Shown one piece after another: positions 1 through 64,000 of a stretch of 64,000 nt of DNA. The notes beneath the pieces were generated by a model, which was given only the letters and a program-made list of their open reading frames with translations, ran no database searches and had not been told where the DNA came from. Location of the stretch: positions 1,841,702 to 1,905,701 of the forward strand of contig CM060857.1 in assembly GCA_030737835.1 (NCBI GenBank), given 5' to 3'. The position numbers and the translations under genes are program-made. Each line of letters begins with the position of its first letter. The stretch's first letter is position 1. This DNA comes from Acorus gramineus. Its lineage: Eukaryota > Streptophyta > Magnoliopsida > Acorales > Acoraceae.

Positions 1-1651
1 TGTCTTTTTTTGTTTGTCTGAAATCTGAATTTGAGACGGAAAAACATTATATTCGAGATAAAGAGAATTTTTTTGGTTTTGAGAATCTGTTATTGAAAAG
101 TGGACCCCCCATCTCTCAATTCCTCCATGGAACGTGGTGCACGCGCGTACAGAGTAGACGATGGTTGGCTTTTTTAGACTTTTATAAGGAAAAATGTGGA
201 TCTCTCACACACCGACCAAAGACATGGTGACTCAACAATTTTTCTTATTGTCCATTTGGATGGAAAATTAGTTCTTTCAATTTAAAAGGAAAAAGCTAGA
301 ATCCATGTTTTTTCATTTTCTTTTTCATTAAAAATATAGAATATATTCACATTTGGATATGGGTTCAGGTAAATTCTACATTTAAAAAGTTAAAAATTTA
401 TAAACTCAAATTCAAACATATTTTTAACATTTAGCTTTTCAAACCATCACCATGCCCGTTTGGATACGAGTTTCGCTACACTTCACTCATTCAAGTAGAA
501 ATATTAGGTTACTTAAGATAATTATATTGGGATAAATAATTATACTAGTAAAATATGTCACTATTCTCTTTGATTATAATTTTACTTATTTTTGCTTAAT
601 AATAAATTTTTTGTTGTTCAATTGAACATGAATACGTTGTAGATATGATATGAATCAAATGTAGATAATGATCTATTTAAAGATAAAATATTATTTGACA
701 TTTGGCCTTCTAATTTATAAAAGATGAAAAAGTAATTTAAAATGTGTATCCCCTTATACAATTACAATGGGTTAATTATCCAATTTCAAGAGACCTAAAA
801 ATATTATTATCACTTGATTCCCCCTAATCCAACATAATTATACTAGATTATTCTTGCTAAACAAACAATGTTTTATTACTCATTCCACCTTATTACCCCT
901 ATTTCCTTCTTATTCTGCTACCGGAATAGGTGCTAGTAAAATTATGTTTGAAATTTTTTTATTCATTTTCTATCACTGACATTTTAGGCCCATTAGGATC
1001 TATGTTTCAGTAGATTTTGTATATGAAAAGTTAAAAATTTCTAAACACAGATCTAAATACATTTTCAGTATTTTATTTTTCAAATCATCATTTTGCTTTA
1101 TGAGACTAAAAAATTTCGTGATTAAAAAGTTAATAAAATAATATTTTTTAAAAATCTTAAATTCTTTTTTAACATTAAAGTTATCAATTTGTAAGATCCT
1201 CTTTGAAATGTTAGTCACTATTATATATTTTTTTGATGATTTATATACTATGATATTTAAGATTTACCTTTTCCACAATACACACACACTACACACTAGT
1301 TGACATAGAACGTGCCAAAGCACGTGAAATAACATTCACGTAAATATATATAAGTAAAAAATAATGATAATCATCTAAAATAAAATAAAATAAAATAAAA
1401 TATATATAATGCGTTTATAATTACAATGTAAAATGTTATCCATTTTATTTAATTAATACGTACAAAGATAGCATATGTTTATATCTTAAATGAAATATCA
1501 AACACAAGTTTTTAATAAAAGAGACAAAAAAATATTAGCACACTGATTTAATATATCAAATATTAATAAATTCAATCACTGATATGATAAATAAAGATTC
1601 ATCAAGAGGCGCGGATCCAAAACAATATTTTAGGGTGGGCTATTAAATATT
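1..1651. other. AT-rich intergenic DNA
   Basis: No gene is seen. The sequence is strongly AT-rich with A/T homopolymers and a short AAAAT microsatellite near 1377-1400. Two short stretches near 380-430 and 1015-1070 resemble each other and the body of a MITE near 50.7 kb, so old MITE debris is likely. The only open frame over 60 codons, at 1000-1218 on the minus strand, has AT-driven composition and is not credible. Confidence 0.6.
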
Positions 1652-2510
1652 AGGGAAAAATAGATCTAGCTCCATGAAAACTTATGAAAATCAGAAAAAG
1701 TCCCTGTAAAATTGGTAAATCCCATCAGATCCCTATCTTATTAGATAATATTTATTTTAGTACATACAACTAACCAGATGTGTGGTTAACCCTAACCATA
1801 CATGATAAATTACTGTTATACCCTTTTAAAATTTATTTTATTTGTTAGAAAAAATTGATATAACTCCCTGAAAACTTACGAAAATTGAAAAAAGTCCATG
1901 TGAAATTTAAAAATCGTCTTAACTCCCTAAAATCTTCTAAAAATCTTAAAAAATCATATGATTCTCTGAAAATATATACTAATTTATTTAAATTTTACTA
2001 AACAAATTATAGTTTTATAGTCAAGGTGTTATGCTTTTTATTGCTAGTAATTTTGAGTTAAAAATGTATTATAAAATTTTGATTTGGTTTTTAAATTGTT
2101 TTCTCTACTGATTTTGTAATGGAGTTAATGAAATTGTAATTTTTTTTGTCCAGTCTCTCTAATGAGATTGAGGAGGGAAAAAAGTTGAAAAATGTCTCAA
2201 TTTTGTAGATCAATCGAGGTTTGACGGATTTTTTTTTTTTTTACAAATGAGGATGACATTTCTGGACATGAGGATGTTGAAAAATGACAGGGATATTTTT
2301 GTCTTACAAAAGAACTAAATCTAATTTTATAAAGTTTGTAGGGATTGATCCAATTTTAGTAAGTTTTCAATGACCTATTTCAATATACTCTTGACCGGGG
2401 ACTAAATTCGTTAACTATATACAATTTATGGGGATCTAAGATGATTTTTTGATTTTAGAGGGACTTTTTGTGATTTCAAGAAGATTTTAGGAAGTTAAAA
2501 AGATTTTCCT
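1652..2510. mobile_element. MULE-type non-autonomous element, family A, copy 1 (859 bp)
   Basis: The two ends are imperfect inverted repeats of about 85 bp. The left end begins AGGGAAAAATAGATC and the inverted right end begins AGGAAAATC; both then contain AAAAAGTCCCT. A probable 9-bp target duplication flanks it (ttaaatatt at 1643-1651, ctaaatatt at 2511-2519, one mismatch). The body has no coding capacity. A colinear copy lies in opposite orientation at 20598-21461, and rearranged relatives lie at 30687-31371. Long inverted ends with 9-bp duplications are the Mutator-like pattern; the superfamily is inferred from that alone. Confidence 0.7.
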
Positions 2511-2853
2511 CTAAATATTAATATAGATGAATTTTTTTCTTATATTTGATGTAATTATTTTATATATCAAATAATATGATATTTAAAAGACAATTTTTTT
2601 TTACAGCTAACTTTAATAAAATACAAAAAAAATGAAATATCATAAACGAAAAACATAAAGAAGATACTCGTTCTGTTTTGAAAAAAAAAAAAACTTTGTT
2701 GCTCTGAAAAAAAAAACCAATCCCGTGATTTAAATAGTGCCATGCAACATCATCTATCCTGTCAAATCATAAAAGAATTTGAGAAAATTAAGGGATTTGA
2801 TTTTGATTAAATCATTAAAATTTAAATCGAATTAATTAATAAAATTTTAAACA

Positions 2854-2885
<32 letters not shown>

Positions 2886-3174
2886 TAGTAATTATGAATT
2901 TTTTAAATAATAAAAACAATTAATATATTGGGTAAGAATCCAATGAATAGGTAGTAATAGATTATGATAATTCGCTGATTTTACAATAAAATGCCACCCC
3001 GTCGATTCGAAGGAAAAGAAAAAAAAAAAACAACCAAGGGAAAGGGGTTTTATGTAATTTTTCCCTCTAAAACAAGGTTGTCCACGCTTTGCACGATCCA
3101 TCATCATCATCTCCGATCGTGTTGAGCGTGCGAGAGAGGGAGAGGGAGAGGGAGAGCGAGAGAGAGAGGCATCG
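2511..3174 (+). promoter_or_regulatory. Upstream region and 5' leader of the lipoyl synthase gene
   Basis: This AT-rich spacer holds a CA microsatellite running into a TA microsatellite at about 2852-2884. A GA-rich tract at about 3133-3169 lies just before the ATG. GA/CT-rich leaders are common in plant 5' untranslated regions, so the tract is probably transcribed. No single convincing TATA box can be chosen among the many AT-rich candidates. Confidence 0.4.
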
Positions 3175-6100
3175 ATGTATCCTCGGCTCATCTCCGTCGC
3201 GAGGCGCTGTAAGCCCTCCAAATCCTACACTTCCGCCTCCATCGCCGTCAGGAGCCTCTCCTCCGCCCCGCCTCCCCCGCAAGCCCTCGACCGGGACCCA
3301 TCAACGCCACGCCCAAAAAACCTAGCCGACCTTCGTAGGCGGCTGGAATCGGAGTCTCCGGCGCTGTCGGACTTCGTGCGGCTGAGGGAGAGCGAGGAGT
3401 ACTCGGTGGCCGTCGGATCGAAGAAGAACCCCCTCCGGAAGCCCAAGTGGATGAAGGAGACGATCCCGGGGGGTTCCAAGTACGCGAAGATCAAGGCGAA
3501 GTTGAGGGAGCTGAAGCTACACACGGTGTGCGAGGAGGCCAAGTGTCCAAACCTCGGCGAGTGCTGGTCGGGCGGGGAGACCGGGACCGCCACCGCCACG
3601 ATCATGATTCTTGGTGACACCTGCACCCGCGGTTGCAGGTAATTTTTTTTTTCCCTCTGTTTTCTTTTAAAAAAGTGAAATTTTTTTTATTCGTGCATTT
3701 GTTTTTTTTTTTTTTTTTTGGATAATTGGCATTTGTGCATATATTTTTTTAGTATGTGTGGAATTATGGTTCAAACTTGTGCATAATTTGGGCCTTTTTG
3801 GGTCTGAATTCTGCAACTGAAATTGTGATGTTGGTTTTCTTCATTTATTGATGTGTTGATTTTGAAAATTTAAAAACATCAGGAAATTGGGTGAGGTCTT
3901 GTTTTGGTCAAGGGGTTGATAGGATTTTGAAGAAACAAAATTGATTGTCATCTAAAATGGGGCTCTTTTTGGTGTATATGTTCCTTTTTCTTTATATCTT
4001 AAAGAAACCAACGAGACTTGTTTAACTGGAAAAGATGAGAAGCTCCTCTTTTTTGCCTTAAGAAATTTTATTAGAGAAAATCCACAAGCACCAGTGATTG
4101 TAAGCGCATTCTTTGACGAGCTTGATATAAAGCAGTTTTTGTGTTTTTATTCCTTTCTAGATTTTGTAACGTGAAGACATCACGTACTCCTCCCCCGCCA
4201 GATCCAAATGAACCCACTAATGTTGCCGAGGCAATTGCATCTTGGGGCCTGGATTATGTTGTCATCACCAGTGTTGATAGAGATGATTTGCCTGATCAAG
4301 GGAGTGGTCACTTTGCCGAAACGGTGCAAAAGTTGAAGACTCTGAAGCCAGATATTTTAATAGAATCCCTTGGTATGTACTTGTCAAAAGTGTTTCATAC
4401 CAATCTTCCATTTGTACTCCGAAGAAGAAAAACAATTCAAAAGTTGCTTGAGTTGGGTTGCTTTATAAATTGATAAATCCATCCAACTTGTGTGAAACTT
4501 GCAAGGATCTTGTAAGATGTCAGCTCTTGCTGTGTGGATAGCTGATTGAATCCAGTTGGATAATTCATTTATTATCTTGACTTGCATTCTTGCCTAAACT
4601 CAATAACTCGTTGTTGGACTTGTTGAACAAGATCTCGATCATGTGGTGGTTTACACTGATATTTTGACTGAATCCATCAAGGTCCTTTTTTAACATCTGT
4701 TCATGTCTATGTGAAATTTTGCAGTTCCTGACTTCCGTGGAGACTCCAGCTGTGTAGAGAAAGTTGCTACTTCTGGTTTAGATGTTTTTGCACACAATAT
4801 TGAGACTGTTGAGGAGCTTCAGAGCATGGTTAGAGACCGTCGTGCCAACTTCAAGCAATCCATTGAGGTTCTAAAGATGGCGAAAGATTATGCCCCAGCA
4901 GGGACTCTTACGAAGACGTCGATAATGTTGGGTTGTGGGGAAACGCCTGATCAAGTGATAAGCACAATGGAGATGGTGAGGGCGGCAGGCGTTGATGTCA
5001 TGACATTTGGGCAGTACATGAGACCTTCCAAACGGCACATGCCAGTCTCAGAATACGTGACTCCAGAAGCATTTGAAAAGTACCGATCAATTGGAATGGA
5101 TATGGTATGTTTTGTCTTTTTATATGCTGCATCCTCAACAGTTGCTTTAGTGTAGAAATTTAATTGTCATTGGAAGCTGATCCATTTGAAATGGGCTTAT
5201 AGATTGACATTTTAATAGTCTGATAGATTCAAGACAAAATGTTCATAAGATTTAGGGGAGCCATGTCATGATATTGCCAAGGCAACGGAAAGGGCTTAGC
5301 CAAATCATTCATGACAGGGTCAAAGGCGTAATCTATTATCAAAGACTTCTTACCTGTAGCAACAGTAAAAAAAATACAAGGTGGTATTCCTATTCTGTGA
5401 AGGCTGGAAAAATTGGAAGTTCTTTTCTCTGGAAGACATATTGTAGGCTTAATGATGATGTCTGAATCCTAAGATTATGTTGGTTGAAAGTCATGCAAGT
5501 AGGTCATATATGATGAAAGTATGTTAATTTGGATGCTTGGCATTAAAATAAATGTGTGTAATAGCAACTCTAATAGGAGTAAAATGGCAAAACATCTCAG
5601 CTGTCAAATGTTTGCTAATAATTGTGCCTTTAAGATCAACAATATTGGGTTGAGAGGAAACCTTATGAAATGGATGGAAGTCATTAGCAAGGATACGGAA
5701 GATTCCAACCTAACCGCAAGATTAACCTCCTACAGGAATAAAAATGATGGGATGTCGGATTTCTAAAGCTATGTAAATTTGTAGGAGGGAACCCCTTTTG
5801 ATGTGATCTACCGCTCAGTTATTAAACTAATTTTGAAGCTGATGCACCCCTTACTTAGCTGTCGCTTCTGAATTAGCACTTTGGCAGCATCAATTTTATT
5901 CACTTCCCAATGAGTTCCGTATCTTTCAAATGATGGAGAGTTTCAAACATTATTTCACTTTCCGATCTGCCTTATTTGATCTACAAATTCAATACCATTG
6001 TCCTTGTAATTTCTTATGATATGCATATATAAGTGCCATGTTAGGAAGAGTTGAAGAGGTTCAAAGTATTTTTTGAACATGATGAATGTGAATACATTTA

Positions 6101-6246
6101 TTAAAGCAGTGGTTGTTTGGCAGGGATTCCGATATGTCGCATCGGGGCCCATGGTGCGGTCCTCGTACAAGGCAGGTGAATTCTATATCAAGTCAATGAT
6201 CGAAGCTGATCGAGCTACTTCTGCTGCTCCTGCTGTTGGATCATAA
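3175..6246 (+). CDS. LIP1: Lipoyl synthase, mitochondrial (4 exons, 392 aa)
   Basis: This radical-SAM enzyme inserts two sulfur atoms into octanoyl groups on lipoyl-dependent proteins such as glycine-cleavage H protein and the E2 subunits of pyruvate dehydrogenase. Exons joined by phase are 3175-3638, 4161-4372, 4725-5104 and 6124-6246. The auxiliary-cluster motif C119-x4-C-x5-C130 and the radical-SAM motif C150-x3-C-x2-C157 are both present; the last cysteine comes from exon 2. The C-terminal RSSY (364-367), whose first Ser ligates the auxiliary cluster in this family, is intact. Residues 1 to about 45 are Arg/Ser-rich and acid-poor, as in a mitochondrial presequence, which separates it from the plastid isoform. 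The start is the first ATG after the GA-rich leader. Exon 1 is GC-rich and the introns are AT-rich. The protein appears complete. Confidence 0.96.
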
Positions 6247-6816
6247 ATAAATTCTCTCTTTCTTTCATATCCTCTTTCTTGTATATTTGCCCAAATCTAA
6301 TCTGGTGGTCTCAATTTATCATTTCAGAGGTTGCTTTAAAAGCCCTCGCAACTAAAATCCTCACTGCCTTACGCAGAGAATGATTTTTTTTTTTTTTTTT
6401 AATTTCATTCAATACATTATAATCCTCTGAATAAACTAAAATCTATTTATTACAATATAGTCACTGGTGATATTTTTGGGTGAATGAAAAAATTACAATT
6501 TGGCGTTCATACTATCTACAAAACAAATTGTACGTTCAGCCTCTGCAGTCATGTTTGTGGTCTGTATATGTTTTGAACTCTGTATATATATTGCTTATTA
6601 TATTGAAGGAAAGACACACACAAGTCAGTCTGTAGTGATCGGTGGCTTTTTTTTTTGTGTAGTTCTCTGTATCACTTCCCCCGCCGAACCCCCAAATAAA
6701 TTCAATTCCTCTCTCTCTCTCTCCCAAATCAAAAGTTTTCAATCAAAGCAGAGGCATCGCCAATTCCGGGTCAAACAGCACCGCCGGCAACCGGAACACC
6801 GGCATTGTCTGGTGGC
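6247..6816. other. Spacer between lipoyl synthase and the MGCC gene
   Basis: The left part is the probable 3' untranslated region of the lipoyl synthase gene. A TATA-like tgtatatatattgc lies near 6580-6595 and a CT-rich tract at 6709-6723 precedes the next gene, which fits a core promoter and leader on the plus strand. No other gene is seen. Confidence 0.45.
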
Positions 6817-7140
6817 ATGGGCTGCTGTGTGAGCAAGAAGAAGGGGCTCTCTGAATCGGATGCGAAGGAGGAGACGGTGAAGGAGGTCCTCTCTGAAAGG
6901 GCGAAGCTCCCCTCACCACACGAGAAGCTCGTCCAGAGAGCTGCCTCTCGCCTCATCTCCGACGACGCGTTGGAGATCTGCAGCCTCAGCGAGAGCGTCT
7001 CCACGGCGGCGGCGGCGACGGCGACGGAGGAGCTGGACCGGGTCCGCGATTGGAAGGCGCAGAGGAAGCGGTCGCTCTCGGGGACAAAGGAGACGTTGGA
7101 GAACCCAATGGTCTCTTTGGAATGTTTTATCTTCCTTTGA
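6817..7140 (+). CDS. Small protein with N-terminal MGCC acylation motif (107 aa)
   Basis: I cannot name the family with certainty. The protein begins MGCCVSKKKG, a strong N-myristoylation context (Gly2) followed by Cys3/Cys4 as possible palmitoylation sites and a basic stretch, so plasma-membrane attachment is likely. The middle is Ser/Glu-rich with a short Ala/Thr run. The C-terminus ends in the hydrophobic SLECFIFL. The start is the ATG at 6817; an in-frame TTG 12 bases earlier would hide Gly2 and is unlikely. The ORF is GC-rich while its surroundings are AT-rich, and a CT-rich leader precedes it, both of which support a real gene. It is read here as one exon, but a GT at 7110 could be a donor, so the last residues are less certain. 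Confidence 0.72.
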   Translation: MGCCVSKKKGLSESDAKEETVKEVLSERAKLPSPHEKLVQRAASRLISDDALEICSLSESVSTAAAATATEELDRVRDWKAQRKRSLSGTKETLENPMVSLECFIFL

Positions 7141-8478
7141 TTTTTTTTTTTTTACCGCTTATAAGAATTGAGAATGTTTTTAATTTCATAATTCTGAAAA
7201 TATGAAATTAAATTAGATAAAAATTTAATACGTGTCTACTCTAAGTTTATAATTATAAATTAAAAAATTATATATATTTATATAGACTCCATTTTTTTTT
7301 AAAAAAATTACCGCAGAGAAACCAGTTTCTGTTGAACGTATGGTTTGAGGTATGGCATAATTCAGATGGTCCTTTTTTTGTTTTTTACTGAACGTTAGGC
7401 ATGTGATTTTAATTGTATTTCAAATCTTTCATTGATTTTTTTCATTATTTATTAGTTTTAGGTCGGTAGAGTACAAACAGTACAATATGAACAAGGTGTG
7501 GACCTAATATTTCAACAGGCGGTTTTAAAAAAAAAAAAAAAATTTCCCGTCAAGGGTAGTGCGGTTTCAATATTATGTGAATGTAATCGAAAGAAGGGAA
7601 CTAAAAAATGACACCCATTTCATTTGAACTAATAATAAAAGGATTAACATGCGTGTTATTATTTTATATCACTAATCCAAAATCAATTTAAGCAAACCTG
7701 GATGAAGGCTTCGTTTGGAAACACCTCTTGGGCCGCTGTGTCTGCCGAATAAGGGGAGAAACGCCGAAGTGGTTTTTCAGAGTGTTGGTGAAGACACTAA
7801 AAATATACACACCAATCGCACACTTGCCTGTCAAAGTAGAAGCCGGAAAACCTGTTTGTTTGAGCGTTTACGCCCATCGCCGCCAATGCTACGAAACCGA
7901 TAAAGTAGCATATACTATATTATCATAGTATATGTGTTTCTATCATAGTGTATGGTGTAAAAAAAATTTTAACACAAAAAAGATACACTAATTTATTTCA
8001 GTATATACTTCATTTTATATAACTGCATGTACTTCAATAAGAAGGTGCATGATTTTTTTTTAAATAAATAATCGATGTAGACTACAATTAAGACTGAATA
8101 TAATCTAAAACTATCATTTTCCATCAAATCCATGAAAGGACCATGTAACCCAAAAAAAAAAAAAAATCCATGAAGGACTACCAAGTGTGAGCTCTCATTG
8201 TCCAATTCAGGACCACCCCTCTTACAACCAATGCTTTGCAGATGAATTTGTCAATATATGCCACCTACCCATTAATAATAACGACAAGAACAAAGCATTA
8301 TCACCTGCAGTTGTCCAATGTGGAACCACTGCTGTCTGAAACTAGAGTTAAATGCATTTAACTTCACAAAAGTTAGCGGACATCTAGATAAAAATCCAAA
8401 CAAATGCCTGAAATACCCTTCTCACTAAAAACACCCATTTTTTCTTCTTCTCTCTCAACGGTCCGATTTCTAACCATT
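7141..8478. other. Intergenic DNA, no gene seen
   Basis: AT-rich sequence with A/T homopolymers. A block at about 7700-7910 is richer in GC and starts with a gcttcgtttgg-like string typical of MITE ends, but I found no matching partner end or target duplication. Two short overlapping ORFs in that block lack domain-like composition. Confidence 0.45.
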
Positions 8479-8757
8479 GCAATGTGTGATGATTTAAATC
8501 CCCTTCCATTCTTCCTTCTTTTACTGTAAAAATAAGTCAACATTCCATGCATTTGTATGGAATGGTTGCAATGTGTGATGATTTAAATCCCCTTCCATTC
8601 TTCCTTCTTTCATTGGAAAAATAAGTCAACATTCCATGCATTTGTATGGAATGGTTGCAATGCTTTGGAAAAACAACATCCATTGCAATGCGTGATGATT
8701 TAAACCCCCTTCCTTCTTTCATTGTTCCTCATTCCATGCATTTGTATGCTTTCTCTT
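8479..8757. repeat. Tandem repeat, 89-bp unit, about 3 copies
   Basis: The unit starts gcaatgtgtgatgatttaaa and contains a palindromic attccatgcatttgtatggaat-type core. Copies start at 8479, 8568 and 8657. The third is interrupted by about 30 bp that restate the unit start (gcaatgcgtg at 8685), and the last partial copy lacks part of the centre. The first two copies are nearly identical. Short ORFs on the minus strand here are products of the repeat. Confidence 0.85.
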
Positions 8758-9559
8758 CTTTTTTTCAAGTTCAGATGGTTCAGTTCTATTGATTTTGTTA
8801 TTTGATTCCATATTTTCAATCTTAACCAAAGGATTCATCCTCTATTGATCTCAATTCGACACTGTGATCGAACTTCTTAAGCATCTTGGTGGTTATGTCG
8901 GAAAGTGTAAGTGTTTAATATTGTGTCAATCAAGTGTTTGTTTGAGAGAGGTGGAATTCGTTTTCAGGCTTTTAGGTTTAGAAAGGGTAACGGGGGGTTA
9001 TTCAGTTTTTTTCACAAGTCAGGTTAGGTTAACCACTATAGTGGTTTGGTAGGATAACTGCAGGAGGTTATATGCCTTTACCACAACAATTGGAGGGGTC
9101 ATATGGATATCCGATGAAATGAAAGAGCGATATGGATATTCAGTAACTTTTAGGGGGTTACATGCATTTAACCCCTAAAACAATTGTGACCCAATGGAAC
9201 AATAAATGCTTCTCATCCTATTTACAATGATACTCAGCCCTGTGAAAACAGCTGGTCTTTTGATTTCTCTACAAGTTTTTCCCAAGAATCCCAACTTTCT
9301 GGCAAGAAATTCCATGAAAATACATATAATGGAATCCCAGATGTATTCAAGTGCTCAATGAGATAGGCTTTCAATTAATCACTCCGCACCATTTGCTTTG
9401 TTCTAACCACCTGGCATGGCACCAAGCTTTTGTTGGCATCGGATCATTTTTGACATCAAATCGATTCAAGGAAACTAAACTTTTTTGTGGAAGTATGGGC
9501 TCTAATGGTCGAGTTGCCTACTGCGCTCCTCAACTGTTTACAAATAGTTAACCTGGATG
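8758..9559. other. Intergenic DNA before the membrane-protein gene
   Basis: No coding region is supported. The right part, up to about 9560, probably includes the 3' untranslated region of the minus-strand membrane-protein gene. Short ORFs at 8864-9052 and 9351-9551 have no recognisable protein features. Confidence 0.4.
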
Positions 9560-12500
9560 TCATGTTGAGTTGTTGATTCGGAACGGTTGATGATCAGGCC
9601 ATGAAACCCGCTCAGGAGGACAGGGCGGAGGCGCTGGATGAGCAATAAATGTAGGAATGTCATGCCCTGGCATTAAAACAGAGACTCCTTTGGCATAGAT
9701 TGACATCTGCAGACAAGTGAAGAACATAATTATAATCAACCATTAAATTATTTGTGACTGGTATCCAAAATTAATATAAACCTGATCAATTACCAGGGCA
9801 CTGTGAATCCAAGAAAACAAATAAAATATAATCTAGAGATTGATGAATTTTTTTTTGAGAAAGCATATACGCATCAAACATAACATTTTGGGGCACCCGA
9901 TGAAGTAGCTGTTATGTAAACATAACATTTGAGGTAATGATTTTATCTCAATCGCAGTGTTTCTTAAGATCCCATGTCATATATCTTTGACATTGATGCA
10001 TATGTAAAAAGGCTTCAGATACTTCAGCTATGGAAAGACTGACCTGTTGCAATTTGTAGACGCCAGACACCATATGATATGAAAAGATATTTTTCAAGGA
10101 TGGCGACCATTAGAAAATTCGCATATCTCATTTAACCAAAATAATTTTATTGTGTGCAAGGATAGAGATGTCATGGATTTAGCATTCAAGGATTTGTGTG
10201 CACGTGTGAAGGCATGCTTAATTACACATGCTTAAAGTTCCTGGTCAATTAGTAGTTGTTCGAAAGCCTAAAATCAAATTATAACAAAATCTAGAATTTT
10301 AAATATCACTATGGCGTTAGAGGTGGCATCTATAAATTATGTGTCCTATCATATATTCATATCATACTTGAACAACAGATATAGTAGTATGCAAGATACG
10401 GTAATATTGCATAATGCATAATTTAACAAGAGATAAAACATCGATATGGTACCATGAAAAATTAAATATATAAAAAACAATGAGATAAATATCAGAATGA
10501 ATCCGCAAGGATGTATCCACTTATAGTAAAAAAATAGTCTTCATATGGAGACATTGACAGGGTAACCAACTTCAAGAAAGGTAGTTTACAAACTGCCAAA
10601 ATACTCAAATGTGGGAGGGCCTTTGACAATGAGCAACATAAAGGGGGCTCTATAGCCCTCAAAACAAGAAAGAGCAGATTTTTCCATTGATAAGAGACAT
10701 GAGGGAAACTTATAGAGGACTAAAGCACTCCACATCCGATAGTAGCATCAACTGTAAATTGTGAAACAAATACACCGTCCATATAATGATCCTGGAACCG
10801 TAAAACAAATCTTGATATTTTAGAAGCCTTTATCAAACAAGAAAAAGGCAATATACCAGGAACAAGAGCAGAGCCACCATGGAATAAGTGGTGGCTGAAA
10901 CCCCAGCTTTGATTTTGGGGGAAATAAAGAGTGTGGGGGTAGTTTGGTACCTAGCTACAACATAAATAAATGTTTTTAATTTTTCATCTCAGCTCGAGAT
11001 ATCTCCTACATTCTCTATACATTTAAGTGGTTTTGATGGTTTCAGCGTTCTTTTCGAGGGCCAAAGATACACCTCTTTCTTACAGAATGTGGCGTCTCCG
11101 GACAACTCAACACCATAAAAACTTGTTTGTTGAATGACATTTTAGAATATCCCTATGGAGAATATATATTTGTAGGATTTTGATTTCATGTCTCGATTTT
11201 CATGAAATAAAAAAAATAAAATATCATTAAATGAAAAAGGAATTAACAACGATTGCATATTCATCAATTATAACCCCCACTTTAATGAAATCCTGGCTTC
11301 ACCGCTGACCAGGCATTTCATCACTTGGTGATGTGGATAATTCACGGCTACAAGGGTCGTCTCCGATAGATAGTGGAATCAGCAAGTTATTACAACTCAC
11401 GCAGACATTTGAAGCTCACAGACTTTCCAGTGAGTGCATCAAGGACATTTGAAGCAACACATAAGATGTATTTATTACATGATCTTTTTTTGTGTGAGAT
11501 TTGCTTTTAGCTTTAATATCTTCATTCTTATGCTTATTTTGTACCAGATCAAGAAATTTTTTGTTTGCTGAGTTAGACATTTCAGTTAAGTGACTCAAAA
11601 AGCTGGGTATCAGAGATCCTCAACATGAGTGACTAAAACCATGCTACATGCTCTGTATCTGTGTCCAGTCCAACACATGGATACCTTTCCCCAATATAAT
11701 GTTGAACCATGGATGTTGGAGGTTCCATGTCCAACACTTAATGTCTTTGTTATTGTCCAGGATGATGGATCACTTTCGGAAATTACTTAAACTTTTCATA
11801 CTACCCAAAAAATCAAGACCTCTCAGATTGTAAATACACTTGCTAATTTTTGAGCTACAAGTACAAACCCACAAAAATGGGACCAACCCTAAACATAAAA
11901 GTTGACAAGTCCATTTACAACCAAAAGTCCTCAATTTTAAAACCAAATTTTTTTTTTTTTTTTGTGGGTAATAAGTGTTTTTCAATTATTTCCTGGTCAA
12001 ATATAATCCAATCAATAGGAGTAAGACTCAAAACCAAGATTCTGTACTGAAGAGGGTGTACCTATCTTGGTGCTCCAACAATCAGAGGCATTCGGTATTC
12101 ATTAATCACCACAATAATCATTACATTAAACTTCGAATGTGTAATTCATACAAAATTAACAAGAATTCTTTCATAATGTTCTTTTTTTTTCCTCCACCAA
12201 TTTCAAATGTGTAAGTAATACAAAATTAACAATCCATTTTTTTATAACCATCAAATGCACTTCCACGAATAGGCAAATTCACAAACAGAGTAAGAACAAG
12301 AGAAAACTTACTTTGGGGGAAGGGAAGTCAAGCTTCCCAGCGAAGGCCCTCCCCTGCTGGTAGTGCTGCTGCGACTCGAGATCGGACGGTCCACGGCTCC
12401 CGGAGTTCTGCCGGAGGTGAGATCTGGACCGCAGAAACCGTTCAAAGATGGCCATAACAAGGAACATCGAAATGAGGATCGCAGTGGCGACGAACCCGAA

Positions 12501-12644
12501 AGACAATGCGTTGACGGAGTTGTCGAAGTGCCTCCACCTCTCCTCCCCCGCCGCCGTCGCCGCTGCAGCTGCGGCTGCGGCGGCGGCACCGGCGACACTC
12601 CCAACCGAAGGGCCCGCCGCGATGGGCCACGCGTGCTCCACCAT
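9560..12644 (-). CDS. Plant single-pass transmembrane protein (2 exons, 159 aa)
   Basis: Exon 1 runs 12644-12312 and exon 2 runs 9706-9560. Both borders are phase 0, with a GTAAGT donor and a TCTGCAG acceptor. Residues 1-46 hold a polyalanine run (20-29, from GCN codons). Residues about 47-67 form one hydrophobic helix (ALSFGFVATAILISMFLVMA) followed by the basic FLRSRSHLR, which suggests a cytosolic C-terminal tail. Exon 2 encodes KGVSVLMPGHDIPTFIAHPA and a Pro/Cys-rich end. I recognise this C-terminal VLMPG-x-IPTFIAHPAP pattern as conserved in a plant membrane-protein family of unknown function, and it is what allowed exon 2 to be found. The 2.6-kb intron contains a hAT-type insertion. The ATG lies downstream of a GA/GT-repeat leader on this strand. 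Confidence 0.87.
10863..11307. mobile_element. Non-autonomous hAT-type element in an intron (445 bp)
   Basis: The ends are short imperfect inverted repeats, CAAGAGCAGAGCCACC on the left and CAGCGGTGAAGCCAGG read inward from the right. They share the CA...AGCCA pattern common in plant hAT ends. An 8-bp target duplication flanks it: accaggaa at 10855-10862 and accaggca at 11308-11315, one mismatch. There is no coding capacity. It lies inside the single intron of the minus-strand membrane-protein gene, well away from the splice sites. Confidence 0.7.
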
Positions 12645-12964
12645 CGATGTGTGGGAATGGAGGGCTAGGATTCCATAACGAGAGACGAGAGAGTCGTATC
12701 TCTCCGTCTATCACGGACTTTATTTCTTTAACAGACACAGAGAGAGAGAGAGAGAGATTTCTTTGGCTCTGCAGAGAGTGAGTGAAAAAAGTGAAAAGAA
12801 AAAGTGTCACCCGTGTGTGTGTGTGTGTCTTTTTGAGAGAGGGTTGTGTGTAATTAATAGAAGTTGAGTGTGTCAAATGACTTGTTTTTTAAGATGACAA
12901 GATGGCATTATTGATGGGATTGTGGATAACGCTGCCATATTAAAAAATGATCAACAACTTGCGA
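12645..12964 (-). promoter_or_regulatory. Leader and upstream region of the membrane-protein gene
   Basis: Read on the minus strand this holds an AC-type microsatellite (GT on plus, about 12811-12827) and a CT tract (GA on plus, about 12738-12757) upstream of the ATG at 12644. These are typical of plant 5' leaders. ORFs called through the repeats are composition artefacts. Confidence 0.4.
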
Positions 12965-13496
12965 CATTCTTTTCAATGCACGTCCTTGACTAATTGATAA
13001 AAATTGATAATTCGCTGAAACTTCACTTCATCGGTATTGATCTACACAATTAATTATTAGATATAAGTTTTATTTCTTATTAAATATTGTTGATGATATC
13101 GATCAAACCCAAACAAGGGACAAGTGCCATATGCGATGGTGTTGGATGAAGACACGTGGCACTACAAGGGACAGGAGAAGCAATGAAAAGTAGAGAGAGC
13201 TAGCATTCTTTTCAATGCACGTCCTTGACTGAACTAAGATGTATCTCCCTTTATATACTCTGTACAATTGATAAAAATTGATAATTCGCTGAAACTTCAC
13301 TTCATCGGTATTGATCTACACAATTAATTATTGGATACAAATTTTACTTTTTATTGAATGTTGTTGATGATATCGATCAAACTCAGACTTGACTGAATCT
13401 GAACTTCTGAGACAGGTGCCATATGCGATGGTGTTGGATGAAGACACGTGGCACTACAAGGGACAGGAGAAGCAATGAAAAGTAGAGAGAGCTAGC
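12965..13496. repeat. Tandem segmental duplication of about 240 bp
   Basis: Copy 1 (12965-13204) and copy 2 (about 13205-13496) both start at attcttttcaatgcacg and both end at gtagagagagctagc. Both contain a conserved middle (attcgctgaaacttcacttc) and an ACGTG-bearing block (gaagacacgtggcac). Copy 2 carries two extra segments: about 36 bp after the first 26 bases and about 22 bp before the ACGTG block. The duplication looks recent because the shared blocks differ by only a few bases. Confidence 0.88.
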
Positions 13497-15266
13497 TGTG
13501 TAGAGGGGGGAGGTCATCGAGAAGAGGAGCATGGATGGTCTGCCTTTAGCCCGGCCATGAGAGCTATGTGGGATCCCCTCGTGCGAATCTCGAGGCGTGG
13601 TGGGAGAATTCGATGCCATCCATTGCGTCGTCGTTGGTAGAGATGACATGGAATAATATATGGGTGATGAGTGTATAGTAGTCTCAATAGCTCGTATATT
13701 TGTTATGTATATGATGGCTTTTATTTATGTGTAATGTTTGCAGATTATAAAAATTGAGTCCAGTAAAAAATGCAATGAAAGATTGCAACAAGAATGAGTA
13801 TGTGAAAAAGAGGTATGTGGAGCACTAATGTGATTTATTGGGGGTACACGTGACTATGTGAGTCATCAGGGTATGTAAGCCGTTACAACCCTTTTTAAGG
13901 GGAAAATGTGTACATAACAATAGTTCTGATTCGTGATTATTATTGCTAAGTTTATCGGAATGCTCAATGGATCTAATATATAGTTTAGTAAAATGAAAGG
14001 AGAGAGAACTAATTTTCATGTGCTCTGTGATAATGTAATCACGTTGACGCTCTCTTCACTCGAGTAAGTCGTACGACATTGAAACAATATAAAAACTATC
14101 ACACATCCATTATAGTACCACCAACCCTAAAATTTTTTTTTTTTTTAATGTAGTTAGTTACCTTTGGATGACAACCATGTGAACCAAAGCCCCAAAACTC
14201 ATCTAAAGCAAAACTTTTGGTTTAACTTAAACCGTTAAGCTGCATATAAAGGAAGATGTCAATTCATTCTTCACATCACCCGACAGTGAAGAGGCAAGTA
14301 GTTTATCAAACACAACAGGACACAATTTATTCACATTCGGTTTAGCAACAAGAAAGATATGATACCATATGAGGTAGGTGGGTACAAACACACCAAAAGC
14401 ATATATACCCTGATTATAGGGTCATCCAAATAGCCAACAAGGGGGAGTCCACCACACAGAACAGATGTCTTGTGATGCAATAATGAAGCATAGTTGGCCA
14501 GTTATATACAATCAATAAGATGAACAAAGAAATGGATGATCCAAAAATTGTAGATGAGCATACCATGTGAACGACAATACAAAACAGCTCATTTAATCAG
14601 GTCAGGTGAACTGGGCCAAACAGTCATTCATTATCACTTCTGTTCATATGTGGATCCTCAGCCTCGGCGCTCACTGTTTAACAGCGATAACTGCCACTCC
14701 TTACCATCAACAATGAATAATAAACAGATGTTTCCACATCAACAAGAATGTCCAGTGATAAAATCAAGGTAACACCCCCACAACCACCACCACGAAATAT
14801 ACAAAAAAACTGGGGATGCTAATAAGTTGCTAACTAATCAATGCATGACAACAAACATCCTGCGATATGGATGAAAAAAAAGAAGAAGAAAACAGTAGGC
14901 TTTCAATGAATTTGTCCAGGCAACTGAGAGTTGAAGATATGGATGGCATGGATGATAATGATTTGATTGATCTTGTGTGTAAGGATCACTGCAGAGTCTG
15001 ACATGGAATTTTAGCACCCCCATCCAAAGAAACTGTTACAACTGCAATAGGAAAGGACTTTTTAAAGGACCCATGGTATATCAGCAGATTGCAATGAATA
15101 CCCAGAACTTTGCATGCTCTACGGAGAGGGAGAGCAGAGTACACACAAACACACATCAATACAATACCTTGTCCCCCTACTTTGCATCCAGCTTCAGCTG
15201 GGTTGAAATTATTTATATTTAGACGGAATTATTTATGTCTGGTGAAGTAAAACAAGTTAGAAAAAA
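13497..15266. other. Intergenic DNA before the MGCK gene
   Basis: No convincing gene is seen. A GC-richer stretch at about 13497-13650 has no recognisable protein in any frame. The rest is AT-rich. The last 100 bases before 15267 probably contain the leader of the small MGCK gene. Confidence 0.4.
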
Positions 15267-15470
15267 ATGGGTTGCAAACTGGCGTGGGTGAGAGAGTTTG
15301 GCAGGAGGAAGTGGAGGAGAATGCTATGGATGATGAGAGCAGGGATGAAGAGTGGAATCAAGAAAGCTAGGAAGCTCAGGCCGATGTTTCATTATGATCC
15401 ATCAAGCTATGCCCTCGATTTCGATGATGGATGTTGCTCTCGAAGAGATCCCAAAATGTTGTCAGCCTGA
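15267..15470 (+). CDS. Small basic protein with FHYDPSSYALDFDDG motif (67 aa)
   Basis: The protein starts MGCKLAWVREFGRRKWRR. Gly2 and Cys3 could be acylated. The first 40 residues are very basic with Trp and Met, and the C-terminal half carries FHYDPSSYALDFDDG. A (F/H)YDPxSYALNFD-type motif recurs in short plant proteins of unknown function, which is my main reason for calling this a gene. It is intronless, and the ATG follows an A-rich leader. No domain with known activity can be assigned. Upstream introns would not be detected from sequence alone. Confidence 0.66.
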   Translation: MGCKLAWVREFGRRKWRRMLWMMRAGMKSGIKKARKLRPMFHYDPSSYALDFDDGCCSRRDPKMLSA

Positions 15471-16255
15471 AAACCAGGCTGCAGATTCTGATCAGAAACC
15501 TAAATGGGTTTATATGACCATCTAGGTCAGCTAGCAGTCTGCTTGGGGAGAGGCTACCATGTCTTTTGATATTCTTGGGAATCATTTTTATGGGTGTTTA
15601 CTGATCTCTTATTTTCATGGCTTTGTAATCATAATGTTCATGTTATAACATCTGCTTTGCTAATGTATATGCTCTTCATGTTTTGGTTGTATGATCGTCA
15701 TGGTTTGACTGGTTTCAAAATGCTAATCATCCTTTGGAAGTAGTGGCATTTAAGCATAGTAGTCTTAAGTTAAAACAAGTTCACATCATGATCTTATTGA
15801 TCAGTAAGTTCAGTTCTGGGTTCAGTTTAGGTATCTGTTGGCTGCTTTGTTTCTTGAATTATGGCTACTGCTCACCCTTCCCTTCATTTGTCTGCATTAC
15901 AGGTGACATATTCTAGTTGTGCATTTCATTTTATACTAGAATAGAATTGCCCACACAGATATGAATATACAATAAAAAGTGACCATGGGATGTCAACAAC
16001 TGCACTAATCTGCTAGTCAACGAGCAAGACATATGACAAATTAAAATAAGCTTGTCTACACAAATGTTTGTACAATGAGAAACAAAGTGCCTAGATCTAG
16101 TTTGCGCAGAGGGGTCAAAGTCCCAATATACATCTCACAAGCTACCTAATAGGCTAAATGCAGCCCTGTATAAAAGCTCCATGATGCGCCAGAACAATTT
16201 CTTGGTTCAGAAAGGAAAACAATGGGACTGACCTTTAGTTCACTTTCTACAATGT
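15471..16255. other. Spacer between two convergent genes
   Basis: The left part is the probable 3' untranslated region of the MGCK gene and the right part is the probable 3' untranslated region of the minus-strand GID8 gene. A 60-codon ORF at 15734-15916 is hydrophobic but has no supporting features. Confidence 0.4.
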
Positions 16256-19200
16256 TTAAACAGTGGGATCTTCAAGCACAGCAGTAGACAAGTCATTGAT
16301 GCGTGGATAAGTAGCCTTCTCATCAAGCTGGTTCTGAACCCAAATCAGCATCTTTAACAAGCTTGGAAGCTTCGGATCTGCAATTTGACAAATGCAGTTT
16401 TTGAAATTGAACATACAGTTTAACAAGAGGTGTTGTAACAAATTTATCAGTAAATCAATTTTAGTGGTAGAGTTCCTACCTTCAACAAATATACACACAC
16501 TTGATAATGGATGTTTCAATTGGGGAATAAAAAAGAAAGTATTTCAGTGGAAGACATGCCCATATGGTATGTAACTATGTATGCATCGTCGAAAAAATCA
16601 TCATCATAATGTTCAAACACAAATCCTGTAAGCCTATTCATTAAGTGCCAATTGTTTTGCTACAATTCCTTGCAAACCTAAGAGCAGGGAGACATTTCTA
16701 CTTTCACATAGTGACCACCATATGTCAAGGTGTTGAACTACAAGCCTGCAATGAGGGAACAATTGCTTAAATTTTCCTCTCTCAACCCTTTCTTGAATCA
16801 AAGAAGATTTGTTGCTTGGAATAAGTTTTAGGTGGACTGTGTGGGTGTGTTAAATCTTCCACCTGAACAGTGGGTTTGGAGAAAAAATGTCTTTCTAGTC
16901 TATGTTAATGTTCCTTGGTTAGTTAGTTAAGATATAAGGTGTAAAAAAAGAGTGTACTTTATTATGCAGGAAAGTGAACATGAATATGTCCTCTTTGGTT
17001 TATGGATTATGTTTACCCAGAGGAGAATTCATATGCACAGGATATTTCTCTGGTGTTCTCTAAAATTTAACCCGTATATGAACATTCAGGTTTTTCAATC
17101 ACCATAAAATAACTGGTAATTACAAATATATATTTTCTTCCAGGACATCATTGGAAAGCTACAGAGCAACCTACTCAAACAGAAGGCAGACTAGATCCAT
17201 ATCCATGTCCAAAAATTTTGCTTGTATAAGATATGACTGGTATAGAGTTGATAATACTAGGAGTGAGTGAGAAATTTGAGTTTAAGATTGCATTCAGGCT
17301 TGCTAAACAGCTTTTGCCATCCTTACATTTAATAAATGAGAAAAAAATGACGACTGGGGAAAAAAACACATGAAATTAGCACAGAACCAGTAAATGTAGG
17401 ACACACAACATTATAATATAACAATAAAAATAATCTGAATGAGTGACACAATAGGAAAAATAATAAGCATATATAACTGCTAATTTAGAATCACAGACAT
17501 ATAGAGGAATAAATGTAAAGTTAATTTCTAACCTTTTTCATGACTCTGACTTGTGAGGATTGCAGCATTGACTTCACTTGCTGTTTTCAAGCGCTGGGAA
17601 ATGTGCAGAAGTTCTCCAAATGGGCAGCTCGATGCATCTTCAAATGCCAGCAGTGCAACGGTCTTTTCCAGTTCCTCCAAAAAAGCTTGCTGCAGCAAAA
17701 TTTATTACTATAAATGGTGAAGAAAAATGCAATTTATAGTTGAAAGTCCTAGAAAATATTCTCATTAGAAGATGCAGGGAATCAGTAGATCATCATTTGA
17801 TATTGCATAAATATCGTTTCAAACAGCCTGCTAAAGAACAGTTCTAGGATTGCATAAATCAGATGAGAACAGGACTTCAGATACTGATAACCAAGATTTC
17901 TGTGTTAAAGTGAATAGATGATGAAAAGGCCATAGCAAGGTTGTTCATAAGTAAATCAATTGAAAAACATGTTAAAGCTACAAGATGAGGAGAAAATTAA
18001 AAAGATGGTGCATTACATTTTCTTCACCTCTCGGTGCAAGCTCCTCCTGAGCAAACTCTAAAGCTTCTTCCACCTTTCCATCCCGAATCAATTCAATGAA
18101 CCTTTGCTGTTGAAGATGGAAAAATAATTGGGGATTTGTGTCCAGTATCTGCATGTATAATTACCTAATCAGTATCTCAAGTACACAAGCATCAGATTCT
18201 AATTCTAGAAACAATTCCACCATCATTCCACAGTTTGAGGTAGCATATGTGATGAGTCAAGAAATACAAGGATGAGTGCAGTCGAGCGTAACGGAAACTG
18301 GAACCAGGGAAACCAAGCAAGAGAACCTTGGTTTTAAGTATCAAGAAAACATTGATTTTCCAGTTCTCCAGAATTCAAGGAACAGACACTATGTAAATTT
18401 GGGGGGGGGGGGGGGGGGGTGTATGTGTGCCACTATAGAGAGTGAATTGGGTACCTTATCTTCCATTCTAGGGGTAAAACAGAAGAAAAAATAGAAGGTC
18501 AATACAAAAAAATTTCCCCTTTTTTTGAAATAAAAATATTTTTCACCTTAAATTGGAAAAAAAACCCGGATCAAAGTACAGATCACTCAATTATAAAACA
18601 TAAACTGAAGAGGATGGATCAAAGTGACACAAGAGGAAATAAATACACACATTCAATTGTCATTGATAATCAAATATCTTGATGTAATGTAGCCTTGTTT
18701 GTTTACTTGGTGAGAGGTAGAGTTTTTACTTTTTAGATACCCATAATTCCCTGACTGATTTTCTTTTTCAACAGAGTGATCGGAAAAATGTGAAGATATG
18801 AGGTGAAGTAATCACATAGAGGAGTGACATCCATTATAACATACATGCATCTTCCACTGGTTGAAGACTAATTGACTTATGTGATGTCTAAATGTTATAA
18901 AGGAAGGTGAGGAACATATATGCATGCAGTAAAAAGCCCCTCTAGCACCAATGGAATCTAAAGAAAAAAATAGAACAATCTTGTGGGAGGATAAGACCAA
19001 ATGGTAAACATTGATGAGGTTTACAAAACTGCAAGAAACTATAATGTCATATGCACATGTCATACATTTCAGCATGATACTAAGTAAATAAAAGATGCCA
19101 ATAATCATTCCTTGGTTGCAAACTCAAGAAACCTGTGTTTTCGAAACCGATCAATGATGTTGAATCATGTAGTCACATATAAAATTAAGCTAACAAAACT

Positions 19201-20316
19201 AAGTAATAACTAAAACATATATTCCAAATGCAGAAAGATGCAAGGCAGAGAAAACAAAAGGATCTATCAAACAGTGCTGAGGCTTTGCAGGATAGTCTAT
19301 ATTAGCTTTCTAAACAAAGTGATAAGATGTGCTGAGACAGTCCTGCTCCACAACATCAAACATAAATTTTTTAAAAAAGATCATAATAGATTGTGCATAT
19401 TTATCAAGTTGATGGTATTAATAGCAGAGAGCTCCAACCAAATAAAAACAATTAAAACATGTAAGTTCAATCACACGGTAAAAGTCAGAGGGCACCTCAC
19501 CTCTGGATTCAAATCGTTAACTTTTTCAATTGCATCCTTGACATTCCCACATTGCACAGCCTTTTTCACAGCCATTCGATCTGTTATGGTTGCAAGATCT
19601 ATATCTGCTATTCACCAATAAGGAAAATCCTATGCCCTGAGTGAAACATACAGCATTCAAGTAACAAACAAACAGAAGCATTGGTGATCTAATTTTTAGT
19701 TCGTCGTATGCCAGATAAAAAAATGAATCGGCCTAGTGATCATAGAAACTGAAATCAAAGCAGATGACAATATGATATGGTATATAATGAACATTTCCCG
19801 AATTGGTCTTAACCATCATTTCCAAGGAATAGATTAGAAATGCAAAAGATTAAAACTATTAATGATTATGATTCGAATAAGATGAAAATGTATGAATACG
19901 AAGATCAAAGTAAAAGCATATCAGTTAAAGATACGTTCAGTGCCAGACTCCATTCGGAATTTCTCCGCAGCTTCCACATATCCCTCCGTGACGAGGAAAT
20001 TCATCACCAGCTTGTTCATGTCGTCCTTCCTGATCTTCACATCGTTCAGCTTCTTCTCCCACTCCTCCCTCGTGATCACCTTCTTTGAAGCCTAAAACGA
20101 AATCAAAACTCCGCATAAACGCGCGACTCTATGCATCTCATGATTGAATTTTCGTTTGAATAAACCATAACAGATTTACATTCGAATCAAAGACTTGGAG
20201 AACAAAAGGAGGAGAGACGAGAAAAAGAGATATCAATTGGAAGTGAATGCGTGTCTCACTGAGATTGAAGAAGAAGAGAAAGAGTAGTATAGAGGAATCG
20301 AATCTAGGGTTACCAT
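16256..20316 (-). CDS. GID8: GID8 homologue, LisH-CTLH-CRA protein (6 coding exons, 225 aa)
   Basis: GID8 (human TWA1) is a core scaffold subunit of the GID/CTLH E3 ubiquitin-ligase complex. It holds the RING subunits and the RanBPM-type partner through its LisH, CTLH and CRA regions. Coding exons on the minus strand are 20316-20314, 20091-19935, 19607-19501, 18148-18017, 17689-17533 and 16377-16256. All borders are in phase with AG acceptors and GT donors. LisH lies at about residues 25-51 ([20 protein letters not shown]), CTLH at about 57-115 and CRA from about 111 to the end. The last exon encodes [20 protein letters not shown], highly conserved in plant GID8. The length matches Arabidopsis GID8 (about 226 aa). 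The first coding exon contributes only the ATG; the donor GTAACC follows directly. The protein appears complete. Confidence 0.94.
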
Positions 20317-20597
20317 TTTTTTTGGATCGAATCGATGGCACTGGTGAGGATGACATTCGATCACGGGATCTCCATAGATGCTCGGATTGAGAAACCCTAG
20401 TCGTCCGAAGATCCGATCTCACCAGTCACCAAGGAGGGTGAAGTCTCAGGGGAAGGATTTACTGGTCGGAGAGGTTGAAGGGGGAAAAGGAATGACGATG
20501 ACGTGGACAATTGCCTGTTGCAGAGGAAGCACGGCATTAAAATAAAATAAAAATAAATGAAATATATATTACAATGCTCAAACCGTGATTAAAATCA
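20317..20597 (-). promoter_or_regulatory. Leader and promoter region of the GID8 gene
   Basis: The bases directly upstream of the ATG on the minus strand are GC-richer to about 20470 and are likely transcribed 5' leader. No clear TATA box is seen, as expected for a broadly expressed plant gene. An AAAAT-type A/T-rich stretch follows at about 20535-20575. Confidence 0.4.
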
Positions 20598-21461
20598 GGG
20601 AAATGTTTTTCTTTTTAGCTCCTTGAAATCTTCTTGAAATCACAAAAAAAAAAATTTTAAATAAAAAAATTATTTTAAATTTTCTTAAAATGCATATGGT
20701 TAACTAATTTAATCCCTTCATCAAGAGTATATTGAAATAAGTCTTTAGAATTTTACTAAATTTGAATTCAGTCTCTACAAACTTTATTAAATCAGATTTA
20801 GTTCTTTTATAAGACAAGAATATCCTCGTCATTTTTCAACATCACTATTTCCTGAAATATCATCTTCATCTGTAAAAAAAAATATCCATCAAACTTCATT
20901 TGATCTATAAAATTGACTCATTTTTTAAACATTTTTACCCTCTCAATCTCATTACAGAGACTGAACAAAAAAAATTTATAACTTCATCAACTTCATTACA
21001 AAATCAATAGAGAAAACAATTTAAAAACCAAATCAAATTTCTATAATACATTATTAACTCAAAATTACTAACAATAAAAAGTATGACACTTTGATTATAA
21101 AACTATAATTTGTTTAATAAAATTTAAATAAATCAGTATATTTTTAGATAATCACATGGATTTTTTATGGTTTTAAGAAGATTTCAGGGAGTTAAAGACG
21201 ATTTTTAAATTTTACAGGAACTTTTTTTTATTTTTATAAGTTTTCATAGAGTTATTTCGATTTTTTCTAACAAAAAAAAATAAATTTTAAAAGGGCATAA
21301 CAGTAATTTACCATGCATGATTAGGGCTAACCACACATTTGGTTAGTTATAGGGACTAAAATAAATATTATCTAATAAGATATGGACATGAGAAAATTTA
21401 CCAATTTTATAGGAACTTGTTATGATCTGCATAAGTTTCCAGGAGCTATATCGATTTTCCC
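20598..21461. mobile_element. MULE-type element, family A, copy 2 (864 bp, inverted relative to copy 1)
   Basis: Read on the minus strand this is colinear with 1652-2510 over nearly its full length, sharing for example the tgtgtggttag and ttattagataatatttatttta blocks. The ends are gggaaatg and cgattttccc. The flanking 9-mers are ttaaaatca (20589-20597) and ttaaaatta (21462-21470), one mismatch. It carries no ORF. The right-hand 9-mer is shared with the neighbouring family B element. Confidence 0.76.
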
Positions 21462-21470
21462 TTAAAATTA

Positions 21471-21820
21471 AGGAAAAATCCAAATAACCCCCTATAAACT
21501 TTTTAAAATCTTTATAACTCTATGAAAACTATTATGTAAATCTAAATAGCTCATGATTAAATTTTTGTCGATAAATGAGAAATATTATGTAAATATTTAG
21601 CATTTTTAACACATTGTAGGTGTTATTGATATATTATGTTTTCAATCAAGATTAAACAATCAGAATATTCATATAACAATCCAAATCTCTCAATGAAAAA
21701 TTTAACTCATGGGATAATTTAGATTTATATAGGTGTTTTAAAGGGGTTATATGTTTAAGAAAAGACACAGGGTTATATAGATTTTAGGCAGTTTACGGGG
21801 GTTATTTGGATTTTTTTTCC
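21471..21820. mobile_element. MULE-type MITE, family B, copy 1 (350 bp)
   Basis: The inverted ends are nearly identical over about 25 bp. The left end starts aggaaaaatccaaataaccc and the inverted right end gives ggaaaaaaaatccaaataac. A perfect 9-bp duplication, ttaaaatta, flanks it at 21462-21470 and 21821-21829. It has no coding capacity. Related copies lie at about 30240-30655 and 54583-55030. Confidence 0.8.
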
Positions 21821-21829
21821 TTAAAATTA

Positions 21830-23034
21830 TTATAGAATTCATGACATATGGTAATTTTTTTTATTGGATAACAACTATGGATGAATTTTATGTGAGAATG
21901 TACTTTGGCAGCGTGCGTTTGTTTTCCTGATTATATATTTTCCAATTTTTGGAAAAATATATATTCATTATATGAAAAAAATATATATTTAAAAAAATAA
22001 ATCACCAATTTAATTGTGTATGACATTTTTCAAATTATTATTGTTAAAACTCGATCACATAATAATTCAATAATAAATTTTTTCTTATTATCAACGGTGT
22101 GATACATGAGACGGTACGAGATTATCTAATCCATTATTAGTTCCATGTCTTATTAGTAGCCGTTCGTGCATAATGAGATTATAATTTTTTTTTATAAAGA
22201 AAAATGGTAGACTTTTGTCTTTATATTAATAAATAAAAGAGAGAATAAACTCAAAATAAAAGCTAAAAAATAAGGAAGTAAAAGAAAGACATACATAGCA
22301 TAAAAATAGAAAAAATATGATGCATGGTTGTAGAAGAGAGAGATCTACATCATAGTAACAAAGTTCGTGTACGGCAAATATTCAGTCAGTGTCATCTTCG
22401 ATACGATACATGTACATTCGTACATTATACGAAATAAATACAAAAAAGTACAGGGATAATTAGACTATTTTCTAGATAATTTAAGCATTAGTATGTATTA
22501 ATGAATTTAATATGCATTATATTCGATACAATATATTTTGTACGTTTGATGTCTAATCGGAGTACTTTAATAAATATTCGGATAAGTACGGAGTACTTTG
22601 TTACTATATTCTACATATGAATATGATACAACCACACCAGCAAAAACACCTGGCCGCCCCTGAACAAAAAAACTTCCTTCCCCTAACCACAGAATTCTCT
22701 CCACGCATAATCTCTCCCCAATCCAAAGTGAATTTGATGCCTCTAGATTGTTATTTTAACTAATTCATTGATCACTAACAAACTAGTTTCATGCGGTCAC
22801 TTCGTGATCATTGATGTTTTTATGTTATTTTTGTTACGAATGCTCTCTCTTTTGGAATGGGTCCATCTTATCTTGGTTAAACTTTTAGTTAAACTTGTTT
22901 TTGTTCTCAATTTATATTTCTCTAACCCATTGTAGACTGCGAGGGAGGGTATTATAGTCATTACCGAGGCCTCTGGATGAAATGCCGCCCCGTCCGTCGT
23001 GTTGGGATAACGAGAAAAAAAAAAAAAGTGAGCA
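21830..23034. other. Intergenic DNA upstream of CYP37
   Basis: AT-rich to about 22650 with no gene. Short near-repeats of the acggagtacttt type occur near 22550-22605. From about 22930 the sequence becomes GC-richer, probably the CYP37 promoter and leader; an A-rich run lies just before the ATG at 23035. Confidence 0.4.
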
Positions 23035-26000
23035 ATGGCGTCGGCGTCGCTGTTGTCTTTGGGTCACCGCTTCTCGTCGGAGGTCCATCTCACTCGTCGC
23101 TCTCGCCTTCCCGCGAATTCGAGAGAGCGAGCCCCTCTTCGATTCCCTTCCTTCCCCCTCCTCAAAAGGACCGCCGCTTGCATCGGAAACCGTGCTTTCC
23201 CTTCCGCGAAGAGCTCTTCATCCGAGGTTCGTCAAAAAAATCTAATCCTTCAAGTGAATGAGAGGTCACGCGATCATTCAATTCAATCAACGGTGGTGGT
23301 GGATTGTTCCTCGTGCAGGAGATAACGGATCGGGTGGATGTTCGATTGGGGTCGGAGGGTTGCTGTTCGAGCGAGGGAGGGATGAAGAAACTGAAGAGTG
23401 CGGTTGCGGCGGTGTTCATATTGATACAGATGTCGTTTCCTTTGGCCAATTGGAATCCATGGTTGCTTTCACCGGCAGGGGCGGTGCTTTATTCACCGGA
23501 CACCAAGGTTCCAAGAACGGGAGAGCTTGCTCTGAGGAAATCCATTCCGGCAAACTCGAACATGAAAGCTATACAGGTTAATTTATTTCATCCATAGTGG
23601 GTAAACTTGTTTTGATTTTTCAACTCTGATTAATTAATCTTTTTAAACCTCGGTGTAACTGTATCCGTATAGGTGTTGGATTTTGGATTTTTTTTTTCTC
23701 CTGAAAATGATAAGAAAAATATAGGTCAATCGGGGTTTGTTTGATTATGTATATTTTTTTTATCCACTTAAACTATGGATTCCAAAATTATTAAATGAAA
23801 GAATAGATTTAGTGCAACGCATATTTTAAACTGGCCAACAGTCATCTAATCCCAATTTTTTTTTGAGATTCTAGATATTTTATGTGGGTTTTTATTAGTA
23901 TCATTTATGCTGAATGCAAAATATCATAAAAATGTCAGATGATACATACATATTTTAAATCATACTCAGGGGCCAAGAGGGATGGGACTGATACTGATTC
24001 ATACAGATACTACTACTTGTACAGTATCAGTTATCAGTGGCAATCACTGATGTATAAAACACTGTTGCTGATCCTAAGGCCATTTTGAAGATAGTTTATT
24101 ATTATTATTATTTAAAAAATTCTCATTAATATTGCCTAATAGGATACCCTGGAGGACATATCTTACTTGTTGAGGATACCGCAGCGGAAGCCTTATGGCA
24201 CAATGGAAGGCAATGTGAAGAAAGCTCTGAAGGCAAGTTTGCATTTCTTCTGTGACATAACTCAAGTCCAATTATACTGAAATTCAGTCTGAGTGCTCGG
24301 TCTGTTTTATAGTTTGACTGCTTTATGACATTGGTTGGATTTTGAACACGACTGATCTGTTCCAATGATTTTAATCAATTTTTTCTCCTAAATCATGATC
24401 AGTTTAAGATAATATTTGAGATTTAAAGTGATGGATTGGATCTTAGCGAGTATTGTCACTTCAAAGTGGTTTGATCAACTAGAAATATTTCTCAGCAAGT
24501 ATTGTCTTCCTTTGAAATGTACAATAAACCTGAAAAATGTACAATAGAATTCATGTTTTTTAATCTCAGTTTGTCTTGTTTCCAGATTGCAGTAGATGAG
24601 AAGGAGTCCATTTTGGGCAGTCTACCTCCGGAGTTGAAGGAAAAGGGTGCTACGCTATACACATCCCTAGTTGATGGAAAGGTTATTTGGCTCTCTCAAT
24701 AGACTTGTTAGATAATATCTATTTTCATGTCCAAATATGAGGGTATGTGTAACATAGAAGCTTGTCATTCTTCACTGAAAATTAATTATGATTTGGGTAG
24801 GTTAAACCTAATGGGTCCCACTTTTAAGTGTACATCCTTTACAGGATTGAGTACATATTTCAAAAGAGATATTAAATGGCTTTTCGCACAAGGAATTGCT
24901 TGGAGTTTTGCCAAATTATATTACTTAATCTAACTTATGGGTCGTCAATGGCTCTAGTTCAGCAGCTTCATACAAGGTCTATTACAGTCTGCATAATTGA
25001 GTTTCCTGTCAACTTCCAGGGGGGACTGCGGAACCTTATTGAGTTTATAAAGGAGAAAGATGCTGATAAAATATCTGTGGGTCTCTCGTCTTCGCTGGAC
25101 AGACTTGCAGAATTGGAATTGCTACAGGTAGATATCAGGATTGGAAAATCTTTTTCAAACTGTTTGTCCTATTGTTACAGATACCGCATCATTAAAGTGC
25201 ATCATCAAAGTGTAAATTAAGTGGTCGATAGAAATCATCTCTCATCTTTTAATTCGCTTGTGACTTGTTCTGGATGCATCCATTATGGAGAAGTATGATG
25301 TCTGTACAGATATTATAAAATTCTATGTATTTAATCAGCCTGGGACGGGTAATTTTGACTTCATTTGAGACATTAAAACCCAGACCGATGATTCCGATGA
25401 CTCCATTTTGACCGATGACATTAAAATCTCAGAACACTTGTAAAGGGGGAACCCAAATAATTACACGATTCAAATTTTTAGTGCCATTTACAAGTGCTAC
25501 ATTCTTTTGATTGGCATGCACGTGCTTGCAATCTTGAATAGGATTTTCTTATATATTTTTATTACCAATTTATTTCGGAAAAGGATGTAAAATGTCATTA
25601 TAATACCTTTCTTCGCAGGCTCCAGGTTTGCCCTTTTTATTGCCCGAGCAGTATGTGACATATCCAAGGTGAGGCTTTCCTGTCTTGAGATTTAAGCTTT
25701 CTTTTGCTCCCCCCTCCAAAACTAGTACGTGTTGATGCGGACATGTTCTTGTGTTTGTATGCGATAAATATAAGGTAAACTTGACACAGAATTTTTACGT
25801 AGCTCTGTATATGTTAGTAGAATAGAAAGAGCAGGGCCAGAAAGAATATATGACAACTAATCATATATAACATGAAATATAGCATTGGCAGGTCTCAAAT
25901 CCGTTAATAAACTCATAGGGTCCTTGTTCTTGAGATGTCTGCAATGCAAACTTCTTAATGCATTTCGATTTTACACTTGTCGTAAGGCACTAATTCAATG

Positions 26001-28712
26001 TAGAATTTCAGTATTTTGATGTAATTGTTCCCTATTGTCAATTTATAGGCTTACTGGAAGAGGTATAGTTGAGCTCACCATTGAGAAAGGTGACGGCTCT
26101 ACATTTTCTCCAGCTGCTGGAGGTGAAGCAAGGAATCTTGCTACAATTCAGGTTTGAGTCATTTGATAATATCCTCATCTCACATGGTAAAAAGTCACCA
26201 GTATTTCTTATAAATTACAGATTTATTTCTTATAACTTTCCATAATAATAAGGGTATTGATCTTAGGAATATTATGGAGAGCTGATAATTTTTTTTTAAA
26301 AAAACAGCTGATGTAGCTTTGCATTTTACCTTTATCAATTAGATGCTAAGTAAAATCTGATCATTTGTCAATATAAATTAAATCTGAGGCTGATGCTATG
26401 GACTGATTAACACATTTCGAAAGCCTTTTGCTCGGATTTTTCGATATACAGACATACGTTGGGGGGGGGGGGAGGATTTTTCTGTTTCTTTTTTGTTTTT
26501 GTATTCGTACTGCTCCAGGTGCACTTCGAACAACTTTCACAATAAATCATGAATTCATGTTCTATCATTTGATGCATAAAATTCCATCTATAATCTTCTA
26601 TTGAAAAATCAACTTTTGGAATTGATAATTAGTTAAGTAGCACATATGTGTGGTTATTTGTAAAATAGATGAAGTATTGATTTTTGTAAGCTGTTTGGCA
26701 AACGAGGAAGACAATGTCATAGAATGGTTGAATTAACCTTTTCAATCTAACTTTTCAGTGGAGTGAATTAGTGTAGTGATATTCAAAACATGTGTCAGAT
26801 TTGATATGCTTTGCCACCAATAGGTTTGCTATTAAAGTAATTGGATTTTGCACTGGAATCTTTAGAGCAAGTCGATGGTGAATCAAATAGCATCTAATTT
26901 GAATTCTAGGGAATCTTCTGAAGGATTTATTTCCCATTTACATTTGTTCAAAAAAATTCATAAATGAGCAGTGGAAATTCTTAATTTTGTTATTGATCAG
27001 CTGCAAATTACTGGAAATCAACATGTGTAGATAATGTACATGCCCACAAACATTTATGTCACCACACAAAGAATATGGAGTCCTTTTAAGAAGTTGAACA
27101 GAGTTGTTTTTTTACTACCTAAGTTCTTCTGTTTAATTCACTTGTACTTTGTAAACATTATCTTCAGGTTGTTCTTGATGGCTATTCAGCTCCACTGACA
27201 GCAGGAAACTTTGCAAAATTGGTAAGGTAGCTAAATCCACCTAGCCTCTCGGTAAATTTTTTTTTCAAAGCACAATGCAGCCATCACTAATGTGTAAGAT
27301 GGAGAGGTTTTGTTTCACTTCTTTTTGTGATCTCTTTGTTATATTTTATGACTCCTCTCTTCCCCCTTTCAAACACTCATAACTTTGGTTTTTGAGATAT
27401 AAAACTGAGGTAGTGGTGGTTTACCATTCTCTCTCTCTCAAAAAAAAAAAAAAAAAAAAAAAAACAAAGCCGTATATCATACTCATACACTGTAACCTGT
27501 GGTTACCTATAAAGTATGTTTCCTTTAATTCTTACAAGTAGAAGAATGTGATGTTTCAGGTGACTGATGGGGCATACGATGGAGTGAAGTTGAAATGTAC
27601 CAACCAAGCAGTATTATCAGACAACGAGCTTGAGGAGAAAGGTTATAGTGTCCCTCTAGAGATCAAGCCATCTGGCCAATTTGAACCATTGTATAAAACC
27701 ATGCTCAGTGTCCAGGTCAGTTCTCAACATTTTTTTATTGAGATGTACAAAACCGCTTCTTTGTTTACAAGATCCACTAGCCACGCGTTCTTCAACAACA
27801 TCATTTGTGCTTTTTCCCTTTTTTTTTCATGACAAGAAGGATGGGGAACTGCCAGTGCTTCCTTTATCAGTATATGGAGCAGTCGCTATGGCACACAGTG
27901 CAGTCACTGAGGAATACTCGTCTCCATACCAATTTTTCTTCTATCTTTATGATAAGAGAAGTGTAAGTAAAAAAGTTTCTTGCTTTAATCTCCAATGGTT
28001 TCTGATGGTTTATTGTGTCACAGTAGAGTAAAAATATTTATTTTACCTATGCCTCTGATGATTTTTCACTTTTTTTCTCTTGCAATTTTAATTTCGTACA
28101 ACTATGAAGTTAGAAATTCAATAACTTCTTTATACTAGTGCTAAAAAGATTGCAATGAATGTTTCTTCTAATATCTGTGACTGTGCATGCATATTAAAAA
28201 TTTAGATGATTATCATTAGGCAGCACAAATTTCATGCTGCTGTATTGGTGCCGATATGATACATTGAATTTTGCTTCCCATACGTTATCCATCCGACCAC
28301 TAGTAGTACTCTTTTGATCTTGAGGTCTAGTAGGATTTGTTTCATCTAAGTATCTAACATTAACACACTATTTCCAGTGGTGTTGAAGTTTGCCATAACA
28401 CTTTTTTCCCCTTTGCAGGCTGGCCTTGGAGGATTGTCTTTCGATGAAGGTCAATTTTCTGTTTTTGGGTATGCCTTCAGATCACTGAAACACAACTATA
28501 ACTTCTCACTCTACCTCTGTTTTCTTTTGCAAGCTTTCTATGAAGATGAGTTCAGAGGATTCATGAAAATATTCTGACCAAATCGATGTAAACATTTCAG
28601 ATATACAACCATGGGCAGAGATGTACTTGCACAGATTAAAAATGGAGACATAATTCGATCTGCCAAGCTAGTGCAAGGTCAAGACCGGCTTATAATGCGA
28701 AATGAGAACTGA
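23035..28712 (+). CDS. CYP37: Peptidyl-prolyl isomerase-like CYP37, chloroplastic (12 exons, 463 aa)
   Basis: This thylakoid-lumen immunophilin belongs with CYP38-type proteins. Exons are 23035-23226, 23319-23576, 24143-24232, 24586-24681, 25020-25127, 25619-25668, 26049-26151, 27168-27221, 27560-27715, 27840-27962, 28419-28468 and 28601-28712. Residues 1 to about 85 are a Ser/Arg-rich plastid transit peptide. A hydrophobic segment (about 91-107) with AGA at 117-119 is a likely lumen signal and cleavage site. Residues about 125-260 form the N-terminal helical region (SYLLRIPQRKPYGTMEGNVK). The cyclophilin-like fold runs from about 299 (VVLDGYSAPLTAGNFAKL) to the end. The catalytic cyclophilin pattern (Arg and the QGGD segment) is not present after YDGVKL, as in CYP37/CYP38, so isomerase activity is doubtful. 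Intron 3 is GC-AG. The protein appears complete. Confidence 0.95.
24233..24585 (+). other. GC-AG intron of CYP37
   Basis: Exon 3 ends CTGAAG and the intron begins GCAAGT, the strict consensus of plant GC donors. It ends TTCCAG. The conserved frame KKALK followed by IAVDEKE requires this junction, and no GT donor nearby keeps the frame. Confidence 0.85.
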
Positions 28713-28969
28713 TCCACTCACTTCCATCTCATACTTCAATTCATTTTTGATTCATTTATATGTACTGCTGGATTGGCTTGTTCAACGCTAAAACACTCAT
28801 CTTCTTGTTCTTTAATACATGATTTCAAATTCCATTTCAATAGTATTGAATGTTACAGGCATATAACAATGCAAACAGCTAAAAGTTTCTATGCAGTCTT
28901 CCAATAGAATTTAAATTTCAGCTGAGCAAACAATGATGGGTGGTGGGGAAGAAGGAACATCACTTGTTA

Positions 28970-29917
28970 TCAGCATCTCTCATTCAACCAGGCAAGTATG
29001 TCCCCTCTGACGACCTCGACGTTCTCATCTGTCTCCCCGAACAGCAGCGAATGCATCATCCCCTCGTAAATTCTGATGGTCTTGTCCGTGCTGCTCGCTG
29101 ACTCGTACAAAGCGCGGCTGACCTCAGGGTCAGTGACGGCGTCCGCACCGCCATGGAGGACGATGAAAGGGATGCTCACCTCGGCCAGCCTCCCGTTCAG
29201 GTAATCCGTCACGCGCAGCAACTCCGCGACGGTCCCGAGCCTCGGCTTCCCTCCGTACCTCAACGGGTTCATGTGCCCGATGACCCTCTTCTCGGGCACC
29301 TTGACGGACTTATCGACGAGGTCGGCGGTGGGCACCACCGGAAGAGTCGGCGCGAATCTCGAGACGAACGTGAGGATCTCGGGGATCGGCCAGCGCGGGC
29401 GGATGGAATCGGAGATCTTGCACATCGGCGCGACGAGGACCGCCCCTCTCCAAGGGTTGATGTTGTTGGAGGAAGGGCGGCTGCGGAGGTGGAGGAGGAG
29501 GCAGAGGGCAGCGCCCATGGACTCCCCGTAGAGGAATCGAGGGAGGTCCGGGGAGGAGACGGAGTCGAAGAAGGAGGAGAGGTCGGAGAGGACGGGGTCG
29601 ATGTGGGGGATGAAGGCGCGGAGGCCGTCGGAGCGGCCGTGGGAGGGGAGGTCGGCGGCGAAGCAGGAGAAGCCGGAGCGGGCGAGGAAGATGGGGGTGG
29701 ACTGGAAGGTCCAGCTGATGTCGTTGCCGTAGCCGTGGACCATGAAGAGGAGGGCGCGGGGAGGGAAGAGGAGGGGGTGCCAGGAGCGGGTGAAGAGAGT
29801 GACGCCGCGAGGGGTGGTGTGGAAGGATTGGGTGGACCGGACGCCATGGGATTTGTAGTACTCATCCTCCGGGGTTGTGCCCCAGAAGTAGGGGCGCTCG
29901 CTCTCCGGCTCCGCCAT
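28970..29917 (-). CDS. Caffeoylshikimate esterase/monoacylglycerol lipase-like hydrolase (315 aa)
   Basis: A serine hydrolase of the plant monoglyceride-lipase family, which includes caffeoylshikimate esterase of lignin synthesis. The opening FWGTTPEDEYYKSHGVR matches this family. The oxyanion-hole HGYG lies at 61-64 and HGRSDG at 93-98. The nucleophile Ser133 is in GESMG, with Asp259 in HGGADAVTD and His289 in MMHSLLFGE, so the catalytic triad is complete. The 315-aa length is normal for the family. There is no signal peptide or membrane segment, so it is probably cytosolic or membrane-peripheral. It is intronless and GC-rich in third positions, unlike its AT-rich surroundings. It is convergent with CYP37, with 257 bp between the stops. 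Sequence alone cannot decide between monoacylglycerol and caffeoylshikimate as substrate. Confidence 0.92.
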   Translation of the reverse strand: MAEPESERPYFWGTTPEDEYYKSHGVRSTQSFHTTPRGVTLFTRSWHPLLFPPRALLFMVHGYGNDISWTFQSTPIFLARSGFSCFAADLPSHGRSDGLRAFIPHIDPVLSDLSSFFDSVSSPDLPRFLYGESMGAALCLLLHLRSRPSSNNINPWRGAVLVAPMCKISDSIRPRWPIPEILTFVSRFAPTLPVVPTADLVDKSVKVPEKRVIGHMNPLRYGGKPRLGTVAELLRVTDYLNGRLAEVSIPFIVLHGGADAVTDPEVSRALYESASSTDKTIRIYEGMMHSLLFGETDENVEVVRGDILAWLNERC

Positions 29918-30239
29918 GATTTGGAGGTTAGTGATTCGTTGATTTTTTTTCTTTCTTTTTGGTGTGATTGGTGGAGATTTTTTTTTTTTTTTTGTTGTCA
30001 GATGTGCTGTGTCATGGGTGTTTTGACTTTTGATGGTTGGCGAGAAACGGACAGACCGAGAGAGGCGGCATCAAAATCCATACAAACAGCTAGGAATATT
30101 ATGTAAATATTACCTAAAACTCATTATATATATATAAAAAAAAAATTGACCGATTTGGAATGATACTTTTGTGATTTTAAAATGGTAAAATGATATTTTT
30201 TAAAATATAATTTTTAAAAATAATTGATTTGGATATTTT
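29918..30239 (-). promoter_or_regulatory. Upstream region of the esterase gene
   Basis: Leader and promoter of the minus-strand esterase. A long plus-strand T run at about 29977-29993 and AT-rich sequence to the left edge of a MITE are seen. No specific element can be chosen with confidence. Confidence 0.35.
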
Positions 30240-30655
30240 TAACCTGTAATAGATTTTTTTAATCACTTTTCCAAAAAAAAAAAACCATGCAATGGGTTAA
30301 AAACACTAGAAATTTTTTTATAAATGATTATTTTACTCTCTTGATGGAGTTTTATAATCTAGGGGTAAAATTATCATTTACATTATGCATTTTTAACAAA
30401 TTCAAGTAGAATATTCGCATAATATTATTCATCTCTCAATGAAGGTTGAACTCAGTCAAAGACGAATGTAGCTTGCCCAGATCAACCATAAGGTCAGCTA
30501 CAGGGGTCTCTCCATTATCCAACAAAAAAAAATAAAAATTGAACTCAGGGGGTTATTAGGATTTATATAGGTGTTTTTAGTGGGTTATTAGAAAAAGTCA
30601 TATGGCTATATGAATTTCAGATAGTTTATATTGAGGATTATTTGGATTTTTCCCA
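30240..30655. mobile_element. MITE family B, copy 2 (degenerate, interrupted)
   Basis: It is similar to 21471-21820, with shared blocks such as ggatttatataggtgtttt and a right end giving attatttggatttttccc. The left end is eroded and its position approximate. An 83-bp insertion at 30456-30538 interrupts it. Confidence 0.6.
30456..30538 (+). mobile_element. SINE-like 3' fragment with A-rich tail (83 bp)
   Basis: It is flanked by a perfect 10-bp direct repeat (ttgaactcag at 30446-30455 and 30539-30548) and ends in an A-rich tail (aacaaaaaaaaataaaaa). A variable-length target duplication plus an A-tail indicates LINE-driven retroposition. The 83-bp body resembles a 5'-truncated SINE. The family is not identified. 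Confidence 0.6.
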
Positions 30656-30686
30656 CAAAAAAATATGTAAGATGTGCATTTTTTTT

Positions 30687-31371
30687 GGGAAAATCAATTT
30701 AACTCCCTAAAAAGTTAGCTAATTCGGTTTTAGTCTTTGTAAAATTTAAAAATCGTCACAAATCCCTATGTTATTAAAAAAATATTCTTTTCATCCCCAT
30801 CATCACCTTAACTAACCAGATACACGATTAACCCTAACTACATATTAAAAGTTACTAGAATGCTTATTTTTTTTTAAAATGATATAGCTCCCTAGAAACT
30901 TATGAATATTGAAAAATGTCCTTATAAAATCAGTAAATCCCGTTAGGTTCTTATATTATTTGAAAATATATATTTTAGCCCCTACTGTAATTGGAATTAA
31001 TCAGATTTTGTTTGATTCTAATCATACATGATAAATGACTGTAAAACTATTTTAAAATTTACTTGATAAATTACTATAGTACATTAACTAGATTTGTGGT
31101 TGCCTTTAAGAAGATTTATTGATTTTACATAGATCTTTTTTTCGATTTTCATAAGTTTTTAAAGAGTTATATCGATTTTTTTTTTATCATTGATGAGTAT
31201 AGGATAACATGAGAATTTTCAGGAAAAGATATGGGCATTTTTGTTATAAAAAAGACTAAATCGAATTTTTTATATTTTATAGAGATTTATTTAAATGTAT
31301 TGATTGAAGCAATTTACCTTCGTGACTAAATCCGTTAATCATACATACTTTCTGAGAATCTGTGATGATTT
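30687..31371. mobile_element. Family A relatives, rearranged (copy 3)
   Basis: It contains the family A start (gggaaaatcaatttaactcc) and the conserved aactaaccagatacacgatt block. The start then recurs at about 30880 and an inverted end lies at about 31110-31180. At least two partial copies are therefore joined or nested. The right end stops where a SINE-like sequence begins. Confidence 0.55.
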
Positions 31372-31531
31372 CCCAATGGCATGTCCCCTCATTAGCACCT
31401 GTCCGGAGGGGACGTCCCGGGTTCGACTCTGGTCTCCTCCCCCTTTAGGGTATATTTTTTGTTGTTCGAGGACCTTGCGTCCTGTTATATATCTACCCCT
31501 CGTGGGCCTTGTTATTATATATATAAAAAAA
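31372..31531 (+). mobile_element. tRNA-derived SINE-like element
   Basis: A Pol III B-box-like ggttcgactct lies at about 31419-31429, within a GC-rich block (ccggaggggacgtcccgg). A T-rich centre and an AT-rich tail follow. This matches the usual plant SINE layout. The A box is not clear, so the element may be truncated or degenerate. A MULE-type MITE is inserted at its 3' tail. Confidence 0.5.
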
Positions 31532-31811
31532 GGACGCTATTACACCTAGATCTATTTTCAGCTTCAATTCCAGTCTTATATGCGTCGATAGATTTTTATC
31601 GACGCATATGCTCATGTTAACAAGGCATATGCTTTGAAAGAATTTTTTTATATTTTCTATAAATGCATCCATGTAATTCATTAGAGTACATGCTTTTTTT
31701 ATATATATAAAAACATGTACCTCATTAGATAAAATATACTATTTTTAAAAAATTTGAAACATATGCATACTGAAATTGAGATTGAAAATGGGATTGGATG
31801 TAACATTATCC
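31532..31811. mobile_element. Foldback MULE-type MITE (280 bp) with perfect hairpin
   Basis: The ends GGACGCTATTACACC and inverted GGATAATGTTACATCC match, and the inverted similarity continues inward for about 50 bp. The flanks are ataaaaaaa at 31523-31531 and 31812-31820 (9 bp, but low complexity). Inside, a perfect 12-bp stem (tatgcgtcgata, 31579-31590 with 31597-31608) has a 6-base loop, and a second weaker hairpin is centred near 31705. Confidence 0.65.
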
Positions 31812-33440
31812 ATAAAAAAAAAAAAAAAAAAATTTTCGAATGAAAATACACACATCAGCCCAACCAGTCAAGCATCAATCATATCAGCCTGGTTCGCTCA
31901 CTGGCGTGGACTCGAGCACAGTAAGTTATAAGTATTAAGTGGAATACTTTACACAGGAAAGTGTATGCTACTGCTCTGCATTACCTCTAATGAGTTATCC
32001 ACCTGAGAACAATTTTTTTTTTTTTTTTTTTGTGATAAATGGTTTGCTAATAATATTGCTAATAAATATCAATCAGGGTAGGGGGAACAGGTGGACAGAT
32101 TTATAATATATGTTTCAATGAGTTCACCTCTAGCTAGTGTTGGAATATTAACAATTGGAGTTTTTACACACATAATTAAGTGTTAATAATAATATAACGC
32201 ACGTGAGTGCATGTATGCAATGCACATATACAATGCATGTACAAAAATAAAAAATTATATGGTTGTTTGATTATATTAAATCAAATTCAACAGCTGCATA
32301 CATGTAGTGAATTGTTGGTCAGATAATTTGATGGAATGTTTATATATATCTTGATCGATATGGTCAATTTCTCTATGGATGACGTCCCCACCTTGGCCTT
32401 TTCACTCAAGTGCAACTCGCAAATCTTACCCTAGTGGAATAAAAAGCTAATGGTGATGATTTCACATTTGACAGAGTAGTATTACTTCTTTATCTAAATT
32501 TTCTTTTCATTTTCATTGGCACGCTTGCCTGCTGTCCATTTCAACTTGATCTATCAAGCATGAACAATCCATGAATTTTTTTTTGTTTAGGTTCTCTGAA
32601 AAAAAAAAAAAGGGGTAAAAACAGCACTCTCAGAATTAATGCCACCATATCAAATTAGGTGAAACCTATTAAAAACCATAACATTTTAGTTCGATCGAGA
32701 GTTCTATCCATTAAAATCTTACACTCATATAATGGGACTCTAAAACAATAAAACCAAATCTTAAAACACTATCTTATTTTAAAAATATATATATATATGG
32801 GACAGCTGGACATGGGCCCTTTAGCGGATTTGTCAATCACCTATGCACGGCCAGACGCATCGAATACTGATGGACGGATGGAGCATCGATTGTCGCTCGT
32901 CACGTTGTCGATCTTCTCTTCGTACTCTGCTTCAGGTATTTAATCATGAATCTAGTTTTAATTTTTTTTTTTCCTTCACCATTTGTATGTTAATTTGAAT
33001 CTTTTTCATCACTGCATAATCATGTATGAATAATAAGCAAAATCCCTCAACATTACACCCTTTTTCATTCACGTATCAAAAACCTCTTTACCCGTTTGTG
33101 TATCCAAATATAATTTAATATATGTTTGAGAGTGTTTAGGAAGGTGGGGTCGGTTTTAAATTGATTAGTTGTTTAATTTTTTTATGTATTTATGTTTATA
33201 AAAATATTATTTTGCATACTGTGCCATTTGTTCAATAGATAAATTTTTAAAAAGAAAATTTACTACATAATAAGTTTTTTCTCTTATCAAAGAAAATTGT
33301 GGTGCTAAGAAAAGTTGTGTTGGTAAGGGTAGATTTTTTTAAAATTTTGAGAATTTTTTTTTTAAATGATCGCATCTATGAAAATTCATGGAGCCGCCAC
33401 TGTGTGTGTGTGTGAGTATTAGTTATTTTGATATAATTTA
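31812..33440. other. Intergenic DNA, no gene seen
   Basis: AT-rich with long A/T runs. A GC-richer island at about 32800-32940 has no recognisable ORF. Nothing else can be supported. Confidence 0.4.
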
Positions 33441-33816
33441 AGGTGGCGTTTGGTTCACATGAAGATAAGCACTTATTTTTTATTTGGTGTTTGGTTTAAG
33501 TACTTATCATAAATACTTAATGACGAATAATCACTTATTTAATAAGTAAACAATTTGACGCTCATTTAATAAGTATTTTTTGGTGAAAGACCATTTCGCC
33601 TCCAATTTTTCTATTTTATAAACTGTGGTGAATCAAATATTTAAAAAAAAATATTTTATAAAATTAACATAGATACCCTTCTATAAGCACCACAAATAAG
33701 AATTTATTTTTCTTGTTAAACCAAATAGTTTTTCACTTAAAATATCAGTACTCATATTATTTACAATAATAAATCAACACTTAAAATCAACAATCCGCCA
33801 AAACTAAACGTCATCT
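33441..33816. mobile_element. MITE with AGGTGGCGTTTGGTT ends (about 376 bp)
   Basis: The left end reads aggtggcgtttggtt and the inverted right end reads agatgacgtttagtt. The interior has short repeats of the aataagta type. I could not find an exact target duplication, so the superfamily (hAT or PIF) stays open. Confidence 0.6.
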
Positions 33817-34462
33817 AATTATTATAAATGATTCACTTGGAAATAAAGTTAGCTTTGTATGGCTTAGACATATTATAGTTTAAATAAAAGATGCTGTGGA
33901 ATCTCATCCATTTGTTCTCGGTAATCATAGCACAATGGTTCACAATATATTTGTATTAATAGTAAGTCTTAGATTCGAGTTTTAACACTACGTTATACCT
34001 TCTATTTATTACGTGAAATTTAAAAAAAATTTGTGCGTGGGACATATCAAAAAATAAAAAAAATAAAAACAACACACAAAAAAATGCACAAAATAGGGAC
34101 TAGGAATATTGTTAGCATTTACTGTGTGTGTTTGACGCCTCGTGTCAAGTTAGGAGAGTACCCCCTTCTCACCAGAGAAATTGGAGACCCCACCACCCTA
34201 AAACAAAAGTTGTTCCTGTCATGTAAAAAAAAAGATGTCAACTAATTAAAGAAAGTCCCTTTGTCAAAACTCAGAATCCATCCAATTAGCTCCCCCCCCC
34301 CCCAAAAAAAAAAAACAGCAGCCTCTTGTGACTGGCCTTTTCACGTCCATGACATACTAATCAGTAGTGCTCCATATCAAATACAGAATCCAAAGTGTTG
34401 GCACTATAAATATAGCTTTGTGGAGTTTGGGTTTCATGTGAGTCTTCTATGAGAGGGAAAAA
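33817..34462 (+). promoter_or_regulatory. Upstream region of the serine carboxypeptidase-like gene
   Basis: AT-rich sequence with a C run followed by an A run at about 34291-34315. A plausible TATA element (ctataaatata) lies at about 34403-34413, roughly 50 bases before the ATG at 34463. No gene is seen. Confidence 0.45.
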
Positions 34463-39846
<5,384 letters not shown>

Positions 39847-40142
39847 ACCTCAATGTCGGCCCACTATATATGGCTTCTCTATGATGCATGTTAATTTTGT
39901 TGGTCATGGTTACAGGTTGCTTAATTAGCACGAGAGTTTGCTTTTGGTCTAGGAGCTCAGATATAAAATGCAAGTGTGTTAGTTTGCAAAGGCCCGTGTA
40001 TTAAGCATACATGATAAATAAAATTGGGGCCCCTTGTAATAAAAAAAAGTTTATGATAATGATTATGTTAGACTAGGTCTAGATGAAATCTTTTACGATG
40101 AAATGGCAAGAGGAGACTACAGTGCAATGACACGAGTTGTAT
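39847..40142. other. 3' flank of the SCPL gene
   Basis: Probable 3' untranslated region of the SCPL gene. A late aataaa-like signal occurs at about 40016-40021 within ataaataaaattg. No other gene is seen. Confidence 0.4.
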
Positions 40143-40622
40143 GGGAGCAACTATCCCCACTAGCGAGTTTTTTAAGCCCACTACCCTGAAAAATAAAAAA
40201 AAATTCAAAATTTCATTTGTTAAAAAAATCATTAAGGTGAAGGTGACCATGGAAGGGGGCAGAGGAGAAGGAAAGAGAAAGGTCCCGGAGGAGGGGGATG
40301 TGGGTAATGGTAGAAGAGGTGGGAGGGGGCCGGGGCTGGGAGAGGGAGAGAGAGGTAGGGTAGGGAAGGGGGAGGGACATGAGGAGCACGGAGGCTGTGG
40401 TGGTGATGGTGTGCTGGTGGTGGTTGTGGTGGTGGTGGTGTGTGGCGAGGAGAGCGGAGGGAAAGGAGAGAGGAGAGTATGAGAAAGAGGGTGGTGGGTT
40501 TATTTGTTCATATATATTGCATGTAAAGAGTAGTGGGTTTAGGAAAAATAAAAAAAATGAGAGTGGTGTGATAAAAAAAAGGTGGTGGGATTGGTAAATT
40601 GACTGGTGGGGCCATTCGTTAT
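40143..40622. mobile_element. Possible Pack-MULE with purine-rich insert (480 bp)
   Basis: Flanked by a perfect 10-bp repeat, cgagttgtat (40133-40142 and 40623-40632). The inverted ends align over ccccactag / ccccaccag and the following cccacta/cccacca block. The interior, about 40250-40500, is almost pure purine on the plus strand and GC-rich, quite unlike its surroundings. Read on the minus strand it looks like a CT-rich plant leader followed by a Pro/Ser/His-rich exon. That pattern suggests a captured host gene fragment, but the source is unknown. Confidence 0.55.
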
Positions 40623-40740
40623 CGAGTTGTATTGGACGTGGTTTTGTTGTATTAGTTCCATTGTTTTTTTTAAGAATCATGTGCATTGACCAAAGTAAAG
40701 TACATTGTATTTGATACATTAACCCCGTGAAGCCAATTAA

Positions 40741-40786
40741 AATTCTATGTGTTGATATGAGATAATTCTATGTGTTGATATGAGAT
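40741..40786. repeat. Perfect 23-bp tandem duplication
   Basis: The unit aattctatgtgttgatatga followed by gat occurs twice in a row (40741-40763 and 40764-40786) with no mismatch. Confidence 0.9.
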
Positions 40787-40959
40787 GTCGTATATTAGAG
40801 TATATTCTAATAAGTGTTTAGGAAAGTGGTCGAGGCGGCCGCGGTTCAGCGAGCCCACCGAAGCGCTTCCCCTCCAAATGTGGGATATGCGGGAACCGAC
40901 CGCATAAGCGCCCGCTTACTTAGGTTTAGTAAAAAAATAACGAAAACAAAACCAGATCT

Positions 40960-41645
40960 TGTTGTGCGTGGCAAACAAATATTAGGCTAAACACAAATTC
41001 TTATAATTATCACATCACAAATATAAACATCAAATATATATTAAATGATGCATACTCTAAAATATATAGTAAAAGCATGAAATAAAAGAGCTAGAGATTA
41101 GAAAAGTGTATCCGAAATGTGGAAGCGAGTGAAGACACTCTGTCCTCGGTGAATAAGGCCCCCTCACGCACAGGGTTGAATGGCTCCTACCACTGAGAGA
41201 TACGACCACAATAAGTTTTGTTCTTCCGGGGTGCGAGCTACGGAAGAACCACGGTGAACAGACTGCGATCCTTTCAGACGCCCAGATCAAAGAGAATAGC
41301 TAGAAATTGATAATAGAATATTGGATGGACACAACCTCTCACTATTTTGTATTTGATGGTGGAGATGAAAACCTATTAGTGTAGTATATATTTTTAATGA
41401 GAATGCATAAGCTCTATATATACATTCACAACACATAGGTGCTACCAAGTAATTTTCATTAAATGCCTTATAAAAGCAATGTGGCGGTTTTGAACGTTTC
41501 AAAAGACCAAAACGTTCCACAATAAAGCACCTATATAATGTTGAAATTAAACATTTATAATGAAGTTATAATTCATGCAATTATACGAGGAGGTTACAAC
41601 TCATTATGGAACACTGAATTATGTATTTTGGTCAAAATACCAACA
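40960..41645 (-). repeat. LTR, left copy (3' LTR by element orientation)
   Basis: Direct repeat of 44741-45428, with TG...CA-type ends (TGTTG/CAACA). The purine-rich tract lies immediately inside it at about 41646-41656. Confidence 0.85.
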
Positions 41646-43949
41646 ATCCCCCTCTGACCAAAATACATAATAAACCCAATTATAACAAAAAAATAGATAA
41701 AATTGAGAAATTGGAATGAAGGCAAATTCATCTAGGATAGAACAATTAATCTGGGATAAAACAAATTGATCTGGGATAAAACAAATTGATCTGGGCGTCT
41801 TATACCATGTAATAGGTGAAGGTACTTTTTGAGTTTGAACCTTCACTTAGTGTAAATCATATCCTCCGGAGAAGCCTGAATAGACTAAGTCCTTGAATTC
41901 GACCCCTTTAGCCCGGTTTCACTGATCACACACACGGTACAGGATATGAGTTCTGTTCTGCGGGGTAGCACATTACGGCCATGTGCTCGTATCCTTTCTT
42001 GAGTGTCTTAGAGATTTAACCCAAATCCCAAAGGACGCGGCCCCACGCCCGTGCACTCATATAGGTGAGTTCTCCAGGGTGCCTGCGTGGACCACACCCT
42101 GTCCGAAAAGGACTCGAACTCATTAAGAGCATTAGCTCAACCTACTTCCACTACAGTTAGCATTGTTACCATAGGGATGGGTTAGAGGAATTTTTCCTGT
42201 ACAATACTCACAAATTTACCAATACAGCTTCGTTAACCCCTTGAAAACCATCTTCATGGGATCTCCAATCACAATGGTAGGGAGCCCGCTGTAGGTAATT
42301 AAATAATGGGCTTAACCCATATCCCCCTCGGTCTCGATATTAAGGACGAGTCATCTCGCAAGTCCTTTAGTGAAGTTCTCTACAACCTCACAAACTCGAG
42401 TTATATTCCCTTGAATCAACTCAAGTTTTATTTATAGTTGTCTAGACATATTTATTTTCTTGTCCCAACATTTTGTAATCTATCTCTCAATATTTTTTCT
42501 TTTAATTAATGAGGTACTTGTCTCCCTCACAATTTTAGGGTATATATATATAAATTACCACTGTAATTTTTATAATTTATTTTCGCAAATACCCCCACAT
42601 TTAGAGACTATTCAAAATAATTTCCAATATGCATGCAAAATTATTCCCCACAAATAAATCACAATTTTATTTTAATTTATGCATGCAAGCAATAAAACTT
42701 GGTCATCATCACATGAGCATACAAAATAATAACTCGCATGTTAATCATAATTTCACTATAAGAGTATGCAATTGACCAAGACATTTATGTGAGCATGATT
42801 ACCATAAAATTATTAAATACAACCACTAATAATTAAGGTAATCAAAAGTTAGGTTTGTACTCGCGTACCTCGGATGGATCAATTGTCATTGAATATTCTT
42901 TTAGAATACCTTAATAAAATACACAAAATATAAAAGCCACATGAAGAATATACCCAGATAGTTCTTCAGATAATACCTCAAGAAAAGCTAAATAACATAG
43001 ATCTCCCATAAAATGATAACTGGTAGGCAGAATGAGCCTTTCTCAATAAAGCGTGAAACTGGTTTATAGAGACCACTGAGAAAACCCCTATCTGCATTTT
43101 GTTAAACATCAAGAGCTCAACTGATATCTTAATCATCAAATGATATAGCAGCATCATAGAGAATATCCCAGCCACATATAATATATAAATAATCTCAAGA
43201 AACCCAGAATAATGATAATCACAATAATAAAATCCGGGAGAAGAATTCCAATAGTCTCCACGGCCAAATAATTTAGAACTCCATTTATTCAATCTCATGT
43301 CAGAATATTATTGGAATACCACTGGCCTTCAAATAAATATAATCATGCATTCCTTGAAATTAATATATATCTCAATAGGATATAAATGTGCCCTGCATAA
43401 ATAACAACACTAACACCACGAAAATATCAAATCCCAAATAATAAATATTTTCAAGGAACTATAGATGTTGACAAGTCATCTCAGAATAAGATGCATGTTA
43501 AATAATTCTCATATATATAAATCATACAATATAACATATCACAATAATATGTGTATTGAAGTTTTAAGATCATGATCAAATTTATATTCCCATAGCCACA
43601 TTTATATATTATATGAAATCAACCCTTTAAAGATAGATTACCTTTCGGTTTCAGGAATGTAAGAATTATGAAATCATAAATATGCCAACTCTGAATGCAT
43701 ATTATGTAAATGATGAAATGGAAAAATAATTCACTGCACACATGCCATGACAACATTTATAAATGGAAACAACAATCAACATTCACAAAGTTTTGTAACC
43801 GTTCATGCATCACCATATAAATTTTATTTATGCATATGTAATATATTAATTCATTCATTAAGAAATACTGAGACACATGCATATATGAAATGACATCTCT
43901 AATAAATAAGATGCATGAATTATTTTCTTAATCACCAACAAAATTATCT

Positions 43950-43995
<46 letters not shown>

Positions 43996-44740
43996 TCATT
44001 TTAAGTTATTAAAATAGTAACATGGAGGGAGAATTTATAAGTCCTCGATACATAATAATAACACAATAAAAGAAATAATTTGTAACTCATGTTTGTAAAT
44101 GCATGCAATTATTTCATGCAAATTTAACACATCTTATGCATGAAAATAAAACGGATGCATTTTTTTTATATATGGGACCTCATTAAGCATTGCATGTTGA
44201 TATACATACTGAATATTATACATTTCAAAGTCATAATAAAATATTCATTTCATGCATGCAGTGTTACATGTCATTAGAAGTTCATGATAAATCACAGATG
44301 TCTTATATAGACAATTATCAAACTTAATGATGATTCTTTTCAACTTATGGAGGAGCATTAAAACATGAAACAGCAGTTATTTAGATGTTTTAAATTTAAA
44401 TTAAACATCCATTATCATTATTAACATTGACATGTAAATGTTTCAAACTGTTGAGTTTCAAAATATAACCAGTAAAACAATAAGCAATTACTATGAAAAG
44501 TTATAATAAGCCCCCATAAAATCCACTTTTCTAAATTACATTCTTCCCTATCCGGATAGAAAAATAAGGATCACATTAGGCCACTAGATTGACTACCCGG
44601 TTTGCAATAATCAAATATTATATGAACATGTTAATCCGACACTCTTCAATTAACATCTAGCTTGAACATGCATGTAAAAAATAAAAAAATATTTTCTCCA
44701 CATATATATACAAGAATTTGTGTACTTTATTCACCGAGAT

Positions 44741-45428
44741 TGTTGTGCGTGGTAAACAAATATTAGGCTAAACACAAATTCTTATAATTATCACATCAAG
44801 AATATAAACATCAAATATATATTAAATGATGCATACTCTAAAATATATAGTAAAAGCATGAAATAAAAGAGCTAGAGATTAGAAAATGTATCCGAAAATG
44901 TGGAAGCGAGTGAAGACACTCTGTCCTCGGTGAATAAGGCCCCCTCACGCACAGGGTTGAATGGCTCCTACCACTGAGAGATACGACCACAATAAGTTTT
45001 GTTCTTCCGGGGTACGAGCTACAGAAGAACCACGGTGAACAGACTGCGATCCTTTCAGACGCCCAGATCAAAGAGAATAGCTAGAAATTGATAATAGAAT
45101 ATTGGATGAACACAACCTCTCACTATTTTGTATTTGATGGTGGAGATGAAAACCTATTAGTGTAGTATATATTTTTAATGAGAATGCATAAGCCCTATAT
45201 ATATACATTCACAACACATAGGTGCTACCAAGTAATTTTCATTAAATGCCTCATAAAAGCAATGTGGCGGTTTTGAACGTTTCAAAAGACCAAAACGTTC
45301 CACAATAAAGCACCTATATAATGTTGAAATTAAACATTTATAATGAAGTTATAATTCATGCAATTATACGAGGAGGTTACAACTCATTATGGAACACTGA
45401 ATTATGTATTTTGGTCAAAATACCAACA
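44741..45428 (-). repeat. LTR, right copy (5' LTR by element orientation)
   Basis: Direct repeat of 40960-41645. On the minus strand it opens tgttggtattttg and contains a tatatata-type promoter box. A TA microsatellite at about 43955-43993 lies inside the element, left of this repeat. Confidence 0.85.
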
Positions 45429-46249
45429 GATTTTTCATTCAGATTCTTTTTTGCTTTTTCTTCTTTCATCAATGGCTTCTTCTTTCTTTCCTAGATCTTC
45501 TTTCTCAGTTGTCAACGGACTCTTCTTCAGATTCTTGTTTGGCTTCATCGAGTGAAGGGATGGACAGCAACAGAGAATTAGTTTTTATTTTTGTTTTATG
45601 TTCTAGGGTTTTGGTCGAGAGGTTGAAGATGAGGGTATATTTGATAATAAAATGTGTTTAATGAGTTCCTGGATTGGATTGGGCCATCTCTATTTTAAAT
45701 GGGTTTGTTTGTGTAATCGGATATCACAACTTAAGGTCCATTTTCCTTCTATATTATAAGGGCTCATTCATAATTAGCTAGGGACCTGTATAAAACTCTT
45801 CAGGGATCTATATGAAATTTGTTTAGGGATTTATTTGAACAAGTTTTTATCATTTTATACAATAATTTTGTTATTTCAAAATCTATTTGAATGCTTAAAT
45901 AGATTTTGATGATAATGTTATTTCATGAATTTATTATGTTTGAATATATAAAATCATAGTTTTGTATTTATATGTTTTTTACATGTATATCTATATGTAA
46001 TTGAAAGTATTATATAACTTATGTCTTGTATTGATTGGACTTATAGTTGGCTAATTGGATAATGAACATGAAAATTTATATTTACATTGTTTATAGATTG
46101 TTTGTCTTCTGAATATTTATGGTTAAATAAATTTATATATCTAATTTATTAATAAAAATAACAGAACCGCATATACTCCCGCATACCGCATATACTCTGT
46201 GCGGTACCCTAGTCGTACGTAAATTGCATCCCACTTTTCTGAACATTGA

Positions 46250-46681
46250 TTTTAATATGAGTAAGTCTATTATTAAAAAAGCGGTGTTGTGAATATCTTA
46301 CATTATTCAAGTTTGAATTTTTGTATAAGTAGATTTTGATACTTTTTCTCATTTTACCATATTTATTTAATATCTTCCTAGCTTGTTATGGTTAAAAGAG
46401 ATTAAAATTTTCTAAGAGGTAGTGTATAGAATTCTTTTGCGAAAAAAATGGTGTTCCTAAGGAGAGAAAAAACTAAGATATATTTTTTAATCCGAATACT
46501 TGATACAATGAATCGATTCCTCCTCCTCTCCTCCGTTCATGTAATTAAATTTGTCGAACCACGTAAATTTGCGTATTCTCTAATGTGCCATTTGGATATA
46601 GATATAAGCTATTTTGGAGTTCATGACTATTCTAGGAAAATATTATTATACTCGTAGAATAAATGATTTTCTGTTTGGTTG
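46250..46681. other. Short spacer, MITE flank
   Basis: AT-rich. The right part (about 46640-46681) belongs to the MITE family whose body is the 173-bp repeat that follows. No gene is seen. Confidence 0.35.
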
Positions 46682-46854
46682 TATTTTTAGTTATTTTCGT
46701 TGGGAAATATAATAATGAAGTTTTTGTTGTTTGGTTGACAATGAATAAGGTGTTGATAAAATATAAATAAGGTGTGGATAAAGATTTATAAAAAGTGAAA
46801 AAATGATTTGACATGTGGACCATATAATTTATATAAGAGTTGATGACAGTTGAT
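46682..46854. repeat. 173-bp direct repeat, left copy (MITE body)
   Basis: Same length as 47868-48040 with only a handful of mismatches; both start tatttttagttatt and end gagttgatgacagttgat or its close variant. The sequence is the body of a MITE whose diverged relative lies at about 48400-48790 (shared tttttgttgtttggtt and gtgttgataaa-type blocks). Confidence 0.85.
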
Positions 46855-47867
46855 CTCCGCCGACTTATCTCCGTTCATCCTCCAAGGTGACTTCTCTTCT
46901 TCATCAAGGACCTTGTGGTGGCCTTCTTGAGCTCTGCTGCACGGATTCGCCTCGCTTCTCCTCAGCGCTTCTTCTTCTGGATTTGTTCGGGATTTGTGAC
47001 TAGAGATATGGAAGGAGGTGTCGCCCCCAGCATCACCTCGTCATTCAAGCTAGATCCATCAATGCTGCTCCTCATCTTCATCACCTCTTCTCGATCTTGT
47101 TTAGAGAAACGGCCTTTTGTCTCACCTCCCATAGGCGGCGCCAATTAGTGGGAGGTGAAAATGTCCTCCTCCTTTGTGGGCTGGACTCAAGGACGGTCCG
47201 GGCTTGGTTTGGGTGGATCCGCGAAGAGATGATGAGGGTGGAAGAGGTGACGACGGAGGATCGATTTGGTGGATGTTTGTTTGGACTGAACCTGATGTAA
47301 ATCAGACTGCCTATGTACCCTTTTTGAGGGATCAAGCCACACGTAGTTCCTTTTTGGCGAGAACCTCCGGTGATGAAGTCTAATCTCCATTAAAATGGGA
47401 TTTGAAGCTTAGGTCTAGGGTTCTCTTTTTTGGAGAAGAAAAAGAAGTCTCCATCCCCCTTGATGAAGGGGATACCCTCCTATTTATAGTGGGAGGGGGT
47501 ATGCTTATTACCATGGAGGTGTGTGCATATCGTGGGATGGAATCTTCCACGTGGCTCTTGGATCGGTCGACACATAGGATCTTGGGGTTAGTGTTTTGTA
47601 ACCACCTTCTGATAGTTTATTACATCAACTATGTAAGGGAATATTCCCTGGGATTTCTAATATCTTGCTGATGCAGACTCCTTGCTTTTGATTCAAGTCG
47701 GACAAGAGCTATGCCCCCATTCATCCGGGTCTGGTCGGGAGTCCAACTAGACTGTTTATTGGCCCGACCTGAGATGGTGGTGTGTTTATGGCCCCGTATC
47801 ATGGGCCGAGGCGGTATGGCCCTTTAAACGGATCCTAAGGTGTGATAGATTTTGGCTTCTGCGGTTT
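46855..47867. other. 1,013-bp GC-richer segment between 173-bp direct repeats
   Basis: The composition differs sharply from the AT-rich MITE on both sides. It contains a ggcggcgccaat string at about 47133-47144, resembling sequence at retroelement LTR/primer-site borders, and a TATA-like tatttatag at about 47490-47498. Overlapping short ORFs on both strands show no recognisable domain. It may be a retroelement remnant or a captured segment; its origin is unresolved. Confidence 0.45.
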
Positions 47868-48040
47868 TATTTTTAGTTATTCTCATTGGGAAATATAATA
47901 ATGAAGTTTTTGTTGTTTAGTTGACAATGAATAAGGTGTTGATAAAATGTAAATAAGGTGTGGATAAAGATTTATAAAAAGTGAAAAAATGATTTGACAT
48001 GTGGACCATGTGATTTATATAAGAGTTGATGATAGTTGAT
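47868..48040. repeat. 173-bp direct repeat, right copy
   Basis: Partner of 46682-46854. It continues on the right into about 140 bp of further MITE-like sequence ending near 48240 (tcaatcaaacatggg), so this copy is attached to the MITE right end and the left copy to the MITE left end. Confidence 0.85.
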
Positions 48041-48399
48041 TTGAAAGTGGAGCCCACATATTCAAATGAGTTAAATAACTTGGAATAACTTAATTCCAGG
48101 GGACAACATGAATAATTATATAATTTTATACTAGTTAATTCTGGTATACAAATTCTTATTTATTCCAGCCTTTCAAATACTTATCATTATTCTACTTTAT
48201 CCACATTTATTCAATCCCCAATTCCTCAATCAAACATGGGCTCAAAGTGAATAGGGAATGGCAATGTCAAAAACAGAGAATGAACAACTTCCCATTCATT
48301 GACTATTGAAAGGAAAAGAGGCACTACTAAGTGAGATTAGTACATGAAGAGGGTGGACGTTGGCTTGTTCTCCCCTAATAGCTATACTGGAATAGACAA

Positions 48400-48790
48400 T
48401 AATTCATGTTGAATAAGTAAATATTTGTTTGATTGCATTTTCTGTTATTCTTATTAGGAAACGTATAATTGACATTTTTGTTGTTTGGTTCACCTTGGAT
48501 AAAGTGATGATAAATGGTGGATAAGAGATGAATAGAAATTTATGACTTTTTAAATGACAACTATACCCTTGCATAAGTGTGAGAGATGTGTGATTTATTT
48601 GATAGTATGTGAGACTGTTAGATGAGATAAATTTTTTGACAGAGGAATATTTTTATTCATTGACATAGATAAGACTTGATAAACAATTTTAGTCTTTCTT
48701 TAAATGGTTATCAGACTTTATCCTAACTTATTCAAACACAGTTATAGAGTTTATCCACAGTGTGAATAATTCTGGATCCCAAAGAGCGTT
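48400..48790. mobile_element. Diverged copy of the same MITE family
   Basis: It shares order and motifs with the 173-bp repeat: a tttgttgtttggttca block, gataaagtgatgataaa and ggtggataag, followed by an A/T-rich right half. Its borders are approximate. Confidence 0.5.
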
Positions 48791-49082
48791 GCCTAGCAGA
48801 CAGTAGGTCTGCTGCTGGGGCATTAACGTCCGTTTCAAACCTTACCTTCCCATGCGTCTCTCATTTTTTTTTATAAGAATGCGTTTGTCACTATCTTAAC
48901 TCACATGGCCTAATCAGTGCTATGCAAATGTCATTTTCAATAATCTGGCTAGATCAGATGCTGCATGTGTTTTTTTTCCAGAAAACATTGGACCTTTCAT
49001 ATCTTAAAACAAAGATTTCTAGCTAGATCAGATGCTGCTGTCGTAGGAGCATGTATGCCCAACCTGCTGATCAGGTACCATC

Positions 49083-49638
49083 TGCATCTACCTGTTAATC
49101 AGACGGATACGGATCAGATAGGCCCATATTCGTATCTGTATCCGAATTGGATATCCGAAAAAATATCAGTATTCGATATCCGATGAATATTTTAAAACCC
49201 ATATCCGTATCCGATCCGAAAATTCAGATACGGATTCGGATAATATCCGAAATATCCGGACCAGATTAAAATATAAAAAATTTATAAAATCTTAAGTCCT
49301 AACATGGTTAAATAGGTATCCACTAAAGACATAAAAACACAAATCTTAATATAGTTAAATAAGTATTCAACATGGTTAAATAGGTTTGTGTTTTGTCCTA
49401 GATCATGAGCCATTGGATTTTCATCTAAGGGTTGAAACTAATTCTAACATATATAAATAAAATAACAGTTCGGATACGGATATTTTTCGGATCAGATATA
49501 GGCTATATCCGATCCGATCTGAAAATTTTCGGATACGGATTATTTGGTTCGGATACGGATACAGATTTTTGGATATCGGATATTTTCTGCATTTTCAGAT
49601 ACGGATATTTTTTTAGATAATTGACAGACTTATCTGCA
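49083..49638. mobile_element. GGATA-repeat inverted element (about 556 bp)
   Basis: Each end holds many copies of cggatacgga / ggatatccga-type words, about 180 bp on each side, around an AT-rich centre. The outermost matching ends are tgcatctacctgttaatc and, inverted, tgcagataagtctgtcaat. No target duplication was found. Short subterminal repeats of this kind are usual in plant hAT and related non-autonomous elements, so the class is inferred. The 62-73 codon ORFs here are repeat artefacts. Confidence 0.6.
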
Positions 49639-50231
49639 TCCAAGAAAGCAATCAAATTTCATATGGTGTTTCACACTGGTCTCTCGGAAACACATGAAAT
49701 CTGATTGCAAATTTCCTACCATTCACATCAATGATACTGAGTTTAGAACTAGAGTTTTAGAAAATTCTAAGTACCCTCGTGTTTTGCATTCATGCCTTCG
49801 TAAAAACATTATAACAATTTATTGTGGCTTCTATAAATCGGGCCATCTCAACGACAATGATGCATAATTTTCATGACAACTAGATTGATGTTCATCTCAT
49901 TTTTTATTTTTTTTTATATTGGAGAGATCCCCATGACTGATTTTATGATCGAGTTGGAAAGGTTACCTTCGCCTGTTTGCTCCGATCCCATGGAAAATAT
50001 TCATCTCATTCTAATCAACAAAAGACATTAATTTGTGAAAAAAAACAGAGTTGAGACAGAGAAGTTGCGTTGGAGGGATATGTGTGTGGACTTTATTGAA
50101 CATCTAAATCACGCGGGGTGTCAAGACTTTTTTTTGCTCTTCTTTTACATACATGCCCATTAAGAAAAATTTAGAATAAAACAAAAATATTTGAACACTG
50201 TCACCTCATATAGATTCCTTTACCTGGTTAA

Positions 50232-50473
50232 GACTCCGTTTGACAAGACGTTCGGAGACGCTGCGGTGGACAGAACGCGGGGAAAAAACCCGCGGTGGGG
50301 AAATCTATGTTTCACAGCGTCGGGGAACGCGAGACAAATGGGTTGAAAATAAGATACGACAAGGGGTGTGTGGGTTCTCGACGTAGCGACGCAGCAAGCC
50401 GTTTGTGTTCACGTTCACGTCCGCGGGCGTCCGCCACCACCAACGCAGGTGGAACGCAGATCTAAATGTAGCC
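50232..50473. mobile_element. Tourist/PIF-type MITE, GC-rich (242 bp)
   Basis: The left end gactccgtttgac and the inverted right end ggctacattta are weakly inverted. A TAA target duplication lies on both sides (50229-50231 and 50474-50476). The body is unusually GC-rich with many cg-rich words. Confidence 0.58.
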
Positions 50474-50660
50474 TAAAACAAATTTAAAATGATATGATTT
50501 TCCATATATCTTATGAATGATACCCCTATAACTAGTAGTCTTCTTACTCACTAGAAAATGATTCCATCTTGACCAAAAAAATAAAAAAATGATTCCCATC
50601 TATAACCAGTGGCTTTCAAAACTCCAAAGAATTAGCTTTTTTTTTTTTTTTTTTTTCTAA

Positions 50661-50878
50661 GACTGCGTTTGGATATGAGCTTGAAATGTTAAGATTATGG
50701 AAATCTTATGTTTTAAAATCAGTTTTTGAAAATCTATGTTTTATTAGATTTTCAACCAGAATATTTTTTTGCTTAAAAAGAAAGACAATGTTTTAATCTA
50801 AAAACTGAAAACGTGTTTGGATATGAGTTTGGGAATTTATAAATACAGAATCTATTTAAACTCATACCAAACAGGGCC
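50661..50878. mobile_element. Tourist/PIF-type MITE (218 bp)
   Basis: The left end gactgcgtttggatatgag and the inverted right end ggccctgtttggtatgag are clear. The 3-bp TAA duplication (50658-50660, 50879-50881) is the PIF/Harbinger signature. An internal copy of the end motif (cgtgtttggatatgag) occurs at about 50812-50827. Confidence 0.75.
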
Positions 50879-51246
50879 TAAGTTGGCGTCCAAAGTGGTT
50901 GAGGTTATTTAATAATCTGTGAATTATCCCCATCAACTGTATATTTGTGTTTTTTAGTTTAAAATTATTTCTTGGAGTGTGTTGTGAAGCTAGTCATTTG
51001 TTGAGTGGTACTTCCGCTTCTTTTTTGCCCTTTTTTTGTTTTAATGGAACTTTAATTAATTACGAACAGTTCACATTTTTTTTAATTATACACTTATTAT
51101 TGAAATATATGTTATTATATGTGATAAAATTGATACTGACATACAATAATATGCACATATTTTTCTTGAAAAAAAAAATTCAGCCGATCTCAGCAATAAT
51201 AAAGGAGCTGAAGAAGATAAATAAGAATAGTCAACTATAACAATTC

Positions 51247-52233
51247 GGGCACCGATATTCCCACCCACATAGTTATTCACCACACTCCTAAAAAATCAGA
51301 ATGTGTTTTTTTTTTAAAGAATGACTCCACCCCGATCCATTCGACTTTATGAAGTCATCCATTGTGTGACAGGACGACATCACAGAGTCGAACTGATCAT
51401 AGAGATCTAAGACTCTCTTTATAGCCCATTCGACTTTGTGAAGTCGTTCATTATTTCATAGGTCGACATCACAGAGTCGAACTACTTACAGAGACCTAAG
51501 GCCCTCTCTACGGCCTATTCAACTTTGTGTTTTAAACAATGTATTCGCGTGTTATAGCATTCTCAATGAAATAATATCTTCAAAAGATGATGCGTTGTTC
51601 AGTATCATGCAGGACAAATCACATGATGTAGTCTTTGGATATCTCTTTGTGATGTCGTCCATTATGTCACAAGTCGAATGGGCCGTAGAGAGGACCTTAG
51701 GTCTCTGGGATCAGTTTGACTATGTGATGTCAACCTGTGACATAATAGTAATGTTTTAAAAATCGAACCGTTCAATTAACCAAAAAAACGAATGAGTCAA
51801 GAGTCATTAGTTCAACTGTTGGGTCAACTAGATTTGAATCATGATATTATTATAATATAATAATTTTTTTAATTATCATTACTAAATAAAAACATAAAAT
51901 ATTTTAGAAAATCTTTGCATAAATGTTTTACTTAACATCATCATTGACGATTTCACAAAGTCGAATGGGTCACATGAGAGCGTTAGGTTTCTGTGACCTG
52001 TTCGACTCTGCAATGTCGAACGGAGTATATAACTGACGACTACACAAAGTCGAATGGATAGCAGAGAGGGCTTAAATCTCTGTGACCAGTTGACTATATG
52101 ATGTCGACCTGTGACATAATGAATGACTTTACAAAGTCGAATGGGTCGATGGGTTCACTTCTTAAAAAAATTACATTTTTATATTTTGAAAGGGGTGGGT
52201 TGAAGAAGTGTGTGAGTGGAAAAATCGGTGCCC
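51247..52233. mobile_element. MULE-type element built from GTCGA repeats (987 bp)
   Basis: A perfect 9-bp duplication, taacaattc, flanks it (51238-51246 and 52234-52242). The terminal inverted repeats start GGGCACCGAT and run about 90 bp. Inside the left end, 89-bp units begin at about 51338 and 51427, with a partial one at 51516. Each carries attcgactttgtgaagtcg and cgacatcacagagtcgaa, which can pair with each other. Inverted units occupy about 51645-51740 and 51945-52160. There is no ORF. A stray related piece lies at about 55450-55557. Confidence 0.83.
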
Positions 52234-52242
52234 TAACAATTC

Positions 52243-53403
52243 AACTCCACTGATTAAACGTGTGAGTATCTTACATTACATGTACACACTTCCTCTCACC
52301 GACTAGGGAGTTATTTGCGTTTTCTCTCACTTGCCTTTTCACATTCAATTATTTTTATAGTCCAAAACAAAGTCTTATATATTTAATTAAAAATTTAATG
52401 AAGAATGTGCATTGTTAGACGAGATACATATCTCATTAAATTTTTTTATAATTACTAAAATTATATTCATTTAATTTGAAATGAAACGATACACAATTTT
52501 CATAAACTCATATATATATATACTTAAATAGATAATGTTTACTATTATTGAAAAAATAGAAGCATATGCTGTCAGCGTTTTAAATTGTAAAAATGACTTA
52601 GTTTGAATAACCATTTTCCTTCCAATAATAAACAAGTCACGTCACCCAGAAGACATCCAATACGTTTTTGCTCAAAAAAAAAAAAATGGTTGTTATTTAA
52701 TTTTAGGGTTAAAGACATCCAAGTCCTTATAAACATAGGTAATACCATATAAGTCCTTATCAAAGTTGGGGCAGACGTACAAGTACTTGAAAATTCACAA
52801 AAACCCATATACGTCCCTGGTTTCAACAAAAATTAATCATAACTCAACCTACCCCACTTAACTCTAACCTATAACAATGAAATGATTAAATTATTATTAA
52901 ATTTTTAACCATTTTTAATCAATACTTCAATGGAAATAAAGAAACATAAAAAGTCTTACAAAGATAATTTGATATTTGCATGTACTAATTGTTTTTATTA
53001 TTGTTTATGAAGATTATAATGTCTACATGATTAGATGGTTATAAAATATTCTGTCAAATTTGAATGAAGTTTTAATCTGAGGATAATAATTATGTTTTTG
53101 TGAGTTTTTAGAGACTTGTGTGCCTACCCTGTTACGTTTTTAGGAATAAACAAACAATTCGAAAGCAAAGACACAAAAATTACGTGGTTTGACAAATCTT
53201 GCTTACGTCCACTGAGCATACCAAAGATCAATCCACTATCAATGAAAAGTTTTTTTACAATGGTCACACTGAAGATAAAAATCCTAGAACCTAATGAAAA
53301 ATATGAGATGTCCTTTTATACTGACATCTCATTAAGGGTAAAAAAGTTAATACATGAAAGACAATAAAAAAAAAAAAAAAAAATTCTCGGGATGCTGCTC
53401 TCA
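52243..53403. other. Intergenic DNA with possible LTR-derived sequence
   Basis: AT-rich with no gene. The stretch at about 53130-53400 (ttacgtggtttgacaa, cttacgtccactgag) resembles words common in plant Copia-type LTRs and may continue past the hAT insertion to about 54540. No paired end was found, so this is only a suggestion of a solo or partial LTR. Confidence 0.35.
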
Positions 53404-53411
53404 GACCCAGC

Positions 53412-54264
53412 TAGGCCTGTCAACGGGTCGGGTCCAGACCCGGACCCGACCCGATCCGGACCCGATTACACGTGTAATATACCCGACCCGATTTGGACCC
53501 GACCCGAGTTGGACCCGACCCGGCGGACCCGAACAAACAAACGGGTCGGGTCCGGGTCCACCCCGCCCCGACCCGTTGGACCCGTTGGACCCGACTGTTT
53601 TTTTTAATATATGTTCATATATTATAAGACCATTAGTATTAGTTGATACATAATTTTATTTTTTACTTAACTTATTTTTATATCTACAAGTTCATAAATC
53701 ATAATCATAACAAGCCTATAAATCGGTTTGTTTTGGACAATTAATTTATTAGCATTTGAATTTGTATGATTAATTAGTTTGTTGCATGATTTATGTTTAT
53801 TATTTAGGTTAATATGTTAGTGTTTATTGTTTTGAATGTTGTTTAGGTTAATATTGTTTTGAATGTTGTTTAGGTTAGTTATGTTTATTATTTAGGTTAA
53901 TATGTTTTTTATGTTAGTGATTATTGTTTTGGATGTTGTTTAATAATTCATTTACTTCTTTTGAATTGTATAAAATTATATTCAAACAAAGTCTCATTAA
54001 CAATAATGTTTTATTACAAAAAATTTCAAATAGAATGATAAGACAAATAAATACATGAGCTCTTCTCTTTTTTTTTTTTTTTTTACCCAACCATCCGGGT
54101 CGGGTCGGACCCGGACCCGACCCGGGTCCGACGGGTCCGGGTCCGGGTCTACATTTCTCCGGACCCGCCGGGTCCTGGGTTGGACCCGGACCCGCCGGGT
54201 CCTGTCACGGGTCGGGTCCGGGTCCACCCCGACCCGACCCGGACCCGACCCGTTGACAGGCCTA
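53412..54264. mobile_element. Non-autonomous hAT-type element rich in GGGTCCGG repeats (853 bp)
   Basis: Near-perfect inverted ends: taggcctgtcaacgggtcgg on the left and the same sequence inverted on the right. An 8-bp target duplication is gacccagc (53404-53411) and gaccctgc (54265-54272), one mismatch. Both subterminal regions are dense arrays of cggacccgac-type words around an AT-rich centre with short taggttaatatg-type repeats. There is no transposase. Pro/Arg-rich ORFs in the arrays are artefacts. Confidence 0.82.
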
Positions 54265-54582
54265 GACCCTGCGAATTGACTGGATAGCTCGATCCCCGCG
54301 AGCTCAACGGAGAGCTCGACCTCAGTCCAACCTTGCGTAGCGCTAATAATCCTTTGCGCATATCACTAGGCTCCACAGTTTATAACATACCTTAACTTTT
54401 ATAGAGAATTACATGGGATTACCTATGTTTACAAGGATATAAATGTTGTTGATTCTTAATGTTGTTGTTGATTCCTATCATTATTCATCATAAATATACC
54501 ATCAAAACCTAGTAATATAATACATTATTGTGGTGGTACCCAATTTTGACTCTCTGGATAAAAAAGAACCCCGTCAATTTGA

Positions 54583-55030
54583 AGGAAAAAAGGGAAAAAT
54601 CTATAGAACCCTCTAACTTTTTTTAAAATCCATATAACCCCCTTAAAACACCTAGTAAATTCAAATGACCCCTTGCATAAATTTTTTTTTTTTATAGATG
54701 ATGAATATTTTATGAATATTATGTTTGATTAATCCGGATAGAAAACAAAATATACCAAAAAAATCATATAATGTGTTAAAAATGTGAAAAATCTTCTATA
54801 AATGATGATTTTACCTCTCCGAATAGGATTTTATAATATATCTAAAGAGGGTAAAATTGTTATTTTCATAGGATTTTTCACATTTTTAACACATTATAGT
54901 AATTTTTTAGTATATTGTGTCTTCAATCAAGATTAACCAAACGAAATATTCATAAAATATTCATCATCTACTAATGAAAATTTTATTTAGATTTATTATG
55001 TGTTTTCAGGAGTTATAATATAGATTATAA
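54583..55030. mobile_element. MITE family B, copy 3 (longer variant)
   Basis: It shares the gggaaaaatctatagaaccc end, the ttaacacattata block and caatcaagattaa with the copy at 21471-21820. The interior repeats inverted sequence around aatgtgaaaaatc. Its right boundary is not certain. Confidence 0.55.
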
Positions 55031-55449
55031 AACATAGAGTTTGAGATAATGTATTTAAATTGATATATTTGATAACTCGTTTTAACTTTCGTTTTTTAAA
55101 AAATTAAAAGCTATTTTTTTATTAGGTTCCGAACACACCCTTACAGACGAACACAGTCGCCACTAATAAAAGAAAAACGCCTTAAAAATATTTTACGATT
55201 AGACGGTTGTGATCCGTACAAAGCTTTGATGATGATTTATTTAAATAAAATAAATAAATAAATAAATAGGAGACAAAAAGAGGCCTCGTCGAAAAATAAA
55301 AAAAAATTAATAAATTTTTTTTTTTTTTAAAAAAGATCACCAGACAGAAAGCGAAAACAGAATCGTATCTTGACCGTCCCTTCCCGTAGATTCAGGGGTC
55401 CACTGTTCTCCCCCAATCTCAAATCTCAACCGTGTCTTTATGATCAGTT

Positions 55450-55557
55450 GAATTAGAATATAAGTGGGTCTTAAGTCTTTATGATCAGTTCGACTCTGTG
55501 AAGTCAATATGAGATACATGCGACGACTTCATAACGTCGTACGGAGTTATAGAGATG
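55450..55557. repeat. Stray GTCGA-family fragment
   Basis: It contains gatcagttcgactctgtgaa and cgacttcataacgtcgtacg, matching the unit of the 51247-52233 element. No ends or target duplication are seen, so it is a fragment or a remote copy. Confidence 0.5.
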
Positions 55558-55991
55558 GGTTGTATTTTAGTTACCTCCATGTTTTTTAATGTCTTTAATT
55601 AATTATCAGATATCTGCTTTGTCAATGATGTGGTGATCTTAGCAAAACTAAAATAATGACCATGTTTTGAATTCGGCGTCTCAACAAAAAAAAAAAAAAA
55701 AAACCATTGAAAATTTATCATGGTTTGAATAAATCTGGTCATCGAATCCACAAAATGGATGCATGAATTTAAGACGCACATTTTGCCACCGGGCCCAACT
55801 TTTTTTCCCTTTATCTTTATCATAATCGTAAGTAGTAATTCCACGTCAAAAAATGATGAAGCTTCCCTTTTTGTTCATCTTTCTTTGTAAAAATTGCCTG
55901 AATCTCTCCTGTCGATACGAATTTGGAAGAAGAGATTGAACAAAAGGAAATCCCAATTCATATATATAAAAAGAAGAAGAGAAGAGGAGCG
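55558..55991 (+). promoter_or_regulatory. Upstream region of the Mpv17/PMP22 gene
   Basis: AT-rich promoter-proximal sequence. An in-frame upstream ATG at 55923 would extend the protein by 23 mostly charged residues, which would spoil the transit peptide, so the ATG at 55992 is preferred. Confidence 0.4.
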
Positions 55992-58900
55992 ATGGCATCC
56001 GCTGTCAGCAGTGTCTCCTCCTCGCAGAGATTTCTTCCCCTCGCGAAGGCCATCAAAGAAACCAAACCCAAATCGACAATCTCCTCCTTGAAGCCTCTCC
56101 CGGGTTCATCTCTTCTCAGCTTCAGGAGTCCCCGCAGGCTCTCCAATCTCGATCACTCGACAAAAAGCCCCAGCTTTTGTAGTACCCACAAGAGGATCTT
56201 GGCGGTTGGGTCCGTCGCAGATGACCTCGACGTGATTCCGGTGAACAGCGTCGACTCCACCGACCACCAGCACGGGATCACCCCCCGCATCGGCGTGGAA
56301 GTGGAAGGAGAGGGCTTGACTCAGGTGGTTGGGCTCGCTTTCGAGAGTGGCGGAAGCGTCGGAGATGTCGGTGGCTTTTCGACATCGTCTTCTTCTTCTT
56401 CGTCACCGTCGCCGTTGGGGTCTCCCGATGGGAAGGATGAGACGCGGAGGTTGGTCGATCGGGTGATCAACGCGTCGATTGTGCTCACGGTGGGGACCTT
56501 CACCATCACTAAATTGCTCACCATCGACCAGGAGTATTGGCATGTGAGTTGATAATTTTTTGTTTTCCTTTTTTTTTTCTTTTCAATAATCATGATATTT
56601 TTCATATGGTTGGTTTCTGTATGCATGTGTTACAATTCACCGCTCTTTACCTACCAATTGTAATTGTATACCATGATTTTGGCAAAACTTTTGTTTTGGC
56701 ATACTAGCAGAACCCATCTTGTTGAGATTAGGACTGATGTATATGTTTATGTTATGATGAAAGAGTTACAATTCACAATCAGTTTTTGTCATATTAGATC
56801 CGCAGCACTAAAATTTAATCGTCTTCTTGGAAGGTTAATCAATTATTATTCATGGGTAACTGAGATTTTCTATTGTGTTGAATGGGGATAACCTTTTAAT
56901 GTTTGCTATGATTCCTTTTGGGTTTGTTAAATGCCTACTTCAGCTATACTGGTGCCCGAAGTTTGGTTATTTGATGCTTTTCCAAATAGAGGATTTCTTT
57001 TTTATGTGATCATGATCACTGTATTGGGTGTTTCCTCAGGTCTGTTGTTTCATCAATACTCAGAGAAATCATTCATTTTCAATTTCTTTTCAGTGTGGTT
57101 AGTAATTTTTGTAAGTGATTCAAACAACGCTTTATTGTGGATATATTTATTATTCAGTGCAGAAACAAAGTATATTAATATAGTCTTGTTACTTTGGGGT
57201 CTGTGATTTGATTACATTATGTTAAAAAACTATGAATGATTTGATCCATTTGTTGACATAGGAATACTTGCAGGTGACCTTTTTGGTAGACTAGTTGTAG
57301 ATGAATAATGACACTGGTGACTATGTTTCCAATGTTTTCCCCTCTTGCTCTATGCCTATAATGCAATATAATCTGACAATGCATGTAATCTTCTGTTTTT
57401 TATTTGAAGTCTGTTAGATTCTGTGGTGTTCTAAAGATTTTGTCTCCTTGTCCTTTGGATGGTTGTTTCTGACATCTATATGTTGATTTCATGGCCTTTT
57501 CAATTTTTTTTTTTTTTAACGTCCTTGGATTTTTCTCTTTTCTTGCAATGCTATTTGCTGTATGTCGTGGCCTGAATTTGAGCTAATCCACCTGTTAAGT
57601 AGTCATGCATTACGATAGGGCTCAGTTGGTTTTATCTCATATTTTTTGGCGTTTGGCCCAGTACTAAATTTTTGCTGATCATTCAGGGTTGGACCCTGTT
57701 TGAGATTCTGAGATATGCTCCCCAGCACAACTGGATTGCTTATGAAGAAGCTCTGAAAACAAATCCTGTTCTTGCTAAAATGATGATCAGTGGAATAGTC
57801 TATTCCATAGGAGATTGGATTGCGCAGGTAAAATTGTGAATTTCAGTTGAACATATTGTGAAAAAGACATTTGTCTTCTTTCCATTGAGGTTCAAATTTT
57901 CAGTAGATAATCATTTGTTGAATTTGCAGTGCTATGAAGGTAAACCTCTTTTTGAATTTGATCGAGCTCGAATGTTCAGATCTGGCCTTGTGGGGTTTAC
58001 TCTTCATGGGTCCCTTTCCCATTATTATTACCACTTATGTGAGGTCAGTGCAATCGTTGAAATAAAAATGGAGTTGATCTTATCATTATTTTTTGCAGTC
58101 ATTTTCTTGAGTAGTAGATGATTCTCCCAAAAACTGAATTTTTGCTGCTGATTTCCAGTATCTTTTCCCTTTCCAAGACTGGTGGGTTGTTCCAGTAAAA
58201 GTGGCTTTTGATCAAACTGCATGGTCAGCGTTATGGAATAGTATCTACTATGTGGTTTTGGGCTTATTGCGTTTGGAATCACCAGTCAATATCTTCAGTG
58301 AACTGAAGGCAACATTTTTGCCTCTGTTAACTGTAAGTAATGGTCTTTATATCTTTCTGTCTTTTTCTCACCGATCATTGGGTTCTGGGCCTTATTGGTT
58401 GAAAACATGAATTCTAGATGGATTTCAATTTCATTAGCAATCAAGTTCTTGTTTATCTCTGCGTTTACAAAAAAATGATTGCTGACTTTGTTTTTCCCAC
58501 AATTTTGTATTATTACACAACAAAATTTTTCTTGGTTCTTCAGTTTAAGTTTATTGTAATTTTTATTTTTGGAGCTCAAGTCTTGGTTCAAAATTTAGCT
58601 TGGAAATTAAAAGAACATTTTTACATAATAACCTACATCTATCTAATGTAATTTAATTGGCTGCCTTAAGGACTAGGCTGGTGGGCTAATTAAGGATAGC
58701 AGAAATAGTGAACAATAGTAAAACATGAGATGGACAATTCAATCACACCCATAATATATCCAATTGGTTACTGACTTGTCAACATCAACTATAGAAACAA
58801 CTTGAATCTTGTTTGTGTTGGATGAACATGCATCTTTGTATGTAGAATATTTTATTACAAGTTTGAGTACAGTTTCTTTTTTCCCCATTGAGCTGCTGTT

Positions 58901-59987
58901 GAAATGTTGTTTGCTTCACAGGCAGGTTGGAAGCTTTGGCCTTTTGCACACTTGATAACTTATGGGGTCATACCAGTTGAACAGAGACTTCTTTGGGTGG
59001 ATTGTGTTGAACTTATATGGGTCACCATACTGTCAACGTAAGTGACCTACTAGTTTTCCATTTCATATCTTCCAGTTAACTAGCAGCAAAAGCTCTCACT
59101 CTATCATACAACATTATTTTTGTCCATAAAACTTTTTGCAGGAATGCCAACTAGTCTAGAACTAGACCTATATAGTGATCTGCATTTCATCTGATTTCAC
59201 CATTTAAATATCATGAGTCTCACTTCCACACACGTCCACTGCCAAGTGCCAAAGTGTAATATGTATTCACTTGTGGAAGCACTAAATTTGAAGTGTTAGA
59301 TTGCCGATTAAGTGCTGTAGAAAAGGGTTGAGAATTTGTTGGATGTTGAGGATGGTCGCCTTATATCACATCCCTAAGTGTGCATATCCCATAACCGTAG
59401 CAAGTTTATGCACGCACACTGGAAAAGAGATATGACTTGCACAATTTTTCTAGTCATCGTAGGTCCTCATCATCTAATGCTTAGGTGGTTCCTCTATTGT
59501 TATTTATCAAGACGACGAGAAGAGGAGGGATCTTTATGTTAAACTGGTGTATCTGAATGAGCAACTCAAGAGGCTCACAGGTTTCACGAATGAAGGATGA
59601 ATACAGATAATTTAGTGGGAATGGTGGATTAAAAGAAGCCTCATTTAAATTTTAAAATCAGCTGCAGACATTACAAAATGAAGAAATTAAAATATTTTTA
59701 GCATTAGAGAGTTTGTAATAGTTGCAAGGTCATATCACACTGCCAGGATAGGTAGGGATCAGATATTATTTCACAGAGCTCGATTTTGTTATTTTATATT
59801 GACTGAAGATTTGATACTGTTACCATGCATGAGTTTTCTTCAGAGCAGATCTTGTAGACTTTCTGACCATGCTGGTCATCCAATTTTTTTTTTTTTTCCA
59901 TGCAGTTACTCGAATGAAAAGTCAGAAGCTAGAAACTCAGAAGCGGCATTGGAGACGACGGAAGAATCAACACCTTCAGATTCTTAG
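55992..59987 (+). CDS. Mpv17/PMP22-family membrane protein, probably plastid (6 exons, 392 aa)
   Basis: Members of this family are four-helix organelle membrane proteins (Mpv17, PXMP2, Sym1); the plant forms with long N-termini are predicted to be plastid proteins. Exons are 55992-56543, 57687-57827, 57930-58043, 58159-58332, 58922-59037 and 59906-59987, all in phase. Residues 1 to about 70 are Ser/Lys/Arg-rich with few acids, a likely transit peptide. A Ser run lies at 132-138. Hydrophobic segments lie near 158-177, 215-230, 249-262, 290-310 and 350-366. The family signature is carried by exons 2-5: NPVLAKMMISGIVYSIGDW, the VAFDQTAWSALWN segment, and KLWPFAHLITYGVIPVEQRL followed by WVTILSTYSNE. 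The C-terminal 22 residues are acidic and polar. The biochemical role of the family is not settled; pore or channel activity has been proposed. The protein appears complete. Confidence 0.93.
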
Positions 59988-60944
59988 GTAAAATTGACTG
60001 ATACCATTTCATCTGTCTAGAAATAATAGGGAAGGCAGTATTATTATGAGACACTAATCCTTCATGGATGTTGAATCAGGATTTGATAAAAGTAAAGTTT
60101 GAGGAGCAATTCTGTTTGCTATGGAATGGAATACCATATCTGGAGCTGACATATCACAGTTTCAGCAATGCGCGACAGATACAGGACTTGTTGCGTCCCT
60201 TGTTTTTGAAGATACATTGTGTGTACATTGAATACCCATTGAAAATACATCCATCCACCAATCATCATCATCATCATTAAAAGTTGTAGGTTGGAACAAC
60301 TAGATTGATCACCAAAATTAAAAGGTCTCTCTGTCTCCTTGAGTCACAAATGAAAATACGCATCCGGGTGGCATTATGGCATAAGCATGTCCATCTCATC
60401 TTCAGATGCGAACAAGGCCCTCGTAATATTTTATTTACCTTTTTTCCATTTTATTATAATTTATAAACTTTTATTGCTGAGGTGGGTCCCTGGTTCCAGG
60501 TCTTCATTTTCTTTCACTTTTTACTGTTTTTTTTTTTTTTTTTTACTGTAAAGGCGCGGGCTCCCGGCCCCTCCTAGAATATGTCATACATGTCTAAAAT
60601 TACACTTTCAAAAAAAATAAAAAAAAAAATGAAATACATACTCGCTAAATTGAGTGTATATTTTTTTTATATTTTATTCAATAAATTTTGGATGAGTCAT
60701 ATATCTAAATAGGATGTCATTGAGGTAAAGGAGAGTGAAATCGGAGAGAAAAAAGTGGTCAGAGCTTGGTGATTCTATTATCTTCAATTATTTTATTAAT
60801 ATTGATCTTTAATCACACACGTTTGAATCAAAATCGACGGCCCAGAGTGCAAGGCGCGGGTATAACGTGGGGGCCTAAATTGGGTAAAAAAAAAAAAAAA
60901 AGCAGGCAGAGAGGGAGGAGAGTTGCGATTGGAGATCTAGAGAG
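59988..60944. other. Spacer between the Mpv17/PMP22 gene and the micro-protein gene
   Basis: The left part is 3' untranslated region; a GT directly after the stop codon (taggtaaaattg) could even be a donor for an untranslated intron. T and A homopolymers occupy 60521-60545 and 60610-60630. The right part is GC-richer from about 60840 and is probably the leader of the next gene. Confidence 0.4.
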
Positions 60945-61100
60945 ATGGTGGGATCGAGCGTGGAAGAGACGAAGTGGGTGGCCAGTGGGCATCGGAGGCA
61001 TGGATCTACGGGTCTCTTCGTCATAATCGATTACTTGTTCCTCCTCATCTTCTTCGGATTCCTCCTCTTCTTCCTCTTCAAGATTTCCTCCTCCTTCTGA
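60945..61100 (+). CDS. Single-pass membrane micro-protein (51 aa)
   Basis: A 51-codon frame begins MVGSSVEETKWVASGHRRHG and ends with a very hydrophobic segment (LFVIIDYLFLLIFFGFLLFF, residues 24-43), then FKISSSF. The layout is a polar N-terminus with HRRHG next to a tail-anchor-like helix. The ATG follows a GA-rich leader (gagagggaggagag). The coding part is GC-rich while the flanks are AT-rich. A donor (ctctcg|gtatct) just after the stop at about 61117 and a strong T-rich acceptor at 61500 suggest a spliced 3' untranslated region. I do not recognise the family. Confidence 0.6.
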   Translation: MVGSSVEETKWVASGHRRHGSTGLFVIIDYLFLLIFFGFLLFFLFKISSSF

Positions 61101-62307
61101 AACCACTCTTCTCTCGGTATCTCTCCATCCCGTTATCTTTCCCCATAAATAACCATTCTTTGTAGTATCAATGCAAAAATGTGATCGGACTCAATGAGAC
61201 ATAGATACTATACATGTATGGATTTGGGTATATGATTCAGAGGTAAAATGCGGCTGATGTTGCCAATACCCATTAATGATTTGTTTTTTTTTTTTATTTT
61301 CCCTTTCTTTTTAATGTACATTTAGTGCAGATTTAGTTGGAAACGTTGCATTTGCCATTGATAAATAACTGGGATTTGGGAATGTCTTCAAGGGCACCCC
61401 TTTATATTTTCTTACAAAATGATATGTTTCATTTATTTCTGTTGTTTGTTTGGTTGATTTTGTGTAAAAAGAGTTACACAATTTTTTTTTTTTTTTGCAG
61501 GCGGGGGCTTCTCATGCTCCAATGCATCACACATTACCAGAACTAGCATTCTCTGCATTGAAAGGACCTAACTGTAATGTCTCCACTTAAAACTATGATC
61601 AACAACAATAATAAAAAAAAGACCATGTTGTCCTCTTTTTATTGTTTTGTTATTTTTGCATATTCATTTGGCTCATGTTGTATTTTTTTCATAATTTAAT
61701 TTATTGGTGATTGAAGTCACATTTATTTACAAACTGTTGGAGCTGTATTTTGTTTTCTTCTTCTTTTGAAGTTTATCAACCGATTTATTAATTTTTTTTA
61801 ATTCTTTGTAGTCATTAAAATACGAGCTTCTTCTAAAGATGTCATGTCATTTGATAATTATCAGCATCTTATTGAACTGATTATGTTATTGAATCTGTGA
61901 CCGTGACATGTGCACCCACACACCGACCCAGATTGACTTCCTTTGTAGGCTAATATGCTCTGATCCTTTACTGGGTATATGAAAAAAAATATAATTGGAA
62001 TTGGGGTAGAAAGGAACTGTAAGGAATGGGAGTAATCCAGGCTAATATGTTGTCTTTGTTGTCTGGATCTGTTAGTAAGTGTTGCAATGACAAGAAAAAC
62101 ACATACTTGAAAGAACAAGCCAATGAAGTACAAGAAGATTTTAAACGAACTACTGCAGTTTTATTCAAACAAATTACCCTGCTTCATATCTTCCTCGTCC
62201 AATAAGGAAGTAACATTACCCAGAAACGGAGATAAGCTAAGATATCTGACAACTCAAACTACAAATAGTGATCTGCAGAAGTAAATCAAGGACTGGGCAT
62301 GGTTCTT
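61101..62307. other. Probable 3' region of the micro-protein gene and spacer
   Basis: It contains the putative untranslated intron (about 61118-61500) and a possible 3' exon (gcgggggcttctcatgctcc at 61501). An AT-rich spacer leads up to the 3' flank of the cell-wall-protein gene. No further ORF is convincing. Confidence 0.4.
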
Positions 62308-62712
62308 TCAAGGAGCTTTGGTCTCAGGCCCCACTGGAACATGAGCTGGATTGGGGACTTCATGACCAAGGTTAGGAATAAAGGTATCATCATTCCCAGG
62401 GAGATACTGACTGTTTATTGCGGCTCCAAAGCTGTGATCTGTACCCAGGCCCACAATCTGTGGTCGGTACCTTGGATTAAATATGAATCTGCCAAAGCCT
62501 GGGATCAGGACGCTGCCTTCGTGAAATGTCTGAGGTTGTTTAACATTGGTCGAGGTGCCTTCTTGATCTGAGGTTGTCTTGGGATATTTGACATGGGGCA
62601 TGGCTTTGGCATTGCTAGGAGCCTGGCGCCTGGCAATGGTTGCCTGTGTGACAGAAAGTATAATGGAAAGGATAAGGAGGTAGCTGACAGTGGATTGAAA
62701 AGATGAAGCCAT
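62308..62712 (-). CDS. Putative cell-wall protein (134 aa)
   Basis: A secreted small protein. Residues 1-25 (MASSFQSTVSYLLILSIILS...TQATIA) form a signal peptide. The mature part is basic and then Gly/Pro/Asn-rich, with LIPGFGRFIFNPRYRPQ, a GLGTDHSFG block and the ending YLPGNDDTFIPNLGHEVPNP. PGFGR and PGxDDTFxPNPGxEVPNP patterns are familiar from plant proteins annotated as putative cell-wall proteins, but no enzymatic domain is present and the function is unknown. It is intronless. A TATA box on the same strand lies about 100 bases upstream of the ATG. Length and composition fit the family, so it looks intact. Confidence 0.8.
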   Translation of the reverse strand: MASSFQSTVSYLLILSIILSVTQATIARRQAPSNAKAMPHVKYPKTTSDQEGTSTNVKQPQTFHEGSVLIPGFGRFIFNPRYRPQIVGLGTDHSFGAAINSQYLPGNDDTFIPNLGHEVPNPAHVPVGPETKAP

Positions 62713-62810
62713 GGACAGGGTGAAGTGAGCTCAGTCTCTTCCGAAGAGGAGATTGGGAGATGAGTAGGTTGCTTCTTAGTGATGACTGGGGATGTTGGAC
62801 GTGATGGTTC

Positions 62811-62816
62811 TTTATA
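62811..62816 (-). promoter_or_regulatory. Probable TATA box of the cell-wall-protein gene
   Basis: On the minus strand this reads atgctataaagaacc, a good TATA context about 100 bases upstream of the ATG at 62712. That leaves room for a leader of roughly 65-70 bases. Confidence 0.55.
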
Positions 62817-63604
62817 GCATGGATTTTAACCTACTATTCTTAAATACAGAGGGCCCAGTTAATAGATTTGTCTGTTAGGGGGGCGTCAAATATTTCTCAA
62901 AGAAGGTAATGCAATAATAGTAAAGCACCTACACACAACCAAAAGGAAACATGCAAAGTGTACATGTGAACAGTGCATGCGCATAGAGTTAGATAGAGAT
63001 TTTATTTGTTGGGTGTGAGAAGAGATGACGGCTGAGTTAATAGAATGTAAAGTGGAAGATGAAAAGGTTACTAGGCCAGTGCCAGTACAAGTATGAAACC
63101 TTTTTCCCAGGGACTGTGTTTTATTTATTTGGTTCAATGAATCCTGGCGAAGGGAAGTAAATGTAACATTAGATTGAAAAGCTCAATTGTCCTGAAAGTT
63201 GAATGCACTTTGTACTGCCTCCAGTTTTCTCGCAACCGGTTTGTTTAGGCAGAGGGGTTAAGGAGCATGAGGTACCCAAGACTGGATATACAGTTGTGTG
63301 GTTCTTGATTTCTAACCAACTCTGCTTGTCATGAAAAGAAAAGAAAAGAAAAGAAAAGAAAAGGTTAGTCGGTGGTAGAGCACTCATAGAAGATTGCTGT
63401 GGTTTTCATATTGTTTCAAGCATGCGTATTAAGCTTCTTGACATAAATGCATATTACAGTCAACTAAAACCATAGATGAGCACAAATCAGTCAACTAAAA
63501 GCATAACTATAAGTTTTATATACTGCTTATGTTTAGTCAATGAGTTTGGTATATGTAGGCTGTAACTATTCATCCTGTCTGGGTATTTGAGTATCACCTG
63601 TGTG
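62817..63604. other. Intergenic DNA with AAAAG microsatellite
   Basis: No gene is seen. A perfect AAAAG-type microsatellite of about five to six units lies at 63333-63362. Minus-strand ORFs at 62886-63137 and 63169-63387 have no recognisable features. Confidence 0.45.
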
Positions 63605-64000
63605 AGGCCATCTTCAGCCCTTACTCAAATTTATAACTAAATTTCATTTAAAATTTGAGTAAAAGCTTGATTTGATATGATTTGTCTCCAACTATCACTT
63701 TGTATTTTACTCAAATCTTTTTAAAAATTCATATCTTTTTATAATTATTTCTTATAAAAAATTTCAAAGTCTTTTCCCCAAACAATTTTATTACTTAACC
63801 CTTCAAGATATTTAAATTTAAAACTTATTATCATCTATTTTTTTTTAATTTAAAAAAAGTAAAAATAATATTTTTTTTGGATTTCAAGAGAAGGTGAAAA
63901 TTTTTGGGGGCGTGGGAAGACATCTAATATAATTCAACTAAAGGTGGACTTGAAGGTAAAAAAAAATGTTACATTGGAAGAAAATGTAGAGATAAAAGAA
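63605..64000. mobile_element. Possible MITE cut by the window edge
   Basis: It starts ggccatcttcagcccttact, a string typical of plant MITE ends of the ggccatctccagcc type, and continues into AT-rich sequence with internal inverted words (actcaaattt / aaatttgagt). The other end is not clearly inside the window. Confidence 0.4.

Follow-up and report, generated by a model that had tools for sequence, protein, structure and literature searches.

The window, as we call the whole 64,000-nucleotide stretch of the Acorus gramineus genome analysed here, lies on contig C11 of an assembly of 398.6 Mb in 137 contigs, which was the genome searched in this work. It contains a 987-bp putative non-autonomous Mutator-like foldback element (Table 1) that starts with GGGCACCGAT at position 51247, ends with ATCGGTGCCC at position 52233 and is flanked by exact copies of the 9-bp sequence TAACAATTC; the perfect duplication, the inverted ends and the span of 51238–52242 are exactly those of the original prediction. 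The terminal inverted parts of this copy are about 283 bp each, are 75% identical and are built of 89-bp units, whose positions come from a profile built on 155 unit matches and re-run on the window. The left array has a period of 89 bp over 51337–51529. The proposed arrangement, with direct units in the left half and inverted units in the right, is slightly too simple, because an extra inverted unit and a short direct unit piece (51645–51677) lie near the middle of the element. The two complementary GTCGA-containing arms that had been described are present in each unit, as the profile also matches the opposite strand of the units. A stray piece that had been placed at 55450–55557 is real and corresponds to a single unit match running from 55543 to 55463, beside which there is no recognisable element end. 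This unit lies about 380 bp upstream of an open reading frame that starts at 55923, for which no Pfam family was matched. A different tandem repeat at 8477–8662 of the window also has a period of 89 bp, with two copies at 96% identity, and gives no match to the unit profile.

Table 1 Features of the element and of the stray unit (window positions)
Feature	Position	Strand	Details
Whole element, putative non-autonomous Mutator-like foldback	51247..52233	+	987 bp
9-bp target-site duplication TAACAATTC, left and right copies	51238..51246 and 52234..52242	.	exact match
Left terminal inverted part (GGGCACCGATATTCCCACCC end and array)	51247..51529	+	inverted, 75% identical to ~51954–52233
89-bp unit 1	51337..51425	+	53-bp motif at 51340, 19/20 positions
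89-bp unit 2	51426..51514	+	53-bp motif at 51429, 20/20 positions
Core separating the terminal parts	51530..51953	.	51536–51632 found again, in inverted form, behind the arrays in longer relatives L011, L020 and L026
Inverted unit near element middle	51682..51767	-	57.5 bits; left edge of motif decayed
Right terminal inverted part	51954..52233	-	inverted match to left part
Inverted 89-bp unit	51970..52057	-	75.5 bits
Inverted unit	52061..52144	-	53-bp motif at 52089, 17/20 positions
Stray single unit	55463..55543	-	56 bits, E = 1.7e-16; 53-bp motif at 55489, 18/20 positions

Each 89-bp unit is organized around a 53-bp palindromic motif, TTCGAC-N8-GTCG-N17-CGAC-N8-GTCGAA, in which two CGAC-N8-GTCG dyads face each other with their starts 33 bp apart. 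Across the whole window, 17 or more of the 20 defined positions of this motif are matched only at the four places given in Table 1, and no other place matches more than 14.

The element belongs to a large family. The best 40 of 617 candidates from a whole-element search were scored, and they comprise the window copy and 39 others at 85–93% identity, mostly near full length. A 20-mer from the left end matched 351 genome places with up to three mismatches, compared with 4 for the reversed control; a right-end pattern derived from the window copy alone was too special and gave 3 matches. With a recognisable right end defined as one within 8 mismatches of 23, 37 of the 46 loci in the 1-kb class have such an end; the remaining nine were left out of the duplication count. 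Duplications of 9 bp with at most two mismatches flank 27 of the 37 copies (14 exact, 8 with one mismatch and 5 with two), a count that includes the low-complexity duplication of L016 as well as L005 and L008, which carry an identical exact duplication and may be one insertion. Displaced control flanks reach the same level, at most two mismatches of nine, in 2 of 399 cases. The duplications within two mismatches are 86% A+T. Together, the 39 other places and the 27 duplications bear out the proposal that the family is non-autonomous, has GGGCACCGAT ends and makes target duplications of 9 bp. Elsewhere in the genome, the related end motif GGGGACCGTTATTTCCACCC occurs repeatedly (for example, at C2:8637610 and C5:24417646) and may mark a cousin element family.

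An alternative raised at the outset was that the array is an independent satellite into which a MULE had jumped, in which case genome copies of the array would be found without the ends. We scored the best 40 of 454 candidates from a single-unit search and found that 36 match the element over its full length, lie within 1.5 kb of a listed end or show an end in the fetched DNA. DNA was fetched for five unit places lacking a listed end: all five carry one or both ends of the GGGCRCYGATATT kind (up to 3 mismatches of 13), with two carrying both. Because 36 of the 40 scored places tie to the element or to an end, the array belongs to the element and the satellite origin is unsupported, although the stray unit of the window has no recognisable end.

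The number of units differs between copies. Near-complete left units number two in 36 of 51 loci and three in six loci of the 1-kb kind (L010, L021, L022, L025, L031 and L035); in longer relatives the number is three to five, or up to six when partial units are counted. In a comparison of 36 two-unit copies, from which L043 and L015 were excluded, the mean identity between the first and second units of one copy is 79.2% (88.6% at best), whereas between copies it is 86.8% among first units and 89.3% among second units. Among seven three-unit loci, the identity between middle units is 83%, a figure in which the seventh locus, L052, is misoriented; L052 has a truncated left part, was oriented by its right end and is excluded from the three-unit copies. 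As units at the same position resemble each other across copies more closely than neighbours do within a copy, the units were duplicated before the copies spread. Judged from these identities, unit number is an old subfamily trait, which would have been set in early subfamilies and copied afterwards. The suggestion that the family grows by unit duplication thus stands in that unit number varies between subfamilies (two, three and up to six); as a current process, unit growth is rejected for the copies examined.

Five loci (L011, L012, L020, L026 and L046) have the same left end and arrays as the 1-kb kind and different interiors. Of these, L020 is 2397 bp long and has a 9-bp duplication with one mismatch, and a proposed right end gives L011 a length of 5921 bp and a duplication with two mismatches. 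The right ends of the longer relatives are unlike their left ends. Against the left ends of L011 and L020, the right terminus of the window element aligns with scores of 36 and 44, respectively, compared with 5 and 1 against their right ends, suggesting that inverted duplication of an array-bearing end gave rise to the 1-kb kind. At about 2400–3550 from its left end, L011 contains a G+C-rich stretch with repeats. With left flanks that share at least 14 letters and 98% identity over 1.9 kb, L011 and L039 appear to be copies of a single segment; L039 has no array.

By eye, no transposase was recognised among open reading frames of at least 110 amino acids in L011, L012, L020, L026 and L039 and of at least 60 amino acids in L049. 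We also compared the coordinates of hits to PF10551, the MULE transposase domain (best 150 of 1162), with those of 100 listed ends and 27 longer-relative places, a comparison that left out the 40 full-length places of the whole-element search, and found one pair within 12 kb; it lies on C72, with the two 3.8 kb apart and the element pointing away. A further PF10551 hit (C55:1513922), seen by eye, is about 3.6 kb outside the copy at C55:1509377–1510368. Thus, within the best 150 of 1162 candidates and the open reading frames of the six loci, no transposase was found in the family or linked to it.

The family is probably Mutator-like, an assignment that draws on the length of its duplications and on its ends: duplications of Mutator size (9–11 bp) flank 27 of 37 copies, and the window copy has long terminal inverted repeats. 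The original designation as a MULE agrees with the 9-bp duplications; among the best 150 of 1162 candidates, no transposase was linked to the family. As in foldback elements, the long inverted repeats consist of direct subrepeats that vary in number between copies, and the presence of a motif in tandem repeats of copy-dependent number is a feature shared with the VANDAL/VANC system. MITEs are short, non-coding, abundant and uniform in length; the family is non-coding and has a high copy number, but most copies measure about 850–1550 bp and the 1-kb kind falls into several length classes (near 850, 990, 1250 and 1350 bp). The Arabidopsis foldback elements FARE and Hairpin have long inverted terminal repeats with internal subrepeats, as does the window family. 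A text search of the literature with strings from the element led to no recognised published account of the foldback family; among the matches listed, only GGGCACCGAT occurs, in papers that by title concern unrelated subjects.

The nearest published plan is that of the Tm1 Mutator/Foldback elements of root-knot nematodes (PMC3169594). According to the available text, these elements also have target duplications of 9 bp, compound terminal inverted repeats that vary in length with the number of motif units (1–9), and MITE-like members; Tm1 also has transposase-encoding members, of which we found none here. The Tm1 unit is mostly 14 bp long and unrelated in sequence, whereas the unit here is 89 bp and holds two facing dyads. 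Plant MULEs with multiple long terminal inverted repeats are described as having tandemly repeated terminal sequence, in some cases amplified, and sizes of 1.3–1.4 kb (PMC3310237). As described there, those elements duplicate the whole terminal repeat, whereas the window family repeats an internal 89-bp unit and has its ends once per side.

Part of L011 led to another kind of repeat, of which two examples, L055 and L056, were fetched. L055 encodes a plant-mobile-domain (PMD) piece (Pfam PF10536, 142.5 bits; cut-off, 34.9), which matched no solved structure in the PDB; the piece in L056 scores 23.8 bits, below the cut-off. Using the L056 fragment in tblastn, we detected PMD remains in 3 of the 11 loci searched (E values of 1e-37 to 8e-28), namely L011 (67% of 91 amino acids), L026 (63% of 98 amino acids) and L012 (67% of 69 amino acids). 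The other eight have none at E < 0.1, the match in L009 being at E = 0.79, and a 59-amino-acid open piece of L011 gave no Pfam match. Both L055 and L056 carry tandem arrays of an 88-bp unit, which was scored at 29 genome places; in L055 the array lies behind the PMD gene. PMD genes have been reported on MULE and Ty3/Gypsy elements (PMC5418596), a situation akin to the PMD remains in our longer relatives and the PMD gene in L055; unlike here, element-borne PMD genes are not connected with any DNA motif array in the available text of that report.

By BLAST or unit profile, the 88-bp and 89-bp units have no similarity worth the name. When their consensus sequences are compared, all 20 motif positions agree, together with 8 of the 33 letters between them, which is chance level, and the distance from TTCGAC to GTCGAA is exactly 47 bp in the window element and in L055. 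In plain identity, the two consensuses agree at 28/53 positions (the best over rotations and strands), a value that 10 of 300 and 12 of 300 randomised sequences attain and that is thus weakly unusual, so that the case for a shared motif rests on which positions agree; the motif was noticed after both arrays had been seen.

When the spacings were changed, at least 17 of the 20 positions were matched 116 times at N8/N17 and 38 times at N8/N18 in loci of the window family, with at most 3 matches at other spacings tried; in L055 and L056, 26 matches are at N8/N17 and 1 is elsewhere. Among single dyads of the form CGAC-Ng-GTCG, 159 of 175 in 287 kb of family loci have g = 8, as do all 46 in L055 and L056 and all 8 in a third repeat, L057 (see below); in the family loci, each of the remaining values of g (4–14) accounts for 5 at most. 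The start-to-start distances of the dyads are 33, 55/56 and 88/89 bp in the window family and in L055 and L056, and 33, 66 and 99 bp in L057. These spacings bear on the idea that the foldback is kept as a source of hairpin RNA from which small RNAs are made. The fold prediction that had been recommended gave a very strong fold for the RNA of the element (−416 kcal/mol compared with −232 (SD 8) kcal/mol for 20 shuffles; z = −22), which speaks for that idea and makes the suggested small-RNA source conceivable. However, the fold is strong because of the inverted ends, and any element with 283-bp inverted ends would fold likewise; its energy says nothing about transcription, an Rfam search of window positions 50500–56000 returned no match, and pairing needs no fixed N8/N17 spacing common to several families. 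We therefore consider a hairpin function very improbable.

Within the window family, the motif shows modest effects of constraint at the level of sequence. Across 172 units, its G/C letters are kept at 0.83 compared with 0.75 for other G/C letters (permutation P = 0.036), with 8 of the 12 lying in CpG, and its A/T letters at 0.98 compared with 0.93 elsewhere; C-to-T and G-to-A substitutions make up 75% of the changes at G/C. The consensus of the 1-kb kind differs from that of the longer relatives at 11 positions, none of them inside the motif, where 2.5 would be expected.

The half-motif TTCGAC-N8-GTCG has 2481 matches genome-wide, compared with 611 for the reversed control. The first 100 listed matches, all on C1 and up to 17.2 Mb, were sorted by the sequence between the motifs into classes of our own: 42 are of the window kind, 20 lie in one 88-bp array, 27 are of a third kind and 11 are other. 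Fourteen of the 27 form seven inverted pairs that are 475–482 bp apart. The third repeat is known from one copy read, L057 (C1:2801020–2801720), which has inverted arms of 126 bp at 84% identity, dyads every 33 bp and an A+T-rich core of about 440 bp. Its 33-bp step is the dyad step of the other two families and was absent from the search pattern that led to L057. Separately, a piece of 33-bp dyad array occurs directly outside a 1.26-kb element (L029:1–66).

The filler between the motifs of the third repeat is weakly like that of each of the others (A–C, 10/25, P = 0.036; B–C, 12/25, P = 0.021; C denotes the third repeat and A and B the other two), and distant common descent may therefore explain part of the motif agreement. 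Taken further, the dyads might have no reader at all: the three arrays would be remote descendants of one tandem repeat, and their agreement would reflect inheritance and the selection of comparisons. This filler likeness fits such an account, as does the weakly unusual plain identity of the two unit consensuses. Methylation-driven decay, to which the predominance of C to T and G to A changes points, would however be expected to remove CpG-rich motif letters first, and these have outlasted the others. We regard the absence of a reader as unlikely.

The reading that we prefer, and to which we give about an even chance, is that the family comprises non-autonomous Mutator-like foldbacks, that the dyads are putative sites of an element-encoded protein and that the 1-kb kind came from inverted duplication of the array-bearing end of a longer element. 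Under this reading, the CGAC-N8-GTCG dyads would be bound by a sequence-specific DNA-binding protein made by the element, either a transposase or a PMD protein, and the arrays would, as a consequence, gather several molecules of it. An inverted duplication of the left end of a longer, PMD-carrying element, array included, would have produced two such ends, which the machinery of the longer element could move in trans. That the units are candidate binding sites, as had been suggested, is plausible and is strengthened by the occurrence of the motif in other families.

For the identity of the reader, we consider a transposase slightly more likely than a PMD protein. In the strict form of this proposal, the dyads would be sites for a Mutator-type transposase only and the PMD gene would be a passenger of some longer relatives. 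The arrays lie inside the terminal inverted parts and adjoin the ends, transposase binding sites have been described in MULE ends (PMC3310237), and 8 of the 11 loci searched are without PMD remains at E < 0.1. However, the 88-bp array of L055 lies behind a PMD gene, and no transposase was seen in the 5.8 kb of that locus. We take the strict form to be a real possibility, with the chances leaning against it.

A PMD protein of the longer elements might instead bind the dyads and keep array-bearing elements active against silencing. The analogy is with the VANC proteins of Arabidopsis VANDAL elements, for which an anti-silencing action through tandemly repeated motifs is described (PMC5735166, PMC10398659). 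The likeness extends to many copies of a short motif in non-coding tandem repeats of varying number, in which the motif is kept while the repeats change rapidly (PMC5735166, PMC10398659); the VANC21 motif YAGTATTAY is described there in one orientation, whereas here the motif is a palindromic pair of CGAC-N8-GTCG dyads with a PMD protein or a transposase as candidate reader. A PMD gene and arrays of the same motif occur together in L055 and L056, PMD remains occur in the array-bearing L011, L026 and L012, and an anti-silencing role has been proposed for MULE-captured PMD proteins (PMC5418596). Against this, the literature on PMD examined shows no DNA-binding activity, the L055 piece resembles no solved structure, and a MAIN/MAIL1-linked Arabidopsis motif, given for one promoter as CATGCAGTTT in the available text of PMC9899485, differs from the dyad. 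We hold this explanation to be rather doubtful. In a bolder version, the dyad pair at its 33-bp step would be one address used by several transposable element families, a PMD protein would gather on the arrays and either lift silencing or join the ends, and the 1-kb foldbacks would be parasites that keep little but the address; we put this forward as speculation that is a shade more doubtful again.

In the literature on PMD examined, no DNA target is described; a motif that is common to PMD-carrying and PMD-free elements makes a direct test possible. If a PMD protein binds dyads at the 33-bp spacing, the arrays would be a second, unrelated example of a motif-array system of the VANC/VANDAL kind. 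If a transposase binds them, the family would show a route from a bare pair of array-bearing ends to a high-copy parasite.
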